A stretch of DNA of 64,000 bases, taken from Ideonella alba. Lineage in GTDB: Bacteria > Pseudomonadota > Gammaproteobacteria > Burkholderiales > Burkholderiaceae_C. A program made the position numbers and the translations under genes. The stretch covers positions 124,001 to 188,000 of the forward strand of contig NZ_JAGQDF010000003.1 in the NCBI RefSeq assembly GCF_018069875.1, written 5' to 3'. Shown here piece after piece: positions 1-64,000 of the stretch. The notes under the pieces are model-generated. The model was not told the DNA's origin. It ran no database searches and worked only from the letters and a program-made list of their open reading frames with translations. How positions within the stretch are numbered: the first letter of the stretch is position 1; each line of letters starts with the position of its first letter.

Positions 1-1389
1 CTGCTGCTGGTGGGCGGCCAGCGCGTGATGCGCTGGTGGCTGACCCTGGTGGCGCGGCGCAAGAGCGAGGAGCTCTTCGTGCTGAACCTGCTGCTGGTCA
101 CGCTGGGCCTGTCCTGGCTGACCGAGCACGCCGGCCTGAGCCTGGCACTGGGCGCGTTCGTCGCCGGCATGCTGGTGGCCGAGACCGAATACAAGCACCA
201 GGTGGAGACCGACATCCGGCCCTTCCACGACGTGCTGCTGGGCCTGTTCTTCATCACCATCGGCATGAAGCTCGACTGGCGCCCGGTGGCCGACCAGTGG
301 CTGCTGGTGCTGCTGCTGACGCTGGGCCCGGTGCTGGCCAAGGCGGTGCTGGTGGCGCTGCTGGCGCGCGGCTTCGGCTCGGCGCCGGGCGTGGCCATCC
401 GCACCGGCCTGTACCTGGCGCAGGCCGGCGAGTTCGGCTTCGTGCTGCTGACGCTGGGCGCCGAGCAGCAGCTGATCGCCGCGCAATGGCAAAGCCCGGT
501 GCTGGCGGCCATGGTGCTGTCGATGCTGGCCACGCCGCTGGTCATCCTGCAGAGCGACCGCATCGTGATGCGCCTGTCGGCCAACGACTGGCTGATGCAG
601 TCGGTGGCGCTGACCACCATCGCCAAGAAGTCCATCCGCACCGAGAGCCACGTGATCATCTGCGGCTACGGCCGCAGCGGCCAGAACCTGGCGCGCATGC
701 TGGCGCTGGAGCAGATCCCCTACATGGCGCTGGACCTCGACCCCGACCGCGTGCGCCAGGCCGCCGCCGCCGGCCAGAGCGTGGTCTTCGGCGACGCCGC
801 GCGCCTGCAGAGCCTGATGGCCGCCGGCCTGGCGCGCGCCGCCGCGGTGGTGGTGACCTACCCCGACACCCCGTCGGCGCTGAAGATCCTGCACCTGGTG
901 GGCACCCACGCGCCCAAGGTGCCGGTGGTGGTGCGCACGATCGACGACAGCGACCTCGAGAAACTGCGCGAGGCCGGCGCCACCGGGGTGGTGCCCGAGG
1001 CCATCGAAGGCTCGCTGATGCTGGCCAGCCACGCGCTGGCCCTGGTGGGCGTGCCGATGCGCCGCGTGATCCGCCTGACGCGCGACGCCCGCGATGCGCG
1101 CTACGGCCTGCTGCGCGGCTACTTCCACGGCGCCGACGACGACACCGTGGAAGAGCTGCAGCAGGCCCGCCTGCACAGCGTGACGCTGCCGCCCGGCGCG
1201 AAGTGCCTGGGCAGCACGCTGGGCGATCAGGCGCTGGCGGTGCTGGAAGTCAATGTGGCCTCGGTGCGCCAGGCCGGCGGCCGGGTGATCGAGCCCGACG
1301 ACGCGCTGGTGCTGCGCGCCGGCGACACGCTGGTGCTCTCGGGCCTGCCCGAGGCGCTGGCGGTGGCCGAGAAGAAGCTGCTGGGCTGA
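1..1389 (+). CDS. Kef-type monovalent cation:proton antiporter, 3' part
   Basis: The reading frame is open from the first base of the window, so the start lies upstream. About 462 residues remain. The visible N-terminal part is the second half of a CPA2 (KefB/KefC) membrane domain, rich in Leu/Val helices. From about residue 217 follows a Rossmann-type RCK/TrkA-N domain (HVIICGYGRSGQN, the G-x-G-x-x-G nucleotide loop). A TrkA-C-like domain occupies the last 80 residues or so. Such proteins exchange K+ or Na+ for H+ across the inner membrane, gated by nucleotide or glutathione adducts bound at the RCK domain. Whether it is glutathione-gated like KefB/KefC cannot be decided without the N-terminus. 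The next gene is convergent. Confidence 0.9.
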   Translation: MLLVGGQRVMRWWLTLVARRKSEELFVLNLLLVTLGLSWLTEHAGLSLALGAFVAGMLVAETEYKHQVETDIRPFHDVLLGLFFITIGMKLDWRPVADQWLLVLLLTLGPVLAKAVLVALLARGFGSAPGVAIRTGLYLAQAGEFGFVLLTLGAEQQLIAAQWQSPVLAAMVLSMLATPLVILQSDRIVMRLSANDWLMQSVALTTIAKKSIRTESHVIICGYGRSGQNLARMLALEQIPYMALDLDPDRVRQAAAAGQSVVFGDAARLQSLMAAGLARAAAVVVTYPDTPSALKILHLVGTHAPKVPVVVRTIDDSDLEKLREAGATGVVPEAIEGSLMLASHALALVGVPMRRVIRLTRDARDARYGLLRGYFHGADDDTVEELQQARLHSVTLPPGAKCLGSTLGDQALAVLEVNVASVRQAGGRVIEPDDALVLRAGDTLVLSGLPEALAVAEKKLLG

Positions 1390-1410
1390 GAGGCCGAGCG
1401 TTCCAGGCGG

Positions 1411-1893
1411 TCAGGCCACCGGCAGCCCGCGCTCCAGGTTCAGGCGCATGCGCTCGGCCATCACCGCGCCGCAGGCGCGCAGCAATTCCAGCGCCAGCTC
1501 GGGCTGGCGGGCCGCCATTTCCTCGAAGCGGTTGCGGGTGAGCGCCCACACCGTGACAGCGCTCATCGCCTCGACCTGGGCCATGCGCGGCGTGTCGCCG
1601 AACAGGCTGGGCTCGCCGACCACTGCGCCCGGGCGCAGGATGGCCACCGGCCGGCGCACCGGCCCGCCATCGGGCACATAGACCTGCAGCGTGCCCGATT
1701 CCAGCAGGTACAGCGCGCGGTCCATGTCCTGGTAGCGGATCACCACGTCGCCCGCGCGCAGCGTGTGCTGCTGCAGGAAGCTGCCCAGCATCCGCCATTC
1801 GTCCTTGTTGAACCGCAGCCGAAGCGCGTCATCCGCGTTCAGCGACAACACCAGTTCACTCAGCTTGTCGATGTTCACCCGAGTCTCTCCCAT
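1411..1893 (-). CDS. Cyclic nucleotide-binding domain protein
   Basis: 160 residues consisting essentially of one Crp-type cNMP-binding beta-roll (about residues 35-140). The phosphate-binding cassette region reads GAVVGEPSLFGDTPRMAQVEA, matching the G-E-x-x-x-x...R-x-A pattern of the family. There is no C-terminal helix-turn-helix, so it is not a complete Crp/Fnr transcription factor. It could sense cAMP or another ligand and act on a partner protein. It is convergent with the antiporter gene and separated by 191 bp from the divergent acetyltransferase gene. The partner and the ligand are unknown. Confidence 0.85.
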   Translation of the reverse strand: MGETRVNIDKLSELVLSLNADDALRLRFNKDEWRMLGSFLQQHTLRAGDVVIRYQDMDRALYLLESGTLQVYVPDGGPVRRPVAILRPGAVVGEPSLFGDTPRMAQVEAMSAVTVWALTRNRFEEMAARQPELALELLRACGAVMAERMRLNLERGLPVA

Positions 1894-2084
1894 CCATGGG
1901 TCGACCCCACCCTCGCCGCGGGCCGACCGACCTGTCGATTATCCAGAGCGACGGGCCCGCGTCCATCGGCCGCGGTGCCTTCCATCCCCCCAGGTTCGCC
2001 GTTGGTCGGTCCGGCGGCCGCCGTCCGCAGCCGGCGGCGCAGCGGGGCTTGACCCCGGTCAGGACATCCAACGCATACTGGGCC

Positions 2085-2816
2085 ATGCCCAGCGATCCCG
2101 CCGCCACCACCGCCTGCCTCACGCTGCGCCGCCCGCTCGATGGTCTGGTCTACCGCTTTCGCCGCCTTGACCCCGACACCTTCGCCCGGGAGGATCGGCC
2201 CGAGCTCACCTTGCGCCGCCACCCCACGCTGGGCTGGTCGATGCATGACCCGCTGAGCGGCGAACTCACCGGCCGCCCCTGGGACGACGCGCAGCGCCAT
2301 GCCCCCGAGGCGCCGGCGCCGGGCGTGTGGGTCAGCCGCCTGGGCGCGAAGAGCCATGTCTACGAACTGACCCATGGCGAGCCGCCGCCTGGCGGGGGGG
2401 AGCGCATCCGTCGGGCGCAGCCGGGCGACCTGGCCGCGATCGCCGCCTTCGACGAGTTCAACGGCGACCGCGCCGCCGAGGTGGCCGCCGCCACCTGCCT
2501 GGTCGCGCTGGACGGCACCGACCAGGTGGCCGGCTATGCCTCGTGGGCGCCGCGCGGCCTGCTTGGTCAGCCCTTCCTGCAGTCCCTGTGCGTGCGCCCC
2601 GAGGCCCGCCGCCAGGGTCTGGCCACTGCCTTGCTGCAGGCGGTGCGGCAGCAGGCGCGCGGCCGCTGGCTGCTGTCGTCGACGGAGGACTGGTGTGCGC
2701 CGATGCAGACGCTGTTTGAGCGCCAGGGCTGGGAGCGCTGCGGGGCGCTGCTGGGCATCAACCGGGATGGCTCGGCGGAGTGGTTCTACCGCGTGGCCCT
2801 GGCCGACCCGGCCTGA
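2085..2816 (+). CDS. GNAT-family N-acetyltransferase
   Basis: 243 residues from the ATG at 2085; the frame is open further upstream but that part is low-complexity Arg/Pro/Gly and unlikely to be coding. The C-terminal half is a GNAT fold: IRRAQPGDLAAIAAFDE start, a central strand QSLCVRPEARRQGLATALL with the acetyl-CoA pyrophosphate loop (R-x-x-G-L/I-A), and a final ERQGWERCG strand. The N-terminal 100 residues are not a recognised domain. The substrate is unknown. It is convergent with the hybrid kinase gene (16 bp gap). Confidence 0.85.
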   Translation: MPSDPAATTACLTLRRPLDGLVYRFRRLDPDTFAREDRPELTLRRHPTLGWSMHDPLSGELTGRPWDDAQRHAPEAPAPGVWVSRLGAKSHVYELTHGEPPPGGGERIRRAQPGDLAAIAAFDEFNGDRAAEVAAATCLVALDGTDQVAGYASWAPRGLLGQPFLQSLCVRPEARRQGLATALLQAVRQQARGRWLLSSTEDWCAPMQTLFERQGWERCGALLGINRDGSAEWFYRVALADPA

Positions 2817-2832
2817 GCGCGGCCCGCGCCGG

Positions 2833-4581
2833 TCAGGGCGGCGGCACCTTGGTCAGCAGCCGATCGACCAGCGACAGCAGCGCCACCGAATCGACCGGCT
2901 TGGCCAGGTGCCCGTCCGCGCCGGCCGCGTGGGAGCGCTCGACATCCTCGGGCGCCCACTCGACCGAGATGACCAGGCAGCGCAGCGGCAGGTGCGGGTT
3001 CAGTTGGCGCAGCACCTTCAGCACGTTCAGACCGGGCATGTCGGGCAGGCGCAGGTCCAGCAGCAGCAGGCGTGGCCAGTCGCGCCGAGCCGCGGCGATG
3101 GCGGCGGCGCCGGTGCCCACGATCTCCAGGGCGATGTCGGGGCGGCGCTCCAGGATGTGCTGGATCAGTTCGCGGCTGGCCGGGTCGTCTTCCACACAGA
3201 GCACCCGCCCGATGGCCTCAGGGCTCGAGGCCGGTGTGGCGGCGGCACGCGCGCGCTGCATCAGGTCGGGGTCGCCTTTCGAGGCCACCAGCGCCACCGT
3301 GAACTCGCTGCCCCGACCGGGTTCGCTGTGCATGGTCAGCTGACCGCCCATCTCCTGGACCAGGTCGCGTGCGATGACCAGGCCCAGGCCCGTGCCTTCG
3401 ATGGACGTGGATTCGCGCCCCAGCCGGTTGAAGGGCTGGAACAGCGCCGCCTGCTGGCTGGGCGTCATGCCCATGCCGGTATCGATGATGTGCACCTGCC
3501 ACTGGGGACCGGGCCGCTCCAGTCGTACCGCCACCTGCCCGCCGGGGCGGTTGAACTTGACCGCGTTGCTCAGCAGGTTCTGGAAGACCTGCCGCAGGCG
3601 CGTCGGATCGGCCCGCACCCCCGCCTTGGACACGCCGAGCGTATCGAGCGTGATCGTCACGCCGGCCGCCAGCGCCTGCGCGCTGACATCGCGGATGGCG
3701 TCGCCCAGCACCGCCAGCGCATCGACGTCGTCAATGCGCAGCGCCAGCCGACCGGCCGCGGCGCGGGAGATGTCCAGCAGATCGGTCACCATCTGCACCA
3801 GATGCTGGCCGGCGTCGTGGACGTGCTGCAGCTGCTGGCGCGCCTTGTCCGGCAGCGCGAGCTCGTCGTTGTGCAGCAGCAGGTGCGAGAAGCCGATGAT
3901 CGCGTTCAGCGGTGTGCGGAACTCATGGCTGACGCGCGACAGGAATTCGCTGCGGCTGCGGTGGGCCTGCTCCGCCGCGGCCAGGGCCGCCTGGGCAGCC
4001 TGGGCCTGCCGACGGTCGGTGATGTCCTGCAGGACCACGCGCCACTGGCGCTCGGACAGCGCGTCCGGCGTGGTCGCCGTGGCGGTGAGCTGCATCCACC
4101 GCTGGGTCGTCGCGCCGTCCTGCAGGCGCAGCTCGCAGGACAGCGGCTGGGCGTGGTCGAGCCGCGTCAAGTGCAGCGCGAAGTAGCGCGGACGGTCCTC
4201 CGGCTCGATGAATTCCGACAGACGCCGCCTGGCCAGCGCGGCGCGGGGTTGTCCGAGCAGTTCGGCGGCCGCCAGGTTGGCCTGCAGGATCAGGCCGCCT
4301 TCACTGACGGTGAGGTAGCCCACCGGGGCGAGGTCGTAGAGCTCGAACCAGCGCTGGCGCGAGGCCTCCAGATCCAGCTGGGCGCGGCGCAACTCGTCGT
4401 TCTGCAGCTCCAGCTCGATCTGGTGCACGCGCAGCTCGTGCAGCGTGCGCTCGCGCTCGGCGTCGGAAGGCGGGGCGGCGTCCGGCGGGCCGCGTGTGGC
4501 GTCCTCCCGGGCCAGGCGGGCCAGGGCCTGTGCACGCAACTCGGCCGTGAAGCCGGCCGGAGGGGGGGCGGCGTCGCTCAT
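2833..4581 (-). CDS. Cytoplasmic hybrid sensor histidine kinase with receiver domain
   Basis: 582 residues with no membrane segment or signal peptide. Order: an N-terminal helical stretch that looks like a coiled coil (about 35-75), a PAS domain (about 75-195, APVGYLTVSEGG), a HisKA dimerisation helix with the phosphoacceptor His in SHEFRTPLNAIIGFSH (about residue 217), a HATPase_c domain (about 320-425, with N-box NLLSNAVKFN and the G-box GTGLGLVIARDL), and a C-terminal receiver (about 445-575) with the Asp in LLLLDLRLPDMPG. It starts 13 bp after the CheB/CheR fusion gene on the same strand, so the two are probably co-transcribed. It would autophosphorylate in response to an intracellular signal and pass the phosphate to its own receiver. 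Confidence 0.95.
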   Translation of the reverse strand: MSDAAPPPAGFTAELRAQALARLAREDATRGPPDAAPPSDAERERTLHELRVHQIELELQNDELRRAQLDLEASRQRWFELYDLAPVGYLTVSEGGLILQANLAAAELLGQPRAALARRRLSEFIEPEDRPRYFALHLTRLDHAQPLSCELRLQDGATTQRWMQLTATATTPDALSERQWRVVLQDITDRRQAQAAQAALAAAEQAHRSRSEFLSRVSHEFRTPLNAIIGFSHLLLHNDELALPDKARQQLQHVHDAGQHLVQMVTDLLDISRAAAGRLALRIDDVDALAVLGDAIRDVSAQALAAGVTITLDTLGVSKAGVRADPTRLRQVFQNLLSNAVKFNRPGGQVAVRLERPGPQWQVHIIDTGMGMTPSQQAALFQPFNRLGRESTSIEGTGLGLVIARDLVQEMGGQLTMHSEPGRGSEFTVALVASKGDPDLMQRARAAATPASSPEAIGRVLCVEDDPASRELIQHILERRPDIALEIVGTGAAAIAAARRDWPRLLLLDLRLPDMPGLNVLKVLRQLNPHLPLRCLVISVEWAPEDVERSHAAGADGHLAKPVDSVALLSLVDRLLTKVPPP

Positions 4582-4594
4582 GGACGATCCTCCA

Positions 4595-7570
4595 TCAGGT
4601 GGGCGCGGCGGGGCGGATCCGCTCGGTCGTGGCCGTGGCGTAGACCCGGCCGTCGTCGCCCTGCAGCGCCGTAGCCTTGACCAGCACCTCCAGCGTGCGG
4701 CCGTCCTTGGTCAGGCGCTGCGTGGGCCGGGCCAGCGTGAGGTCGGATTCGGCGGCGCGGCGCAGTTCCTCCAGCGCCTCGGCACGGCGCTCGGGCGGGA
4801 TGCGGTCGCGCACGTTCAGCGCCAGGGCCTCGGCCTCGCTCCAGCCATACAGGGTCGCGGCCGCCGGGTTCCAGGCCAGCGTGCGACCGTCCAGGTCGTG
4901 CACGGTGACGGCATCGAAGGCGTCGCGCACGACGACCGCCAGGCGCAGCACCTCGTTGACCTTGCGCAGGGCCTGGCGGGTCCGCACCGACTCCGAGATG
5001 TCGACGAAGGTGATGACCGCCCCCTCGATCACGTTGGCGATCGTGCGGTAGGGCTGGATGCGCATCGCGTACCAGCGGCCATCGCGCGTGCGCACCTCCA
5101 GCGTCTTGGGAATCAGGCTGTCCAGCACCGATTGCGTGTCCGCCACCAGTTGGTCGTAGCCGTCGAGGTTGGAGGCCAGGTGGCCCACCGGGCGCCCGAT
5201 GTCGCCGGCGATCAGGTTGATGATCTCGCTGGCACCGGGCGTGAAGCGCAGGATGCGCAGGCCGTGGTCGACGAACACCGTGGCGATGCCGGTGCCGGCC
5301 AGCAGGTTGTTCATGTCGTCGTTGGCGCGCGAGAGGTCGGCCACCTTGTTCTCGAGCTCGGCGTTGACCGTGCTCAGCTCCTCGTTGACCGACTGGAGTT
5401 CCTCCTTCGAGGTCTCCAGTTCCTCGTTGGTGGACTGCAGCTCCTCGTTGACCGACTGCATCTCCTCGTTCGAGCTCTTGAGCTCCTCGATCGACGACTC
5501 GAGCTCCTCGTGCAGCGCCTGCACCTTCTCCTCGCTGATGCGCAGCGACTCGGCCAGCGCGGCCAGGCGGGTGTCGATGCCGGCCTCGGCATCGGGGGCG
5601 GTGCCGGCCGCGGCCGGGGTCTCGGCGTCCTGCGGTTGCGCCGCCTCCAGCAGCACCAGGTAGAGCTGGGGGCCGGCGGGATCGGTGTCGGCGTCCAGGG
5701 CGCTGACGGCCAGGTTCACGCTGGTGTGGTGGCCGTTGGTCTTGACCCGCACGCCACGCACCACGGCCGTCCTGCGGGCGGCAGCGGCCTGCGTCAGGGC
5801 CAGCGACAGATCGCGCCGCAGGCCGTCGCGCGCCATCGCGAGGATGTTGCTGATGCCGGCCTCGCCGGGTGCGGGCTCCAGGTACTGCCCGGTGCGTCCG
5901 TGCAGGTAGAAGATGTCGCCCTGGACGTTGACCAGGGCGGCGGCGATCGGCAGTTCGCGAAGAATCGCGCGCTCGGCCCGTTCACGCAGCGTTGTCTTGG
6001 GCAGGGGCATGGGCGGATGCTCGGGGGTCTCGGTGGGGGCGGCAGGCAGGAGCATCTGGCTCAGGGCCGCACGCGGTTTGTCCAGGTAGTCCTCCAGGCG
6101 CCGGTACACCTTGGCGCGCCGGTCCACCGCCTCGAAGAGGTGGTTGAACTCGCCGATCGATTCCGAGGTGCCCAGCAGCAGGATGCCGCCGGGCCGCAGC
6201 GCGTAGTGGAACAGCGGGATGAGGCGCTTCTGCAGCGTGCCGTCGAGGTAGATCAGCAGGTTGCGGCAGCTGATCAGGTCCAGCTTCGAGAAGGGCGGGT
6301 CGCGCGTCAGGTCATGCTCGGAGAAGACCAGCAGGTCGCGCAGCTGCTTGCGCACGCGCCAGCCGCCGTCGCCGGCCTCGGCCGTGAAATGGCGGGCCAG
6401 CCGCTCGGGCGTGATGTCGGCACTGATGCTGGCCGGGTAGGTGCCGGCGCGGGCCAGCGCGATGGCGCGGCTGTCGATGTCGGTGGCGAACACCTGCAGC
6501 ACCTGCGGCGTGGCGGGCTCGTCCAGCCGCTCGAGCATCAGCATCGCGATCGAGTAGGCCTCCTCGCCACTGGAGCATCCGGCCACCCAGGCGCGCAGCG
6601 GGCGGTGCGGCAGGCGCCGCGCCAGCAGTGTCGGCACGACCGTGTCCTCCAGCACCCGGAAGGCCTCGGGGTCGCGGAAGAACTGGGTCACGCCGATCAG
6701 CAGGTCGCGGAACAGGGCCTGGACCTCGTCGGCCGACTGCTGGAGGTAGGCGGCGTAGGCCTCGAGGGTCTCGATCTGGTGCACGGCCATGCGTCGCTGC
6801 ACACGCCGCTGCACCGTGGTGGGCTTGTAGTGGCTGAAGTCATGGCCGGTCTTCAGCCGCAGCTGGGCGAAGACCCGGTGCATGGCGCCGCTGGCGGCCT
6901 CCGGCGAGCGCTCACCCGTCGGTGGCGCGGGCCGGTAGGCCTTGGCGGCAAAGGCCTGCAGGAAGGCGGGCATCGCGCCCGGGGCCAGCGTCTGATCGAC
7001 AGCGCCGGTGCCCAGGGCCGCACGCGGCATGCCGTCGAACTCGGTGGACTGTGGTGACTGCGCCAGCACCAGACCGCCCGCGCCCTTGATGGCCAGCACG
7101 CCCTGGGCCCCGTCACTGCCGGTGCCCGACAGCACGATGCCGACACTGGCGTCCTCGCGGTCCAGCGCCAGCGAGCGGAAGAAGCCATCGATCGACAGCC
7201 GATGGCCCCGCGCCGCGATGGGCTCCAGCAAGTGCAGCGTGCCATGGCGGATCTCCAGCCCCCGTCCCGGCGGGATCACATACACGGTGTTGACGGCCAC
7301 CACCAGACCGTCGGTCGCCTCGGCCACCGGCAGGTGGGTGCAGCGGCGAAGAATGTCGGGCAGCACGCTCGGGTGGTCGGGCGACAGGTGCTGCACCAGC
7401 ACGAAGGCCATGCCCGGCAGGCTGTCCGAGGGGATGGCGGCGAAGAAGGCCTCAAACGCGGCCAGTCCGCCGGCCGACGCGCCGATGCCGACGATGGGAA
7501 AGCCCGCCGCAGCGCCCGAGGGCTCCGGACCGGCGCGGGAACTGGCCGTTGCCTTGGTGCGCTTCACCAC
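4595..7570 (-). CDS. CheB/CheR fusion protein with coiled coil and PAS domains
   Basis: 991 residues. A CheB-type methylesterase domain comes first (about 25-210), with the nucleophile in GIGASAGG, a His in VQHLSPDH and an Asp in SGTGSDGAQG. A CheR-type methyltransferase follows (about 225-485), with TQFFRDPEAF, the SAM site AGCSSGEEAYS and FATDIDS. A long heptad coiled coil of repeated N/S-E-E-L units spans about 662-755, followed by two PAS domains to the end. No receiver precedes CheB, so the esterase is not under the usual phospho-control. Fusions of this type accompany orphan histidine kinases rather than chemotaxis clusters, and no chemotaxis gene is nearby. Downstream is the hybrid kinase gene. 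Confidence 0.95.
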   Translation of the reverse strand: MVKRTKATASSRAGPEPSGAAAGFPIVGIGASAGGLAAFEAFFAAIPSDSLPGMAFVLVQHLSPDHPSVLPDILRRCTHLPVAEATDGLVVAVNTVYVIPPGRGLEIRHGTLHLLEPIAARGHRLSIDGFFRSLALDREDASVGIVLSGTGSDGAQGVLAIKGAGGLVLAQSPQSTEFDGMPRAALGTGAVDQTLAPGAMPAFLQAFAAKAYRPAPPTGERSPEAASGAMHRVFAQLRLKTGHDFSHYKPTTVQRRVQRRMAVHQIETLEAYAAYLQQSADEVQALFRDLLIGVTQFFRDPEAFRVLEDTVVPTLLARRLPHRPLRAWVAGCSSGEEAYSIAMLMLERLDEPATPQVLQVFATDIDSRAIALARAGTYPASISADITPERLARHFTAEAGDGGWRVRKQLRDLLVFSEHDLTRDPPFSKLDLISCRNLLIYLDGTLQKRLIPLFHYALRPGGILLLGTSESIGEFNHLFEAVDRRAKVYRRLEDYLDKPRAALSQMLLPAAPTETPEHPPMPLPKTTLRERAERAILRELPIAAALVNVQGDIFYLHGRTGQYLEPAPGEAGISNILAMARDGLRRDLSLALTQAAAARRTAVVRGVRVKTNGHHTSVNLAVSALDADTDPAGPQLYLVLLEAAQPQDAETPAAAGTAPDAEAGIDTRLAALAESLRISEEKVQALHEELESSIEELKSSNEEMQSVNEELQSTNEELETSKEELQSVNEELSTVNAELENKVADLSRANDDMNNLLAGTGIATVFVDHGLRILRFTPGASEIINLIAGDIGRPVGHLASNLDGYDQLVADTQSVLDSLIPKTLEVRTRDGRWYAMRIQPYRTIANVIEGAVITFVDISESVRTRQALRKVNEVLRLAVVVRDAFDAVTVHDLDGRTLAWNPAAATLYGWSEAEALALNVRDRIPPERRAEALEELRRAAESDLTLARPTQRLTKDGRTLEVLVKATALQGDDGRVYATATTERIRPAAPT

Positions 7571-7938
7571 TGGAACACTCCCGCTGCCGAAAGCCGAACC
7601 ATACCCCAGGAGGGCTGCGGGCCTGCGCGCGGCCGGCGGCTGTCCCTGTCACGGCCCGGACCGGCCCCTGCCCGTCCCGCGCGGGACAGCCCCCCGCCGC
7701 GATCGCCCAGACGGGGCGCGAGAGATCGTTGGACTGCTGTCGCGGGAGCCATGGCCCATGGTGTGCCTGTTCCCACCCCGATCATTGCGCTGGGTCAAGG
7801 CTGGCGACCCGGGCGGCTGGTGCCCGAGAGCGGCTGAGCGCGCCGAGGGCTGGTTCTACCCTTGCAGACCCTGCGGACGACCTCGCCCGCTGATCATGCG
7901 CGCCAGCGGCGTGAGGCACAGCCCAAGGGCGCCCCGCG
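7571..7938. other. Intergenic region between divergent genes, no gene seen
   Basis: About 370 bases between the CheB/CheR gene (minus) and the LuxR-type gene (plus). It must hold the promoter of the signalling operon, but I cannot point to a convincing -35/-10 pair. The open frames across it are arginine- and proline-rich and look like non-coding GC-rich sequence. No repeat, tRNA or terminator was recognised. Its right edge is the triple TCATCG repeat described separately. Confidence 0.5.
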
Positions 7939-7971
7939 CTGTCATCGGTCCGTCATCGGCGCTTCATCGCC
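7939..7971 (+). promoter_or_regulatory. Pho-box-like triple 11-bp direct repeat
   Basis: Three units with exact 11-bp spacing, CTGTCATCGGT, CCGTCATCGGC and GCTTCATCGCC, put the core TCATCG at 7942, 7953 and 7964. The PhoB box of proteobacteria is built from 11-bp direct repeats beginning CTGTCAT, so the match in unit length and half-site is good, although the usual A/T-rich spacer is here CGGT/CGGC. A possible -10 (TAGCAT) lies at 7978-7983, about where a PhoB-activated promoter would have it. It lies directly upstream of the LuxR-type gene. PhoB binding is inference. Confidence 0.5.
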
Positions 7972-7981
7972 GGTACCTAGC

Positions 7982-8806
7982 ATGGGCCGTCCTGAACACT
8001 GCTCAGGGCGGGTGCCCTGCAGCCGCCCGGCCTTGGCGCCTGTGCTGCTGCAGCAACTGCCTTACGCCGCCTTTGAACGCGACGCGCTGATCCGCACGGC
8101 CGAGGTGGCCCTGGGCGTGGGCAACCGCGGCCATCTGTTCACCTGGCTGCAGCTGCACCTGCACCGATTCGTGCCGCACGAGCTGGTGATCTGCCACCTG
8201 CCACAGCTGCCCGCCAGCGAGGCGACCACGGTCTTCCACAGCGTGCCGCTGCCACCCCGGCTGCTGGCGCAGCTGGAGCAGTCCAGCCCCCGCTGGCTGG
8301 TGCCGCTGCGGCGCGCCTGGGTGGGCGGGCGGCGCCAACCCTGCCTGATCGACCTGGCGGCCCACGCCGAGCTGCGCGAGGCCCCGGCGCTGGCCCAGCT
8401 GCGTCAGCAGGGCATTGACCGGCTGCTGGTGCATGGCGTGGACGCCCAGGCCTGCCTGCGATCGGAAAGCCTGTTCGTGTTCTGCACGCGCTCGCGGCAG
8501 GACCCGGCCATGACGGCCGGCCTGGCGCTGTGGATGCCCTACCTGCATGCGGCCGCGATGCGGGCGCTGGCCGGCGGCGCGCGAGTGCCGGAGACCAGCG
8601 CCACGCCGAGCTCGCCACTGACCGCCCGCGAGACCCAGATCCTGCAGGCCGTCCGCGAGGCCCGCCGCACCGACGAGATCGCCGCCCAGCTCGACATCAG
8701 CCCGCTGACGGTGAAGAACCACCTGCGCCGGATCATGGTCAAGCTGGGCGCGCGCAGCCGTCTGCACGCCGTGGCCGAGGCCTTGTCGCGCCAGCTCATT
8801 TCGTGA
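7982..8806 (+). CDS. LuxR-family regulator, EpsA-like
   Basis: 274 residues from the ATG at 7982. In-frame GTG codons at 8012 and 8042 are alternatives, and the last fits best if the TAGCAT at 7978 is the -10. The C-terminal 60 residues are a LuxR/GerE helix-turn-helix (LTARETQILQAV...DISPLTVKNHLRRIMVKLGARSR). The N-terminal domain, with FTWLQLHLHRFVPHELVICHL, resembles the EpsA regulators that accompany exopolysaccharide/PEP-CTERM systems in Burkholderiales. No polysaccharide genes lie in this window, so its targets may be distant or may be the secreted-protein genes that follow. There is no receiver domain. Confidence 0.8.
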   Translation: MGRPEHCSGRVPCSRPALAPVLLQQLPYAAFERDALIRTAEVALGVGNRGHLFTWLQLHLHRFVPHELVICHLPQLPASEATTVFHSVPLPPRLLAQLEQSSPRWLVPLRRAWVGGRRQPCLIDLAAHAELREAPALAQLRQQGIDRLLVHGVDAQACLRSESLFVFCTRSRQDPAMTAGLALWMPYLHAAAMRALAGGARVPETSATPSSPLTARETQILQAVREARRTDEIAAQLDISPLTVKNHLRRIMVKLGARSRLHAVAEALSRQLIS

Positions 8807-8996
8807 CAGTTCGGTGGCGGGCCATGGTCCGCAAGGGTGCCCACCCGGGCCCGACGGCCACGCACCAGTGTCATCACCCCCCTCGATAGTCACGGCAGCG
8901 CTGCACCGCACCGCCGCAGCGGCGGCTGCTCGGCCCGGGCACCAGACCCGTGCAGTGCGCGACCCGTCCCTCTCGACACAACCCTGGAGTATGAGC

Positions 8997-10475
8997 ATGA
9001 ACATCCGTCTGATCGCCCTGGCCGCGCTGGCCGCTGTGGGCACTGCCCACGCCACCTCGCTGTCGCCGGCGCAGATCGATGCCGCCCGTGGCGTCGATCT
9101 GAAGGAAGTGCGCATCTACGGCGCCTCGGCCCAGACCCCGGCGCTGGCCGCCTACATGGCCGACATCTGCGGCGCCATGGACACCTACCGCATCGGCACC
9201 GACCACGTCGCCTATGCCTGCGTCACCACCAAGGACGCCAAGACCGGCTCGCAAGGCTATGCCGCCGGCACCAAGCTGCTGGTCGTCAAGCGCGACGCCG
9301 GCGGCTCCGCCTGGGGCGTGACGCCGGTGGCCGCCGAACTGCCGGAGAAGTCGCTGCTGGTCAACGTCGCCAACTGCGGCACCGGCTACGTGCCGGGCGG
9401 CAGCACCGCCTGCCTGAGCACCGCCACCCAGATGGCCGTGCCGCACGCCGGCATCTCCGACGTGGAGCCCGCGCTGCACGTCGCGCCCTTCACCGTCAAC
9501 AAGGTCAAGGGCGTGTACCTGAACCTGCCCGCCGGTGTCGATGACGGTGGCCTGCCCTGGGCGCCGCCGGTCAAGGTGACGGCGATGGACACGGCCGCGC
9601 TGGGTCAGACCGCCTTCGGCGTCGCCGTCAGCCCGGCGCTGTACGCCAAGCTGCAGGCCGCCCAGGGCACGACCGGCGTGCCGACCGTGGGCCGCGCCCA
9701 GGTCGCCGCGGTGCTGGCCGGCTATGTGCGCGCTGCCGCGGGCTACGCCGGCTGGTCGGCGCTGACCGGTGATGTGGCCGACGACGCCAAGACCGTGGTG
9801 ATCTGCCGCCGCACCGCCGGCTCGGGCACCCAGGCCGCGTCCAACGCCTTCTTCCTGGAAGTCGGCGCGCTGACCGACACCGCCACCGGCATGCTGGAGC
9901 CGCTGACCACCGCCACCGCGCCGGTCAACGCCTTCGACACCAGCATCCCCGGCGTCTCGGTCTACCACGGCTCGGGCACCGGCAACGTGCTGACCTGCCT
10001 GACCACCAACCCGGGCTCGGCCTATGCGCTGGGCGTGGTCACCGGCGAGCGTGACGACAGCGCCACCACCTGGAAGTTTGTGAAGATCGACAACGCCGAA
10101 ATGACGACGGCCAACATGCGCAAGGGCCTGTACCCCTTCGTCTACACCTCGTCGATGCAGTGGAACAAGGCCGAGAACCTGACCATCGGCCGCGACAAGG
10201 CGATGATGGGCTTCCTGGGCCATGTGCGCGCCAACGCCGCCAACGTCAACTTCCTGGCCACCGCCCCGGTGCCGCGCGTGCTGGCCCTGCCCAGCCACTG
10301 GTCCAACACCACCGAGTCCTGCGCCAGCGCCACCGGCAACAACGCGCTCTACGGCTCCTGCGTCGAGCGTCTGGACTACGGCTCGGTCTACAACCCGGCC
10401 TCCTTCCTGTACGGCCTGGCCGCCAGCAAGAACTACAAGACCAACAGCGCCGCGCCGCTGCGTCAGGTCCGCTGA
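8997..10475 (+). CDS. Secreted PstS-like (phosphate-binding-fold) protein
   Basis: 492 residues. I chose the ATG at 8997 because GGAG at 8986-8989 is 7 nt away, whereas the ATG at 8991 is too close. A clear signal peptide (MNIRLIALAALAAVGTAHA) leads into a mature protein that starts like a periplasmic binding protein (EVRIYGASAQTPALAAYMADIC). It carries RRTAGSGTQAASNAFF, reminiscent of the phosphate-contacting S-G-T loop of PstS. It is longer than PstS (about 350) and has several Cys pairs. No ABC transporter genes are adjacent; it sits between an EpsA-like regulator and a two-partner-secretion locus, and a strong terminator follows. Phosphate binding is inferred from motif likeness only. Confidence 0.6.
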   Translation: MNIRLIALAALAAVGTAHATSLSPAQIDAARGVDLKEVRIYGASAQTPALAAYMADICGAMDTYRIGTDHVAYACVTTKDAKTGSQGYAAGTKLLVVKRDAGGSAWGVTPVAAELPEKSLLVNVANCGTGYVPGGSTACLSTATQMAVPHAGISDVEPALHVAPFTVNKVKGVYLNLPAGVDDGGLPWAPPVKVTAMDTAALGQTAFGVAVSPALYAKLQAAQGTTGVPTVGRAQVAAVLAGYVRAAAGYAGWSALTGDVADDAKTVVICRRTAGSGTQAASNAFFLEVGALTDTATGMLEPLTTATAPVNAFDTSIPGVSVYHGSGTGNVLTCLTTNPGSAYALGVVTGERDDSATTWKFVKIDNAEMTTANMRKGLYPFVYTSSMQWNKAENLTIGRDKAMMGFLGHVRANAANVNFLATAPVPRVLALPSHWSNTTESCASATGNNALYGSCVERLDYGSVYNPASFLYGLAASKNYKTNSAAPLRQVR

Positions 10476-10480
10476 GGGCA

Positions 10481-10544
10481 CGGGCGGTCGCCCGGCGACC
10501 GCCCGCCTGCCGATCGGGCGAGGCCTCGGCCTCGCCCCTTTTTT
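10481..10544 (+). terminator. Tandem hairpins ending in a U-tract
   Basis: First hairpin: perfect 10-bp arms at 10481-10490 and 10496-10505 (CGGGCGGTCG / CGACCGCCCG). Second hairpin: arms 10516-10525 and 10528-10537 (GGGCGAGGCC / GGCCTCGCCC, two-base loop) followed by six T at 10539-10544, a textbook intrinsic terminator. It ends the PstS-like gene and separates it from the two-partner-secretion locus. Confidence 0.9.
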
Positions 10545-10667
10545 CGCCCCTGTGTGACGCCCGCATGTCAGCGCGCAGGCACCGGCGTGCCATTCGCGCC
10601 CGCGGCCTGTCAACGCACCCCGGCAGCATGCGCCGCCAGACACGCTTTCTCCCAGCCCTTCCCGTCC

Positions 10668-12239
10668 ATGCGGCCTCTCGCCTTCCTCCTGCTGACCGCC
10701 CTGCTGCTCGGGCCCGCCGTGGCGGGTGCCGACGAGCCGGCCTTCGACCTCTGGGAGGTCGCGGTCGAGGGCAACACCGTGCTGAGCGTCGAGGCCATCG
10801 AGCGCGCGGTGCAGCCCCACCTGGGCCCCGGCCGCTCGATGAAGGACGTCGAGGCGGCCCGCGCGGCGCTGGAGGCGGCCTACCAGCAGGCGGGCTACCT
10901 CACGGTGCTGGTTGACATTCCCGAGCAGCGCGTGGACGAAGGCGTGGTGCGGCTGTCGGTGCTGCAGGGCCGGCTGGGCCAGGTCTGGGTGACCGGCTCG
11001 CGCTACCACGCGCAAGGCCACATCCGCGCCGCGCTGCCCTCGGCCACCCCGGGCGAGGTGCCCAACTTCACCACGCTGCAGCAGGAGCTGGCCGAGGTCA
11101 ACCGCAGCGACGCGCGCCGCGTGCAGCCGGTGATCAAGCCCGGCCGCCTGCCCGGCACGGTGGACCTGGACCTGCAGGTCAGCGACCAGCTGCCGCTGTC
11201 GGGCTCGATCGAGGTCAACAACCAGCACGCGGCCGGTACCACGCCTTTGCGCCTGAGCGGCACGCTGCGCTACGACAACCTGCTGCAGCGCGACCACAGC
11301 CTGTCGCTGACGCTGCAAACCGCGCCCGAGAAGCCCGAGGAATCGCGCGTCGCGGTCCTCAACTACAGCCTCCCCGGTGGCCAGGGCGACCTCTGGGCAC
11401 TGTCCTTCACCGACTCGAACAGCAACGTCGAGACGCTCGGCGGCACCCAGGCCCTGGGCAAGGGCCGCACGCTGGGCCTGCGCTACCACCACCCGATCGG
11501 CCAGGGCGGCTGGAGCGGCACGCTCTCGGCTGGCGCCGACCTCAAGCACCTGCGCGACACCATCTCGGCCAGCAGCAGCGCACTCGAAACCCCGCTGCGC
11601 TACCTGCCTTTCCAGCTGGCCTACGCCGGACAGTGGAGCGAGGGCCGCCAGAGCCTGCAGCTGAGCACCCAGCTCACCGTGGCCTGGGGACGGCTGCTGC
11701 AGCGCCGGCTGCTGTGCGCCGGCATCGCCTGGCAGGACCAGTTCGACTGCAAGACCCAGGGCGCCAGCGGCAGCTTCGGCGTCTGGCGCATCGACGGCCG
11801 CTGGCTGCAGCCAGCCTGGTTCGATGGGCTGTGGTCAGCACGCCTGCTGGCCCAGGTGGCCTCGGGTCCGCTGGTCAGCGCCGAGCAGCTGACGCTGGGC
11901 GGCCAGGACAACCTGCGCGGCTACCCGGACAGCGAGGTCGCGGCCGACCATGCGCTGGCCGCCAGCCTGGAGTGGCGCAGCAGCAACCTGGCCGAGGCCA
12001 TCGGCACCGGCTGGACCGAGGTGCGTCCGCTGGTCTTCGCCGACGCCGCCCGCGGCCTGCTGGCGCAGCCGGGCAGCGGCCAGGCGCCGCGCACCTCGCT
12101 GCTCTCGGTCGGACTGGGGTTGCGAATGGCCGGCGCCGGGCTGGAGGCGGCGCTGGACCTGGGCTGGCCGCTGCGCGCCAGCGCCCACGCCGAGCTGCAC
12201 GACCCCCGTCTCCACCTGCGTGTGCTCACGCGCTACTGA
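10668..12239 (+). CDS. Two-partner secretion outer-membrane translocator (ShlB/FhaC/HecB family)
   Basis: 523 residues from the ATG at 10668, where a signal peptide begins (MRPLAFLLLTALLLGPAVAGA). After it come POTRA-type domains (about 25-180; FDLWEVAVEGNTVLS, then VVRLSVLQGRLGQVWVTGS) and a 16-strand-type beta-barrel region to the C-terminal Tyr (VLTRY). The L6 plug motif R-G-Y is seen in NLRGYPDSE at about residues 417-419. TpsB proteins recognise the N-terminal TPS domain of a partner exoprotein and translocate it across the outer membrane. The partner gene begins 9 bp downstream. No clear Shine-Dalgarno is seen. Confidence 0.93.
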   Translation: MRPLAFLLLTALLLGPAVAGADEPAFDLWEVAVEGNTVLSVEAIERAVQPHLGPGRSMKDVEAARAALEAAYQQAGYLTVLVDIPEQRVDEGVVRLSVLQGRLGQVWVTGSRYHAQGHIRAALPSATPGEVPNFTTLQQELAEVNRSDARRVQPVIKPGRLPGTVDLDLQVSDQLPLSGSIEVNNQHAAGTTPLRLSGTLRYDNLLQRDHSLSLTLQTAPEKPEESRVAVLNYSLPGGQGDLWALSFTDSNSNVETLGGTQALGKGRTLGLRYHHPIGQGGWSGTLSAGADLKHLRDTISASSSALETPLRYLPFQLAYAGQWSEGRQSLQLSTQLTVAWGRLLQRRLLCAGIAWQDQFDCKTQGASGSFGVWRIDGRWLQPAWFDGLWSARLLAQVASGPLVSAEQLTLGGQDNLRGYPDSEVAADHALAASLEWRSSNLAEAIGTGWTEVRPLVFADAARGLLAQPGSGQAPRTSLLSVGLGLRMAGAGLEAALDLGWPLRASAHAELHDPRLHLRVLTRY

Positions 12240-12248
12240 CCCGCCGCC

Positions 12249-15200
12249 ATGCCGACGACCCCCGCCCGTCCCCGCCTCGCGGCCCACCGCACGCTGCGCC
12301 TGACCCCGCTGGCCGCCGCGCTGGCCCTGGCCGGCCAGGCCGTGCATGCCGCGCCCGCCGCTGCCCAGGTGCCGGTCCCGGCGGCGACCTGGCGCGTCTC
12401 GGGCAGCGGTGCCAGCGCGCCGGTGAACCGACCCAACAGCCAGGGCGGCACCACCCAGACGATCCGCCAGGACAGCGCGCGCGCGATCTACCAGTGGGAC
12501 AGCTTCGACATCGGCGCCACCAGCCAGGTCAGCTTCGACATGGCGGTGCGCGGCGGCAGTGCGCTGAACCGCGTCGTCGGCAGCGCCGCACCGTCGCAGA
12601 TCTTCGGCCGCCTGAGCGCCACCAACAACGGCCAGATCTTCCTGATCAATCCCAACGGCATCCTCTTCGGCCGCGGTGCGCAGGTCAACACCGGCTCGCT
12701 GATCGCCTCGACGTTGAACCTCAGCGACGCCGAGTTCAACAGCGGCTTCGGTCAGAGCATTGCCAACCTGTCCAGCGCGCATTTCCGCTACGACGGGGAC
12801 CCGGCGGCCTTTGTCGACAGCCGCAACTTCGTGCGCGTCGAGCCCGGCGCCAGCATCACCACCGCCAGCGGCGGTCAGGTCATGCTGTTCGCCAAGCGGG
12901 TCGAGAACGCTGGCAAGCTCAGCGCGCCGGACGGTCAGGTGATCCTGGGCGGCGGCGGCAGCGTCAAGCTCAAGCTGCCCAGCCAGGAGGCCGACCTCTA
13001 CGCGGCCGAGGAGAACGCCAAGCTGCAGGTGCTGCGCGGCTTCCTGGTGGAGATGGGCCGTGGCCCGGGCGGCGAGCACGGCAGCGTGGCCAACCTGGCG
13101 GGCGGCCAGATCAGCACGCCGCGCGGCAACACCACGCTGGTCGGTCTGGCGGTCAACCAGTCTGGCCGCATCAGCGCCACCACCAGCGTCGACGCCAACG
13201 GCTCGATCATCCTCAAGGCCCAGAGCGGCGCCGACTACAACCCGGTCACGCCCGCCTACCGTGCCACCGAGTCCGGCGCGCTGACGCTGGGGGCCGGCAG
13301 CCTGCTGTCGATCACGCCGGATACCGACACCGCCAGCAAGACCGCCTCGGCCAACGCCACGGTGCTGGGCTCGTTTGTCGAACTGGCCGGCCGCTCGGTG
13401 GTCTTCGAGCCAGGCAGCCAGTTGATCGCCCCCGGTGCCCAGGTGGTGGCACGCGCCCAGGCCACGCCCACCTACACCCGGCTGGCCGACCGCGCCGACG
13501 TGGCCGGCGACCCCGATGCCCGCATCGTGCTGGGCGAGGGCGTGCTGATCGACCTCTCCGGCACCACCACGACCACGCGCAGCGTCGCCGACCTGTTCGT
13601 CACCACCGAGCTGCTGGGCAGCAACGACCTGAAGGACGCGCCGGTCCAGAAGGACGGCCTGCTCTACCGCGCCAAGGTGACCATCGACACCCGGCTGGAC
13701 TCGCCCATCCTGGGCAGCCTGCAGGGCTACCGCGACGCGCTGGGCAAGACCGCCACCGAATGGCTCAGCCGCGGCGGCCACCTGGATCTGCGCGCCGAGG
13801 GGGCGGTCATCACCGCCGACAGCTCGCGCATCCGCCTCAGCGGCGGGCAGGTCACCTACACCGCCGCCGCCGTCGCCGCGACCCGGCTGGTGGCCGCCGA
13901 CGGCCGCCTCTACGACCTGGCCACGGCCCCGAGCGACCTGGTCTACACCGACGCCTTCAACCTGCAGAAGAGCAGCGCGATCCAGTACGACCGCTGGGGC
14001 CAGCGCCTGCAGTTCGGCCGCCGCGTCACGGCCGTGGAGGCCGGCTACGTGGCCGGCGCCGATGCCGGCAGCCTCAGCGTCATCGCACCGATCGTGCAGC
14101 TGGGCGGCCACCTGGAGGCCCGGGCCAGCCAGGGCGAGCGCCAGCAGGCCGGTCTGGACGCGCTGGCGCAGGCCGGGCGCCTGAGCGTGGGCGCCGCCAC
14201 CCAGAACGGCGACAGCGTGCTGGCCACGGCCACCGTCGATCAGCTGGCGCAGACCGCGGTGCTGAAGGACTTCCGCATCGGCCCACAGGCCCCGCAGCTG
14301 CCCGACGGCCTGGCCACCCAGCCATTGGAAGCGCCGCTGGCCGAGGGCTCGGGCATCAGCACCGAGCGTCTGCTCAACGCCGGCTTCGCGCAGATCGGGG
14401 TGCATGCCGATGGCGACGTGCTGCTGGCCCGCAGCAGCGACGAGGCGCTGCGCCTGGCCGACGGCGGCAGCCTGACGCTGGCCTCGATCACCGGCGACGT
14501 GCGCGTCGACCAGAGCCTGCGCGGCGCTGCGGCCAGCGTGACGCTGGTCAGCAAGTCGGCGTCCACCCTGGGCGGCCTGAAAACCCAGGGCGGTGTGCAG
14601 GTGGCCGACGGCGTGCAGATCGACCTCAGCGGCGCCTGGGTCAATGCCTGGCTGGGTGGCCAGGCGCGCCACACCGCCCACACCAGCGGCGGGCGCTTCA
14701 GCGCCAGCGGCATGGGGGTGCAGCTGGGGCAGGGCAGCGGGGTCGACGTGTCGGGCGGCGGTGCGGTATCGCTGGCCGGCGCCGTCACCGGCGCCGCGGC
14801 CGGCAGCATCAGCCTCAGCGATGTCACCCGGCCGGAACAGGCCCAGCAGGCCGATGCACCGGGGCTGCAGCTGCAGGGACGTCTGAGCGGCTTCTCGGCC
14901 GCCAGCAGCCAGGGCGCCACCACTGGCGGCGGCCAGCTGACGCTGCGCACCAGCCATGTCCGCATCGGCGCCAGCAGCCTGCCCGCCAGTGCCGACACGC
15001 TGCTGCTGGGCACCGGCTTCTTCGACGAGGGCGGCTTCGGCAGCTTCAGCATCGACGGCCGGCTCGGCCTGACCCTCAGCGAGGGCAGCGTGCTCGCACC
15101 GCAGCGCCGCACCTGGATGGCCACCACCGCGTCGCGCAACCTGCCCGACGGCGCGCCCGCTGCCCAGGCCTTTGTCGAAGGCCGCGCGCCGGGCCTGTGG

Positions 15201-18200
15201 CGTGGCGGGATGGCGGTGAGCCTGTCCTCGTCCGGCGATGCACAGGCCGAGGCCAGCCAGATCGACAACGGCCGCCTCAGCGTCGGCCAGGGCGCCCGCA
15301 TCGATGCGGGCGACACCGGCAGCATCCGCCTCAGCGCCTCGCACCTGGTTGATCTGCAGGGCGAGTTGCGGGCCCATGGCGGCAGCGTGACGCTGGCCAC
15401 CAGCGCCGGCGCCACGCCGGGCAGCACGCCGGGGGTGTGGGTGGGCTCGGACGCGGTGATCGATGTCTCTGGCCGTGCCCGGCTGACCCCGGACCGCAGC
15501 GACGGCCTGGTCACCGGCCAGGTCCTGGCCGGCGGCACGATCACCCTCAGCGCCGCCGACCCGGGCGCCTCGTCGGCCGCCGTGGTGGTGCAGCAGGGGG
15601 CCCGGCTGGACGCGCGCGGCAGCGCCGCGCCGCTGGACGTGACCGAGCGCAGCAGCGCCGGCACGCGCATCGAGCGGCGCCTCGTGGGCAGCGGCGGCGG
15701 CGCCCTCCAGATCATCAGCTCGGGCACCGCGGTGCTCGAAGGCACGGTCGCGCTGCAGGCCGGCGCCGACGGCCTGGCGGGCGGCAGCGTCAGCCTGACC
15801 CACGCCCCGGGCGCGGCGGTGGGCCTGAGCGATTCGGCGACGCCGCTGGACGACCGGCACCTGCGCATCGAAGCGGGCGGCACCACGCTGACCACCGGAC
15901 TGGACGCCGCGCGCCTGAGCGAGCTGGCCGCCACGCTGGGCGCCGACACCCGGCTGTCCGCCGCGCTGCTGCAGGCCAGTGGTGCGGCCGACATCAGCCT
16001 GCGCACGCCGGGCGACATCCACCTCGTGGGCGACGTGACGCTGCAGGCCCCGCGCCGGCTCAGCCTGAACAGCCAGGCGCTGGTGGTCGACGAGGGCGCG
16101 CAGGCGCGCCTGGCGGCCGCCCAGGTGGCCCTCAGCGGCCCCGAGACCCTGGGCCAGTACGACAGCGCCAACCCGGTCAGCCAGCGCGTGCCCATGAGCG
16201 GCGGCACTGGCACGCTGGACGTTCAGGCCGGGGTCGGGCTGGTGATGGCGGGTCAGCTGGTCACGGCCGGCGTGGGCACGCTGGGCCTGCAGGCCGGTGG
16301 CGCGATCCAGCTGCGCGACGGCCGGCTCGACACCCAGGCCGATGTCCGGCTGCAGGCCCCCGAAGTGGCCAGCGGCACGGGCACCGCGTTCACGCTGGAG
16401 GCCAGTGGCCATCGCCTCGCGATCAGCGGTGGCGACGCACAGGCGTCGGCCACACCGTCCGCGGGCGGCGCGATCACGCTGCGTGCTGCGCAGATCGAGC
16501 AGGCCGGCGTGCTGCGCGCCCCGAACGGCCGCCTGACGCTGGAAGCCAGCGAGTCGCTGCACCTGGCCGAGGGCAGCCTGACCTCGGTGTCGTCGACGCC
16601 CGGCCAGGTGCTGTATGGCACCTACACCGGTGGGCGCGACCAGTGGCTGGGCCTGGATGGCAGCAGCACGCGGCCCACCGGCAGCACGGTGACCGCGGCG
16701 CCCGACAAGCAGATCACGCTGGCGGCGCCCACGCTGCAGACCGCGGCAGGCTCCCGCATCGAGGCCGAGGGCGCCGGCACACTGGTGGCGTCGGAATTCG
16801 TGGCCGGCCGCGGCGGCAGCAGCAACGTCCTGGCCGGCGGTGACGGCGCGTTTGCGCTGCTGCCCTCGCTCGGCGCCGGCCAGGCGCCCTATGCCTGGCG
16901 CCTGAAGGACAGCGCGGCGGTCAGCGGCCGCCAGATCGTCATCCGCCACAGCGTCACGCTGGGCGACGGCACGGTGCTGCAGGCCGGCACCTACACCTTG
17001 CTGCCCGCGGCCTACGCAGTGCTGGACGGCGCCTTCCTGCTGCGACCGGCGAGCGGCACCACCACCTTGGCCGAGGGCAGCACGCTGGCCCGCACCGACG
17101 GCTCGGTCACCGTGGCCGCCCGCCTGGTCGACGCCGGCACCGGCTTCGGTGACGCCCAGCCCAGTGCCTGGCAGTTGATGAGCCGCGACACCGCGCTGCG
17201 CTACAGCGAGCTGCGCCGCACCGACCTGAGCGACGTGCTGCGCAGCCGCGCCAGCCAGCAGCAGCAGGCGGTGGGCCTGCTCGCCCACGACGGCGGCGCG
17301 GTGAGCCTGGAGGCTCGCCAGCTGAGCCTGCAGGGCCGCATGGCGCTGGGGGGCAGCGAGGCGCTGAAGGGGCGTGACGGCACGCTGGGCATCGCCGGCC
17401 GATCGATCCAGATCGACGCCCAGGCGCCGGCCGGGGACACGGACGACGGCGTGCTGCACATCGCCGCCGCGTCGCTGAACCAGGTCGACGGCGGTGCCGT
17501 CGTGCTGGGCGGCGTGCGGGTGACCGCGGCGGATGGCACAGCGCAAATCCGCACCGTGGCCGACCAGGTGGTGTTCGCCCAGGGCGCGTCGGCGCCGATC
17601 ACCGCAGCCGACGTGCTGGCCACGGCCCGCCGGGAACTCCGTGTGGCCGCGGATGCCCGCTTCGCACCCCAGCCCGGCGACGGCACCCCCGCTCAGCCGC
17701 TTACGCTGGAGGGCAGCGGCGCGGCGATGCGCGTGGCGGCATCGAGCGGCGCGACGCTGGACCGCAGCGACGCCACGCCGGATGACGCGGCGCTGCGCAT
17801 TGGCGCCGGCGTGTCGCTGGGCCGCAGCGGCGGCAGTGTCGCGCTGGACAGCACCGGGGTGGCGCAGGTCGATCCCACGGCCGTGCTGCGCGCTGGCGAT
17901 CTGCTGCTGGCGGCGCGCGAGGTGGAGCTGGCCAGCCCGACCGGCAACCGCTCGCGCCTGGCCCTGACCGAGGCCCAGACCCAGGCGCTGACGGCCGCCG
18001 AGCACCTCACGCTGCGCGCCTACGAACGCCTGTACCTGCACACCGGCAGCACGCTGGGCGGCGAGGACGCCGGCACGATCGCGATCGACACCCCCAGCCT
18101 GCGCGTGCTGGGCACCGATGGCACCGCCACGGTCCAGGCGCGCGCGCTGCAACTGAGCAACCACAGCGGGCCGCGCAGCGCCGCCTTCGGCCTGCAGGAC

Positions 18201-21200
18201 ACGGCCCTGCAGCTGCAGGCGCGCGAGACGATCTCGCTGGGCGAGGGCAGCCTCAGCATCGCCGGCGCCACCCAGGTGGGGTTGCAGGCCGGCCAGGCCA
18301 TCAGCCTGGATGGCACCGGCCGCCTGCAGGTGGCCGACGCGCTGCAGCTGAGCGCCCCGGTGATCACCAGCCACGCGGCCGGCTCGCAGTACGCGATCGT
18401 GGCCGGCGGCGCGCTGCAGGTGGACGCTGCACCGCCGGCGGCAGGCACCGACGCCGCTGCGCTGGGCAGCGCGCTCAGCCTGCAGGCCGCGAGCGCGCTG
18501 ATCGACGGCGTGATCCGCCTGCCCTCGGGACGCATCGAGGTGCAGACCGAGCGGCCGCTGGTGGTGGGCGCACAGGCCCGGCTGGACGCTGCCGGGCGCC
18601 TGGTCGAGCTGGGCACGCAGCCGGTCAGCACCGCTGGCGGCCAGATCGCGCTGTCCAGTGGCAATGGCAACCTGCGGCTGCTGGCGGGTTCGGTGCTGGA
18701 CGTCTCGGCCGGCGGCGGCCAGGGGGCCGGGGGCCAGATCAGCCTGCAGGCGGTGAAGGGGCGCATCACCACCGCGGGACAGCTGCGCGGCCAGGCTGGC
18801 TCGGCCGAGACCGGTGCCGCACTGACCCTGGACGCCGCCAGCCTGGACACCGCGGGCCTGGACGCCGCAGTCGCTGCCGGGCACTTCACCGCCGAGATGG
18901 ACCTGCGCCAGCGCGAGGGCGACCTGACGCTGGCCGCCGGCACCACGCTGAGCGCCCGCGCGATCACCCTCAGCGCCGACCAGGGCGCGCTGCAGGTGGC
19001 CGGTACGCTGGACGCGCGCGGCGCCGACGGCGGCCGCATCCGGCTGTCGGCCGCGCAGGATGTGAACGTGGCCGACGGCGCCCGCCTGCTGGCCCAGGCC
19101 ACGGCCAGCGACGGCCAGGGTGGCCGCGTGGCGCTGTCGACACTGGACGGCCGCATCGGCCTGGACGCCGGCAGCCTGGTGGCCGTGGCCGCTGGCAGCG
19201 CCGGCCAGCCGGGCCAGTCCGGCGGCCGGCTGGAGCTGCGCGCGCGCCAGCAGGGCCATGACCTGGCGATCGATCCGCTGCTCGGCCAGATCGACGGCGC
19301 CTCACGCATCGACGTGCAGGCGGTGAAGGTCTATGACGCGGTGGACCGCATCGTCGCCGGCGCGATCCAGAGCGGCGGCGCGCTGGGCACCGCGACCATC
19401 GCGGCCGACGCGGCCGGGTTCCTGGGCAGCCAGGGCGAACATGCGCAGGCCATCGCCCAGCGCCTGGCCGGCGCCCGCCCGGCCGCGGACCTGGCGGCGC
19501 TGCGTGTGCATGCCGAGGCCGAGGTCCGCGCGCCGGGCCGCCTGGAGGTGGACCCCGGCGCCGACTGGGTGCTGCCGGCTGACGCCGCGCGCATCGCCGC
19601 GGGCGGCGGCGACGCCCGCCATGTCGGCGACACCTCGCTGACGCTGCGCGCCACCGGCAGCATCAACCTGCGCTGGGGCATCACCAGCGGGCTGGACCCG
19701 ACCAGCGGCGCCGCCACCAGCGACCGCGCCGGCAACCTGACCCTGACCGCCGGCGCCGACCTGCAGGCCGCGTCGGCGCGGCAGCTGCGCCGCACCGCCA
19801 GCCCGGACGCCGCCAACCTGAACTTCAAGAGCCAGCAGGCCGGCCGGTTGAACTACACCGGCAGCAGCACCGGCGATGTCACGCTGTCGGCCGCCGGCAA
19901 CCTGGCGATGGATGTGAAGAACACCATCGTGCTCAGCACCGGGGCGCCGCGCAGTGAGGCGGCGCAGGCGGTGAAGTACCAGGCGCAGCGCTTCTTCGGC
20001 GACCAGGCACTGCAGACCGATGGCGGCGATGTGCGCCTGCAGGCGGGCAGCTCGATCCAGGGCGATGACACCGACAACGAGCGCGGTGGTGATGACGCCG
20101 GCGTGGTCGACCTGCTGTTCGGCGGCCAGCTCCTGGGCGGTGGCAACGGCAGCCTGGTCTGGGGCGGCTCGGCGGCCCAGGCGCTGGGCTTCTCCTACGT
20201 GGGCAGCTTCGGCGGCGGTCAGGTGGACCTGCGCGCCGGGCGCCACATCATCGACATGGTGGCGGTCGCACCGTCCAGCGGCTACCACCTGTCGGCGGCC
20301 GATGGCGGCAGCGGGCAGACGGTGCACTACGGCGGCGGTTCGCTGTCGGTGCGTGCCGGCGGCGACGTCGTCAGCGGTGCGTTCGAGGCCGGCGGGCGCC
20401 AGCTGCAGGTGGCAGCTGGCGGCAGCGTGATCGGCCAGCGCCGTGACCCTGGCGGCGTGGGCGCCACGCGGCTGTACTACGAGGATAACCGGGTGCAGGT
20501 GGACGCCCGCGGGCAGCTGGCGATCGGCGAGATCTCCGACGCCTACAGCGAGGCCTCCAACCCGATCCAGCTGCTCAACCGCCATGCCAGCGCGCGCCTG
20601 ACGGCGACCGCCGGCGATGCGTCGCTGGGCGGCGGCATCGCCGCGGGCGACCCATCCACCGGCTCGCTGCTGCCCGACGACACCCGCCTGGCCGCGGCCA
20701 GCGGCGACCTGCGCGTGGGCGACGCCGAGCAGCGCCCGATCGACGACGGCCGCCTGGCCCTGCTGGCCGCAGGTGACCTGCAGCTCAGCTCGCGCCTGGA
20801 TGTCTACGCCACGCGGCGCGGCCAGGACGCGCCGCTGTGGCTGGACTCGCGCGAGGTCCTGGGCTTCAACCCCAAGAACGATGCCGGCCTTCGCCTGGAC
20901 CAGAGCCAGCGCACGCCGGTGGAGATGGTGGCGCGCGATGGCGATGTGCGCATCAGCGCCCCGATCGATTCGGCCCGCGCACTGCACATCGAGGCCGGCC
21001 GCGACATCCTCGTGCAGGAGGCCGTGCAGACGCAGTTGCAGCCCGACGCCGCCAGCGGCGCGCAGAGCGATCTGGTGCTGCTGAAGGCCGGCCGCGACAT
21101 CGTCTTCAGTGGCGGCTATGGCTGGATGCGCGTGGGCGGCAGCGGCCAGGTGCTGCTGCTGGCCGGCCGCGACATCGACCTGGGCAGCGCCAGTGCGCTC

Positions 21201-22691
21201 AACAGCTCGGGCCTGATGGCCATCGGCAACCAGGACAACCCGCTGCTGGCCAGCGGCTCGGCCCAGCTGACGCTGGTGGCCGGTCTGTCCTCGGATGGGC
21301 TGGACTACCGACAGGCGGTGCAGCAGGGCTTTGCCGCCGTGGGCAGCACGGCCCTGGCGGCGCGCGCCGGGGACCTCTACGCCTTCCTCAGCGACGCCAC
21401 GGTCAGCGCCTTGGGCAGTGCCCGCGCCCGGACCTGGTCGCAGTCCAGCAGCGAGCAGCAACTGGCGCTGGCACGCGCGCTGCTGGGCGAGGCCCCCTAC
21501 CAGCAGGCGCTGGCGCGCTATGTGCGCCACATCGGTGTGGACACCGCCACGCTCACCGACGCGCAGGCCCTGGCGGCCTTCGAGCGGCTCACGCCAGCCC
21601 AGCGCGACGCCGCGCCAGCCCAGCTGCTGGCCGCCCGCATGGCGCAGCTCGACACGCAGCGCCGCAGCCAGCTGATCACGCTGATCGCCGCCGCCGACAC
21701 GCCGCGCTATGCCCAGGGCCTGCAGGCCTGGATGCAGCTGCGCACCGGCGCCACGCTGGACCTGGCGCAGGCGCTGACCGCCTTCGAGGCGCTGCCGCTG
21801 GCGCAGCAGGTCGGCTGGATCAACCAGGTGCTGGTCGAGGAGGTGCGCAGCGCCGGCCGCAGCGCAGCCCAGGCCAGCGGCTACGCCCAGCAGGCGGCCT
21901 ACCTGCGCGGCAGCCTGGCGATCGATGCGGTCTTCGCCGGCGAGCATGTCGGTGGCGACCTGGCGCTGCCCGCCACGCAGATCAAGACCCTCCAGGACAG
22001 CGGCCAGCGGCTGGTGGCCGCCACTGGCCAGCGCGCCGCGATCGACCTGCCGGGCATCACCCTGATGACCCCGGCCGGCGGCGTCAACGCCGGCGAGACC
22101 GGCAGCGTCGCGCAGTCGGCCAACAACCTGGGCGTGGTCACCGTGGCCGGCGGCGGCATCGCCGCGATCAGCCGCGACGACTTCCTGGTCAACCAGTCGC
22201 GCGTCTTCACGCTCGACTCCGGCGACCTGCTGATCTGGTCGACGCGCGGCGACATTGACGCCGGTCGGGGCGCCAAGACGGTGTCGGCGGTGCCGCCGCC
22301 GGTGGTGCGCCTGGACGCCGCCACCGGCCGGCTCTACCTGGACACCTCGGGCTCCTACGCCGGCAGCGGCATCGCCGTGGGCGGCACCGGCAGCACGCTG
22401 GACCTCTACGCGCCCAGCGGCGCGATCGACGCCGGCGAGGCCGGCATCAAGGCCAGCGGCAACGTCTTCCTGGGTGCCACCACGGTGCGCGGCGCCGACA
22501 ACATCCAGGTCGGCGGCCAGGCCGCTGGCGTGTCGCTCTCGACGGCGCCGGTCAGCCTGCCGGCCAGCACCGCCGCCAACGCCACCGATGCCGCACGCGC
22601 CACCAGCGGCGAGGACGACGACGAGCGGCGCAAGCGCCGCGCCCGGCGTCGCCAGATGCTGCTCGACTTCCTCGGCTTCGGCCGCGGCTGA
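12249..22691 (+). CDS. Giant filamentous haemagglutinin-family TpsA exoprotein
   Basis: 3480 residues. An N-terminal signal region (about 1-40) is followed by a TPS secretion domain (about 40-290) with the typical GQIFLINPNGILFGRGAQV segment; the NPNG motif is at 135-138. The rest is a long, low-complexity, Ala/Gly/Ser/Leu-rich array of short beta-strand turns (repeating G-G-x-x-x-L/I patterns such as GSVTLATSAG, GGQITL), as expected for a right-handed beta-helix. The C-terminus is short and basic (about 3460-3480, RRKRRARRRQ then LLDFLGFGRG), unlike FhaB's prodomain, and no toxin domain is evident. It is probably a surface or released adhesin. It is followed by ExbB/ExbD/TonB-like genes on the same strand. 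Confidence 0.93.
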   Translation: MPTTPARPRLAAHRTLRLTPLAAALALAGQAVHAAPAAAQVPVPAATWRVSGSGASAPVNRPNSQGGTTQTIRQDSARAIYQWDSFDIGATSQVSFDMAVRGGSALNRVVGSAAPSQIFGRLSATNNGQIFLINPNGILFGRGAQVNTGSLIASTLNLSDAEFNSGFGQSIANLSSAHFRYDGDPAAFVDSRNFVRVEPGASITTASGGQVMLFAKRVENAGKLSAPDGQVILGGGGSVKLKLPSQEADLYAAEENAKLQVLRGFLVEMGRGPGGEHGSVANLAGGQISTPRGNTTLVGLAVNQSGRISATTSVDANGSIILKAQSGADYNPVTPAYRATESGALTLGAGSLLSITPDTDTASKTASANATVLGSFVELAGRSVVFEPGSQLIAPGAQVVARAQATPTYTRLADRADVAGDPDARIVLGEGVLIDLSGTTTTTRSVADLFVTTELLGSNDLKDAPVQKDGLLYRAKVTIDTRLDSPILGSLQGYRDALGKTATEWLSRGGHLDLRAEGAVITADSSRIRLSGGQVTYTAAAVAATRLVAADGRLYDLATAPSDLVYTDAFNLQKSSAIQYDRWGQRLQFGRRVTAVEAGYVAGADAGSLSVIAPIVQLGGHLEARASQGERQQAGLDALAQAGRLSVGAATQNGDSVLATATVDQLAQTAVLKDFRIGPQAPQLPDGLATQPLEAPLAEGSGISTERLLNAGFAQIGVHADGDVLLARSSDEALRLADGGSLTLASITGDVRVDQSLRGAAASVTLVSKSASTLGGLKTQGGVQVADGVQIDLSGAWVNAWLGGQARHTAHTSGGRFSASGMGVQLGQGSGVDVSGGGAVSLAGAVTGAAAGSISLSDVTRPEQAQQADAPGLQLQGRLSGFSAASSQGATTGGGQLTLRTSHVRIGASSLPASADTLLLGTGFFDEGGFGSFSIDGRLGLTLSEGSVLAPQRRTWMATTASRNLPDGAPAAQAFVEGRAPGLWRGGMAVSLSSSGDAQAEASQIDNGRLSVGQGARIDAGDTGSIRLSASHLVDLQGELRAHGGSVTLATSAGATPGSTPGVWVGSDAVIDVSGRARLTPDRSDGLVTGQVLAGGTITLSAADPGASSAAVVVQQGARLDARGSAAPLDVTERSSAGTRIERRLVGSGGGALQIISSGTAVLEGTVALQAGADGLAGGSVSLTHAPGAAVGLSDSATPLDDRHLRIEAGGTTLTTGLDAARLSELAATLGADTRLSAALLQASGAADISLRTPGDIHLVGDVTLQAPRRLSLNSQALVVDEGAQARLAAAQVALSGPETLGQYDSANPVSQRVPMSGGTGTLDVQAGVGLVMAGQLVTAGVGTLGLQAGGAIQLRDGRLDTQADVRLQAPEVASGTGTAFTLEASGHRLAISGGDAQASATPSAGGAITLRAAQIEQAGVLRAPNGRLTLEASESLHLAEGSLTSVSSTPGQVLYGTYTGGRDQWLGLDGSSTRPTGSTVTAAPDKQITLAAPTLQTAAGSRIEAEGAGTLVASEFVAGRGGSSNVLAGGDGAFALLPSLGAGQAPYAWRLKDSAAVSGRQIVIRHSVTLGDGTVLQAGTYTLLPAAYAVLDGAFLLRPASGTTTLAEGSTLARTDGSVTVAARLVDAGTGFGDAQPSAWQLMSRDTALRYSELRRTDLSDVLRSRASQQQQAVGLLAHDGGAVSLEARQLSLQGRMALGGSEALKGRDGTLGIAGRSIQIDAQAPAGDTDDGVLHIAAASLNQVDGGAVVLGGVRVTAADGTAQIRTVADQVVFAQGASAPITAADVLATARRELRVAADARFAPQPGDGTPAQPLTLEGSGAAMRVAASSGATLDRSDATPDDAALRIGAGVSLGRSGGSVALDSTGVAQVDPTAVLRAGDLLLAAREVELASPTGNRSRLALTEAQTQALTAAEHLTLRAYERLYLHTGSTLGGEDAGTIAIDTPSLRVLGTDGTATVQARALQLSNHSGPRSAAFGLQDTALQLQARETISLGEGSLSIAGATQVGLQAGQAISLDGTGRLQVADALQLSAPVITSHAAGSQYAIVAGGALQVDAAPPAAGTDAAALGSALSLQAASALIDGVIRLPSGRIEVQTERPLVVGAQARLDAAGRLVELGTQPVSTAGGQIALSSGNGNLRLLAGSVLDVSAGGGQGAGGQISLQAVKGRITTAGQLRGQAGSAETGAALTLDAASLDTAGLDAAVAAGHFTAEMDLRQREGDLTLAAGTTLSARAITLSADQGALQVAGTLDARGADGGRIRLSAAQDVNVADGARLLAQATASDGQGGRVALSTLDGRIGLDAGSLVAVAAGSAGQPGQSGGRLELRARQQGHDLAIDPLLGQIDGASRIDVQAVKVYDAVDRIVAGAIQSGGALGTATIAADAAGFLGSQGEHAQAIAQRLAGARPAADLAALRVHAEAEVRAPGRLEVDPGADWVLPADAARIAAGGGDARHVGDTSLTLRATGSINLRWGITSGLDPTSGAATSDRAGNLTLTAGADLQAASARQLRRTASPDAANLNFKSQQAGRLNYTGSSTGDVTLSAAGNLAMDVKNTIVLSTGAPRSEAAQAVKYQAQRFFGDQALQTDGGDVRLQAGSSIQGDDTDNERGGDDAGVVDLLFGGQLLGGGNGSLVWGGSAAQALGFSYVGSFGGGQVDLRAGRHIIDMVAVAPSSGYHLSAADGGSGQTVHYGGGSLSVRAGGDVVSGAFEAGGRQLQVAAGGSVIGQRRDPGGVGATRLYYEDNRVQVDARGQLAIGEISDAYSEASNPIQLLNRHASARLTATAGDASLGGGIAAGDPSTGSLLPDDTRLAAASGDLRVGDAEQRPIDDGRLALLAAGDLQLSSRLDVYATRRGQDAPLWLDSREVLGFNPKNDAGLRLDQSQRTPVEMVARDGDVRISAPIDSARALHIEAGRDILVQEAVQTQLQPDAASGAQSDLVLLKAGRDIVFSGGYGWMRVGGSGQVLLLAGRDIDLGSASALNSSGLMAIGNQDNPLLASGSAQLTLVAGLSSDGLDYRQAVQQGFAAVGSTALAARAGDLYAFLSDATVSALGSARARTWSQSSSEQQLALARALLGEAPYQQALARYVRHIGVDTATLTDAQALAAFERLTPAQRDAAPAQLLAARMAQLDTQRRSQLITLIAAADTPRYAQGLQAWMQLRTGATLDLAQALTAFEALPLAQQVGWINQVLVEEVRSAGRSAAQASGYAQQAAYLRGSLAIDAVFAGEHVGGDLALPATQIKTLQDSGQRLVAATGQRAAIDLPGITLMTPAGGVNAGETGSVAQSANNLGVVTVAGGGIAAISRDDFLVNQSRVFTLDSGDLLIWSTRGDIDAGRGAKTVSAVPPPVVRLDAATGRLYLDTSGSYAGSGIAVGGTGSTLDLYAPSGAIDAGEAGIKASGNVFLGATTVRGADNIQVGGQAAGVSLSTAPVSLPASTAANATDAARATSGEDDDERRKRRARRRQMLLDFLGFGRG

Positions 22692-22711
22692 ACCTCCTTC
22701 ACGAACCTGCC

Positions 22712-24412
22712 ATGTCCGCCACCATGAACCGACGCCTGCTGCTTGCCCTGGGCCTGTGCGCTGCGCTGCTGTCCCCCACCGCCCATGCCTGGTGGAACGA
22801 GGCCTGGAGCCAGCGCGCCCGGGTCGTCATCGACACCACCGAGAAGGGCCAGCCACTGCCGACCGCGGTCAGCGACGCCGTGCTGCCGCTGCGCCTGCAC
22901 AGCGGCAACTTCGACTTCGCCAGCGCGGCCCCCGACGGTGCCGACCTGCGCGTGATCGGCGCCGACGACAAGACGCCGCTGCCCTTCGCGATCGAGCGTT
23001 TCGACGCGGTCAATGAACTGGCCCTGCTGTGGGTGCGCGTGCCCATGGTGGCCCAGGGCAGCGACAAGAATGTCCTGCACGTCTATGCCGGCAACGCCAA
23101 GGCCACGGCCGAGCCGTCCGCCGCGGTGTTCACCGACGCCTACGCCGCGGTGCTGCACTTCAGCGAGACCGAGGGCCCGGCGCGCGATGCCGCGCATCAG
23201 CAGGCCAGCACCGACCCCGTCGGGCGCGAGCCCAACGGCCTGCTCTCCGGTGCGCTGCGCACCGATGCCCGGGGCCTGACGCTGCCGCTGGCCGGCCGGC
23301 TCAGGCTGAGCGCGGGCGGCGGCGTGACCGTCTCGATGTGGGTGCGCCCCGACCCCGGTGCCGGCCCGGCCACGCTGCTGGCGCTGGGCCCGCTGAGCCT
23401 GGTGCGTGCGGTCGACGAGGTCGAGGCGCGCCTGGACGGCAAGGTCCTCAGCACCGCAGCGCTGCCGGCCAGCGCCTGGACCCACGTCGCCCTGAGCGTG
23501 GGCGGCGGCCAGGCCACGCTGTTCGTCAACGGCAAGCCGGGCGCCCGGGCCGATGTGCTGCTGCCCGAGTCCACGCCCGACCTGGTGCTGGGCCGCGGCC
23601 TGCAGGGCCAGATCGACGAGCTGCAACTGCTGGGCGCTGCACGCGACGAGGGCTGGGTGCGGTTGGTGGCCGCCTCGCAGGGCCCGGACAGCGGCCTGGT
23701 CAAGGTCTTCAAGGAAACGCCCGACGGCGCCGCGGGCGAGGGCGAGAGCCACAGCTACTTCGGCATCCTGTTCAAGAACCTGACCACCGACGCCTGGGTG
23801 GTGATCATCATCCTGGCGGTGATGTTCGCCGTCGCAGCCTGGGTGATGGTGACCAAGACCCTGCAGGTGCGCCGAACGGCCAGCGCCAACGACCGATTCA
23901 TCGAGCGCTTCCGCCAGGCCGGCGCGCAGGAGACCGTGGCGGCCGACACCGCCTGGGGCGCGTCCTCGCTGTGGCGCCTCTACGAGGTGGGCACGCGCGA
24001 AGTCGACAAGCGCCGCGCCGCCGGCGTGGGCCAGCTCAGCGGCGCCAACCTGGACGCCATCAAGGCCACGCTGGATGCCACGCTGGTGCGCGAGAACCAT
24101 GCGCTCAACGCCCGCATGGTGCTGCTGACGATCGCCATCTCCGGCGGGCCTTTCCTCGGGCTGCTGGGCACGGTGGTGGGCGTGATGATCACCTTCGCCG
24201 CGATCGCCGCGGCCGGCGACGTCAATGTCAACGCCATCGCCCCCGGCATCGCCGCCGCGCTGCTGGCCACGGTGGCCGGCCTGGGCGTCGCGATCCCCGC
24301 GCTGTTCGGCTACAACTGGCTGGCGGCCCAGGTGAAGAACCTGTCGGCCGACATGCAGATCTTCGTCGACGAGTTCGTCACCCGCGCCGCCGAGGCGCAC
24401 GGCGCGCCCTGA
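22712..24412 (+). CDS. DUF2341/lectin-like domain fused to an ExbB/TolQ-type proton channel
   Basis: 566 residues; the second ATG at 22724 is an equally good start. A signal peptide (MNRRLLLALGLCAALLSPTAHA) precedes a DUF2341 domain (about 27-140, WWNEAWSQRARVVI) and a concanavalin/LamG-like region (about 180-320, VTVSMWVRPD...WTHVALSVGGGQATLFVNG). A transmembrane helix (about 358-380) and an ExbB core with two more helices (about 468-495 and 512-540; GPFLGLLGTVVGVM, then AALLATVAGLGVAIPALFGYN) follow. MotA/TolQ/ExbB proteins form the proton-conducting pentamer energising TonB or Tol. The large extracytoplasmic sensor-like part is unusual for ExbB. It begins 20 bp after the exoprotein gene, so co-expression is likely. 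Confidence 0.9.
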   Translation: MSATMNRRLLLALGLCAALLSPTAHAWWNEAWSQRARVVIDTTEKGQPLPTAVSDAVLPLRLHSGNFDFASAAPDGADLRVIGADDKTPLPFAIERFDAVNELALLWVRVPMVAQGSDKNVLHVYAGNAKATAEPSAAVFTDAYAAVLHFSETEGPARDAAHQQASTDPVGREPNGLLSGALRTDARGLTLPLAGRLRLSAGGGVTVSMWVRPDPGAGPATLLALGPLSLVRAVDEVEARLDGKVLSTAALPASAWTHVALSVGGGQATLFVNGKPGARADVLLPESTPDLVLGRGLQGQIDELQLLGAARDEGWVRLVAASQGPDSGLVKVFKETPDGAAGEGESHSYFGILFKNLTTDAWVVIIILAVMFAVAAWVMVTKTLQVRRTASANDRFIERFRQAGAQETVAADTAWGASSLWRLYEVGTREVDKRRAAGVGQLSGANLDAIKATLDATLVRENHALNARMVLLTIAISGGPFLGLLGTVVGVMITFAAIAAAGDVNVNAIAPGIAAALLATVAGLGVAIPALFGYNWLAAQVKNLSADMQIFVDEFVTRAAEAHGAP

Positions 24413-24434
24413 GGCCCGGGCGGAGCAGCGCGCC

Positions 24435-24851
24435 ATGGCCGCCGACGTCCGCGCCGACAACGCGCCCTACGACGACATCAACATCACGCCGATGCTGGAC
24501 CTGGCGTATGTGCTGCTGGTCACCTTCATCATCCTGACCACCGCGTCGGTGCAGGGCGTCAAGGTCAACGCGCCGCGCACCCAGGCCGCCAGCTCGCTGG
24601 CCAAGCCGCAGACCCGCGCGATCACCATCACCCAGGACGGCGCGCTGTTCCTGGATGCCTACCCGGTCAGCCTGGACGAGCTGTCGCAGCGGCTGGCGGC
24701 GCTGAAGTCCGGCAACCCGGCGTTGCCGGTGGTGCTCAAGGCCGACGCCCGCACCCAGTACCGCAAGGTGACCGAGGTGCTGGAGGTGGCCAAAAGGCTC
24801 GACATCACCGAGGTCGGACTGGTCACCCAGCGGCAGCCCGCCGAACCCTGA
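24435..24851 (+). CDS. ExbD/TolR-type energy transducer, first copy
   Basis: 138 residues: a short cytoplasmic tail, one membrane helix (about 18-38, MLDLAYVLLVTFIILTTASV) carrying the proton-carrying Asp in TPMLDLAYVLL, then a periplasmic domain (KVNAPRTQAAS...RKVTEVLEVAKRLDITEVGLVT). ExbD dimerises inside the ExbB pentamer and couples proton flow to TonB movement. It lies 22 bp after the ExbB-like gene and 24 bp before a second exbD. The two copies are clearly related but divergent in the periplasmic half, so they may form a heterodimer. Confidence 0.93.
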   Translation: MAADVRADNAPYDDINITPMLDLAYVLLVTFIILTTASVQGVKVNAPRTQAASSLAKPQTRAITITQDGALFLDAYPVSLDELSQRLAALKSGNPALPVVLKADARTQYRKVTEVLEVAKRLDITEVGLVTQRQPAEP

Positions 24852-24875
24852 CAACGAAAGCCCACGGAGCCCGCC

Positions 24876-25283
24876 ATGGCCGCCCAGGTCAGTACCGAGA
24901 CCAAGCCTTACGACACCATCAACGTCACGCCGATGCTGGACCTGGCCTATGTGCTGCTGGTGGTCTTCATCCTGATGACCACCGCCTCGGTGCAGGGCCT
25001 GACGATCACCCTGCCCAAGCCGTCGAACAAGCCGGCCACCGAGAAGCATGAGCTGGTGATCGTGCAGGTCGCTGCCAACGGCCAGTTGCTGGTCAATGGC
25101 GCCGCGCTGTCGCTGCCCGAGGTCGAGCGCCAGCTGGTGCAGGCCCGGTCGCGCGACCCGAAGATGAGCGTGGCGATCAAGGGTGACGCGACGGCCGCCT
25201 ACGAACAGGTGGTGCAGGTGATCGACCTGTGCAACCGCCTGGCGATCGACATGGGCCTGGTCACCGCCCGCATTGGCACCTGA
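24876..25283 (+). CDS. ExbD/TolR-type energy transducer, second copy
   Basis: 135 residues with the same plan as the preceding gene: N-terminal tail, membrane helix with the conserved Asp (TPMLDLAYVLLVVFILM), and a periplasmic domain with EKHELVIVQVAANGQLLVNG and a final VIDLCNRLAIDMGLVTARI. A purine-rich ribosome-binding stretch lies shortly before the ATG. Paired exbD genes are known from TonB systems of Gram-negative bacteria. Here both are dedicated to the exoprotein locus by position. Confidence 0.93.
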   Translation: MAAQVSTETKPYDTINVTPMLDLAYVLLVVFILMTTASVQGLTITLPKPSNKPATEKHELVIVQVAANGQLLVNGAALSLPEVERQLVQARSRDPKMSVAIKGDATAAYEQVVQVIDLCNRLAIDMGLVTARIGT

Positions 25284-25291
25284 GCCGCGCG

Positions 25292-26008
25292 ATGACCGCC
25301 ATGATCCCCACCCCGACCCCGGCGCGCTCCGGCCTGTGGCGTGTCGGTGCCGCGCTGCTGGCACTGCTGCTGCTGGTGCTGGCCGTGCTGGGCGTGCGCC
25401 GGCTGATCAGCGAACCGCAGCGGCCCGCGCGGCAGGTGGCCCGCATCGCCATCCTGCCCGATACGCCACCGCCACCGCCACCGCCCCCCAAGGAGCGCAA
25501 GGAAGAGCCGCCCAAGCCCGACCGACCCCAGGCACCGGTGCCCGACAACCTGGTCAAGCCACCGCCGCCCTCGGCCACCGAGCCGCTGAAGATGGAAGGC
25601 GCCGCCGGCAACGGCCCCAGCGCGTTCGCCGCGGGCAGCGTCAGCCAGGACTACAAGGGCGGCGCGCCGACGATCGGCAGCGCCGCCTCGGGCTCCGGTG
25701 GCCGTGGTCTGGACCGTGCCCAGGAACGGCTCTACGCCGGCAGCGTGCGCCAGGCGCTGCGCGACGAGCTGGAGCGCCAGCTGCAGGCCGACGCGGGCGA
25801 GCTGAGCGCGGCCTTTGCCTTGTGGATCGGCGACGACGGCCGCATCAGCCGCTGGAGCGTCGACGGCGCCGAAGGCCGGCTCGATGCCGCCGGTGAGGCG
25901 GCCCTGCGCCTGGCGCTGGAGCGCAGCGCCGAGCGCCTGCAGCTGCCCGCGCCCGCCGGCATTACCCAGCCGCTGCGCTTTCGCCTGACCGTGCGCGCCG
26001 GCGCCTGA
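25292..26008 (+). CDS. TonB-like energy transducer
   Basis: 238 residues from the ATG at 25292, 8 bp after the second exbD. One N-terminal membrane anchor (about 15-37, VGAALLALLLLVLAVLGV), a proline/lysine-rich spacer with PPPPPPPPKERKEEPPKPDRP, a Gly/Ser linker, and a C-terminal TonB-like domain (about 150-238; FALWIGDDGRISRWSVDGAEG...LDAAGEAALRLALE). TonB spans the periplasm and transmits force from ExbBD to outer-membrane proteins. The likely clients here are the porin that follows or the TpsB translocator, since no TonB-dependent receptor is in the locus. The C-terminal domain is divergent. Confidence 0.85.
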   Translation: MTAMIPTPTPARSGLWRVGAALLALLLLVLAVLGVRRLISEPQRPARQVARIAILPDTPPPPPPPPKERKEEPPKPDRPQAPVPDNLVKPPPPSATEPLKMEGAAGNGPSAFAAGSVSQDYKGGAPTIGSAASGSGGRGLDRAQERLYAGSVRQALRDELERQLQADAGELSAAFALWIGDDGRISRWSVDGAEGRLDAAGEAALRLALERSAERLQLPAPAGITQPLRFRLTVRAGA

Positions 26009-26045
26009 ATTCCCCCATCGACACCGCTTTCCGGAGATGCCCGAG

Positions 26046-27746
26046 ATGACCCCGCCCACGTTCCGCCGCCTGCCCCTGGTCAGCGCCCTGGCCTTGGCCC
26101 TGGCCGCTGCCGCGGCGCCGGCCCAGACCCCCGCCGACCCGGCCACCGAGCGCGCCGCGCTGCAGGAGCTGCGCTCGACCACCCTGGCCCTGATCGACCT
26201 GCTGGTCGAGCAAGGCCTGCTCAGCCGCGCCAAGGCGGACGAGCTGCTCAGCAAGGCACGCCCGGCCGCCGCCGTGCCGGCCTGGGGCGCGCCGCCCGCC
26301 AAGACGCCCAAGGTGGTGCGCGTGCCCTACCTGCCCGAGACCGCGCGGGCGCAGATGAAGGAGGAGATCAAGAACGAGATCCTCGGCACCGCGCGCGATG
26401 AAGGCTGGACCGACGGCCGGCGTCTGCCCGGCTGGCTGAAGAACGTGGCCATCGACGGCGATCTGCGGGTGCGCGGCCAGGCCGAGCTGTTCGACAGCGC
26501 CAACATCGGTGCCGAGTCCTTCACCGTGCAAAGTCTGCTGCAGGACTCGCCGGCCTGGGCGCCGGACCTGACCAACACCCAGTACAACCGCGGCCGCCTG
26601 ACCGCGCGCGCGCGCCTGGGCGCCACCGTCAAGGCCAGCGACTCGGTCACAGCCCAGGTGCGCGTGGCCACCGGCTCGACCACCGGCAGCCCCAGTTCCG
26701 AAAGCGTCACCCTGGGCAATTACGGCAACCGCTGGAGCATCGGCATCGACCGCGGCTGGATCAAGTGGGAGCCGCGCCAGGGCTGGTCGCTGCAGGCCGG
26801 GCGCATGGGCGTGCCCTTTGACCACAGCGACCTGATCTGGCCGGCGGACCTGGGGCTGGACGGTGTGGCCGGCAAGGGCGAGATCGACCTCGCCAGCGGC
26901 CTGTACGGCTTCGCGGTGGCCGGCGCCTTCCCGCTGGAGGAGTTCGCCAACAACCGCAACGACAAATGGCTCTACGGCGGCCAGATCGGCCTGGACTGGG
27001 CACCCAATGGCCAGTGGCAGCTGCGCGGCTCGATCGGGCTGTACGACTTCCAGAACGTCGAGGGCACGGTCGCCTCGTCGCTGCCCCCCGTCAACCAGCG
27101 CGCCGGCACCACGCCCTATCTGCAGAGCCAATACCCGGCGGCGGTGCGGCAGAAGGGCAACACGCTGATCAACCTGAACCACCCGACCTGCATCACCACG
27201 CCCAGCACGCCCGGCTGCGCCAGCAGCGCCACCTGGGGCCTGGCTTCGCGCTTCCGGCCGGTGGACCTGCGCCTGGGCGTGGTGGCCAGGCACTTCCGCC
27301 CCTACGAGCTGAGCCTGGACCTGGACGTCGTGAAGAACACCGGCTTCGACACCGCCGACATCTCGCGCCGTGCCGGCGAGGACCTCTCCGCGCTGAAGGC
27401 CAAGACCCTGGGCTACCAGGTGCGCCTGGGCCTGGGCATGCCGCGCCTGCGCGAGCCGGGTGACTGGCAGGCCCACCTGGCCTGGCGACACTTCGAGCGC
27501 GACGCCTGGATCGACGCCTTCACCGACACCGCCTGGCACGGCGGCGGCACCAACTACAGGGGCTTCAGCCTCGGCGGCGAATACGCCTTCGACCACCAGA
27601 CCACGCTGGGCCTGCGCTTCATCAGCACGCGCAACCTGGACGACAAGGTCCGCTACACCGACAGCAGCGGCCAGGTCAGCGGCAACATGAGCAGCGCCAC
27701 GCTGCGCATCGACACCCTCCAGATCGAGACCAACGTCCGCTTCTGA
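26046..27746 (+). CDS. Putative outer-membrane porin (Porin_5-like)
   Basis: 566 residues. GGAG at 26033-26036 favours the ATG at 26046 (9 nt) over 26037 (0 nt). A signal peptide (to about residue 28, AAAAAPAQT) is followed by a short helical segment (ALQELRSTTLALIDLLVEQGLLSRAKADELLSKA), which is typical of this porin family and may form a trimeric stalk. A beta-barrel of about 450 residues ends in an aromatic C-terminal residue (IETNVRF), as needed for BAM recognition. The arginine-rich barrel strands (RLTARARLGATVKAS) fit a porin. Its position after TonB suggests it works with the ExbB/ExbD/TonB set, although Porin_5 proteins are not known TonB clients. Confidence 0.85.
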   Translation: MTPPTFRRLPLVSALALALAAAAAPAQTPADPATERAALQELRSTTLALIDLLVEQGLLSRAKADELLSKARPAAAVPAWGAPPAKTPKVVRVPYLPETARAQMKEEIKNEILGTARDEGWTDGRRLPGWLKNVAIDGDLRVRGQAELFDSANIGAESFTVQSLLQDSPAWAPDLTNTQYNRGRLTARARLGATVKASDSVTAQVRVATGSTTGSPSSESVTLGNYGNRWSIGIDRGWIKWEPRQGWSLQAGRMGVPFDHSDLIWPADLGLDGVAGKGEIDLASGLYGFAVAGAFPLEEFANNRNDKWLYGGQIGLDWAPNGQWQLRGSIGLYDFQNVEGTVASSLPPVNQRAGTTPYLQSQYPAAVRQKGNTLINLNHPTCITTPSTPGCASSATWGLASRFRPVDLRLGVVARHFRPYELSLDLDVVKNTGFDTADISRRAGEDLSALKAKTLGYQVRLGLGMPRLREPGDWQAHLAWRHFERDAWIDAFTDTAWHGGGTNYRGFSLGGEYAFDHQTTLGLRFISTRNLDDKVRYTDSSGQVSGNMSSATLRIDTLQIETNVRF

Positions 27747-27748
27747 CC

Positions 27749-28414
27749 ATGACACCGAACCGCTCCCTGGCCGCCGTGCGGCGCCTGCTCATCGTGGCGC
27801 TGGCCACCACCTGCCTGGGCGCGCTGGCCCAGGACGACAAGCGCAGCGCCGCGCTGCGCGAGGCCGCGCGCCGGGCCCAGGCCGCCGCCCAAGCCGCGCA
27901 GCAGGAAGCCGCGCAACTGCGCAGCGAGCGCGATGCGCTGGCGCGTGCCGACCAGACCCGGCAGACCGAGCTGGACCAGCGCCGCACCGCACAGCGCACC
28001 GCGGCCGGCCAGCTTGCCGCCGCCCGCCAGGCCCTGGCGCAGGCCCAGGCCGAGCGCGACCGCCTGAACGCCGACCACGACCGCACGCGTGGTGAGCGCG
28101 ACGAGATCGCCCAACGCCTGCAGCGCCAGCAGGCCGAGACCGAGCGCCTGCAGTCCGAGCTGGCCGAGCAGCGCCGCCTGACGCAGACGTTAAGCGCCCT
28201 GCTGCAGCGAAGCACCCAGTCGCTCGCCGCGGCCGAGAGCGCGAACCGCCAGCTGCAGACCCTGGGCCTGCAGGCGGTGGACGCCTACCAGCACGCCACG
28301 CCCGAGGCGATGCGCGCCCGCGACGAGCCCTTCCTGGGCCTGGCCGCCGTTCGGCTGGGCAACGAGGCGGAGCTGCTGCGGCGCGAGATGGGCGCGCTGA
28401 AGCTGGTGCCCTGA
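27749..28414 (+). CDS. Periplasmic coiled-coil protein of unknown function
   Basis: 221 residues starting 2 bp after the porin stop codon, so translation is probably coupled. A signal peptide (to LGALAQ, about residue 30) is followed by a long Ala/Gln/Arg/Glu-rich coiled coil (about 32-165) and a short C-terminal tail. No catalytic motif is visible. It could be a periplasmic spacer or tether, like the coiled-coil proteins accompanying Tol-Pal, but nothing in the sequence proves this. It is the last gene of the two-partner-secretion/Exb locus, and no intrinsic terminator is obvious after it. Confidence 0.75.
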   Translation: MTPNRSLAAVRRLLIVALATTCLGALAQDDKRSAALREAARRAQAAAQAAQQEAAQLRSERDALARADQTRQTELDQRRTAQRTAAGQLAAARQALAQAQAERDRLNADHDRTRGERDEIAQRLQRQQAETERLQSELAEQRRLTQTLSALLQRSTQSLAAAESANRQLQTLGLQAVDAYQHATPEAMRARDEPFLGLAAVRLGNEAELLRREMGALKLVP

Positions 28415-28483
28415 CGGCGCTGACGCGGCGCCGACGCGCGGCCTTCACGGCGGCGTCATCACGCGGGTCCAGCATGCAGGGTC

Positions 28484-29341
28484 ATGTCTGCCCACGCTGT
28501 TGCTGATGCTGCGCCCGCGTGCCTGCGGGTGCGCACCGTCTGGATCTCCGATGTCCACCTGGGCACACCGGGCTGCCAGGCCCAGGCGCTGCTGGACTTC
28601 CTGCGCGATGTCGACTGCGAGACGCTGTACCTGGTCGGCGACATCATCGACGGCTGGCAGTTGCGCCGCAGCTGGTACTGGCCGCAGGCCCACAACGACG
28701 TGGTGCAGAAGATCCTGCGCAAGGCGCGCAAGGGCACGCGGGTGGTGTTCGTGCCCGGCAACCACGACGAGTTCGCGCGCCGCTACGTGGAGCACAACTT
28801 CGGCGGGGTCGAGGTGGTCGACGACTGCCTGCACCAGACCGCCGACGGCCGCACGCTGTGGATCACCCACGGCGACCTGTTTGATGGCGTGATCCAGTGC
28901 GCCAAGTGGCTGGCCTATGTGGGCGACGTGGCCTACGAGATGACGCTGAAGGTGAACCGCTGGTTCAACCGCGCCCGCGCCCGTGTCGGCCTGCCGTACT
29001 GGAGCCTGAGTCGCTACCTGAAGCTCAAGGTGAAGCGGGCGGTGAGCTATGTCAACGACTTCGAGGTCGCGGTGGCGCATGAAGCGAAGCGGCGGGGCGC
29101 CGACGGCGTGGTCTGCGGCCACATCCACCATGCCGAGATGCGCCAGGTCGACGGCGTGCTGTACTGCAACGACGGCGACTGGGTCGAGAGCCTGACCGCG
29201 CTGGTCGAGCACACCGACGGTCGGCTCGAGATCATCGACCGCAGCACCGCCGCGCTGCCGCCGATCAGCACGCTGGCACGCCCGTCCGCCCCGTCGGTGG
29301 TGGCTGGCGAGCCGGCGACGGCGCCGGTGCTGCGCCGCTAA
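28484..29341 (+). CDS. UDP-2,3-diacylglucosamine diphosphatase-like metallophosphoesterase
   Basis: 285 residues with the complete calcineurin-like metal-binding series: ISDVHLG (about 22-28), GDIIDGW (about 59-65), VPGNHDEFAR (about 91-100), WITHGDLFDG, and GHIHHAEM (about 212-219). The class removes UMP from UDP-2,3-diacylglucosamine in lipid A synthesis (LpxH-type). This subgroup is longer than E. coli LpxH (240) and often lies in lipid or envelope clusters, so another phosphodiester lipid is also possible. It overlaps the convergent phosphatidylserine decarboxylase gene by 4 bp at the 3' ends. Confidence 0.85.
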   Translation: MSAHAVADAAPACLRVRTVWISDVHLGTPGCQAQALLDFLRDVDCETLYLVGDIIDGWQLRRSWYWPQAHNDVVQKILRKARKGTRVVFVPGNHDEFARRYVEHNFGGVEVVDDCLHQTADGRTLWITHGDLFDGVIQCAKWLAYVGDVAYEMTLKVNRWFNRARARVGLPYWSLSRYLKLKVKRAVSYVNDFEVAVAHEAKRRGADGVVCGHIHHAEMRQVDGVLYCNDGDWVESLTALVEHTDGRLEIIDRSTAALPPISTLARPSAPSVVAGEPATAPVLRR

Positions 29342-30258
29342 GCGCCTGTCGGCAGGCGCATCAGCGGCTCGCCGGCCCGCAGCCGCCGCCCCGGCGCGAT
29401 GCCCCTGGCCAGCGCGAAGCCGGGGGGCACGAAGACCAGGATCGTCGAGCCATGCTCGAACCAGCCCATCTCCTGGCCCTTGGTGAGCGGCGCCTGGCAG
29501 GGCATCTCGTTCGGGCCGGGCCAGCGCAGGTGCAGCAGCACGTCCAGGAAGTGCAGCCGGATGCTGGCCACCAGCACCGCGGCCACGGGCACCAGGGCGA
29601 TCGGGTGGCCGCCCTGGGTCAGGCGGCCGCGGATGACCGCGCGCTCGTTGCGGCAGAACAGGCGCTCCACCCGCGCCAGCGCGATCGGATTGACGTTCCA
29701 GGTGTCTCCGCTCAGGTAGGTCACCTGCTCGACCGTCAGGTCGTGCGGTGCATGGAAGCGGTGGTACATCGCCGAGGTCAGCCGCAGCGTGACCCAGGTG
29801 CCGCCCTCGAACACCGCGCTGTCCTGGGTGGGGCCGAAGAGTTCGCGCATCGAATAGGGGAAGCCCTTGGCCTGGTACACCTGATCGGCCCGGGCCACGC
29901 CGCAGGCGCCGACGATCGCGTCGCAGGGACTGGCCAGCACGCGCGGGTCGGGGTCCACCGGACGGGCGCCGGGGCGCAGCTCGCGGGTGAAACAGGCCTG
30001 CAGGCTGTCGAAGCGCTGCTGCCGCGCATCGGACAGGTCCAGATCGGTGAACAGCCGCCACAGCGCGATGCTGACCCGGGTCAGCCAGGGGCTGCGGATC
30101 CGGCTGAAGCGGCCCATCGCCCGCGTCAACGCGATGCGCGGAATGCGGTTGGTCAGCAGGAAGTTCAGGTCTTCCTGCTGCCACAGGCGGCGGAAGGCGC
30201 TGTGCTTCACAGCGGTGTCAAGCGCGGCGGGTATATCCGGGGGTGTCGTTGGCATCAC
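29338..30258 (-). CDS. psd: Phosphatidylserine decarboxylase proenzyme
   Basis: 306 residues. The self-cleavage motif near the C-terminus is H-G-S-T (FEHGSTILVFVPPG) rather than the usual L-G-S-T. Cleavage before the Ser makes the pyruvoyl group of the alpha chain. The other members of the triad are visible as the Asp in SPCDAIVGACG and the His in MYHRFHAPHDLTVEQVTYLSGDTWNVNPIAL. The enzyme converts phosphatidylserine to phosphatidylethanolamine at the inner membrane. The start may be the ATG at 30258 or the GTG at 30210. The first places it 8 bp from the divergent aminotransferase gene, so promoter sequence must overlap coding sequence. Confidence 0.9.
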   Translation of the reverse strand: MMPTTPPDIPAALDTAVKHSAFRRLWQQEDLNFLLTNRIPRIALTRAMGRFSRIRSPWLTRVSIALWRLFTDLDLSDARQQRFDSLQACFTRELRPGARPVDPDPRVLASPCDAIVGACGVARADQVYQAKGFPYSMRELFGPTQDSAVFEGGTWVTLRLTSAMYHRFHAPHDLTVEQVTYLSGDTWNVNPIALARVERLFCRNERAVIRGRLTQGGHPIALVPVAAVLVASIRLHFLDVLLHLRWPGPNEMPCQAPLTKGQEMGWFEHGSTILVFVPPGFALARGIAPGRRLRAGEPLMRLPTGA

Positions 30259-30266
30259 TGCTCACC

Positions 30267-31919
30267 ATGGAAGAAACAACCATCACGTGGTCCCTGCTGG
30301 GCCTGGGTCTGCTGGCCTGGGGTCTGCCCAAGGCGCGGCGCCGGCTGCAGCTCTCGCGCGCCAAGCACCGCTCGCTGGCCGGCCATGCGCGCATCGCCCA
30401 GTGCCTGGCCCGCTGGCTGCCGGGGTATGCCTATGACGAGGCCCACTTCTTCAAGGTCGACGGTGCGCCGCCTGAGGTGGAAGCCCGCCGCCGCGCCGCG
30501 TTGCTGCGCCTGTCGCACGACTTTGACCAAGCCTGGCCGCGGGGGGCAGCGCTCACCGCCCAGGCGCGCGAGGGCCTGCCCGACCTGCGCTTCACCGGCA
30601 GCTACCGTGTGCCCTTCCAGTTCTCGCCAGTGATCCGGCAGCACCTGCGCACCAGCAGCTTCATCGCACGCGCCCAGGGCGTGACCGTCGAGGACATCGA
30701 TGGCCAGGTCTTCCACGACCTGACCGGCAGCTACGGCGTCAACGTCTTCGGGGTCGACTTCTACAAGCAGACCCTGGCCGAGGGCCTGGCCGAGGCCCAG
30801 GCGGTCGGCCCTGTCCTGGGCCACTACCTGCCCTGCGTGGCCGACAACATCGAGCGCCTGAAGGCGATCTCGGGCCTGGACGCGGTGTCTTTTCACATGA
30901 GCGGCACCGAGGCGGTGATGCAGGCCGTGCGCCTGGCGCGCTACCACACCGGGCGAAGCCACCTGGTGCGCTTCGCCGGCGCGTACCACGGCTGGTGGGA
31001 GGATGTGCAACCCGGCCCCGGCAACCCGACGCCGGTGCGCGAGACCTACACGCTGGCCGACATGGACGAGCGCGCCCTGCAGGTGCTGCGCACCCGCCAC
31101 GACATTGCCTGCGTGCTGGTCAATCCGCTGCAGGCCTTGCACCCCAACCGGCCGGCGCCGGGCGACTCGTCGCTGGTGGACAGCAGCCGCAGCGCCGGGG
31201 TCGACCGCGCTGCCTATGCCGCCTGGCTGCAGCGCCTGCGCGCGGTCTGCAGCGAGCGTGGCATCGTGCTGATCCTCGACGAGATCTTCGTCGGCTTTCG
31301 CCTGGCGCCCGGTGGCGCCCAGCAGTACTTCGGGGTGCAGGCCGATCTGGTCACCTACGGCAAGACCCTGGGCGGCGGCCTGCCGGTGGGCGTGGTCTGC
31401 GGGCGGCAGACGCTGATGCAGCGCTTCCGCGAACGCCACCCGGCCGACATCTGCTTCGCGCGCGGCACCTTCAACGCCCACCCGATGGTGATGGCGGCGA
31501 TGAACGCCTTCCTGCGGCGGCTGGACAGCCCCGAGGTGCAGCGCCTCTACGCCGATCTGGACCACTGCTGGTCGCAGCGCCTGCAGCGCTTCAACACAGC
31601 GCTGGCCGAGGCCGGTCTGCCGGTGCGGGTGGCGGGGCTGTCGAGCATCTGGACGGTGCTCTACACCCAGCCCTCGCGCTACAACTGGATGCTGCAGTTC
31701 TATCTGCGCGCGCATGGTCTGCTGCTGAGCTGGGTGGGCACGGGCCGCCTCGTCTGGAGCCTGAACTACAGCGACGATGCGTTCGAGGCCGTGCTCGGCA
31801 AGTTCATCAGCGCCGCGCGGGCCATGCAGGCCGATGGCTGGTGGTGGCACGACGCGTCGATCAGCAACCGGTCGATCCGGCGCAGCCTCCTTGGCGAGAT
31901 GCTGCGCGCCTGGCGTTGA
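30267..31919 (+). CDS. Class III PLP-dependent aminotransferase with N-terminal membrane anchor
   Basis: 550 residues from the ATG at 30267. The N-terminus has one hydrophobic helix (about 5-20, TWSLLGLGLLAWGL), so the enzyme may be membrane-attached, which is unusual for class III enzymes. An added region of about 100 residues precedes the catalytic domain (SFHMSGTEAVMQAVRLAR; AYHGWWED; LILDEIFVGFRLAPGG with the cofactor-contacting Asp; and TYGKTLGGGLPVG with the Schiff-base Lys). Closest in layout to glutamate-1-semialdehyde aminotransferases, but the context of lipid genes suggests an acyl or sphingoid-like amino substrate. The reaction cannot be assigned from sequence. Confidence 0.85.
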   Translation: MEETTITWSLLGLGLLAWGLPKARRRLQLSRAKHRSLAGHARIAQCLARWLPGYAYDEAHFFKVDGAPPEVEARRRAALLRLSHDFDQAWPRGAALTAQAREGLPDLRFTGSYRVPFQFSPVIRQHLRTSSFIARAQGVTVEDIDGQVFHDLTGSYGVNVFGVDFYKQTLAEGLAEAQAVGPVLGHYLPCVADNIERLKAISGLDAVSFHMSGTEAVMQAVRLARYHTGRSHLVRFAGAYHGWWEDVQPGPGNPTPVRETYTLADMDERALQVLRTRHDIACVLVNPLQALHPNRPAPGDSSLVDSSRSAGVDRAAYAAWLQRLRAVCSERGIVLILDEIFVGFRLAPGGAQQYFGVQADLVTYGKTLGGGLPVGVVCGRQTLMQRFRERHPADICFARGTFNAHPMVMAAMNAFLRRLDSPEVQRLYADLDHCWSQRLQRFNTALAEAGLPVRVAGLSSIWTVLYTQPSRYNWMLQFYLRAHGLLLSWVGTGRLVWSLNYSDDAFEAVLGKFISAARAMQADGWWWHDASISNRSIRRSLLGEMLRAWR

Positions 31920-31932
31920 GCGGCTGAGCGAT

Positions 31933-32550
31933 TCAATGGCGCGAACCCGGCTGCACATGGTGCATCGGGTCCAGCCGCTCGCCACGCCACAGCGCCAGCG
32001 GCGCGCGGTGGTAGAGGATCAGGTCGTGCACCGGGTCGGTCAGGATCTTGGTCATCCAGGCCAGCGCAGGGATCGCGCCGTCACGCAGCCACAGCTGGAC
32101 CACGCGGAACAGCAGCCCGGCCACGCCCAGCGCCAGCCAGGCCATGCCAAGGTCATGCACCCAGCCGCCCAGGTCGGTGGCTGGCTGGATCAGTCCGAAC
32201 AGCGCGGGTTGCAGCCACAGCAGCACCGGCAGGCCCACCCACACCGACAGCAGCACGATCTTGCGCTGCAGGTTGTAGCCCACCTTGACCGCCTCCTTGT
32301 AGGCGTCGGTGCAGTCGTTGACCTGGTCATAGCCGCGCGGCTCGAAGAAGAAGTGGCCGGCCTGGCGGGTCGTCATCGAGAAGCACCAGCCGACGATCGC
32401 GGCCAGCGCCGGGTCGATGAACAGCAGCGCATAGGCCACCAGGAAGCTCAGCGCGCTGATGAAGTGCAGCGTCTGGTTGATGCGGCTCTGGTGGTAGTAG
32501 CGATGGTCGTCCCAGCGCTGGGTTCTCAGGGTCTGAAGAAAGGTGGACAC
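31933..32550 (-). CDS. Membrane protein, Mpo1-like (DUF962-like)
   Basis: 205 residues with four or five hydrophobic helices. The pattern YYHQSRINQTLHFI near the N-terminus and TTRQAGHFFFEPRGYD after the second helix recall the H-x-x-x-N-x-x-x-H and G-H-F-F-E signatures of Mpo1/DUF962 proteins. Yeast Mpo1 is an Fe(II) dioxygenase that shortens 2-hydroxy fatty acids. The protein is longer and the C-terminal part (LTDPVHDLILYHRAPLALW) is not assigned. It lies between the aminotransferase (convergent) and the divergent glycosyltransferase. Function is inferred from motif likeness, and I hold this loosely. Confidence 0.55.
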   Translation of the reverse strand: MSTFLQTLRTQRWDDHRYYHQSRINQTLHFISALSFLVAYALLFIDPALAAIVGWCFSMTTRQAGHFFFEPRGYDQVNDCTDAYKEAVKVGYNLQRKIVLLSVWVGLPVLLWLQPALFGLIQPATDLGGWVHDLGMAWLALGVAGLLFRVVQLWLRDGAIPALAWMTKILTDPVHDLILYHRAPLALWRGERLDPMHHVQPGSRH

Positions 32551-32658
32551 GCGATCTCCTCAACGGGTAGTGACGCACAGCGGCCGATGGTGCGGATGCT
32601 TCGTGAAATCGTGGTGACTTGTCATCGTGCTGTTGCACGGCGCACTCAGCATCGCGCC

Positions 32659-33900
32659 ATGGACATGAGCGAGGACGCCCCCCTGCAGGTCGACGAGATC
32701 CCCTCGGCATGGCGTCAGCTGCGCATCGCCTTCGTCACCGAGACCTATCCCCCCGAGGTCAACGGCGTGGCCACGACGACGGCGCAGTTCGTCGAAGGAC
32801 TGCACCGCCGCGGCCACGACCTGCAGCTGGTGCGTCCGCGCCAGGACCGCATCGACGCCGCCGGCACCGAGCCCCGCTTCCACGAGGTGCTGATGCACGG
32901 CCTGCCGATCCCGCGCTACCCGAACCTGCGCATGGGCGTGCCCAGCAAACGCGCGCTGGTCAAGCTCTGGAAGCTGCGCCGGCCCGACGTGGTGCATGTG
33001 GCCACCGAAGGGCCGCTGGGCTGGTCGGCGCTGCAGGCGGCGCAGTACCTGAAGCTGCCGGTGACCTCGGACTTCCGGACCGACTTCCGCGCCTACAGCC
33101 GCCACTACGGCATCGGCTGGCTGAGCAGGCCGATCATGGGCTACCTGCGCAAGTTCCACAACCAGTGCGCCTGCACGCTGGTGCCCACCGAGTTGCTGCA
33201 ACGCGAGCTGACCGGCGCCGGCTTCGAGCGCCTGCGCGTCGTGCCTCGCGGCGTCGACACGCGGCAGTTCTCGCCGACGCGTCGCAGCGCCGCGCTGCGC
33301 CAGGAGTGGGGCGTCAGCGACGAGGACCTCGTCATCGGTTGCGTGGGTCGCCTGGCCGCCGAGAAGAACCTGGGCGTGCTGGTCGACGCCTGGCGCGCGG
33401 TGCAGCGTGTGCAGCCCCGCGCCCGCCTGGTCTTCGTGGGCGACGGCCCGCTGCGGCCGGCCTTGCGGGCCGCCTGCCCGGACGCGCTGTTCGCCGGCGT
33501 GCGCCGGGGCCTGGACCTGGCCGCGCATTACGCATCGATGGATGTGTTCGCGTTCCCCAGCGTCACCGAGACCTTCGGCAACGTGACGATCGAGGCGCTG
33601 GCCAGCGGCTTGCCGCTGGTCGCCTTCGACCACGCCGCGGCCGCGCAGCTGGTGCGCCATGGCGACAACGGCTGCCTGGCGGCCGTGGGCGATGCCGCCG
33701 GGTTCACCGCGGCGCTGACCGCCCTGGCCAGCGACCCCGGGCTGCGCCAACGCATTGCGCATGCGGCGCGGCAGACCGCCGCCGCCCTGGGATGGGACGA
33801 CGTCGTTTCTCGCTTTGAAACCCAGCTTGCGCAGGCCTGCGGCATGGGCCCTGCGGCCGAGCGCGCCGCGCCGCTGGGCGCGATGGGCAGCCTGGCCTGA
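32659..33900 (+). CDS. GT4-family glycosyltransferase
   Basis: 413 residues from the ATG at 32659 (32665 also possible; no clear Shine-Dalgarno). Two Rossmann domains: the N-terminal acceptor domain begins IAFVTETYPPEVNGVATT and contains HEVLMHGLPIPRYPNLRMGVP. The C-terminal donor domain contains VPRGVDTRQF, GRLAAEKNLGVLVDAW and the E-x7-E motif in SVTETFGNVTIEALASGLP. The pattern is that of MgtA/SqdX-like retaining transferases that add a hexose to a diacylglycerol or sugar-lipid acceptor from a nucleotide-sugar donor. Neighbouring lipid genes favour a glycolipid product, but donor and acceptor are unknown. Confidence 0.88.
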   Translation: MDMSEDAPLQVDEIPSAWRQLRIAFVTETYPPEVNGVATTTAQFVEGLHRRGHDLQLVRPRQDRIDAAGTEPRFHEVLMHGLPIPRYPNLRMGVPSKRALVKLWKLRRPDVVHVATEGPLGWSALQAAQYLKLPVTSDFRTDFRAYSRHYGIGWLSRPIMGYLRKFHNQCACTLVPTELLQRELTGAGFERLRVVPRGVDTRQFSPTRRSAALRQEWGVSDEDLVIGCVGRLAAEKNLGVLVDAWRAVQRVQPRARLVFVGDGPLRPALRAACPDALFAGVRRGLDLAAHYASMDVFAFPSVTETFGNVTIEALASGLPLVAFDHAAAAQLVRHGDNGCLAAVGDAAGFTAALTALASDPGLRQRIAHAARQTAAALGWDDVVSRFETQLAQACGMGPAAERAAPLGAMGSLA

Positions 33901-33959
33901 AGGGCAGGCTCAGGACCTGCTGTGCGGCAGGCCGCTGAGGCGCGGGCGCCCCCGGCGCC

Positions 33960-34658
33960 TCACTGCCGATCGGTCGTGCCGATGCCGTGCAGGGCCGCGG
34001 CGACCAGTCGTTCGGTGTGCGAGATGTGGGTCTGCAGCAGGGCCACGGCCTTGGCGGCATCGCGTGCGACCACGGCGCCCAGCAGCAGCTGGTGCTCGTC
34101 GTGCTTGCGCCGCGGCTGGGTGCGGTGGCGGGCGGCCCAGCGCCGGTAGCGCTCGGCGTTGTCGAACAGCACGTCGGCCAGGTCCAGCAGCATGGGCGAG
34201 GTGCAGGCGGCGTACAGGCTCATGTGGAAGGCGCGGTGGCGGGCCGACCAGTCGTCATCCAGGGGCCGCGCCTCGTGGCCCATGCGCCGCTCGGTCAGCG
34301 CCAGCGCATGCGCCGCGGCGACCACCTGCGCCTCCCACTCGTCGGTGCCATGGGCGATCGAGTCGCGCAGTGCCTCGCACTCCACCAGCTGGCGCACCCG
34401 GGCCAGGTCGCTGACGCCCTCGGCCGTGAGCGGCGCGACGCGAAAGCCCCGGTTCTCCAGAACGCGCACCAGCCCCTGCCCGGACAGACGGTTCAGCGCC
34501 TCGCGGATCGGGCTGCTGCTGACCGCGAAGCGGCGCGTCAGGTCCTCGACGCGCAGGCGCGCACCGGCCTCGAACTCGCCGCGCACGATCGCGCGGCGCA
34601 GGTCGCGGTAGGCACGCTCCGCCAGGGAGGCAGAGCCGTCGCTGGGATCCTCGCTCAT
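33960..34658 (-). CDS. GntR-family (FCD/FadR-type) transcriptional regulator
   Basis: 232 residues from the ATG at 34658; an upstream in-frame ATG at 34709 would add 17 residues. The winged helix-turn-helix is at about 10-75 (LAERAYRDLRRAIVRGEFEAGARLRVEDLTRRFAVSSSPIREALNRLSGQGLV), and an FCD ligand domain (about 80-215) has the Asp/His metal-type residues in the ARHRAFHMSLYAAC stretch. FCD regulators usually repress a divergent catabolic operon until an organic acid binds. Here the FAH-hydrolase operon is divergent with a perfect 12-bp palindrome between the genes. Confidence 0.9.
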   Translation of the reverse strand: MSEDPSDGSASLAERAYRDLRRAIVRGEFEAGARLRVEDLTRRFAVSSSPIREALNRLSGQGLVRVLENRGFRVAPLTAEGVSDLARVRQLVECEALRDSIAHGTDEWEAQVVAAAHALALTERRMGHEARPLDDDWSARHRAFHMSLYAACTSPMLLDLADVLFDNAERYRRWAARHRTQPRRKHDEHQLLLGAVVARDAAKAVALLQTHISHTERLVAAALHGIGTTDRQ

Positions 34659-34716
34659 GCGCGGATTGTCGTCCAAGCCGATGCGCCCAAACCGCGGGTT
34701 TGTGCTCATGGATGAG

Positions 34717-34728
34717 TTTATGCATAAA
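34717..34728. promoter_or_regulatory. Probable GntR operator palindrome
   Basis: TTTATGCATAAA, a perfect 12-bp palindrome, lies in the divergent promoter region between the GntR gene and the FAH-operon, embedded in the only A/T-rich patch nearby. FCD-type GntR proteins bind short palindromes of this kind. Binding by the neighbouring regulator is inferred from position. Confidence 0.65.
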
Positions 34729-34774
34729 AAATAGAGTTGTGGACAACACGGTCGCTTGACCGGCAGGAGCCAAG

Positions 34775-35635
34775 ATGAAGCTGTTGTCCTACCTGGACGG
34801 AGACAAGGAAGACTGGGGCGTGGTGCTGGGCGACGGCGTGGCCTCGCTGCGCCAGCGCAGTGGCTGCGCGACGCTGGCCGAGTTCGTCGGCAGCCCGGCC
34901 TGGGCCACCCGCGACACGCTGGTGGCCGGCCTGCAGGCCGAGCGGCCGCTGGCCGGGCTGCACTACCTGCCGGTGATCCCGCGGCCGGAGAAGATCGTCT
35001 GCGCGGTGCGCAACTACATGGACCACCACCAGGAGGTGCTGGCCGCCGGCATGCAGCGCGAGCTGTCCGACTTCCCGCCGATCTTCCTGCGCGTCTGGCG
35101 CTCGCAAACCGCGCACGAGGCGCCCATCGTGCGGCCCCGGGTGTCCGAGAGCCTGGACTGGGAGGGCGAGCTGGCGGTCATCATCGGCCGCGGCGGGCGC
35201 GACATCCCCGAGGCCCAGGCCTGGGACCATGTGGCCGGCTACAGCGTCTACAACGACGGCAGCGTGCGCGAGTGGCAGTTCCACGCCAAGCAGATCGCCT
35301 CCGGCAAGAACTTCGAGTCCACCGGCGGCTTCGGGCCCTGGATGGTCACCGCCGACGAGATCGCGCCGGGCCGGCAGCTCAAGCTGGAGACGCGGCTCAA
35401 TGGCGAGACGATCCAGTCCAGCCACACCGGCCACATGATCTTCCCGATCCCGCGGCTGATCGCCTACGCCTCCACCATCTTCACGCTGGTGCCGGGCGAC
35501 GTGCTGATCACCGGCACGCCGGCGGGCGTGGGCTGGTCGCGCAAGCCGCAGCGCTTCATGAAGCACGGCGATGTGTGCGAGGTCGAGATCGAGGCCATCG
35601 GCACCCTGCGCAACCCGATCGTCGACCAGGCCTGA
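34775..35635 (+). CDS. Fumarylacetoacetate hydrolase-family protein
   Basis: 286 residues with a good ribosome-binding site (AGGAG, about 6-8 nt before the ATG). The FAH fold is complete: EKIVCAVRNYMDHHQEV, the metal ligands in SLDWEGELAVIIGRGGRDI (E-x-E), and the end GDVLITGTPAGVGWSRKP. Enzymes of this family hydrolyse C-C bonds in acylpyruvates or decarboxylate oxaloacetate-like diacids, typically late in aromatic ring-cleavage pathways. It is the first gene of a six-gene operon, 24 bp before the DUF1185 gene. The exact substrate is unknown. Confidence 0.92.
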   Translation: MKLLSYLDGDKEDWGVVLGDGVASLRQRSGCATLAEFVGSPAWATRDTLVAGLQAERPLAGLHYLPVIPRPEKIVCAVRNYMDHHQEVLAAGMQRELSDFPPIFLRVWRSQTAHEAPIVRPRVSESLDWEGELAVIIGRGGRDIPEAQAWDHVAGYSVYNDGSVREWQFHAKQIASGKNFESTGGFGPWMVTADEIAPGRQLKLETRLNGETIQSSHTGHMIFPIPRLIAYASTIFTLVPGDVLITGTPAGVGWSRKPQRFMKHGDVCEVEIEAIGTLRNPIVDQA

Positions 35636-35659
35636 ACGGCCCGCACACAGGACCCCACC

Positions 35660-36238
35660 ATGTCGCTGATCCAGATCCGCAAGCGCAGCCTGACCATCGA
35701 GACCATCCACCACGAGGGCGGGCCACCGGCGGCGGTGCCGCTGAAGCTGGCCGCCGCCTGCGCGGTGATCCGCAACCCCTATGCAGGCCGCTTTGAGGAG
35801 AACCTGCTGCCCTTCATGGCCGAGCTGCGCTCGCTGGGCACGCAGCTCGCCACCGAGCTGGTCGAGACCCTGGGGCGCGACCAGGTCGAGGTCTACAGCA
35901 AGGCCGCCATCGTCGGCGTCAACGGCGAACTTGAGCATGCGGCCGTCTGGCACGAGGCCGGCGGCTGGGCCATGCGCGAGGTGCTGGGCCAGCCCAAGGC
36001 GATCGTGCCGGCGGCCAAGGCCGTGGCGGCCACCGGCTACCGGCTGATGGTGCCGCTGCACTACATCCACGCCTGCTACGTGCGCAGCCACTTCAACACC
36101 ATGGAGATCGGCATCCAGGACGCACCGCGGCCCGACGAGATCCTCTTTGCCCTGGTCATGGGCACCGGCGGGCGCGTGCATGCGCGCCTGGGCGGCCTGA
36201 CCAAGGAGCAGGTCTCGGTGCACGATGGCCAGCGCTGA
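35660..36238 (+). CDS. Amino acid synthesis (DUF1185) family protein
   Basis: 192 residues, matching the AA_synth/DUF1185 family along its whole length: AAACAVIRNPYAGRFEENLLPFMAEL, GREQVEVYSKAAIVGVNGELEHAAVWHEAGGWAMREVLGQPKAIVPAAKAVAATGYRLMVPL-like blocks, and a C-terminal half with the HYIHACYVRSHFNTMEIGIQDAPRP stretch. The family name is historical, and members commonly lie in catabolic clusters. The biochemical role is not known to me. Its stop codon overlaps or nearly touches the next gene (oxidoreductase), so translation is probably coupled. Confidence 0.85.
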   Translation: MSLIQIRKRSLTIETIHHEGGPPAAVPLKLAAACAVIRNPYAGRFEENLLPFMAELRSLGTQLATELVETLGRDQVEVYSKAAIVGVNGELEHAAVWHEAGGWAMREVLGQPKAIVPAAKAVAATGYRLMVPLHYIHACYVRSHFNTMEIGIQDAPRPDEILFALVMGTGGRVHARLGGLTKEQVSVHDGQR

Positions 36239-36248
36239 CGCAGGCACG

Positions 36249-37238
36249 ATGCGCGCCATCCGTGTGCACACCCCCGGCGGCCCCGAGGCGCTGGTGGTCG
36301 AGGAGCTGCCCACGCCCGTGCCGGCGCCCGGCGAGGTGCGCGTGCGCGCCGAGGTCATCGGCGTCGGGCGGCCCGACGTGCTGATCCGCCAGGGCACCTA
36401 CAAGTGGATGCCGCCGCTGCCAGCGGTGCCCGGTGCGGAACTGGTGGGCGTGGTGGACGCGCTGGGCGACGGTGCGCCGCCCGATCTGCTGGGCCGGCGC
36501 GTGCTGGTCAGCGCGCGCGAACTGCCGCAGCGCGGCGGCTGCTATGCCGAGGCGGTCTGCGTGCCGGCCAGCGCACCCTTCCTGCTGCCCGACAGCATCG
36601 CGCCCGCCGACGCGGCCAGCCTGCCCAATGTGCAACTTGCGCTCGCCTTGCTGCAGTGCGCCGGCGGCGCGCCGGTGCGCAGCGTGCTGATCCCCGGCGC
36701 CGCCGGCGGCGTGGGCTCGGCGCTGACCCAGGTGGCGCGCGCCAAGGGCGCCCGCGTCTTCGGCACCGCGCGCGGCGAGGCCAAGCGCCGCTTCGCGCTG
36801 GACAACGGGGCCGAGGCCATCGTCGCCGCCGACCCGTCGGTGCTGGCCGACGATGTGCGCGCGCTGACCGACGGCCGCGGCGTCGACATGGCCTTCGACC
36901 ACCTGGGCGGCGAGTGGCTCACCGCCGGCCTGCACGCGCTGGCGCCGATGGGCATGCTGGTGTCCTACAACCTGGTGCTGGGCTTTCCTGAGCGCGAGAC
37001 GCTGAAGGAGATGCGCGCGCTGCTGGGCCGCAGCCTGGCACTGCGCACCTTCTCGATGCACACCTACGACGAGCTGCCCGTACAGCGCCGCGCCCTGCTG
37101 GAAGAGGCGATCGCGCTGATGGCCGCCGGGCGGGTGAAGGCTCCGCCGACCCTGGCGCTGCCGATGGCCGAGGTGCGCCAGGCCCATGCACTGCTCGACC
37201 GTGGCGACGTGCTCGGCAAGCTCGTCCTCGTTCCCTGA
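36249..37238 (+). CDS. Zinc-type/quinone-oxidoreductase-like dehydrogenase
   Basis: 329 residues from the ATG at 36249, where the canonical MRAIRVHTPGGPEALVVEE start of quinone oxidoreductases appears; the longer reading from 36225 overlaps the preceding gene by 14 bp. MDR fold with a catalytic N-terminal part and a Rossmann domain (SVLIPGAAGGVGSALTQVARAKG, about 145-165). The zinc-ligand cysteines of alcohol dehydrogenases are absent, so this is a QOR/crotonyl-type NADPH reductase. It would reduce an enone or quinone intermediate of the pathway encoded by the operon. Confidence 0.88.
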   Translation: MRAIRVHTPGGPEALVVEELPTPVPAPGEVRVRAEVIGVGRPDVLIRQGTYKWMPPLPAVPGAELVGVVDALGDGAPPDLLGRRVLVSARELPQRGGCYAEAVCVPASAPFLLPDSIAPADAASLPNVQLALALLQCAGGAPVRSVLIPGAAGGVGSALTQVARAKGARVFGTARGEAKRRFALDNGAEAIVAADPSVLADDVRALTDGRGVDMAFDHLGGEWLTAGLHALAPMGMLVSYNLVLGFPERETLKEMRALLGRSLALRTFSMHTYDELPVQRRALLEEAIALMAAGRVKAPPTLALPMAEVRQAHALLDRGDVLGKLVLVP

Positions 37239-37259
37239 CCCCGTTCCCCGGAGGCCCCG

Positions 37260-37805
37260 ATGCCCTCGTCCTACGCACCCCGCCTCGCCCACATGGGCAT
37301 CGCCTGCTTCGACATCGAGCGGATGATCGACTTCTACACCTCGGTGTTCGACCTGCAGCTCACCGACCGCGGCGTGGGCTTCACCTTTCCCTATCCGCTG
37401 GCCTTCATGAGCGCGCGCTCGGACCAGCACCACCAGGTGGCGCTGTCCCAGAACCGGCCCGCCGGCTCACCCAGCACGATCATGCAGGTCTCGTTCAAGG
37501 TCGACACCATCGACGCCCTGCGCGAGGCCCGCCGGCGCGCGCTGGACAAGGGCGCGACCGCGATGCGCGGCCTGAACCATGCCAACGCGCTGTCGATCTA
37601 CTGCCTGGACCCCGAGGGCAACACGCTCGAGGTCTACCTCGACACGCCCTGGTACGTGACGCAGCCGCACGGCGACCCGCTGGACCTGGACCGTCCGGAC
37701 GAAGAGATCTGGGCCGAGACCGAGCGCATCGCCAAGGCCGATCCCACTTTCATGCCGCAGGCCGAGTGGGCCGCGCGCTTCGAGGCCCGTCAGCGGCAGC
37801 TGTGA
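37260..37805 (+). CDS. VOC-family (glyoxalase/extradiol dioxygenase-like) protein
   Basis: 181 residues. Two beta-alpha-beta-beta-beta modules: the first begins RLAHMGIACFDIERMIDFYTSVF, the second TIMQVSFKVDTIDALREARRRA. Metal ligands expected for a VOC enzyme are present as His in LAHMGI, His in DQHHQVALS and Glu in GNTLEVYLDTPWYV. The C-terminal tail (LDLDRPDEEIWAETERIAKADPTFMPQAEW) matches VOC proteins found in aromatic catabolic clusters. Likely a ring-cleavage or isomerising dioxygenase-type step. The start has GGAGG upstream. It ends 1 bp before the GTG of the hydroxylase gene. Confidence 0.85.
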   Translation: MPSSYAPRLAHMGIACFDIERMIDFYTSVFDLQLTDRGVGFTFPYPLAFMSARSDQHHQVALSQNRPAGSPSTIMQVSFKVDTIDALREARRRALDKGATAMRGLNHANALSIYCLDPEGNTLEVYLDTPWYVTQPHGDPLDLDRPDEEIWAETERIAKADPTFMPQAEWAARFEARQRQL

Positions 37806-37806
37806 G

Positions 37807-39411
37807 GTGAAGTCCTTCGCTGCATCGCGGCACGCCGATGTGCTGGTCATCGGCCTGGGGCCCACTGGCGCCACGCTGGCCGGGCTGCTGGCCCGGCGCG
37901 GCCTGCGCGTGGCGGTGTTCGACCGCCTGCCCGACCTGTACCCGCTGCCGCGCGCGATCGGGCTGGACCACGAGGCGCTGCGCCTGTGGCAGTCGCTGGG
38001 CCTGGCCGAGACGCTGGCGCCGCACATCGCCCCCTACCGGCCCAGCGAGTACCGCGGCGTCAGCGGGCGACTGATCAAGCGGCTGGACATGGCGCCGCCC
38101 CCGCACAAGCTGGGCTGGGCGCCGAACTGGGTCTTCGACCAGCCGGCGGTGGAGCGGGTGCTACGCGAGCATCTGGCCGCCCAGGCGAACGTGCACATCG
38201 GCCTGGCGCACGAGGTGCTCACGCTGGACGACGAGGGCGGCGGTGTCACGGCCACGATGCGCGATGCCACCGGCCACACCAGCACCTGGACCGCGGCCTA
38301 TGCAGTGGCCTGTGACGGTGGCGCCAGCCCGGTGCGCAAGCGGCTGGGCATCACGCTGGAAGACCTGCAGTTCGACGAGCCCTGGCTGGTGGTCGATGCC
38401 CATGTGCGGCCGGACAAGCTGGCCGAGCTGCCGCAAACCCAGGTGCAGTACTGCGAGCCCGAGCGACCCAGCACCTTTGTCGTCGGCCCGGGCACCCACC
38501 GCCGCTGGGAACTGATGCTGCTGCCCGGCGAGCCGCTGCACGAGCAGTGGCCCGAGGAGACGCTGTGGCCGCTGCTGGCCCGCTGGATCCGCCCGGGCGA
38601 GGCCACGCTGTGGCGCGCCGCGGCCTACCGCTTCCACGGCCTGGTCGCGCAGCGTTGGCGCGCCGGTCGCATCCTGCTGGCGGGCGACGCGGCGCACATG
38701 ACGCCACCCTTCATGGCCCAGGGCATGGTGCAGGGCCTGCGCGACGCCGCCAACCTGGCCTGGAAGCTGGCGCGCGTGCTGCACCACGGTGCGCCGGACA
38801 CGCTGCTCGACAGCTACGAGACCGAGCGCCGCCCGCATGTGGTCGCCACCACCCGCGCGGCGATGGCGCTGGGCCGCGTGATCTGCGAGCGTGACCCGGT
38901 GAAGGCGGCCGAGCGCGATGCCCGGCTGCTGGCCGAACACGGCGGCGCGGTGCCCACCACCGTGCGCCAGTCGATGCTGCCCGATCTGGTGGGCGGCCTG
39001 ATCGCCACCGACAGCCCGGGCGCGGGCAGCCTGTTCCCGCAGCCGCGCGTGCGCACCTCGCCCGATGGCGGCTGGGGCTGGCTCGACGAGGTGGGCGGCG
39101 ATGGCCTGCGCGTGCTGGCCGACGACCGTTCACTCACCGCTGCCGAGGCGGGCGCGCTGGAGGCGGCGCTGGCGCCGCTGCAGGGCCGGCTGCTGCGGCT
39201 GGTGGACGCCGACGTCGGCCCCACGCCCACCGGGCCCGGCCTGCGGGTGGCCGAGGAACACACGCTGCTGGCCGACTGGCTGCGCAGCCTGGGCGCGCGC
39301 TGCGCGCTGGTGCGGCCGGACCAGCAGGTCTACGCCACCGCTGCGGACGCCTCTGGCGCGCTGCGACACCTGGATCAGATCGCGGCCGCCATCGGGCCCC
39401 CTGAGCATTGA
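37807..39411 (+). CDS. FAD-dependent aromatic hydroxylase (MhpA/PHBH class)
   Basis: 534 residues starting with GTG, 1 bp after the VOC gene. FAD motifs: N-terminal G-x-G-x-x-G (VLVIGLGPTGATLAGLLARRG), the DG motif (AVACDGGASPVRKRLGI, about 175-190) and GDAAHMTPPFMAQGMVQGLRDAANLAWKL (about 295-325). A thioredoxin-like C-terminal domain (to residue 530) is typical of phenol hydroxylase/MhpA types. It would hydroxylate a phenolic ring with NAD(P)H and O2. With FAH, VOC and QOR proteins it defines a pathway for an unidentified aromatic acid. Confidence 0.9.
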   Translation: MKSFAASRHADVLVIGLGPTGATLAGLLARRGLRVAVFDRLPDLYPLPRAIGLDHEALRLWQSLGLAETLAPHIAPYRPSEYRGVSGRLIKRLDMAPPPHKLGWAPNWVFDQPAVERVLREHLAAQANVHIGLAHEVLTLDDEGGGVTATMRDATGHTSTWTAAYAVACDGGASPVRKRLGITLEDLQFDEPWLVVDAHVRPDKLAELPQTQVQYCEPERPSTFVVGPGTHRRWELMLLPGEPLHEQWPEETLWPLLARWIRPGEATLWRAAAYRFHGLVAQRWRAGRILLAGDAAHMTPPFMAQGMVQGLRDAANLAWKLARVLHHGAPDTLLDSYETERRPHVVATTRAAMALGRVICERDPVKAAERDARLLAEHGGAVPTTVRQSMLPDLVGGLIATDSPGAGSLFPQPRVRTSPDGGWGWLDEVGGDGLRVLADDRSLTAAEAGALEAALAPLQGRLLRLVDADVGPTPTGPGLRVAEEHTLLADWLRSLGARCALVRPDQQVYATAADASGALRHLDQIAAAIGPPEH

Positions 39412-39467
39412 AGCCGGCCCACACCGGGCCCGGTACCTTGGACAACGAGCAACACGCAGGAGACACC

Positions 39468-40439
39468 ATGCAACGCCGACAGTTCATCCTCCAGTCCCTG
39501 GCCGGCAGCGCGGCGCTCGCGGCGCCCTGGGCACGCGCGGCCGGCTGGCCCGAGCGGCCGATCCGTGTCGTGCAGGGCTTCGCGCCCGGCGGCAACGCCG
39601 ACACGATCGCGCGCATCGTTGGTGCCGAGATGGCCAAGGGGCTGGGCCAGCCGCTGGTGGTCGAGGCGGTGGCGGGGGCGGGCGGCACGCTGGCCTCGGC
39701 CGCCGTGGCGCGGGCCGCGCCGGACGGCTACTCGCTGCTGCTGGCCACCGGTGGTCACGCGGTGGCCGGCGCGTTGTACGAGAAGCTGCCCTACCAGACG
39801 GTGGCCAGCTTCCAGATGGTGTCCACCATCACCTTCTTCCCGTTCCTGATCGTCACCCAGGCCGAGTCCAGGCTGCGCAACCTGACCGAGCTGCTGGACG
39901 TCGCGCGCGCCAAGCCCGAGAGCGTGGCCTACGGCAGCGCGGGCGTGGGCTCGACACACCACCTGGCTGGCGAGTTGCTGTCGCGTCTGTCGGGGGCCCG
40001 GCTGCTGCACATCCCCTACAAGGGCGACGCGGCCGCGGTCACCGGTCTGCTGGCGGGCGACCTGCCCATGGTCATCGCCCCGCCCACCGCGGTACTGGGC
40101 CACCTCAAGTCCGGCAAGCTGCGGGCGTTGGCGGTCACCGGCGCACAGCGCTGGCCCGGCATGCCCGAGGTGCCCACCGTGGCCGAGCAGGGCGTGGCCG
40201 GCTACGACGTCCGCTCCTGGGCCGGCTGGATGCTGCCCACCGGCACGCCCGCCGCGGTGGTCGAGCGCCTGCAGGCCGAAACCCACCGGGTGCTGCAACT
40301 GCCCACGGTCAGTCAGCGCCTGGCGGAGATGGGCGGCGAAGCCCGCGGCAGCACGCCGCAGGAGATGACCGCGATGGTCGCGGCCGAGCTGCAGAAGTGG
40401 ACCCAGGTGGTCAGCGAGGCGAAGATCGCGCGCTTGTGA
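39468..40439 (+). CDS. Tripartite tricarboxylate transporter (Bug-type) substrate-binding protein
   Basis: 323 residues from the ATG at 39468 with AGGAG about 5 nt upstream. A Tat-like/Sec signal (MQRRQFILQSLAGSAALAAPWARA) precedes the Bug fold: WPERPIRVVQGFAPGGNADTIARIV, ATGGHAVAGALYEKLPYQ, YGSAGVGSTHHLAGELL, and the ending region VVERLQAETHRVLQLPTVSQRLAEMGGEARG. Bug receptors bind carboxylates in the periplasm, and here the substrate is probably the compound degraded by the operon. No TctA/TctB membrane components are in the window, so it is an orphan receptor like most Bug proteins. Confidence 0.93.
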   Translation: MQRRQFILQSLAGSAALAAPWARAAGWPERPIRVVQGFAPGGNADTIARIVGAEMAKGLGQPLVVEAVAGAGGTLASAAVARAAPDGYSLLLATGGHAVAGALYEKLPYQTVASFQMVSTITFFPFLIVTQAESRLRNLTELLDVARAKPESVAYGSAGVGSTHHLAGELLSRLSGARLLHIPYKGDAAAVTGLLAGDLPMVIAPPTAVLGHLKSGKLRALAVTGAQRWPGMPEVPTVAEQGVAGYDVRSWAGWMLPTGTPAAVVERLQAETHRVLQLPTVSQRLAEMGGEARGSTPQEMTAMVAAELQKWTQVVSEAKIARL

Positions 40440-40544
40440 GCGGGCAGCGCACTTGCTGATGCAGCATCGTGAGAAGCAGACCCATCCATCGACTGGTATC
40501 GGGAAGGTCAAGCCTCCTTGGCTGCGTGTACGTGTCGGTGTTCG

Positions 40545-40574
40545 GACGCCGTCACGTCCCCTTCAGACGGCGTC
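40545..40574. terminator. Hairpin between convergent genes
   Basis: Perfect 9-bp arms, GACGCCGTC (40545-40553) and GACGGCGTC (40566-40574), with a 12-base loop. It starts 3 bp beyond the stop codon of the HEPN gene (minus strand) and about 105 bp after the Bug gene. No U-tract follows on either strand, so termination is inferred from position. Confidence 0.45.
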
Positions 40575-40576
40575 GT

Positions 40577-41050
40577 TCATGAGCCGGCGCTCAGGCCCTG
40601 CCTCATCAGCACCGGGTGCTGCTGCGCAAACCAGGTGGCCACCTCGGCCAGGAAGGGCCGCACCCAGCCGATGGCCTCCTCCACCTCAGCGTCGGTGGAG
40701 AACTGGCCCGCCCGGTACTTGCGGTTGCGCCAGTCGCGCAAGGTGTCCAGTTCGTCAAACCGACCCTGGCCGAGTCCGATGGCCTGCCCCGCGCCCTCGA
40801 ACACCGCTGCGTGGTGGCCCTTGTCGCTGGTCGCCCGCCAGCCTTCGGCACAGGCCACCGCCAGGCTGGCCAGCAACACGGCGTCCCAGGCCGCGTCCAT
40901 GCGCGTTCCGGCCGACACCACCGTCTGGGTCGCATCCCGGAGCTTCACCTCGGCGGCCTGCAGCCAGGTGACGGTGTCGCGGGCGTTGGCGGCCTCGCGC
41001 TTCAGCGGCGAGCCGGGCTCACGGGCGATCTGCTGGAAGGAGCGCAGCAT
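40577..41050 (-). CDS. HEPN-domain protein, partner of the MNT gene
   Basis: 157 residues, nearly all alpha-helical. The layout fits HEPN proteins encoded next to minimal nucleotidyltransferases: an early helix with RDTVTWLQAAEVKLRDA, a middle segment with RATSDKGHHAAVFEGAG (R-x6-H, about residues 72-79), and a third helix with LRDWRNRKYRAG (about 104-115). In HepT toxins the RNase motif is R-x4-6-H-x-Y. Here the R-N-x-x-Y at 107-111 lacks the His, so nuclease activity is uncertain. The start overlaps the MNT gene by 32 bp in another frame, so they are translationally coupled. Confidence 0.75.
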   Translation of the reverse strand: MLRSFQQIAREPGSPLKREAANARDTVTWLQAAEVKLRDATQTVVSAGTRMDAAWDAVLLASLAVACAEGWRATSDKGHHAAVFEGAGQAIGLGQGRFDELDTLRDWRNRKYRAGQFSTDAEVEEAIGWVRPFLAEVATWFAQQHPVLMRQGLSAGS

Positions 41051-41618
41051 CCAGGTCTCCGATCAGGGGGATCCGCGGCCCTTGCACGATGCCCAGTGCA
41101 AAGCTCTCACCGCCGCGGAGCTGGTTCTTGAATGACTCGATGGTACTGGCGGTGGCGTGCACCGCGCGCCCCAGCGCGCGCCCGGCGGGCTTCAAGGCGG
41201 CGTTGAGCTTCAGCTCGGACGCCGGGCCCAGCACCAGCACATCCACATCGCTGCCGGCGCCCGCCGCGCCACGCGCCACCGAGCCGAAGACCAGCGCCAG
41301 GTCCACGCCCGGCTGGGTCGACAGCGCCTCGCGCAGCGTGCGAACCAGGGCGCTGTCCTGCTGCATCAGGGTCACCAGCGGCGCCAGCGCGGGGTCGGTG
41401 CTGGCGTAGTAGCGTGGCAGGCCGTCCTGCTGGCGCCGGGTGACCAGGCCGGCCGCGGTCCAGCGCTTCAGCAGGCGCGCCACGCCGCCCGGGTCCAGCC
41501 CTGCCTCGGCCGCCAGTTCACGCTGGCCAAAGCCGCGCCCGGGCTCGGCAAACAAGGCCCGCAGCGCCCGCAGGCGGCCCAGGCTGCCAAAGACTTCGAC
41601 CAGGGTGGCTTCGTTCAT
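41019..41618 (-). CDS. Minimal nucleotidyltransferase fused to a winged helix-turn-helix
   Basis: 199 residues. An N-terminal winged helix (about 1-75; RLRALRALFAEPGRGFGQRELAAEAGLDPGGVARLLKRWTAAGLV) resembles ArsR/MarR DNA-binding domains. The C-terminal MNT domain (about 100-195) has the nucleotidyltransferase signature G112-S113-x10-D124-V-D126 (FGSVARGAAGAGSDVDVLVLG). In MntA-HepT systems MNT antitoxins AMPylate the HEPN toxin. The fused DNA-binding domain would let this one also regulate its own promoter, where two palindromes lie just upstream of the start codon. Confidence 0.85.
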   Translation of the reverse strand: MNEATLVEVFGSLGRLRALRALFAEPGRGFGQRELAAEAGLDPGGVARLLKRWTAAGLVTRRQQDGLPRYYASTDPALAPLVTLMQQDSALVRTLREALSTQPGVDLALVFGSVARGAAGAGSDVDVLVLGPASELKLNAALKPAGRALGRAVHATASTIESFKNQLRGGESFALGIVQGPRIPLIGDLDAALLPADRP

Positions 41619-41637
41619 GCGCGACTGTTGTGGATAT

Positions 41638-41680
41638 GTCTACGATGTAGACGAATTGACTACAGTGTAGACCGATTGAC
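41638..41680. promoter_or_regulatory. Tandem 20-bp palindromic operator before the MNT/HEPN operon
   Basis: Two copies of a 20-bp unit. The first contains the perfect palindrome GTCTACGATGTAGAC (41638-41652, 6-bp arms). The second is GACTACAGTGTAGAC (41658-41672, one mismatch), exactly 20 bp away, and a partial third unit (TTGAC) follows. Both lie 20-55 bp upstream of the MNT start codon, overlapping a plausible minus-strand promoter (TAGTCA, 17 nt, ACATAT). The spacing of two helical turns suits cooperative binding of a dimeric winged-helix repressor, most simply the adjacent MNT fusion. Confidence 0.75.
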
Positions 41681-41925
41681 AACGGCTGGCCAGGGTGGCG
41701 CGTGGTGCGCTCGATGCCGCAGCACAGGCTGGATCAAGGAACGGCGGCGGTTCGCCTGGCGGACAAGCGCTGGACGGGACGGCGGATGCGCCGCGCACGC
41801 CTGCCGCCACGGGAATCAAAACCCGATCAAGAAGCGCCGGGCGCAGACACACATCGCGGTGGACGCGGCCCCGTCGATGTCATGGACGGCGGGTACGAAC
41901 ACGGTGTCGTCCCTGGCTGCCTGGG

Positions 41926-43308
41926 CTACTTGCCGATGCAAAACCGGCTGAAGATCTCACCCAGCAGATCGTCCGCACTGAAGCGCCCGGTGATCTGCTG
42001 CAGCGCCTGGTGCGCCAGCCGCAGCTCTTCAGCGAACAGGTCCAGCTGCGCATCGGCCTGCGCCGCGTGCTCGGTGGCCAGCGCCAGGTGTTCGGCACAC
42101 TGGCGCAGCGCCTGCACGTGGCGGGTGCGGGCGATGAACACGCCTTCGGGTGCGGCCTGCCAGCCGGCGCGTTCCAGCAGCGCGCGGCGCAGCGTCTCCA
42201 GGCCGGCGCCGGTCTTGGCGCTGATGAACAGGCCCTCGCGGTCGCCGGCCTCGGCGCGGTCGGCCTTGTTGTAGACCTGCAGCAGGCGCGCCGGGTCCAC
42301 GTGCTGCAGGCGCTGGCTGATCTGCGCGTCGGCGGCCTGGTAGTCGGGCTCGTCCAGGCGCGTCAGGTCGTGCAGGAAGACCACCGCGTCGGCGCCCTCG
42401 ATCGATTCCCAGCTGCGCGCCATGCCGATGCGCTCCACCTCGTCGCTGGCGGCGCTGTCGTCGCGCAGGCCGGCGGTGTCGGTGATGTGCAGCGGCACGC
42501 CCTCGATCTGGATGGTCTCGCTGACGCGGTCGCGGGTGGTGCCGGCGATGGGGGTGACGATGGCCAGCTCGGCGCCGGCCAGGGCGTTCAGCAGCGAGCT
42601 CTTGCCCACATTCGGTTGGCCGGCCAGCACCACGCGCAGGCCCTCGCGCAGCAGCGCGCCCTGGCGCGCCTGGCCCAGCACGCGCTGCACCGCGCTGGCG
42701 ATGGCCGCCAGCTGGCCGCGGGCGTCGGCCTTCTCGAGGAAGTCGATCTCCTCCTCGGGGAAGTCCAGCGTGGCCTCCACCAGCATGCGCAGCCGCACGA
42801 TGCGCTCGGCCAGGCCGTCCACCTCGTGTGAGAAGGCGCCGCCCAGCGAGCGGCTGGCGCTGCGCGCGGCGGCCTCGGTGCTGGCGTCGATCAGGTCGGC
42901 CACGGCCTCGGCCTGGGCCAGGTCGAGCTTGTCGTTGAGGAAGGCGCGCTGCGTGAACTCGCCCGGCTCGGCCACGCGCAGGCCGAGGCTGGCACCGGCC
43001 TCCAGGCAGCGCGCCAGCAGCAGCTGCAGCACCACCGGGCCGCCGTGGGCCTGCAGCTCCAGCACGTCCTCGCCGGTGTAGCTGTGCGGCGCCGGGAAGT
43101 GCAGCGCCAGGCCGTGGTCGATCGCACTGCCGTCGGCCGCGCGCAGCGGGCCGTAGTGCGCGTGGCGGGGCTTCAGCGGCGTGCCGACCAGAGCGTCGAT
43201 CAGCGGCCGCAGGTCGCGCCCCGAGGCGCGCACGATGCCCACCGCGCCGCGGCCGGGGGCGGTGGCAATGGCCACGATCGGGTCGTGCAGGCGGGCGAGA
43301 TCGCTCAT
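41926..43308 (-). CDS. mnmE: tRNA modification GTPase MnmE
   Basis: 460 residues, full length. An N-terminal folate-binding domain begins [22 protein letters not shown] helical domain surrounds the GTPase core (about 220-375): G1 [13 protein letters not shown], the TTRD G2 loop, G3 DTAGLRDD, and G4 NKAD. The C-terminus ends F-C-I-G-K, the invariant MnmE tail with the essential Cys. With MnmG it installs the cmnm5 group on U34 of several tRNAs. The gene stands alone here, and 245 bp without a recognisable gene separate its end from the MNT operator. Confidence 0.98.
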
Positions 43309-43420
43309 GGCGCGATTGTCCAGCCAGCTCGCATCTGTAGTTTGAGTACATACAAACCACGATGACCCCTCGAATACCCCTGCAGTGACATCGATTTCAC
43401 CGGGAAACTACGCACTTAAC

Positions 43421-43436
43421 GAAGTAGTTTTACTTC
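43421..43436. promoter_or_regulatory. Palindromic operator-like site upstream of the pullulanase gene
   Basis: GAAGTAGTTTTACTTC is a palindrome with 6-bp arms and a 4-base centre, 35 bp before the pullulanase start. It overlaps a second inverted repeat, AAACTAC (43405-43411) with GTAGTTT (43424-43430). A further GTAGTTT is at 43337. LacI-type maltodextrin regulators bind sites of this general form. No regulator gene is adjacent, so the assignment is inference. Confidence 0.5.
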
Positions 43437-43471
43437 AATACGATCGCGCCGGAGAACACGAGGAGACGCAG

Positions 43472-46400
43472 ATGGCAACCTGGACGGGTGCGTTGGGACG
43501 GTGGCTGCGGCAGGTGCTGCTGCTGGTGCTGATGGGCATGGGGCTGAGCGGCTGCGGGGGCTCGGACGACCGGCTCTCGCTGTCGGATGCCAATGCCGCC
43601 GACGAACAGGCGGTGCTGTCCGCCGTGCCGGTCACGCGCCGCAGTGCCACATCGGCCACGGCGGCCACCACGTTGCGCATCCACTACCGCCGCAACAACG
43701 CCGACTACGACGGCTGGCAGGTGCACAGCTGGGGCGCCGCGCAGGACCCGGGCTGGAACAACGGCTGGAACGCCAGCGGCAGCGATGACTTCGGCGCCGT
43801 CTACGACATCCCGCTGAACGCCGACACCGGCAATGTCGGCTACCTGTTCCACAAGGGCGACTGGAAGGACCATGGCGGTGCCGACCAGGGCTACACGCTG
43901 GTGCAGGGCCGCGCCAACGAGATCTGGCGCCTGGAGGGCGACGGCACCACCTACCTGAGCAACCCGCTCAACTCGGGCCCGCCCGACATCAGCACGGTGC
44001 GCGTGCACTACCAGCGCTACGCCGGCGACTACGCCGCCTGGGGCCTGCACCTGTGGAACGGCAGCGGCCTGGACACCGCGCGCCTGGCGGGCCTGCCGAT
44101 CGAGGACTGGAACGCGCCGCTCGCCTTCGACCGCATGCCCGGCTACAGCGCCGGCAGCGGCGAGGTGGTGTTCGATCTGCCCGTGCTCAACCCCAAGGAC
44201 GATGCCAACCGGCGCGGCGTGGAGTTCATCATCCACGGCATGCCGCCCAACCAGAACGACAAGGATGGGCGCTCGAACAACATCCGCGTCGACTACGCGG
44301 CGCTGACCATCGCCGGCCAGGTGGGCCATGTCTGGCTGGTGGAGCAGGACGCCACCGTCTACGTCACCCGGCCCGACACCCGCTCGGTCTCCAGCACCGA
44401 TGCGCGTGCGGTGTGGCTGAACCGCCAGCTGATCCAGTGGCCGCGCGTGCAGGCCACCGGCCAGGTCCGGCTGTACCACTCGATGAACGGCCAGATCAGC
44501 GTGGCGCTGGACCAGCCGGTCAGCGGGGCCGACGGCTACCTGGCGCTGGACGCCTTCACCGGCCAGGTGCCCACTGACGCCGCCACCCGCTTCAAGTGGG
44601 TGGGCAAGGGCGCGGTCTTCAGCGTGCGCGACGCCGACCTGCGCCGCCTGCCGCGCCTGCACACCGCCCAACTGGTGCTGGTGCAGGAGAACGACGCCGG
44701 CCAGGTGCAGAACGCCACCACGCTGCAGGTGGCCGGTGCGCTGGACGACCTGTACGCGGCCGCCGAGGGCGTGACCGACCTGGGTGCCCAGGTCAGTGGC
44801 GGCCGCACCACCTTCAAGCTGTGGGCGCCCACCGCGCAGAAGGTGGCGCTGTTCCGCTACCCCGACGGCAACGGCCCGGCCAGCAGCGCCGAGGACATGC
44901 AGTTCGACCCGGCCACCGGCATCTGGCAGCTCAGCCGCGACGGCGACCTCTCCGGCACCTACTACCGCTTCGGCGTGAAGGTCTTCGTGCGCGGCGTGGG
45001 CGTGGTGCGCAACCTGGTGACCGATCCCTACTCGCTGGGCCTGTCGGCCAACAGCCGGCGTAGCCTGGTGGCGAGCCTGGACGCCCATGCGCTCAAGCCC
45101 ACCGGCTGGGACGCCAGCGCGCCGCCCGACCGCGTGGCGGCGGCGCCGGACATGTCGATCTATGAACTCCATGTGCGCGACTTCTCGGCCAACGACGCCA
45201 GCGTGCCCGCGGCGCACCGCGGCACCTACCTGGCCTTCACCCACCCGCGTGCCGACGGCGTGAAGCACCTGCAGGCGCTGGCCCAGGCCGGCCTGACCGA
45301 CGTGCACCTGCTGCCCAGCTTCGACATCGCCAGCGTGCCCGAGCGCGGCTGCGTCACGCCCAGCCCGTCGGGCGCGCCGGACTCGGCCGACCAGCAGGCC
45401 GCGGTGGCGGCCACCGCCGGCCAGGACTGCTTCAACTGGGGCTACGACCCCTGGCACTTCACCACGCCCGACGGCGCCTATGCAACGCGGGTGTCCGACG
45501 GCGCGGCGCGCATCGTCGAGTTCCGCCGCATGGTGCAGGCGCTCAACGGCCTGGGCCTGCGGGTGGGCATGGACGTGGTCTACAACCACACCTCGGCCTC
45601 GGGCCAGAACGATCGCTCGGTGCTGGACCGCGTGGTGCCCGGCTACTACCACCGGCTGGGCGCCAGCGGCGACATCGAGCGCTCCAGCTGCTGCGAGAAC
45701 ACCGCCACCGAGAACCGCATGATGGGCAAGCTGATGATCGACTCGGTCGTCACCTGGGCCCGCGACTACCACGTCAGCAGCTTCCGCTTCGACCTGATGG
45801 GCCACCAGCCACGCAGCGTGATGGTGGCGCTGAAGGAGCGCCTGCGCACCACCGTCGGCCGCGAGGTGCAGCTGATCGGCGAGGGCTGGAACTTCGGCGA
45901 GGTGGCCAATGGCGCGCGCTTCGTGCAGGCCGAGATGCTGTCAATGAACGGCACCGGCATCGGCACCTTCAACCCGATGCTGCGCGACGCGCTGCGTGGC
46001 GGCGGCTGCTGCGACAGCGGCAGCGCGCTGATCGCCAACCAGGGCTATGTCAACGGCCTGTGGTTCGACCCGAACGACCAGGGCGGCGGCCGCTCGCGCA
46101 ACGACCTGATGTGGCTGGGCGACGTGATCAAGGCCGGCCTGGCCGGCTCGATCCGCAGCTACACGCTGACCACCCACTGGGACGCCACGCTGCCGCTGGA
46201 GCAGATCAACGTGGGCGGCCTGCCGGCCGGCTACGTGACCGACCCGTCGGAGGTGGTGAACTACTTCGAGAACCACGACAACCAGACCTTCTTCGACATC
46301 AACGCCTACCGCCTGCCGCTGGCCACCTCGCGCGAGGACCGCGCCCGCGTGCAGATGCTGGGCGCCGCGCTGAACACCTTCGCCCAGGGCGTGGCCTACT

Positions 46401-46990
46401 TCCACGCCGGTGTGGACACGCTGCGCAGCAAGTCGATGGACCGCAACAGCTACGACTCGGGCGACTGGTTCAACCGCCTGGACTGGACCTACGCCGACAA
46501 CAACTTCGGCGTCGGCCTGCCGCCGCAGCGCGACAACGGCAATGAGTGGGGCATGATCCAGCCGCGCCTGGCCAACCCGCTGATCAAGCCCACCGGCACC
46601 GAGATCGGCTGGACGCGCGACGTCTTCCGCGACCTGCTGCGCATCCGCGCCAGCTCCACGCTGCTGCGCCTGCGCAGCGCCGACGACATCAAGGCCCGGC
46701 TGCGCTTCGTCAACACCGGCTCGGCCCAGGTGCCCACGGTGCTGGCCGCGGTGCTCGACGGCGACGGCTACCCGGGGGCGAACTTCCGCCGCCTGGCCTA
46801 CGCCGTCAACGTGGGCAAGGACACGCAGTCCTTCAGCGCCGACGCGCTCAAGGCCAGCGGCTGGCAGCTGCACCCGGTGCACCGCTCGCCGCAGGCGGCC
46901 GATGCGCGCGCCAGGCTGGCCACGCTGGACGGCGCCACCGGCACGCTCAGCGTGCCGGCGCGCACCGCGGTGGTCTTCGTCATCGAGTGA
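43472..46990 (+). CDS. pulA: Pullulanase-type alpha-1,6-glucosidase, lipoprotein
   Basis: 1172 residues from the ATG at 43472, which has AGGAG 6 nt upstream; the frame is open to 43385 but without a start signal. The lipobox L-S-G-C is at 25-28. Two CBM41-like PUD modules follow (about 65-165 and 170-300; both with VHYxR). A GH13 catalytic domain contains [20 protein letters not shown], the nucleophile Asp in [10 protein letters not shown], the acid Glu in LIGEGWNF, and ENHDNQTF. The C-terminal beta-domain resembles DUF3372. The enzyme debranches pullulan, amylopectin or glycogen at the cell surface or in the periplasm. It is convergent with the PepSY gene (11 bp overlap). Confidence 0.93.
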
Positions 46991-48101
46991 GGGGCCGGCG
47001 GGCGGTGTGGCGGTCGCGCCAGCGCCGCCAGCCGCTCCAGGCCAGCCAGGGCCAGGCCCCGCCGCACAGCAGCACCACCCAGCGGCCCACCAGGCCGAAG
47101 GCCTCGCCGTTGTGCAGCGGGTGCATCCAGGCCAGCAGCGCGTCGCCGGCGGGCTGGTCACGCGCGTCGCGTGCGGCCAGCACGGCGCCGCTCCAGGCGT
47201 CGATGCGCACAAAGCTCTTGGGGAAGCGCTCGCTGGGCTCGCCGGGCTGCTGCAGCCGCACGCGGAAGCTGCCCTCGGGCCCGTCCGGCGTGTCCACCCA
47301 GCGGGGCTGGGCCTGCGGGAAGTGCGCTTGTGCCGCGGCCAAGGCCTGGTCCAGCGTGATCATCGTCCCCGGTCGGGGCACCGAGTGGGCCATGGCCAGG
47401 GGCATCGGCGGACTGACGCGACCGATCAGCGGTTCGATCCAGCTCGGCCAGGCCAGCACCGTGCCGGTCAGCGCCAGCACCAGCATCACCGGCGCGCTGT
47501 ACAGGCCCACCAGGCGGTGCCGGTCCCAGGTGCGGCGCTGGCGCACCGCGCCGGGTTTGCAGCGCCAGGCCTGCCGCCACTGGTGCGGCGTGGCTGGCCA
47601 CCACAGGCGCAGGCCGGCGCCGGTCATGAACAGGCCCACCAGGCCCATGCCGCCCACCAGCCACAGGCCGGTGCCGCCCAGCAGCAGCGTGTAGTGCAGG
47701 TCGTAGAGCCAGGTCATCACGCTGTCGCCCCAGAAGCGGCGTGCCAGCACCGTGTGCTCGCGCGGGTGCAGGTGCAGTACCAGCGGGCGGAAGTGAGCCC
47801 CCTGGCTCTCGGCGGGCTGCAGGTAGCGCGCGTGGACGATGCCGCAACCCTGCTCTGGCAGCTCGATGCGCCAGGGGCCGGCGCGCTGGGGCTCGGCCGC
47901 ACGCAGCGCATCGAGTACCGGCTGCCAGCGCTGCACGCAGCCGTCGCCCGGCGTCCAGCGCAGCGCCGGGTTCAGCGCGGCGTCCAGGGCCGGGTAGAAG
48001 ACCAGCAGGCTGCCGGTCAGGCCCAGCAGGGCCAGCCAGGCGCCCAGCGCCAGGCCGACCGCACCATGCCAGAGTCGCCAGCGTGCGCGTGGGGTGCGCA
48101 T
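46980..48101 (-). CDS. PepSY-associated membrane protein
   Basis: 373 residues with about four transmembrane helices: one N-terminal (about 12-38, HGAVGLALGAWLALLGLTGSLLVFY), two central (about 130-160 and 205-230) and one C-terminal (about 335-355). PepSY-type periplasmic domains lie between them (ITLDQALAAAQAHFPQAQPRWVDTPDG). Proteins of this PiuB/FecR-independent type are found beside TonB-dependent siderophore or metal receptors and are thought to reduce or pass on the imported metal. It ends the minus-strand group DUF2946 - TonB receptor - PepSY, 4 bp after the receptor gene, so the three are likely co-transcribed. Confidence 0.88.
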   Translation of the reverse strand: MRTPRARWRLWHGAVGLALGAWLALLGLTGSLLVFYPALDAALNPALRWTPGDGCVQRWQPVLDALRAAEPQRAGPWRIELPEQGCGIVHARYLQPAESQGAHFRPLVLHLHPREHTVLARRFWGDSVMTWLYDLHYTLLLGGTGLWLVGGMGLVGLFMTGAGLRLWWPATPHQWRQAWRCKPGAVRQRRTWDRHRLVGLYSAPVMLVLALTGTVLAWPSWIEPLIGRVSPPMPLAMAHSVPRPGTMITLDQALAAAQAHFPQAQPRWVDTPDGPEGSFRVRLQQPGEPSERFPKSFVRIDAWSGAVLAARDARDQPAGDALLAWMHPLHNGEAFGLVGRWVVLLCGGAWPWLAWSGWRRWRDRHTARRPLTR

Positions 48102-48105
48102 GGCC

Positions 48106-50103
48106 TCAGAAGTGGCTCTGCAGCGACAGCGCCAGCGAGCGGCCTGCGCCGGGCGCGTGCAGGCTTTGCGTGCCGTCGAACCAGACGTATTCGCTGTAGC
48201 GGTCGGCCAGGTTCTTCAGCTCGGCCGACAGCGTCCACTGCGGCGCCACCTGCCAGCGCGCCGCCAGGTTCAGCAGCGCGTAGGCGCCGAAGCGGCCGGC
48301 GCTGTTGGCGCGGTTGAGCTCGTAGCTGGACTGGCCTTGCAGCCAGGCCGAGAGCTGCAGCGTGTCGGCGGCCTGCCAGTCGGCGCCGGCGCTGTAGAGC
48401 CAGCGCGGCACGTGGTCCAGCTCGTTGCCGGCCACCGCGCCCGAGCTGCTGTCGGGCGTGACGATGATGGCCTGCTGGCGCGACAGGCCCAGCCAGCCCT
48501 CCACGCGCGCCGCCAGCGCGCCGCGCAGTTGCAGGTCCACACCGCGGCGGCGCGTGGCGCCGATGTTCTCGCTGTCGTTGCTGGGGTCGTTGAGCTTGCG
48601 CATCACCTCGTTGGTGGCGGTCTGCTGCCACAGCGCCAGGCGGCCATTGACGGCCGGCAGCGCGAACTTCCAGCCGGCCTCCCAGCCGGTGTTGATCGAC
48701 GGCGCGAGATCATCGACGCGGCCGATCTTGAACATCGCCGCGCCCACGCCCACCTGAAAGCTGCGGCCCCAGTTGGCGTACAGACTGTGACCGGCCAATG
48801 GCGCCCACACCGCGCTCAGCTTGGGCTGACTGATCGTGCCGTAGTCGTTGATCAGGTAGTCCTTGCCGGTCAGCTGGTTGCTGAAGCCACCGGCCAGCCG
48901 GTCCACGCGCAGCGCCGGCACCAGGCGCAGCGTCGGCGTGGGCTCGACCAGCGCCTGCAGGTACAGACCGCGGGTGCGTTGGGTCCAGGCCTGGTCGCGC
49001 GTGGTGGACTGGCGCGCGCGCTCACGGGTGAGGTAGCGCAGGCTGGCGTCGTCCTGCAGCTCGATGTCGCCACCGGCCTCCAGCTGCAGCCGGTGCAGGC
49101 CGCTGATCGCCGGCGACCAGCGCAGGCTGGCGCGCAGGCCGTGATGGGTTTCCTGCGTGTCGCGCTCCTGTTGCGATACGGCGGCCGAGAAGGTCACGAA
49201 GCGCGCGTCGTCGAACTCGTTGCGCCAGGCCAGCAACTGCCAGTCGAGGCCGGCCGCGGGCTGGCCGTCGGCGCGCAGCGAGAACTGCCGCAGCGTGCGC
49301 GTGCCGCCATCGGTGGCCACGTGGGCGGGTGACTGCTCAGGGTCCTGCCGCGACTGCGCCAGCGTCAGGTAGCCGGGCTCCTGGGCATCGGCCTCGTGCT
49401 GGCGCGCGGTGACGCCGATGCGCCAGTCGCGGCCTTCGGGCTGGTAGAACAGCTGGCCGGCCACCACCTGGCGCTGGCTGTCCGAGTGATCACGCTGACC
49501 CTGGCCGGTGCGCCAGCCGACGAACAGCTGGCTGCGCCAGTCGCCGCTGTCGCGGCCCCAGGCGATCTGCACATCGCGCTGGCCCAGCGTGTCCGCGCCG
49601 ATGCGGTGGCTCAGGTAGTTGCCGCCGGGGCGGGTGTCGATCTCCACATGGCCGGCAATCTGGTGCTGGCCAAAGCGCGGGTCGTTGGTGCCGCGCACGG
49701 TGGTCAGGCGGCCGATCTCCAGCGGCCAGATGGCGTCGATCCACGGCATGTTGCCGTCGTTGCTGTTGCTGGGGATGCCATCGATCAGCAGCTTGACCGC
49801 GTTGACTTCACCTTCGCCGTTGAAGCCGCGCATCGATAGCTTGCCGGAGGTGGTGCCCTGGTTGAACTCGGTGAGCTGGATACCGGGCACGCGGCGCATC
49901 AGCCCCCAGGTCTCCAGCACGCTGGCGTCCTGCAGGCGGTCGCCGCCGACCACGTCGACCGAGGTCAGCACGGTGCGGGCGTCGCTGCGCGCGCCGCTGA
50001 TGTCAATGCGGCCCAGTTCGAAGACGGTGTCGGCGGCGTGGGCGGTGGGGCTGAGGCTGGCCAGCGCCAGGGCCAGCGGGGTGAACAGGTGTCGGGGTGT
50101 CAT
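48106..50103 (-). CDS. TonB-dependent outer-membrane receptor
   Basis: 665 residues from the ATG at 50103, where the signal peptide begins (MTPRHLFTPLALALASLSPTAHA). A plug domain follows (about 45-155; ASVLETWGLMRRVPGIQ, SMRGFNGEGEVNAVKLLIDGIP, TVRGTNDPRFGQHQIAGHVEIDT). A beta-barrel runs to the terminal Phe (LALSLQSHF). A TonB box cannot be fixed with certainty near DTVFELGRIDI. With PepSY and DUF2946 neighbours it is probably a metal-chelate or metal-ion importer. Iron versus copper cannot be decided by sequence; DUF2946 genes are often linked to copper receptors. Confidence 0.9.
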   Translation of the reverse strand: MTPRHLFTPLALALASLSPTAHAADTVFELGRIDISGARSDARTVLTSVDVVGGDRLQDASVLETWGLMRRVPGIQLTEFNQGTTSGKLSMRGFNGEGEVNAVKLLIDGIPSNSNDGNMPWIDAIWPLEIGRLTTVRGTNDPRFGQHQIAGHVEIDTRPGGNYLSHRIGADTLGQRDVQIAWGRDSGDWRSQLFVGWRTGQGQRDHSDSQRQVVAGQLFYQPEGRDWRIGVTARQHEADAQEPGYLTLAQSRQDPEQSPAHVATDGGTRTLRQFSLRADGQPAAGLDWQLLAWRNEFDDARFVTFSAAVSQQERDTQETHHGLRASLRWSPAISGLHRLQLEAGGDIELQDDASLRYLTRERARQSTTRDQAWTQRTRGLYLQALVEPTPTLRLVPALRVDRLAGGFSNQLTGKDYLINDYGTISQPKLSAVWAPLAGHSLYANWGRSFQVGVGAAMFKIGRVDDLAPSINTGWEAGWKFALPAVNGRLALWQQTATNEVMRKLNDPSNDSENIGATRRRGVDLQLRGALAARVEGWLGLSRQQAIIVTPDSSSGAVAGNELDHVPRWLYSAGADWQAADTLQLSAWLQGQSSYELNRANSAGRFGAYALLNLAARWQVAPQWTLSAELKNLADRYSEYVWFDGTQSLHAPGAGRSLALSLQSHF

Positions 50104-50212
50104 GGGCGGGTGTGTTTGGGTTGGGGCGCGCACGCGCGCCGCCGCGGCGCCTCGGGGCGCTGCGCGGGTGGGGATCAGGCGGGGAGGGCCGGCGCTGCGC
50201 GCCGGCAACGGC

Positions 50213-50554
50213 TCAGGCGCGTGGCGGCGCGCGCGCACGGGCCGGCGAGTGCCGGGCCGGCAGGTGCGCCACCCTGGCGGGTGGCTGGGGCTGGGCTGCG
50301 CCCGGCGCGCTGGCTGCTTGCCAGCGCGGATCGACAAAAGGCGTCAGGGCCCAGGCGTGGCCCAGGCAGGCGGGGCAGTGGCCCGCGCTCGGGCGATGCT
50401 CGGTCCCGGGCTGGCCCTGTCCGGCATGGCAGACCGCGCCGAAGAAGGGATCGGCCTGCGCCGCCAGCACCGGCCCCCAGCCCACGCGCAGCAGACCCAC
50501 CAGCAGCGCCAGCAGCAGCAGGCGCAGAGTGGTCAGGCGGTGGGTGGTGCTCAT
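50213..50554 (-). CDS. DUF2946-like small membrane/periplasmic protein
   Basis: 113 residues from the ATG at 50554. One hydrophobic helix (about 8-28, LTTLRLLLLALLVGLLRVGWGPVLA) and then a His/Cys segment, CHAGQGQPGTEHRPSAGHCPACLGHAW, matching the C...H...HC-x-x-C-x-x-H pattern of DUF2946. The C-terminal 35 residues are Pro/Ala/Arg-rich. It precedes the TonB receptor on the same strand by 109 bp. The Cys/His cluster suggests metal binding, and a role in copper handling is common for the family's context but is not shown. Confidence 0.75.
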   Translation of the reverse strand: MSTTHRLTTLRLLLLALLVGLLRVGWGPVLAAQADPFFGAVCHAGQGQPGTEHRPSAGHCPACLGHAWALTPFVDPRWQAASAPGAAQPQPPARVAHLPARHSPARARAPPRA

Positions 50555-50601
50555 GGCGGCGCGGATTCTAGGCAGTGCGCCGCCGCCGAAACTGATACTT
50601 G

Positions 50602-51489
50602 TCAGCCCGGCAGTTCCTCGATCAGGTAGCTGGCGCCGTCGTACTGCGCCAGCTGCTCGGTCAGCCAGGGCATCAGCCCGGCCAGCTGCTGGTGCAGGGT
50701 GTAGGGCGGGTTGAGGATGAACACGCCGCTGCCGGCCAGGCCGAAGCCCTGCTGGTCGGGCTGGGCCACGGTCAGGCGCACATGCAGCCAGCCCTTGGGC
50801 GCCACGCCGGTCAGGCGCTTGGGCAGCTGCACCGCCTCGACGCGGCTGACCTGCGGGTACCAGACCATGTACACGCCCTCGGCAAAGCGCTGCACGGCCT
50901 CGCGCAGGCTGGCCACCACGCGGCTGTAGTCGCCCACGGTCTCGTAGCTGGGGTCCATCAGCACCACGGCGCGGCGCGGCGTGGGCGGCAGCTCCTTCTT
51001 CAGCGCGGCAAAGCCGTCCTCCTGCATCACCCGGCTGCGCCGCTCGCCGCCGAAGTGGGCGGCCAGCGTGCGGGCGTCGGCCGGGTGCAGCTCGTACAGG
51101 TGCATCTTGTCGAAGGGGGTGAGCAGCAGGCTGGCCAGGCTGGGCGAGCCGGGGTAGAGCGCCAGCGGCGGCGTCATGCCCTTTTCCAGCTCGGGCAGGC
51201 GGCCGTCCTCGGCGGGGGGCAGGTTGAAGCGCTGCACCAGCTGCACGTAGTCGGCCACCAGCGGCGGCAGGTCGGCACGGCTCCACAGGCGGCCGATGCC
51301 CTCGCGGTACTCGGTCTTCTTCTGCGCCACCGCGCCCTTGAGCTGGTAGCCGCCGGCGCCGGCGTGGGTGTCGATGTAGCGGAACGGCTTGTCCTTGCCC
51401 ACCATGTAGCGCAGCACCTGGACCAGCACCAGGTGCTTGAGCACATCGGCGTGGTTGCCGGCGTGGAAGGCGTGGCGGTAGGCGAGCAT
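50602..51489 (-). CDS. rlmJ: 23S rRNA (adenine2030-N6)-methyltransferase
   Basis: 295 residues, full length. The N-terminus is diagnostic: MLAYRHAFHAGNHADVLKHLVLVQVLRYM. A SAM-binding region (YIDTHAGAGGYQL) follows, and the catalytic motif is D-P-S-Y-E (VVLMDPSYETVGDY, about 167-171), where E. coli has D-P-P-Y. The WYP of the C-terminal part (VYMVWYPQVSR) is conserved. The enzyme methylates A2030 in the 23S rRNA. It is divergent from the alkene reductase gene (62 bp). Confidence 0.95.
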   Translation of the reverse strand: MLAYRHAFHAGNHADVLKHLVLVQVLRYMVGKDKPFRYIDTHAGAGGYQLKGAVAQKKTEYREGIGRLWSRADLPPLVADYVQLVQRFNLPPAEDGRLPELEKGMTPPLALYPGSPSLASLLLTPFDKMHLYELHPADARTLAAHFGGERRSRVMQEDGFAALKKELPPTPRRAVVLMDPSYETVGDYSRVVASLREAVQRFAEGVYMVWYPQVSRVEAVQLPKRLTGVAPKGWLHVRLTVAQPDQQGFGLAGSGVFILNPPYTLHQQLAGLMPWLTEQLAQYDGASYLIEELPG

Positions 51490-51551
51490 GGCGTGGGACT
51501 TTCTGCGGGGGTCAACCCGACACTGTAGCCGCCCGGCTAAGCTGCCGGCCC

Positions 51552-52649
51552 ATGGAACCTCTCTTCACCCCCCTGCAGGTCGGCGACATCGCGCTGGCCA
51601 ACCGCGTCGTGATGGCGCCGCTCACCCGCAACCGCGCCCCCGGCCAGGTGCCCACCGCGCTGATGGCCGAGTACTACCGCCAGCGCGCCCACCCGGCCAC
51701 CGGCGCCGGCCTGATCGTCACCGAGGCCACGCCGATCAGCCCGATGGCGCACGGCTACCTTGACACGCCGGGGCTGCACACGGCCGAGCAGGTGGCGGCC
51801 TGGAAGGCCGTGACCGCCGCGGTGCATGCCGAGGGCGGGCGCATCGTCACCCAGCTGTGGCATGTGGGCCGGATCTCGCACACCTCGCTGCTGCCCGGCG
51901 GCGCGGCGCCGCAATCGTCCACCACCCGTGCGGCCCGCACCAAGACCTACATCGCCGGCGGCTTCGCGCCGGTGTCCGAGCCGCGCGCGCTGGCCACCGA
52001 GGAGCTGCCCGGCATCGTCGAGCAGTACCGCCAGGCGGCGCTCAACGCGATGGAAGCCGGCTTCGACGGCGTCGAGATCCACGCTGCCAACGGCTACCTG
52101 CTCGAGCAGTTCCTGAAGGACTCGGCCAACGACCGCAGTGATGCCTACGGCGGCTCGATCAGCAACCGCTGCCGGCTGACGCTGGAGGTGACGCGGGCCA
52201 TCACCGGTGCGATCGGCGGCGGCCGCACCGGCATCCGCCTCTCGCCGATCACGCCGGCCAACGACATCGGCCAGGACAGCGACCCGCAGGCGCTCTACAC
52301 CCACCTGGTGGCGCAGCTGGCGCCGCTGGGCCTGGCCTACATCCACGTGGTGGAGGGCGCCACCGGCGGCCCGCGCGACCTGAGCGACCAGGGCGTGCCG
52401 CCCTTCGACTACGCGGCGCTCAAGGCCCTGTTCCCGGGCCGCTGGATGGTCAACAACGGCTACACGCGCGAGATGGCGCTGGCCGCCACCGCCAGTGGCG
52501 CGGCCGACCTGGTGGCTTTCGGCAAGGCCTTCATCGCCAACCCCGACCTGGGCCGGCGCCTGCGCGAGGACGCGCCCTGGAATGCGCTGGACATGAAGAC
52601 GCTGTACGGCGGCGGCGCGGCTGGCTACACCGACTACCCGGCACTCTGA
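51552..52649 (+). CDS. Old-yellow-enzyme alkene reductase (NemA-like)
   Basis: 365 residues with an eight-stranded barrel of the OYE class. FMN contacts: VVMAPLTRNRA near the N-terminus, VTQLWHVGRISH, and GFGKAFIANPDL-like end (VAFGKAFIANPDLGRRL). Substrate-binding H-x-x-N and the proton-donating Tyr are seen in VEIHAANGYLLEQFLKDSANDRSDAYGG. It uses NADPH to reduce activated alkenes such as N-ethylmaleimide or nitrate esters. No TetR/NemR-like regulator is nearby. Downstream is the long inverted repeat. Confidence 0.95.
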   Translation: MEPLFTPLQVGDIALANRVVMAPLTRNRAPGQVPTALMAEYYRQRAHPATGAGLIVTEATPISPMAHGYLDTPGLHTAEQVAAWKAVTAAVHAEGGRIVTQLWHVGRISHTSLLPGGAAPQSSTTRAARTKTYIAGGFAPVSEPRALATEELPGIVEQYRQAALNAMEAGFDGVEIHAANGYLLEQFLKDSANDRSDAYGGSISNRCRLTLEVTRAITGAIGGGRTGIRLSPITPANDIGQDSDPQALYTHLVAQLAPLGLAYIHVVEGATGGPRDLSDQGVPPFDYAALKALFPGRWMVNNGYTREMALAATASGAADLVAFGKAFIANPDLGRRLREDAPWNALDMKTLYGGGAAGYTDYPAL

Positions 52650-52812
52650 GAGGCTGAGGGTCTTTCACTCATGCCCGCCCTGCACCTGAAAACGCCCCCG
52701 CTCGTCGTTGCACATGCTCGCCATAGCCCGAGCTATGGCTGTGCTGTGCGCCTCGATCGGAGGCGTTTGCAGGCGCCTGTCGGTCACGATCGAAAAACTC
52801 TCAGCCTCTGAG
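52647..52812. repeat. 166-bp imperfect inverted repeat filling a convergent gap
   Basis: The two arms (about 52647-52726 and 52733-52811) pair over roughly 78 bp with scattered mismatches, from the outer GAGGCTGAG / CTCAGCCTC to the inner GCCATAG / CTATGGC, around a 6-base loop. It occupies the entire space between two convergent stop codons. It looks like a dispersed palindromic (REP/MITE-type) element that may act as a bidirectional terminator. No other copy was noticed in this window. Confidence 0.75.
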
Positions 52813-54012
52813 TCACGGCCCGGGCAGCGCGCGCCGGGCGCGGTCCACGTCGCGCTGCAGCTCGTCCAGGTAGCGCTGGCGCTCTTCGCTCTGCCACTCG
52901 GCCTCGGAGAAGCGCGTCAGCGGGTAGACGCGGCTGGTGTGCACCGTGCCGGCCAGGCGCGGCAGCATCGCCCGGTCGGGGTGGCGGTCGGGGTACAGCA
53001 GAAAGCCTTCCACGTCGCGCAGGCGCAGCGGAAAGGCCGGCCGGCCGTCGCGCAGCAGCTTGCCGAAGGCCACCAGTCGGGCCTGCTGCGCGCCGCTGCC
53101 CAGCTCGTCATTGAACTGCAGCAGCGCAAAGGGCTGGCCCTGGGCGTCGTCCAGCCGCGCGCTGATCACGTAGCGGCCCGGCTGCGCCACCTGCAGCCCC
53201 AGCAGGAAGACCAGCGAGCCGTCCTGCACCGCCTCGCGCACGCCGGCCCACTGCGCCGGCACCTGCGGCGCGTAGACCAGCTCGAAGGCGAACTCGCCGC
53301 GCCGGCCGTCCTGGTTCAGCTCCAGCAGCAGGCGCAGCGTGCCGGCGTAGTCGGCAAAGCCCTGCGCCGCCGGCGCCACGCGGGCGCTCCAGACACCGTC
53401 GCCGGCCTGCAGGTCCGCGCCCTGGCCGTCGTCGCTGAAGGGCAGGGCGACCGGCGGCCGGCCGCTGGCGGCGCGTGGATCCGGTGCATCGATCAGCACC
53501 GAGCGGGTGATCAGCAGCGGCAGGCGCCGGCCCTGGTCGTCGACCGCGGCGATGCTGACCGCCACCGTCTCCTGGCCGCTGACGAAGACCCGCTCCTGCG
53601 TGGTCTGCAGCCGCACGCCGGCCACCGGCGCGCTGCCGCGCTGGCGCAGCGGGTAGTCGGCCGTGATCGGCGCGAAGGGACGGACCTGGTCGGGGTGCTC
53701 GGCGATCGGCCGGGCCTCGTGGGGGTAGTGGGTGGCGCTGCGGTAGCTGGCCAGCGCGCGCTCGGCGCGCTGCAGTCGCTCCCGGGCCAGCGACTGGGCC
53801 TCGTCGCGGCGGGCGCGGGCGGTGGCGCCGAAGTCAAAGGCCCCTGCGGACCCTGGCGCGGCGCGCGGCAGCGCGGCGTCTGCGCCGGTCCCGGATGCCG
53901 TGCTGGCGGCTGCCGCCAGCACCACGCCCTGCGCCGCGTCCGGCGCGGCACGCCACCACCACGCGCCGGCCAGCGCCAGCGCGGCCAGCGCTGCCCAGTA
54001 CAGCCGTCTCAC
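52813..54012 (-). CDS. Exported protein with choice-of-anchor-X-like domain, unknown function
   Basis: 399 residues. An N-terminal signal/anchor helix (about 3-20, LYWAALAALALAGAWWW), an Ala-rich stretch and a helical RDEAQSLARERLQRAERALAS, then immunoglobulin-like beta domains: LITRSVLIDAPDPRA...LPFSDDGQGADLQAGDGVWSARVAPAAQGFADY (a calcium-type D-x-D-x-D loop) and a jelly-roll-like C-terminal half. A tail coiled helix (EEWQSEERQRYLDELQRDVDRARR-like) ends it. Such architecture occurs in secreted or surface proteins. It overlaps the next minus-strand gene upstream (54009-54012) by 4 bp, so they are coupled. Confidence 0.7.
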   Translation of the reverse strand: MRRLYWAALAALALAGAWWWRAAPDAAQGVVLAAAASTASGTGADAALPRAAPGSAGAFDFGATARARRDEAQSLARERLQRAERALASYRSATHYPHEARPIAEHPDQVRPFAPITADYPLRQRGSAPVAGVRLQTTQERVFVSGQETVAVSIAAVDDQGRRLPLLITRSVLIDAPDPRAASGRPPVALPFSDDGQGADLQAGDGVWSARVAPAAQGFADYAGTLRLLLELNQDGRRGEFAFELVYAPQVPAQWAGVREAVQDGSLVFLLGLQVAQPGRYVISARLDDAQGQPFALLQFNDELGSGAQQARLVAFGKLLRDGRPAFPLRLRDVEGFLLYPDRHPDRAMLPRLAGTVHTSRVYPLTRFSEAEWQSEERQRYLDELQRDVDRARRALPGP

Positions 54013-54896
54013 TGGGCGTTGGTCACCATGTCGGCGCGCATCGTGGTGATCGCGCCGCCCCAGTTGCCGTTGGGCCCGTGGTCGTACTTCTCCTTGTCGT
54101 CACGGAAACGCACCGAGTGGTAGCTCCACTTGGTGCTGCCGCCCTGGTTGGCGGCGGTGCCCAGCGTCAGGTCGTCGCAGAACCAGTCGGCCGGGTTGCA
54201 CAGCGACCGGCCCGACGACCCCGCCGCGCCGCCGGCCGAGTGGTAGGCCACGGCGCCATCGTCCTGGCCCGGCAGCAGGCCCGAGTAGAACGCGCCGCCC
54301 GCGCCGGTGAACAGGTAGAACCACAGGCCGCGGGTGCTGTTGTGGTTGTACAGCGCGCGGGCGGTGGTGGTGCGCAGGTCGGACACCAGCGGCTCGCTCA
54401 CCGCCCACTCGCCCAGGTCGGCCAGCTCGCTGCCGCCGGCCGCGCCCGCGGCCACGTCGACGAACTTGATGTTCCAGCCGGTCTGGGTGCTGCCGTCGGT
54501 GTTGCCGCAGACGCCGCCGCCATCAGGCGCCGCGTTCTTCCTGAAGCGCGTGCTGCCGCCGTACAGCGCCAGCGTGTAGCCGATCTGCAGGTTGCCGGCG
54601 CTGTGGGCGGCGATGTAGCACCAGTTGGGGCCGGTGCAGTAGCAGTCCAGCGCATTGCGCACGTGCACGTTCTGGTCGGCGATGTGGCTGGTGCCGTCCC
54701 AGTTGACCGAGCGCTTGTTGACGCCGCCGGCAGTGCTGGCCGGCCCCCAGTACGTGAAGTCCAGGTGGTTGCCGACCTGGCCGCCGCCGCCGCGGCCGTT
54801 GACCCACAGCGAGTAGTTGGTGGCCAGTGCCGCGGCACCGGCCAGCAGGATCAGCGCCGCCACCGCGCCGCGCCAGGTGTTCTTGATCAGGCCCAT
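54009..54896 (-). CDS. Exported hydrolase-like protein of unknown function
   Basis: 295 residues from the ATG at 54896. A signal peptide (MGLIKNTWRGAVAALILLAGAAALA) precedes a mature chain with several Cys (DCYCTGPNWCYI...NPADWFCDDL). The segment CYIAAHSAGNLQIGYTLALYG looks like the strand-nucleophile-helix elbow of an alpha/beta hydrolase (A-H-S-A-G), which would make the Ser catalytic, but the Asp/His partners cannot be assigned with confidence. Upstream of it on the opposite strand is PAP2. It is co-encoded with the choice-of-anchor-X-like protein, and the pair may be a secreted substrate-processing set. Confidence 0.6.
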   Translation of the reverse strand: MGLIKNTWRGAVAALILLAGAAALATNYSLWVNGRGGGGQVGNHLDFTYWGPASTAGGVNKRSVNWDGTSHIADQNVHVRNALDCYCTGPNWCYIAAHSAGNLQIGYTLALYGGSTRFRKNAAPDGGGVCGNTDGSTQTGWNIKFVDVAAGAAGGSELADLGEWAVSEPLVSDLRTTTARALYNHNSTRGLWFYLFTGAGGAFYSGLLPGQDDGAVAYHSAGGAAGSSGRSLCNPADWFCDDLTLGTAANQGGSTKWSYHSVRFRDDKEKYDHGPNGNWGGAITTMRADMVTNAQ

Positions 54897-55004
54897 CGTG
54901 CGCTCCCCCGGCGCCCGCCCGGCGCCGCGGTGGCGACTGTGCGCCGCCGCGCCGCGGTGGTCCAAGCGGGGATACCCCAGGACAGCGCTGCGACAATCGT
55001 CGCC

Positions 55005-55709
55005 ATGCCCCGTGACACCCTCCGCCCCCTGTGGCAGCAGGACCTGCTGGTCGCTGTGCTGGCCCTGCTCGCCCTGATCGCCTGGGACGCCAGCGGCGCT
55101 GACCTGTGGGCCGTGCGCCAGGTCGGCAGCGCCGAGGGCTTTGCCTGGCGCGAGCACTGGCTGACCAGCCAGGTGCTGCACCAGGGCGGCCGCGCGGCCG
55201 GCTGGGCGGTGTTTGGCGTGCTGCTGATCGGCATCTGGAAGCCGCTGCCCTTCGCCCGGCCGCTGCCGCGCGCGGCGCGGGTGTGGTGGGTGGGGGCCAC
55301 GCTGGCGGCGGTGGCGCTGATCCCGCTGCTCAAGGCGCGCAGCCTGAGCAGCTGCCCCTGGGACCTGGCCGAGTTCGGCGGCAGCGCGCAGTACGTGTCG
55401 CACTGGCTGCGTGGCGTGGCCGACGGCGGGCCGGGCCGCTGCTTCCCCTCGGGCCATGCGTCAGCGGCTTTCGCGTTCCTCAGCGGCTGGTTCGCGCTGC
55501 GCGTGCATGCGCCGCGCGCGGCGCGCTGGTGGCTGCTGGGCGTGTTGCTGGCCGGGCTGCTGTTCGGCGGTGCGCAGATGCTGCGCGGCGCCCACTACCC
55601 CAGCCACACCGCCTGGACCGGCTGGATCTGCTTTGTGCTGTGCGCCGGACTCAGCCAATTCGTGCCGGCGCTGCGCGCGCGGCCAAACGGCGGCACACTG
55701 GCGGCATGA
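55005..55709 (+). CDS. PAP2-family membrane phosphatase
   Basis: 234 residues with five or six transmembrane helices. The three phosphatase motifs are present: K-A-R-S-L-S-S-C-P (about 111-119), P-S-G-H-A (CFPSGHASAAF, about 147-155) and the third in RGAHYPSHTAWTG with its His. The Arg of the usual S-R-x-x-x-x-x-H is placed as L-R-G-A-H-Y. PAP2 enzymes dephosphorylate lipid phosphates such as undecaprenyl pyrophosphate or phosphatidic acid. The stop codon overlaps the gshB start by 4 bp (ATGA), so PAP2, gshB and mgsA form an operon. Confidence 0.85.
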   Translation: MPRDTLRPLWQQDLLVAVLALLALIAWDASGADLWAVRQVGSAEGFAWREHWLTSQVLHQGGRAAGWAVFGVLLIGIWKPLPFARPLPRAARVWWVGATLAAVALIPLLKARSLSSCPWDLAEFGGSAQYVSHWLRGVADGGPGRCFPSGHASAAFAFLSGWFALRVHAPRAARWWLLGVLLAGLLFGGAQMLRGAHYPSHTAWTGWICFVLCAGLSQFVPALRARPNGGTLAA

Positions 55710-56668
55710 AGCTGCTCTTCGTTGCCGACCCGCTTGCCACCTTCAAGACCCACAAGGACTCGACCTTCGCGATGATGCGCGAGGCCGCCCGCCGCGGCCA
55801 CGAGCTCCTCGCCTGCGAGCCCGCCCAGTTGCATTGGCGCCAGGGTGGCCGCGTGTCGGCGCGGCTGCTGCGCCTGACGCTGACCGGCCGCAGCGGCTAC
55901 GGCGTGGACGACTGGTACACCGCCGAGGCCCTGGGCGAGACCGCGCTGGCCGATGTGGATGCGGTGGTGATGCGCAAGGACCCGCCCTTCGACAGCGAGT
56001 ATTTCTACGCCACCCACCTGCTGGGCCGCGCCGAGGCCGAGGGCGCGCGCGTTTTCAACAGCCCGCGCGCGCTGCGCGACCACCCCGAGAAGCTGGCCAT
56101 CCTCGAGTTCCCCGAGTTCATCGCGCCCACCCTGGTCACCCGCAGCGCCGACGACGTGCGCGCCTTCCACGCCGAGCAGCGCGACATCATCCTCAAGCCG
56201 CTGGACGGCATGGGCGGCATGGGCATCTTCCGCGTGCGCGACGACGGCCTGAACCTGGGCGCCATCCTCGAGAGCCTGAACCGCGACGGCGCCGAGACCA
56301 TCATGGTCCAGCGCTACCTGCCCGAGATCGCCGACGGCGACAAGCGCATCCTGGTGATCGACGGCCAGCCCGTGCCCTTCTGCCTGGCCCGCATCCCGCA
56401 GGGCGGCGAGGTGCGCGGCAACCTGGCCGCCGGTGGCAAGGGCGTGGCGCGGCCGATCAGCGCGCGCGACCGCGAGATCGCCGAGGCCATCGGGCCGGTG
56501 CTGGCCGCGCGCGGCCTGCTGCTGGTGGGCCTGGATGTGATTGGCACCTGCCTCACCGAGATCAACGTCACCAGCCCCACCTGCTTCCAGGAGATCACCG
56601 ACCAGACCGGGCATGACGTGGCCGCCCAGTTCATCACCGCGCTGGAGGCCGCATGCGCATCGCGCTGA
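55706..56668 (+). CDS. gshB: Glutathione synthetase
   Basis: 320 residues. The N-terminus [33 protein letters not shown], the ATP-grasp loop [14 protein letters not shown] and the C-terminal [17 protein letters not shown] are diagnostic. The enzyme joins gamma-glutamylcysteine and glycine using ATP. It overlaps PAP2 by 4 bp upstream and mgsA by 16 bp downstream. gshA is not in the window. Co-transcription with methylglyoxal synthase is notable, because glutathione is the co-substrate for methylglyoxal removal. Confidence 0.97.
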
Positions 56669-57015
56669 TCGCCCATGACCGCATGAAGGACCGCATGGTG
56701 GCGCTGGCGCGCGAGTTCGCGCCGATGCTGCGCCAGCACCAGCTGATGGGCACCGGCACCACCGGCGGCCGGCTGATCGACGAGGTCGGCCTGGACGTGG
56801 AGCGCCTGCTCAGCGGCCCGCTGGGCGGTGACCTGCAGATCGGCGCGCGGCTGTCGGTGGGCGAGGTCGACGCGGTGGTCTTCCTGCGCGACCCGATGAC
56901 GCCGCAGCCCCACGAGCCCGACATCAACGCGCTGGTGCGGGCCTGTGATGTGCACGATGTGCCTTGCGCCACCAATGTCAGCAGCGCCCGGCTGCTGCTG
57001 CGCGCGCTGGGCTGA
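56653..57015 (+). CDS. mgsA: Methylglyoxal synthase-like protein
   Basis: 120 residues, shorter than E. coli MgsA (152) by trimming both ends. The catalytic segments are retained: AHD near the N-terminus ([13 protein letters not shown]), TGTTGGRL phosphate loop, [12 protein letters not shown], and the [18 protein letters not shown] block with the D and H residues of the active site. It would convert dihydroxyacetone phosphate to methylglyoxal and phosphate, bypassing lower glycolysis when phosphate is scarce. The start overlaps gshB by 16 bp. A T-run (57018-57024) follows the stop, but with only a weak 6-bp stem before it. Confidence 0.88.
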
Positions 57016-57034
57016 CATTTTTTTCGCGCCGGCC

Positions 57035-57061
57035 TGAAAGGTTGGGCGGTCCTGGGCCGAC
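57035..57061 (+). promoter_or_regulatory. ECF-sigma-like promoter of cysteine-rich peptide gene 1
   Basis: TGAAAGG (57035-57041) and CGAC (57058-57061) are separated by 16 nt. In copies 2 and 3 of the peptide gene the same layout is TGTCAGG, 15 nt, CGAC. Directly downstream are two TGCAC direct repeats (57072-57076 and 57084-57088). The start codon is at 57116. The match to copies 2 and 3 is weaker here, so this one is least certain. Confidence 0.45.
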
Positions 57062-57115
57062 TGAAGTCGTGTGCACGATCCATTGCACCTCTTCAACCCA
57101 ACCCAAGGACCCACC

Positions 57116-57334
57116 ATGAACCTCCGTCACGCCGCCCTGATCGCCGCCGCCCTGATCGCCCAGTCCGCCGCCCACGCCGCGCCGGGCAAGGACAGCTCGT
57201 GCGGTGCCGGCTCCTGCGGCAAGAAGACCGCCACCGCGCCGAAGAACGCTGCCTCGGACGCTGCCTGCAGCAAGAAGGACGGTGGCAAGGAGTCGTCGTG
57301 CGCCAAGAAGGATGGCGGTTGCTCGAAGAAGTGA
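57116..57334 (+). CDS. Cysteine-rich exported peptide 1 (bufferin/HvfA-like RiPP precursor)
   Basis: 72 residues. Signal peptide MNLRHAALIAAALIAQSAAHAA, then a mature part of 50 residues with five Cys in Lys/Ser/Gly-rich surroundings (DSSCGAGSCGKK, then AACSKKDGG, SSCAKKDGG, CSKK). It differs from copies 2 and 3 by lacking one 7-residue unit CSKKDGG (21 bp) and by one Ser-to-Ala change. In bufferin (HvfA) precursors, Cys residues are turned into thiooxazole/oxazolone-thioamide groups that bind copper. Here the E-G-K-C-G motif is absent and S-C-G and K-K-D-G-G-C are used instead. The maturase gene is 4 kb away, beside copy 2. Confidence 0.75.
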   Translation: MNLRHAALIAAALIAQSAAHAAPGKDSSCGAGSCGKKTATAPKNAASDAACSKKDGGKESSCAKKDGGCSKK

Positions 57335-57387
57335 GCGCAGCGCCGCCCTGGCGCGTTGGTTCAAGACAGGCCCGCGCGGGCGCCACA

Positions 57388-57417
57388 GACTCCGGTCCTC
57401 CCTGGATGACCGGAGTC
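57388..57417 (+). promoter_or_regulatory. Perfect hairpin covering the ribosome-binding site of the molybdenum hydroxylase small subunit
   Basis: Arms GACTCCGGTC (57388-57397) and GACCGGAGTC (57408-57417) pair over 10 bp with a 10-base loop. The 3' arm contains the Shine-Dalgarno GGAG (57412-57415), 6 nt before the ATG at 57422. In the mRNA this fold would hide the ribosome-binding site. As DNA it could instead be an operator. A ligand-sensing role is speculative. Confidence 0.65.
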
Positions 57418-57421
57418 GCTC

Positions 57422-57895
57422 ATGTTCCTCAGCATCAATGGCCAGCGGCACACGGTGCCGGACGGCTGGCAGGATGACACGCTGCTGATGGTGTTGCGCG
57501 AGGCCCTCGGCCTCGTCGGCCCGAAGCTGGGTTGCGGCCAGGGCCAGTGCGGCGCCTGCACCGTGCTGGTCGATGGCCAGCCGCAGCGCAGCTGCCTGCT
57601 GCCGGTGTCGGCGGTATTGCAGCGCCCGATCACCACCCTCGAAGGCCTGGCCGGGCCCGACGGCCGTCTGCACCCGGTGCAGCAGGCCTGGCTGGACGAA
57701 GCCGTGCCGCAGTGCGGCTACTGCCAGGCCGGCCAGATCATGGCCACGGTGGCCCTGCTCGATGCCACGCCGCAGCCCACGCGACAGCAGGTCGAGGCCG
57801 CGCTGGCGCCGCAGCTGTGCCGCTGCGGCACCCAGCCCCGCATCCGCCGCGCGGTGCAGCGCGCGGTGCAACTGCGCCAGCAGGCTGCGCGGTGA
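57422..57895 (+). CDS. [2Fe-2S] small subunit of a molybdenum hydroxylase (IorA-like)
   Basis: 157 residues. An N-terminal plant-type ferredoxin cluster site, C-x4-C-x2-C (GCGQGQCGACTVLVDG, about 40-50) with a fourth Cys in QRSCLLP. A C-terminal four-helix cluster domain has QCGYCQAGQIM and LCRCGTQPRIRRAV. These bind the two [2Fe-2S] centres of xanthine-dehydrogenase-family enzymes. It matches the small subunits of isoquinoline 1-oxidoreductase and aldehyde oxidoreductases. The gene overlaps the large subunit by 4 bp (GTGA). It lies between cysteine-rich peptide copies 1 and 2. Confidence 0.93.
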   Translation: MFLSINGQRHTVPDGWQDDTLLMVLREALGLVGPKLGCGQGQCGACTVLVDGQPQRSCLLPVSAVLQRPITTLEGLAGPDGRLHPVQQAWLDEAVPQCGYCQAGQIMATVALLDATPQPTRQQVEAALAPQLCRCGTQPRIRRAVQRAVQLRQQAAR

Positions 57896-59964
57896 GGCGC
57901 CGCACCTTTGTGGCGGCCGGTGCGGCCGGCCTGACCGTCTGGCTGGGCGCCTGCGCGCTGCCGGTGATTCCGCGGCGCCCCACGCCCGATGCCGAAGCGG
58001 CGCTGGGCTGGGTGCGCTTCGACGGCACGCGTTACCGGCTGTGGCTGCCGCGCGCCGAGATGGGCCAGCAGATCGACACCGCACTGGCCCAGATCGCCTG
58101 CGAGGAGCTGGGCATCGAGCCGGCGCAGCTGGACGTGCTGCTGCCCTCCACCGCCGACATCCCGCGCGTGCGCGCCACCGTGGGCAGCGAGTCGGTGCAG
58201 GCCTTTGCGCTGCCGCTGGCCCAGGCCTGCGCCACGCTGCGCGATGCGCTGGCGCGAGGCCAGCACCAGGGCACGCTGGTGGCCGAGCCGCGGCCGGCCT
58301 CGCAGCCGCGGGCATGGCGGCCGGGCGGGCGCTGGGTGGGCGCCTCGCTGCCGTCGGCCGCGCATGCGGCGCTGGTGCGCGGCGCGCCGCTGTTCACGGC
58401 CGACGTGCGCCGACCCGGCCTGCTGTACGGCCGGGTGCTGCGGGCACCGGCCTCGCCCGACCTGGCCTCACGCGTGCTGGCGCTGGACGAGGCCGCCGCC
58501 CGCGCTGTGCCGGGCTTCGTGGCACTGGTGCGCGAGGCGCGCCTGGTGCAGGGCCGCAGCCTGGGCCTGGGCGTGCTGGCGCGCACGCCGGGCGCGCTGG
58601 ACCGCATCGAGGCCGCGCTGGCGCTGCGCTGGCAGGTCGACGGCGACCTGGGGCCGGCGCCGCTGGCGCAGCAGCTGGACATCGACATCCACCTGGCCGG
58701 TGGCGCGCTGCCGCACCGGCTGCGCGACGATGGCCCCGGCGAGCCCGGGGGACGCTGGGACGTGGACCTGCGGCTGGACCTGCCCGCCGCGCCGCACAAC
58801 GCGATCGAGCCGCGCTGCGCCGTGGCCCAGGTGCGCGCCGATGGCGGCTTGGACCTGTGGGCCGGCACCCAGGACGCGTTCTATGTGCGTGACGTGGTGG
58901 CCCACCACACCGGCCTGTCCGCGGACCAGGTGGTGCTGCACACCCAGCGCATCGGCGGCGGCTTTGGCGGGCGCACGATCTGCACCGTCGAACTGGAGGC
59001 GGCGCTGCTGGCGCGGTCGGCCGAGGCCGCCGGCGCGCCGGTCAAGCTGCAATGGACCCGCGCGCAGGAGCTGCGCCAGGGCTTTCACCGGCCGCCGTCG
59101 AGCCACCGCATCCGTGCCCGGCTGGACGGCGGCCGCCTGGTGGCCTGGTGGCATGCCTTCGCGACCACGCCGATCCTGCTGACCAATGCGGCCTTGCCGG
59201 CCTGGCTGAACCCGCTCACCCGGCTGGTGGGCGACGCCGGCGCGGCCCGCGGCGCGCTGCCGCCCTACCGTGTGCCCTGGCAGCGTGTCGAACACACGCT
59301 GGTGCGCTTGCCGCTGTACACCGGGCCGTGGCGCGGGCTGGGGGCCGGGCCCAACGCGCTGGCGATCGAGTCGGCCATCGACGCCTGCGCGCGCGCTGCC
59401 GGCCGCGACCCGCTGGCCTTCCGGCTCGACCATGTCGACGACCCGCGCCTGCGCCGCGTGCTGCTGCGCGTGGCCGAGGCCGCCGGCTGGTCGCGGCCGC
59501 GGACCGCCGGCACCGGTCGTGGCCTGGCCTGCGGCGTCTACAAGGGCGCGGCCTATGTCGCCACCGTGGCCGAGGTGGCTGCGGTGGATGGCCGCTGGCG
59601 CGTCACGCGCCTGGTCTGCGCGGTCGATGTGGGCCGCATCATCCACCCCGGTGCCGTGCGGGCCCAGTGCGAAGGCAACCTGGTCTGGGGCCTGGGCATG
59701 GTCTTGACCGACCAGTTGCCGCTGGATGCGCACGGCGTGGCGGCCACCGGCTTCGACGGCGCACCGATCCCGCGCCTGCCCGAGGTCCCACCGATCGAGG
59801 TGCTGCTGGTCGACGAGGGCGACCCGCCCGGCGGTGCCGGCGAGACCGCGATCGTCGGCGCCGCGGCGGCCGTGGGCAACGCCCTGCATGACGCCAGCGG
59901 TCGCCGGCCCACGCAGCTGCCGCTGGCGGTCGACCTGCGCATCGCGGCATCATCGACCCCATGA
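57892..59964 (+). CDS. Molybdopterin-binding large subunit of an aldehyde/isoquinoline-type oxidoreductase (IorB-like)
   Basis: 690 residues from a GTG that overlaps the preceding stop codon. The N-terminus VRRRTFVAAGAAGLTVWLGAC combines a twin-arginine-like signal with a possible lipobox (L-G-A-C), so export is likely. Conserved cofactor loops are visible: RIGGGFGGRT (about 365), PYRVPWQRVEHT, VDVGRIIHPGAVRAQ. The catalytic Glu lies near the C-terminus in PPGGAGETAIVGAAAAVGNAL. It would hydroxylate an aldehyde or N-heterocycle. The electron acceptor is not encoded nearby. ATGA overlap with the AraC-type regulator suggests co-transcription. Confidence 0.92.
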   Translation: MRRRTFVAAGAAGLTVWLGACALPVIPRRPTPDAEAALGWVRFDGTRYRLWLPRAEMGQQIDTALAQIACEELGIEPAQLDVLLPSTADIPRVRATVGSESVQAFALPLAQACATLRDALARGQHQGTLVAEPRPASQPRAWRPGGRWVGASLPSAAHAALVRGAPLFTADVRRPGLLYGRVLRAPASPDLASRVLALDEAAARAVPGFVALVREARLVQGRSLGLGVLARTPGALDRIEAALALRWQVDGDLGPAPLAQQLDIDIHLAGGALPHRLRDDGPGEPGGRWDVDLRLDLPAAPHNAIEPRCAVAQVRADGGLDLWAGTQDAFYVRDVVAHHTGLSADQVVLHTQRIGGGFGGRTICTVELEAALLARSAEAAGAPVKLQWTRAQELRQGFHRPPSSHRIRARLDGGRLVAWWHAFATTPILLTNAALPAWLNPLTRLVGDAGAARGALPPYRVPWQRVEHTLVRLPLYTGPWRGLGAGPNALAIESAIDACARAAGRDPLAFRLDHVDDPRLRRVLLRVAEAAGWSRPRTAGTGRGLACGVYKGAAYVATVAEVAAVDGRWRVTRLVCAVDVGRIIHPGAVRAQCEGNLVWGLGMVLTDQLPLDAHGVAATGFDGAPIPRLPEVPPIEVLLVDEGDPPGGAGETAIVGAAAAVGNALHDASGRRPTQLPLAVDLRIAASSTP

Positions 59965-60881
59965 AGGACTTCGCCGCCGCCGCGATGCTGCGCCTGGTGG
60001 CGCTGGGACTGCGCCGGGAAGGGCTGGTCGGCGGGCCGCTGCCCGGCGCGTCGGCGGCGCTGGTGCCGCTGCAGGACAAGCGCCAGCAGCTGGCGCAGCT
60101 GATGCAGGCCCATGGCCCCGACCTGCTGCTGCGCCTGGGCCTGGCGGTGCAGGACGCGGCCGACGAGCCCACGCTGCGCGCGCTGACCCAGGCGCGCAGC
60201 GCGCCCGACCTGATTGAGCGCTGGCAGCGGCTGGAGCGCTATGTGCACTCGCGCCACCGCGTGCTCCTGCTGGCGGGCCAGGCCGGCGGCTGCACGCTGC
60301 GCCATGTCTCCTTGCACGCCGGCGAGGCCCCCCACGCCGCCGAGGACCTGCTGGTGCTGGGCCTGCTGGTCGGGCTGCTGCGGCGCCTGGGCACCCCGGC
60401 GCTGCGCGCGCGCCTGGCGGGCGAGGCCGACTGGCGTTACCAGCAGGATGGCTGGCGCGCGGCACCGATGCCCGCGGCCACGCACACCTGGGAGCTGGCC
60501 TGGCGGGCGAGCGCCGACGTTGCGGCGCCGGGCAGCGAGCCGGACCTCGCGGCCACCGTGGCGGCGGCACGGCAGCAACTGGCGGCCGATGTCGCGGCGC
60601 CGTGGACCCTGCCGCGCCTGGCCGAGGCCCTGCAGCTCAGGCCCCGCACCCTGCAGCGCCGGCTCACCGACGCGGGCAGCTCCTTCTCGCAGCTCTGGAC
60701 CGAGGTGCGCCTGGCGCAGTCGGCGCGCCTGCTGCTCGACACCCGGGAGCCGGCCGCGCAGATCGGCTACCTGTGCGGCTTCGCCGACCAGGCCCACTTC
60801 ACGCGCAGCTTCAAGCGCAGCACCGCCATGACCCCGGCGGTCTACCGCGCGCAGTTCGCCGGCGCTGCGCTGGCGCAGTAA
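59961..60881 (+). CDS. AraC-family transcriptional regulator
   Basis: 306 residues; the ATG overlaps the preceding stop codon by 4 bp. The C-terminal 100 residues are a double helix-turn-helix of AraC type (TLPRLAEALQLRPRTLQRRLTDAGSSFSQLWTEVRLAQSARLLLDTREPAAQIGYLCGFADQAHFTRSFKR). The N-terminal 180 residues have the look of an AraC_binding arabinose-independent sensor domain (GEAPHAAEDLLVLGLLVGLLRRLG). It probably controls the molybdenum hydroxylase genes, and possibly the neighbouring peptide genes. The downstream peptide gene 2 follows after a 123-bp gap with its own promoter-like region. Confidence 0.9.
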   Translation: MKDFAAAAMLRLVALGLRREGLVGGPLPGASAALVPLQDKRQQLAQLMQAHGPDLLLRLGLAVQDAADEPTLRALTQARSAPDLIERWQRLERYVHSRHRVLLLAGQAGGCTLRHVSLHAGEAPHAAEDLLVLGLLVGLLRRLGTPALRARLAGEADWRYQQDGWRAAPMPAATHTWELAWRASADVAAPGSEPDLAATVAAARQQLAADVAAPWTLPRLAEALQLRPRTLQRRLTDAGSSFSQLWTEVRLAQSARLLLDTREPAAQIGYLCGFADQAHFTRSFKRSTAMTPAVYRAQFAGAALAQ

Positions 60882-60922
60882 CGGCAGCACGCAGCGCGCA
60901 TCGAAAAAAAGTTCAAGAAGGC

Positions 60923-60948
60923 TGTCAGGTTTCGGCGGCTGGCTCGAC
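60923..60948 (+). promoter_or_regulatory. ECF-sigma-like promoter of cysteine-rich peptide gene 2
   Basis: TGTCAGG (60923-60929), 15-nt spacer, CGAC (60945-60948). The same sequence and spacing recur in front of copy 3 (TGTCAGG 62526-62532, CGAC 62548-62551), and about 20 of the 26 bases are identical. The -35/-10 layout fits an ECF sigma factor. The zinc-finger gene downstream could encode its anti-sigma factor, but no sigma gene is in the window. Confidence 0.6.
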
Positions 60949-60958
60949 AGACAGGATG

Positions 60959-60973
60959 TGCACACCGTGTGCA
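60959..60973. promoter_or_regulatory. Palindrome at the start of the peptide 2 transcript
   Basis: TGCACACCGTGTGCA, perfect 6-bp arms with a 3-base centre, 11 bp downstream of the CGAC of the promoter-like site and 31 bp before the ATG at 61005. It would lie at or near the transcription start, either as a repressor operator or as a 5'-end RNA stem. Copy 3 has a variant, CATGCAC-5-GTGCATG. Confidence 0.55.
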
Positions 60974-61004
60974 TCACTTCTGAAACCCACCAAGGAAACC
61001 GACC

Positions 61005-61244
61005 ATGAACCTCCGTCACGCCGCCCTGATCGCCGCCGCCCTGATCGCCCAGTCCGCCGCCCACGCCGCGCCGGGCAAGGACAGCTCGTGCGGTGCCGGC
61101 TCCTGCGGCAAGAAGACCGCCACCGCGCCGAAGAACGCTGCCTCGGACGCCGCCTGCAGCAAGAAGGACGGCGGCTGCAGCAAGAAGGACGGTGGCAAGG
61201 AGTCGTCGTGCTCCAAGAAGGACGGCGGCTGCTCGAAGAAGTGA
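61005..61244 (+). CDS. Cysteine-rich exported peptide 2 (bufferin/HvfA-like RiPP precursor)
   Basis: 79 residues, identical in sequence to copy 3 and one CSKKDGG unit longer than copy 1. Signal peptide to about residue 22, then six Cys: SSC-GAGSC-...-AACSKKDGGCSKKDGGKESSCSKKDGGCSKK. The Lys/Asp/Gly/Ser surroundings and the Sec-type signal match HvfA/BufA2-like metallophore precursors. Ribosome-binding region AAGGA. The stop codon is 8 bp before the maturase gene (bufB), so the two are surely co-translated. The mature peptide would be exported to the periplasm after modification of Cys residues. Confidence 0.82.
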   Translation: MNLRHAALIAAALIAQSAAHAAPGKDSSCGAGSCGKKTATAPKNAASDAACSKKDGGCSKKDGGKESSCSKKDGGCSKK

Positions 61245-61252
61245 GACCCGCG

Positions 61253-62044
61253 ATGAACACGCCAGCTGTGGGTGTGGGCTATCGGCGCGAGATGGCCGGG
61301 TGGGATCTGGCGGCGCTGCCCGCCGACTTCCACGAGGTCGTCCCCGAGAACTGGCTGCGCCGCGACCGCGCCCCGCTGCACGCGATGCGTGCACTGGGTC
61401 GGCCGGTGTGGCTGCACGGGGTCACGCTGAACCTGGGCGGCACCGCGCCGCTGAATGCGGCGATGCTGCGCGAGGTGGCTTCGCTGATGGATGAGCTGGG
61501 CGCCACCTGGTACTCCGACCACCTGGCCGCCAGCGGCGACGCCCACCAGCTGCACGACCTGTTCCCGCTGCCGCACACCCACAGCGAGCTGATCCGGGTG
61601 TCCGACCGCATCCGCCAGGCGCAGGACATCCTGGGCCGGCGCATGGCGATCGAGAACCCCACCTGGTATGCCAACATCGGCGACATCCCCGAGCCCGATT
61701 TCCTGGCCGGCGTGGCCGACCGGGCCGACTGCGCGGTGCTGCTGGACCTGAACAACATCGAGGTCAACCGCAAGAACCACGGCAGCCCGCCGCTGGACGC
61801 CTTCCTCGCCCGCCTGTCACCCGACCGCATCGCCTACCTGCATGTGGCCGGCCACGAATGGGACGAGCGCTTCGGCCTGCATGTGGACACGCATGCGCGC
61901 TCGGCGTCTGAGGAGGTGCGCGCCCAGGCGCGTGCGCTGTCGGCCGCGCACGGCTGGCCGGTGCTGCTGGAATGGGACCATGACCTGCCGGAGCCCGCCG
62001 GCCTGGCCGAGGAGCTCGCATGTCTGCGTTCTTCGACTATGTGA
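61253..62044 (+). CDS. bufB: MNIO/DUF692-family RiPP maturase (BufB/HvfB-like)
   Basis: 263 residues, TIM-barrel of the DUF692 family. Metal-binding and substrate residues typical of multinuclear non-heme iron oxygenases are seen: His in WLHGVTLNLGG, YSDHLAASG, AIENPTWY, LLDLNNIEVNRKNHG, LHVAGHEW, HVDTHARS and LEWDHDLPE. In HvfB and BufB the enzyme oxidises Cys of a small precursor to an oxazolone/thioamide-type ring that binds copper. Here the precursor is copy 2, 8 bp upstream. The bufC-like gene overlaps its 3' end by 25 bp. Confidence 0.92.
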   Translation: MNTPAVGVGYRREMAGWDLAALPADFHEVVPENWLRRDRAPLHAMRALGRPVWLHGVTLNLGGTAPLNAAMLREVASLMDELGATWYSDHLAASGDAHQLHDLFPLPHTHSELIRVSDRIRQAQDILGRRMAIENPTWYANIGDIPEPDFLAGVADRADCAVLLDLNNIEVNRKNHGSPPLDAFLARLSPDRIAYLHVAGHEWDERFGLHVDTHARSASEEVRAQARALSAAHGWPVLLEWDHDLPEPAGLAEELACLRSSTM

Positions 62045-62289
62045 GGGGCCGCAGCGACACGCTGCCCGAAGGCTACGACGAGCGCGGCATGCGCCTGTAC
62101 CGCCACCTGGTGTGGCTGGGCGCCAGCCAGACCATCGAGGCCCACCACCCCACGCTGCGCGAACAGCTGGGCGAAGAGGCCTGGCGCGGGCTGATCGAGG
62201 CCTGGGTGCGTGAGTCCACCTGGGACTCGCCCTTCGTCAACGACCTGGCCGAAGACTTCGTCGCCTTCCTGGCCCGCACCACCGCCTGA
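62020..62289 (+). CDS. bufC: Short DUF2063 protein (minimal BufC/HvfC-like partner)
   Basis: 89 residues: FFDYVRGRSDTLPEGYDERGMRLYRHLVWLGASQTIEAHHPTLREQLGEEAWRGLIEAWVRESTWDSPFVNDLAEDFVAFLART. This is recognisably the N-terminal DUF2063 domain (D-x-G-x-x-x-Y, P-x-L-x-x-x-L-G-x-x-x-W), ending with V-N-D-L-A. HvfC/MbnC partners are about 250 residues, so the C-terminal half is absent. The ATG is inside the bufB 3' end (25-bp overlap). The protein probably presents the precursor to BufB. If the missing half binds the leader, this short form must do so differently. Confidence 0.8.
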   Translation: MSAFFDYVRGRSDTLPEGYDERGMRLYRHLVWLGASQTIEAHHPTLREQLGEEAWRGLIEAWVRESTWDSPFVNDLAEDFVAFLARTTA

Positions 62290-62298
62290 GCGCCTGCG

Positions 62299-62499
62299 AT
62301 GAACTGTCGCGATGCTGCTGCGGTGCTGCACGGCGGGCCGCGCGCCGGCACAGACCGGCGCCGTCGGCTGCAGGCCCGCGCGCACCGCTGGCTGTGCGCC
62401 GACTGCCGCCGCCTGGCCCGCGACGACGCCCGCCTGGACCGGCTGCTGGCGCAGTGGCGCGCGCAGGCCTGGACGGCCGACGACAGCGCGCCGCGTTGA
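62299..62499 (+). CDS. Small zinc-finger (zf-HC2/anti-sigma-like) protein
   Basis: 66 residues with the motif H-x3-C-x2-C (HRWLCADCRRLARDD) preceded by a Cys near the N-terminus (MNCRDAA) and with no membrane helix. ZAS-type anti-sigma factors of ECF sigmas carry the same H-x3-C-x2-C zinc site. In Neisseria an ECF sigma with a zinc-binding anti-sigma controls a bufferin-type operon. It lies 9 bp after bufC and 29 bp before the promoter-like site of peptide 3, so it could sense metal or redox state of this locus. No sigma gene is present in the window. Confidence 0.65.
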   Translation: MNCRDAAAVLHGGPRAGTDRRRRLQARAHRWLCADCRRLARDDARLDRLLAQWRAQAWTADDSAPR

Positions 62500-62525
62500 G
62501 CGGCGAGAAAAACGTGCGATCCAGC

Positions 62526-62577
62526 TGTCAGGTTTCGACGGCTGGCCCGACCAAAGAACATGCACACCACGTGCATG
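62526..62577 (+). promoter_or_regulatory. Promoter-like site and palindrome of cysteine-rich peptide gene 3
   Basis: TGTCAGG (62526-62532), 15-nt spacer, CGAC (62548-62551), as for copy 2. Then a 19-bp palindrome with 7-bp arms, CATGCAC (62559-62565) and GTGCATG (62571-62577). Start codon at 62625. The two elements together are repeated, with small changes, at all three peptide genes. Confidence 0.6.
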
Positions 62578-62624
62578 ACCACCCCAAACCACCCGACCCC
62601 ATCCCACCTCATAAGGACACGACC

Positions 62625-62864
62625 ATGAACCTCCGTCACGCCGCCCTGATCGCCGCCGCCCTGATCGCCCAGTCCGCCGCCCACGCCGCGCCGGGCAAGG
62701 ACAGTTCCTGCGGTGCCGGCTCCTGCGGCAAGAAGACCGCCACCGCGCCGAAGAACGCGGCCTCGGACGCCGCCTGCAGCAAGAAGGACGGCGGCTGCAG
62801 CAAGAAGGACGGTGGCAAGGAGTCGTCGTGCTCGAAGAAGGACGGCGGCTGCTCGAAGAAGTGA
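62625..62864 (+). CDS. Cysteine-rich exported peptide 3 (bufferin/HvfA-like RiPP precursor)
   Basis: 79 residues, protein identical to copy 2; the DNA differs from copy 2 at about four synonymous positions only, pointing to recent duplication or gene conversion. Signal peptide MNLRHAALIAAALIAQSAAHAA and six Cys in three SKKDGG-type units. It is followed after 8 bp by the DoxX/HvfX-like gene, with no maturase of its own; it would depend on the bufB product encoded 1.4 kb upstream. A ribosome-binding site (AAGGA) lies about 8 nt before the ATG. Confidence 0.8.
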   Translation: MNLRHAALIAAALIAQSAAHAAPGKDSSCGAGSCGKKTATAPKNAASDAACSKKDGGCSKKDGGKESSCSKKDGGCSKK

Positions 62865-62872
62865 GGCCCGGC

Positions 62873-63361
62873 ATGAGCGCGCTCTCACTCCCCACCTGGG
62901 TCGTGCGCACGCACGGCGCGATCACCCAGGCGATCGACGGCCTGGGCCTGCTGGCCCTGCGGCTGTGGCTGGCGCAGGAATTCGGCCAGGCCGGCTGGAC
63001 CAAGCTGAGCCATGGCCTGACCGCGCCCGAGTGGTTCGCCGGCCTGGCCTTTCCCGGTCCGCTGGGCTGGCTCTCGCCCGACATGAACTGGCTGATGGCC
63101 GGTGTGACCGAAGTGCTCGGCGCGGCCCTGCTGGTGCTGGGCTGGCCGGTGCGGCTGGCGGCGCTGGCGCTGCTCTTCGTCGATGTGATCGCCGTCTGGA
63201 CGGTGCACTTCGACCTGGGCTGGGCGGGCTGGAACCAGATCGAGACCGACGCCGGCCAGGGCTTCAAACTGCCGCTGATGATGGGCGTGATGCTGCTGGC
63301 CGTGCTGAGCCAGGGCGCCGGCCGCTGGGCCTGGCGCGGCCTGCCACTGCGGCAGGCTTGA
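62873..63361 (+). CDS. DoxX/HvfX-like membrane protein
   Basis: 162 residues with four transmembrane helices (about 18-38, 68-90, 92-115, 132-152). The family pattern ALRLWLAQEFGQAGWTKL...GLAFPGPLGWLSPDMNWLMAGVTEVLGAALLVLGWPVRLAALALLFVDVIAVWTVHF and a final hydrophobic helix match DoxX-type HvfX proteins that accompany bufferin operons. The role of these membrane proteins is unclear and may be redox supply or export. It begins 8 bp after peptide 3, and no gene follows on the same transcript for 93 bp. Confidence 0.85.
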   Translation: MSALSLPTWVVRTHGAITQAIDGLGLLALRLWLAQEFGQAGWTKLSHGLTAPEWFAGLAFPGPLGWLSPDMNWLMAGVTEVLGAALLVLGWPVRLAALALLFVDVIAVWTVHFDLGWAGWNQIETDAGQGFKLPLMMGVMLLAVLSQGAGRWAWRGLPLRQA

Positions 63362-63454
63362 CCCACCTCAAGGCTTCAATCGTGGGGGGTGGGTGAGGTC
63401 CCCCAGCGTCTGCCGTTAGCGTGAAGTCGACACACGCTCAGGAGGGACATCACG

Positions 63455-64000
63455 ATGAAGCGCAGCCCCTGGAACATCGGCCTGGTGGCCCTCGCGGGCC
63501 TGTTGGCTGGCCTGGCGGGCCCGGCCCAGGCCTTCAGCCTGTCGGACCGCGTGGCCTGCCAGCGCGAGGTCGAGCGGGTGCTGTGGCAGCACCGCGGCCA
63601 GGCCGGTCAACGGCTGGCCTTCGAGCAGGCGCTGCCCGAGCGGCTGATCCGCCGCCGTGCCGAGGACGTCGAGCGCCAGAGCCAGGCGCTGGCGCAGTGG
63701 TGGCGCACGCCGATCACCGCGGCGCAGCTGCAGGCCGAGCTGGACCGCATGGCCGCATCGTCCAAGGACCCGGCGATGCTGCGCGAGCTGTTCGCCGCCC
63801 TGGGCAATGACCCGCTGCGCGCCGCCGAATGCCTGGCCCGCCCGGCGCTGGCCGACCGCCTGTGGCGCGCCCAGTACGCCCGCGACGAACGCCTGCACGG
63901 CGAGCGCCGCCGCCAGGTGCTGGCCGAGCATGCGGCCGGCCGCGCCGACACCGCGGAGCGCCAGACCCACGTCGTCGTGCGTGAGCGCGCCGCGCTGGCC
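63455..64000 (+). CDS. Secreted protein of unknown function, 5' part
   Basis: At least 182 residues; the frame runs off the window end. GGAGGG lies about 8 nt before the ATG at 63455. A signal peptide (MKRSPWNIGLVALAGLLAGLAGPAQA) is followed by a helical, Arg/Glu/Leu-rich region (FSLSDRVACQREVERVLWQHRGQ; RLIRRRAEDVERQSQALAQWW; MLRELFAALGNDPLRAAECLARPALADRLWRAQYARDERLHGERRRQ). The helical pattern recalls the N-terminal part of periplasmic chaperones such as SurA, but I cannot name a family. The upstream 93 bp hold no clear terminator. Confidence 0.7.
   Translation, partial: MKRSPWNIGLVALAGLLAGLAGPAQAFSLSDRVACQREVERVLWQHRGQAGQRLAFEQALPERLIRRRAEDVERQSQALAQWWRTPITAAQLQAELDRMAASSKDPAMLRELFAALGNDPLRAAECLARPALADRLWRAQYARDERLHGERRRQVLAEHAAGRADTAERQTHVVVRERAALA

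Follow-up and report, generated by a model that had tools for sequence, protein, structure and literature searches.

A stretch of 64,000 nucleotides from Ideonella alba (contig NZ_JAGQDF010000003.1), hereafter the window, carries three near-identical genes for short cysteine-rich peptides, each followed by a different neighbour, and the question arises which of these genes belong together and how the peptides are matured. The original prediction had taken the region for a bufferin-type island in which each precursor has a partner of its own. Much of its description was borne out: the precursors at 57116, 61005 and 62625 have Sec-type leaders, copies 2 and 3 are identical in protein, the core cysteines lie in SSCGAGSCGKK and CSKKDGG contexts, and the genes after copies 1, 2 and 3 are, by Pfam, those for [2Fe-2S]/molybdopterin subunits, for an MNIO followed by a DUF2063 protein, and for DoxX, respectively (Table 1). 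Comparison with related loci suggests, however, that the real unit comprises precursor, MNIO maturase, DUF2063 partner, anti-sigma factor and DoxX protein, and we propose, with a probability of about two in three, that it is an ECF-regulated system in which an MNIO matures copper-binding 5-thiooxazole peptides of a family here termed CxKK without the aid of an RRE.

Table 1. Features of the locus (positions refer to the window).
Feature	Positions	Strand	Remarks
ECF-type promoter of copy 1, diverged	57035..57061	+	TGAAAGG-N16-CGAC; two mismatches to TGTCAGG
Precursor copy 1	57116..57334	+	72 aa, 5 Cys, Sec-type leader (by eye)
[2Fe-2S] subunit, molybdenum hydroxylase	57422..57895	+	Pfam Fer2_2 E 3.3e-27; judged neighbour only
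Molybdopterin subunit, GTG start	57892..59964	+	Pfam MoCoBD_1 E 8.5e-30; judged neighbour only
AraC-type regulator of molybdenum operon	59961..60881	+	Pfam HTH_18 E 6.2e-20; judged neighbour only
ECF-type promoter of copy 2	60923..60948	+	TGTCAGG-N15-CGAC; pattern match
Dyad directly past -10 element of copy 2 promoter	60957..60974	+	TGTGCAC-ACC-GTGTGCAT; pattern search
Precursor copy 2	61005..61244	+	79 aa, 6 Cys
MNIO (DUF692) maturase	61253..62044	+	263 aa; PF05114 229.8 bits, E 4.3e-68
PME1-type partner	62020..62289	+	89 aa, DUF2063 domain only, no RRE; PF09836 57.8 bits
Zinc-type anti-sigma factor-like gene	62299..62499	+	66 aa, HxxxCxxC; NF052368 E 6.5e-5, 22.7 bits, cut-off 50
ECF-type promoter of copy 3	62526..62551	+	TGTCAGG-N15-CGAC; pattern match
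Dyad past copy 3 promoter	62560..62576	+	ATGCAC-N5-GTGCAT; read from sequence, missed by dyad pattern
Precursor copy 3	62625..62864	+	79 aa, 6 Cys; protein identical to copy 2
DoxX/HvfX-type membrane protein	62873..63361	+	162 aa; PF07681 53.8 bits, E 3e-14

The molybdenum hydroxylase had been assigned to copy 1 as its partner. Both are encoded on the same strand, with 87 bp between the stop codon of copy 1 and the start of the FeS gene, and the large subunit has, by eye, a TAT-like N-terminus; a functional unit acting on the peptide or its metal might thus be envisaged. However, the same trio of FeS, molybdopterin and AraC genes stands alone in two other genomes (G573 and G561), where the surrounding 14 kb are free of precursor matches, and the trio was not matched in the 39 related loci, including that of Ideonella aquatica, a close relative in the same genus. 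The AraC gene accompanies the molybdenum genes in L177 and L178. On these grounds, a bufferin island with a molybdenum partner was rejected, and a joint function of hydroxylase and copy 1 is highly improbable. The operon may have been gained here, or lost in I. aquatica by recombination between the copies.

The three precursor copies form one direct-repeat family of 263 nt, with DNA identities far beyond chance (98.2% between copies 1 and 2, 96.3% between 1 and 3, and 98.3% between 2 and 3); in this comparison copy 1 is 21 nt shorter than the others. No further copy was found in the 5.5-Mb genome, where the next matches had E-values of 0.049 or worse. A match in G110 (E 7e-4) was dropped, as by eye it falls in a glycine-cleavage gene. 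Triplication as a design principle was not supported: among the 39 loci, six of which gave no precursor match by this search, only I. aquatica has precursor matches at two places. Copy 1 is 88.1% identical to the copy in the corresponding position in I. aquatica, the upstream regions being 80% alike. As copy 1 is thus closer to copy 2 than to its syntenic counterpart, the triplication is most readily explained by local duplication with homogenisation, which replaces functional specialisation as the explanation for the identity of copies 2 and 3.

The 39 related loci are mostly betaproteobacterial, with members in Bordetella, Comamonas, Thauera, Methylophilus and others. Their precursors are marked by CGAG[TS]CGKK plus CSKK[DE] repeats, and judged by sequence the window locus belongs to this so far unnamed "CxKK" subfamily of putative MNIO/PME1 thiooxazole metallophores. 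In all 38 loci where the DNA covers the region, a Cys-rich core lies upstream of the MNIO gene (37 by pattern, the leader of L100 being unclear, and L081 by eye). With Sec signals judged by eye, these are Cys-rich precursors before an MNIO gene as expected of captophorins, which supports the original prediction of exported, MNIO-associated peptides of the bufferin/oxazolin kind. The same arrangement bears on the idea that the peptides, at least those of copies 1 and 3, act unmodified as a metallothionein-like or thiol-redox buffer. Neither of these copies lies directly before the MNIO gene, four genes separating copy 1 from it, and a published survey likewise describes precursor genes away from MNIO genes (PMC12452194). 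Nevertheless, the core precedes the MNIO gene in every testable locus, and a single maturase can suffice for copies 2 and 3, whose protein products do not differ; action without modification is therefore improbable.

None of the 39 CxKK precursors was matched by any Pfam or NCBIfam model, including those for HvfA and BufA, in agreement with the suggested new, non-EGKCG core class. The HvfA models NF050188 and NF050137, which both matched two EGKCG controls, found none of the 39 at E 0.01, and of four control precursors the BufA2/HvfA models matched three; none of the NCBIfam models matched a DUF2282-like control, and the failure of the Pfam model for DUF2282, the BufA1 domain, to match any CxKK precursor comes from a run without a positive control. 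Of 252 core cysteines, 243 are followed by Ser, Gly or Ala, in agreement with the reported preference of FonB for a small residue after Cys (PMC12668002). Among described families, the 'CxxxxC' family of Antoine et al. 2025 resembles CxKK in its signal peptide, in a CxxxxC spacing such as that of CGAGTC, and in family size (PMC12452194). According to the same source, 54% of CxxxxC clusters have a Lactamase_B_2 gene and 46% do not; in 37 of 37 CxKK genomes compared by contig and coordinates, none of the PF12706 matches listed, down to about E 2.7e-6, lies inside the fetched locus. CxKK may equal the CxxxxC family, as the two are set apart by description and not by alignment. An earlier account of the CxKK family, or of an RRE-less PME1 with a Sec precursor, was not found in the parts of the literature consulted (PMC12452194, PMC12668002, PMC13097082, PMC13419390, PMC12538549, PMC12710340, PMC2893595, PMC7907618, PMC2954202).

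The MNIO of the window scores far below the equivalog cut-offs of HvfB (209 of 360 bits) and BufB (198 of 310 bits), so that its reaction could differ. In the alignment, the columns that we take to be metal ligands and the catalytic Asp are intact in all 41 CxKK rows, as expected of members of the MNIO family. In the MNIO tree, these rows form one side of a branch with 100/100 support and group with the EGKCG maturases, apart from Buf1 and Buf2 (100/99), on a long stem of 2.1 changes per column. The residue after the catalytic Asp is Asn (37) or His (4) in CxKK, Phe in 33 of 38 EGKCG maturases, Asp in all ten Buf2 and Thr in 12 of 14 Buf1 enzymes; the residue before it is Trp instead of Arg, a feature shared with Buf1. 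The long stem, the distinct substrate-reading residue and the Buf1-like Trp might indicate that another modification is installed, for example oxazolone-thioamide or a simpler thiol oxidation, as a consequence of the differing specificity loop and partner. Against this stand the conserved ligand columns and catalytic Asp and the kinship with the EGKCG maturases, for three of which 5-thiooxazole has been reported (PMC12668002), and we regard another chemistry as unlikely. Plasmid homologues of the enzyme were not found at E 1e-60.

The more unusual feature of the locus, overlooked in the original prediction together with the anti-sigma-like gene, the AraC regulator and the ECF-type promoters, is the partner without an RRE. 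PME partners have been described as DUF2063 fused to a full or partial RRE (PMC13419390); of these two parts of a PME1, only DUF2063 was found here. PF09836 is present in all 35 CxKK partners scanned, and partner length is about 82-99 aa in 39 of 39 CxKK loci versus 215-260 aa in each of the 56 other loci measured, a count that is not based on stop-to-stop frames, which can include DNA upstream of the start, and that leaves aside 25 Buf1/Buf2-type loci whose partners were missed by the partner profile, with the exception of L017 (256 aa). A profile built from 35 partners aligns to residues 17-93 of the 249 residues of 3DEE, with no match beyond, while a single-sequence search with the window partner found nothing. 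Foldseek of its AF2 model (pLDDT 93) against 350,542 chains gave MbnC (7dz9_C) and 3DEE as the top two, at weak E-values of 0.5 and 1.9; the profile match to 3DEE carries more weight. The short PME-type 2 partners likewise consist of a DUF2063-like domain alone, but are described as having no Pfam DUF2063 signature and signal-less precursors (PMC12452194), in contrast to the CxKK partners and their Sec-type precursors.

An RRE might still come in trans, either from a full-length partner that belongs to a further MNIO system or from a small RRE protein that escaped recognition. Of the 39 CxKK genomes searched (the L089 genome being left out), 11 gave two or more DUF2063 matches, including those of the window and of I. 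aquatica, and the window genome carries a BufA2-BufB-type system on contig C33 that has a full-length 256-aa partner and matches the BufA2 model and the BufB cut-off. In the other 28 genomes, however, the single match is by coordinates always the cluster's own short gene, so that no full-length DUF2063 partner could lend its RRE there, although several of the genomes are MAGs and possibly incomplete; E. coli, as a control, gave no match. In addition, apart from the genes for precursor, MNIO, short partner, DoxX, ECF and anti-sigma, every gene family seen is confined to at most seven of the 39 loci, overlapping ORFs in other frames of the core genes having been discounted by position. We thus consider an RRE in trans distinctly unlikely. 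CxKK precursors also lack the leader motif found in most precursors beside full-length EGKCG-kind partners, by patterns chosen after inspection. By eye, Buf1 and Buf2 precursors do not have this motif either, and one of them goes with a partner of 256 aa; absence of the motif alone is therefore no proof of RRE-free recognition.

Regulation by an ECF sigma factor is suggested by the upstream regions, 30 of 41 of which contain the exact promoter, compared to a mean of 0.03 after shuffling. Every one of the 23 loci that carry an L077-type ECF gene has the promoter, versus 4 of the 14 loci that do not carry this gene. A similar dyad occurs in 20 of 32 upstream regions with the promoter, by a pattern chosen post hoc. 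The ECF gene is present in 23 of 37 CxKK loci and an anti-sigma gene like that of L088 in 24 of 39; matches to the window anti-sigma (29-39% identical) lie 3' of DoxX, behind the ECF gene, in 11 of 39. The diverged TGAAAGG promoter variant of copy 1 recurs at the syntenic place in I. aquatica (L074). No sigma gene was found beside the window anti-sigma gene, and the cluster sigma gene is absent from both the window and the I. aquatica loci; regulation is therefore uncertain there. A relocated sigma gene was considered and rejected: a search of the genome yielded a single homologue (45%, contig C32), apparently a paralogue, as its likeness to the cluster sigmas is only 38-47%, compared with 53-73% between those sigmas and that of L077 (99% for L079), and as it adjoins, by eye, TonB/ExbB-like genes. 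Of the Neisseria-type sigma-E/ZAS set, the window thus has the promoters and an anti-sigma-like gene without the sigma gene.

Among known systems, the oxazolin/EGKCG captophorins (HvfABC, FonABC, Neisseria NMB2140-2145) have the precursor-MNIO-DUF2063-DoxX core in common with CxKK, as well as the small residue after Cys and the side of the MNIO tree; the DoxX protein of the window reaches 76.9 bits with the HvfX model NF050144 (cut-off 80). The NMB2140-2145 operon has ECF sigma and anti-sigma genes, as do many CxKK loci, and the Neisseria promoter GTMAGBWTT / CGTCTAAH is similar to that of CxKK (PMC2893595). In contrast to these oxazolins, CxKK has neither EGKCG nor KCGExKCG repeats, nor the NPF..L..GY leader, nor an RRE in the partner, its precursors match no HvfA model, and its specificity site is Asn/His versus mostly Phe. 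The bufferins Buf1 (DUF2282) and Buf2 (BUF_6/12Cys) also have a Sec precursor, MNIO, DUF2063 and DoxX, but their MNIOs lie across the 100/99 branch, CxKK precursors match no BufA1 or BufA2 model, and Buf2 cysteines are mostly followed by Lys.

From these comparisons we infer the modification, the metal, the timing of export, the mode of recognition and the function of DoxX as follows. Transcription would start from a Neisseria sigma-E-like ECF promoter, and the precursors would be synthesised in the cytoplasm. With a partner consisting of the DUF2063 helical domain alone as its activator, the MNIO would turn Cys before Ser, Gly or Ala into 5-thiooxazole, with a loss of 4 H per Cys. As the partner has no RRE and the precursors no EGKCG-kind leader motif, the MNIO-DUF2063 pair might directly read the signal peptide, the near-invariant CGAG[TS]CGKK or both. 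After modification, the Sec signal would direct export to the periplasm, where the peptide may buffer Cu(I), or some other thiophilic metal, during metal or oxidative stress, with DoxX assisting at the membrane; the three precursor copies would raise the dose, and the molybdenum operon would be a bystander.

We consider the odds about even that an entire clade of Sec-exported thiooxazole metallophores dispenses with an RRE altogether in its maturation, DUF2063 alone activating the MNIO and the signal peptide and/or CGAG[TS]CGKK replacing leader recognition. If this is true, the loss of the RRE domain would have gone hand in hand with that of the leader motif, and nature would have run an experiment that separates the two jobs suggested for PME partners, holding on to the precursor and switching the iron cluster to its active state (PMC13419390). 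With the conserved DUF2063-only partner, three small genes would be enough to test directly how these jobs are divided, and the system could show whether the peptide-gripping half of the partner is needed at all. PMC12668002 describes three precursor groups, to which CxKK would add a fourth substrate code, an Asn/His site reading Cys followed by Ser, Gly or Ala; in addition, a previously unnamed precursor family of Bordetella, Comamonas, Thauera, Methylophilus and others would gain its place.

The three cysteine-rich precursor genes of the original prediction are real, and copies 2 and 3 encode one identical protein of 79 amino acids with six cysteines; the product of copy 1 has 72 amino acids and five cysteines. 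The leader is the same in all three and ends, as judged by eye, in a Sec-type AxA site, and a search of the genome revealed no further copies. Among MNIO metallophore systems, the cluster stands out as a distinct and conserved variant, and it represents a widespread, so far unnamed subfamily, here termed CxKK, whose precursors are marked by CGAG(T/S)CGKK and CSKK(D/E) repeats. For its peptides, we infer both the modification and the metal.

Features of the Ideonella alba cluster in gene order (positions in the window)
Feature	Position	Strand	Remark
mgsA			presumed identity
Copy 1	57116-57334	+	precursor
Inverted repeat GACTCCGGT/ACCGGAGTC	57388-57417		directly 5' of the FeS gene; possible operator or attenuator site for the molybdenum operon
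FeS subunit			
Molybdopterin subunit			
AraC regulator			
Copy 2	61005-61244	+	precursor
MNIO			maturase
DUF2063 partner			89 aa
Anti-sigma-like gene	62299-62499		zinc type
Copy 3	62625-62864	+	precursor
DoxX			

A scan with three MNIO orthologues returned 46 loci, 39 of them (L074-L112) at 54-96% identity and the remaining seven at 37-43%; the MNIO of Ideonella aquatica (genome G014, same genus) is 96% identical to that of the window. By title, the 39 loci belong to Betaproteobacteria (Bordetella, Comamonas, Thauera, Methylophilus and Aquabacterium among others) or to MAGs, a pair of the latter being labelled Moraxellaceae and Pseudomonadales, and L153 in genome G770 is one additional member. 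A precursor core resides upstream of the MNIO gene in all 38 loci with upstream DNA (37 by pattern and L081 by eye, counting L100 with its uncertain leader). A small ORF lies between the two genes in four Comamonas loci (two of the four inspected); in L110 and L111 (about 4640-4960) a small exported-looking protein, which we take to be DUF4148-like, separates them. A CGAGxCxKK-like start is present in 38 of 39 precursors, the first cysteine is located at residue 27-35 (L100 excepted), and 200 of the 252 core cysteines sit in CxKK, the residue following a core cysteine being serine 140, glycine 76 and alanine 27 times. None of 39 precursors matched any Pfam model or the NCBIfam HvfA/BufA models, the sole NCBIfam match being one weak curli CsgA; this set (36 loci including both I. 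aquatica copies, plus two window proteins) differs slightly from that of the motif counts. Control precursors were recognised by the BufA2 and HvfA models, with one DUF2282-like control lacking an NCBIfam match. The published CxxxxC precursor family might overlap with CxKK; a Lactamase_B_2 neighbour is reported for 54% of CxxxxC clusters (PMC12452194), and among the matches listed (to about E 2.7e-6, coordinates compared by hand) none fell inside any of 37 CxKK loci.

The CxKK maturases form one side of a branch with a support of 100 in a quick tree of 90 rows and 100/100 in a careful tree of 58 rows, and the stem of the group is long. In the 58-row tree, a 100/99 branch separates them, together with the maturases of EGKCG (oxazolin) precursors and a few unclassed rows, from Buf1 and Buf2. 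The catalytic Asp and the columns which we presume, from the family, to provide metal ligands are invariant in all 41 CxKK rows. The site following the catalytic Asp is Asn in 37 of these and His in four, including the window; elsewhere it is Phe in 33/38 EGKCG, Asp in 10/10 Buf2 and Thr in 12/14 Buf1 rows, classes being assigned by reading the adjacent precursors and 16 unclassed rows left out. In FonB, the MNIO of the EGKCG-type Fontimonas system, the corresponding Phe250 has been linked to substrate reading (PMC12668002).

The complete DUF2063 partner comprises 82-99 amino acids in all 39 CxKK loci, with uncertain starts, possibly further upstream, in L083, L085, L087 and L089. In the same search, the partners of other MNIO loci measured 215-260 amino acids from domain start to stop in 56 of 56 cases, namely 28 loci from 29 of the 66 non-window class matches (one had no MNIO in its flanks and was not counted), 21 from the order search and seven from the MNIO scan; the profile missed the partners of 25 Buf1/Buf2-type loci. 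One such locus, L017, is a second, canonical BufA2-BufB-type system of the window genome itself (G000:C33:95721-97312), with a full-length partner of 256 amino acids. With the best 13-14 first-look candidates per genome scored, CxKK partners reached 141.7-158.5 bits in three of the 24 order genomes with a match (399 searched; the rest ≤51.5), and in the class the window partner reached 150.6 bits (66 matching genomes of 369; the rest ≤53.7). For all 35 partners scanned (of 40 including that of the window), DUF2063 is the sole Pfam match at E 0.001. The CxKK partner profile aligns to residues 17-93 of the 249-residue full-length structure 3DEE (E 5.7e-6), the wHTH half of which spans residues 117-231 (PMC2954202), and an AF2 model of the window partner is all-helical and confident (pLDDT 93). 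The CxKK partner has lost its RRE half, the part suggested to grip the precursor, and consists of the DUF2063 domain alone. Apart from the precursor, the MNIO, its partner, DoxX, the ECF sigma and the anti-sigma gene, every gene family seen was limited to seven or fewer of the 39 loci, discounting by position other-frame ORFs overlapping core genes. A search of 39 CxKK genomes, covering the window's, that of I. aquatica and those behind 37 of the 38 remaining loci, gave a single DUF2063 match in 28, which by hand comparison of coordinates is the cluster gene in 28/28; 11 have more than one, the window genome and I. aquatica among them.

The molybdenum hydroxylase had been proposed as the partner of copy 1, a role that the comparison does not support: FeS, MoCo and AraC genes were matched in none of the 39 related loci (flanks of up to 5 kb, some shortened by contig ends), and the trio occurs as a stand-alone unit in two further genomes of the order, 43-63% identical by gene. 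That search matched 3/399 genomes at E 1e-80, window genome included, with the best two candidates per genome scored, and no precursor matched within 14 kb around either stand-alone trio. Within the genus (16 genomes), all other matches to the large subunit are ≤38% identical. In I. aquatica, the order is mgsA, precursor, MNIO, partner, anti-sigma, precursor, DoxX, with no molybdenum genes between. The molybdenum genes are bystanders, an operon unrelated to the peptide system.

The triplication, originally singled out as special, is ordinary; precursor matches at two places occurred in one of 39 relatives, the I. aquatica locus (six loci without a precursor match in that search were covered by pattern or eye). 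The coding DNA of the window copies is 96.3-98.3% identical, and that of copy 1 is only 88.1% identical to the syntenic I. aquatica copy, although the DNA upstream of these two is 80% identical and mgsA, on their flank, 96.7%. Since the copies resemble each other more than copy 1 resembles its syntenic counterpart, the data fit a recent duplication with homogenisation of the coding parts, each promoter keeping a separate history.

Of 41 upstream regions, 30 have an exact TGTCAGG-N14-19-CGAC promoter before the precursor (shuffling gave a mean of 0.03 and, over 30 rounds, at most 1; not a probability, as the sequences are related). An ECF gene of the type in locus L077 is found in 23/37 loci, all 23 with the exact promoter (N14-17), which also occurs in four of the 14 loci lacking that gene, one of the four on a short contig. 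The promoter resembles the sigma-E promoter of a like operon in Neisseria, whose anti-sigma factor has HxxxCxxC (PMC2893595), and a like operon of H. influenzae is RpoE2-dependent after hypochlorite (PMC7907618). In the window, the promoter is exact for copies 2 and 3 and variant for copy 1. The anti-sigma-like gene is retained, the cluster has no sigma gene, and elsewhere in the genome there is only a 45% homologue; I. aquatica has the same orphan. Between the two species, anti-sigma DNA is 77% identical, compared to 92-97% for mgsA, MNIO, partner and DoxX, a faster divergence, as if the gene had been released. A GTGCAC-GTGCAC dyad at about +1, after the -10 element, is present in 20/32 promoter-bearing regions (letter-shuffled mean 0.02; pattern fitted by eye) and is a candidate operator or 5' UTR hairpin. 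Five Methylophilaceae/Oxalicibacterium loci (L097, L098, L101, L103, L107) have no TGTCAGG promoter upstream of the precursor; on the opposite strand they carry what by eye are a different sigma gene and an NrsF-like one, and four bear the element GTGTAACC. Together, these features read as a swapped regulator.

Most EGKCG-type precursors beside full-length partners (L113-L174) contain an NPFxxxxLxxGYxxA-like segment, a candidate RRE recognition motif. Among 45 precursors located across the 56 long-partner loci, NPF..L..GY between signal and core was found strictly in 30 and loosely in 38, and in either form in none of 37 CxKK precursors, the patterns having been picked after viewing the sequences. 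Its loss in CxKK should not be over-read, because by eye Buf1/Buf2 precursors also lack it, at least one of which has a full-length partner. As PMC12710340 reports no specific recognition motif for DUF2063-type RREs, and the signal peptide is reported to participate in precursor recognition (PMC13419390; PMC12452194), it is plausible, if unproven, that CxKK systems recognise their substrates without an RRE.
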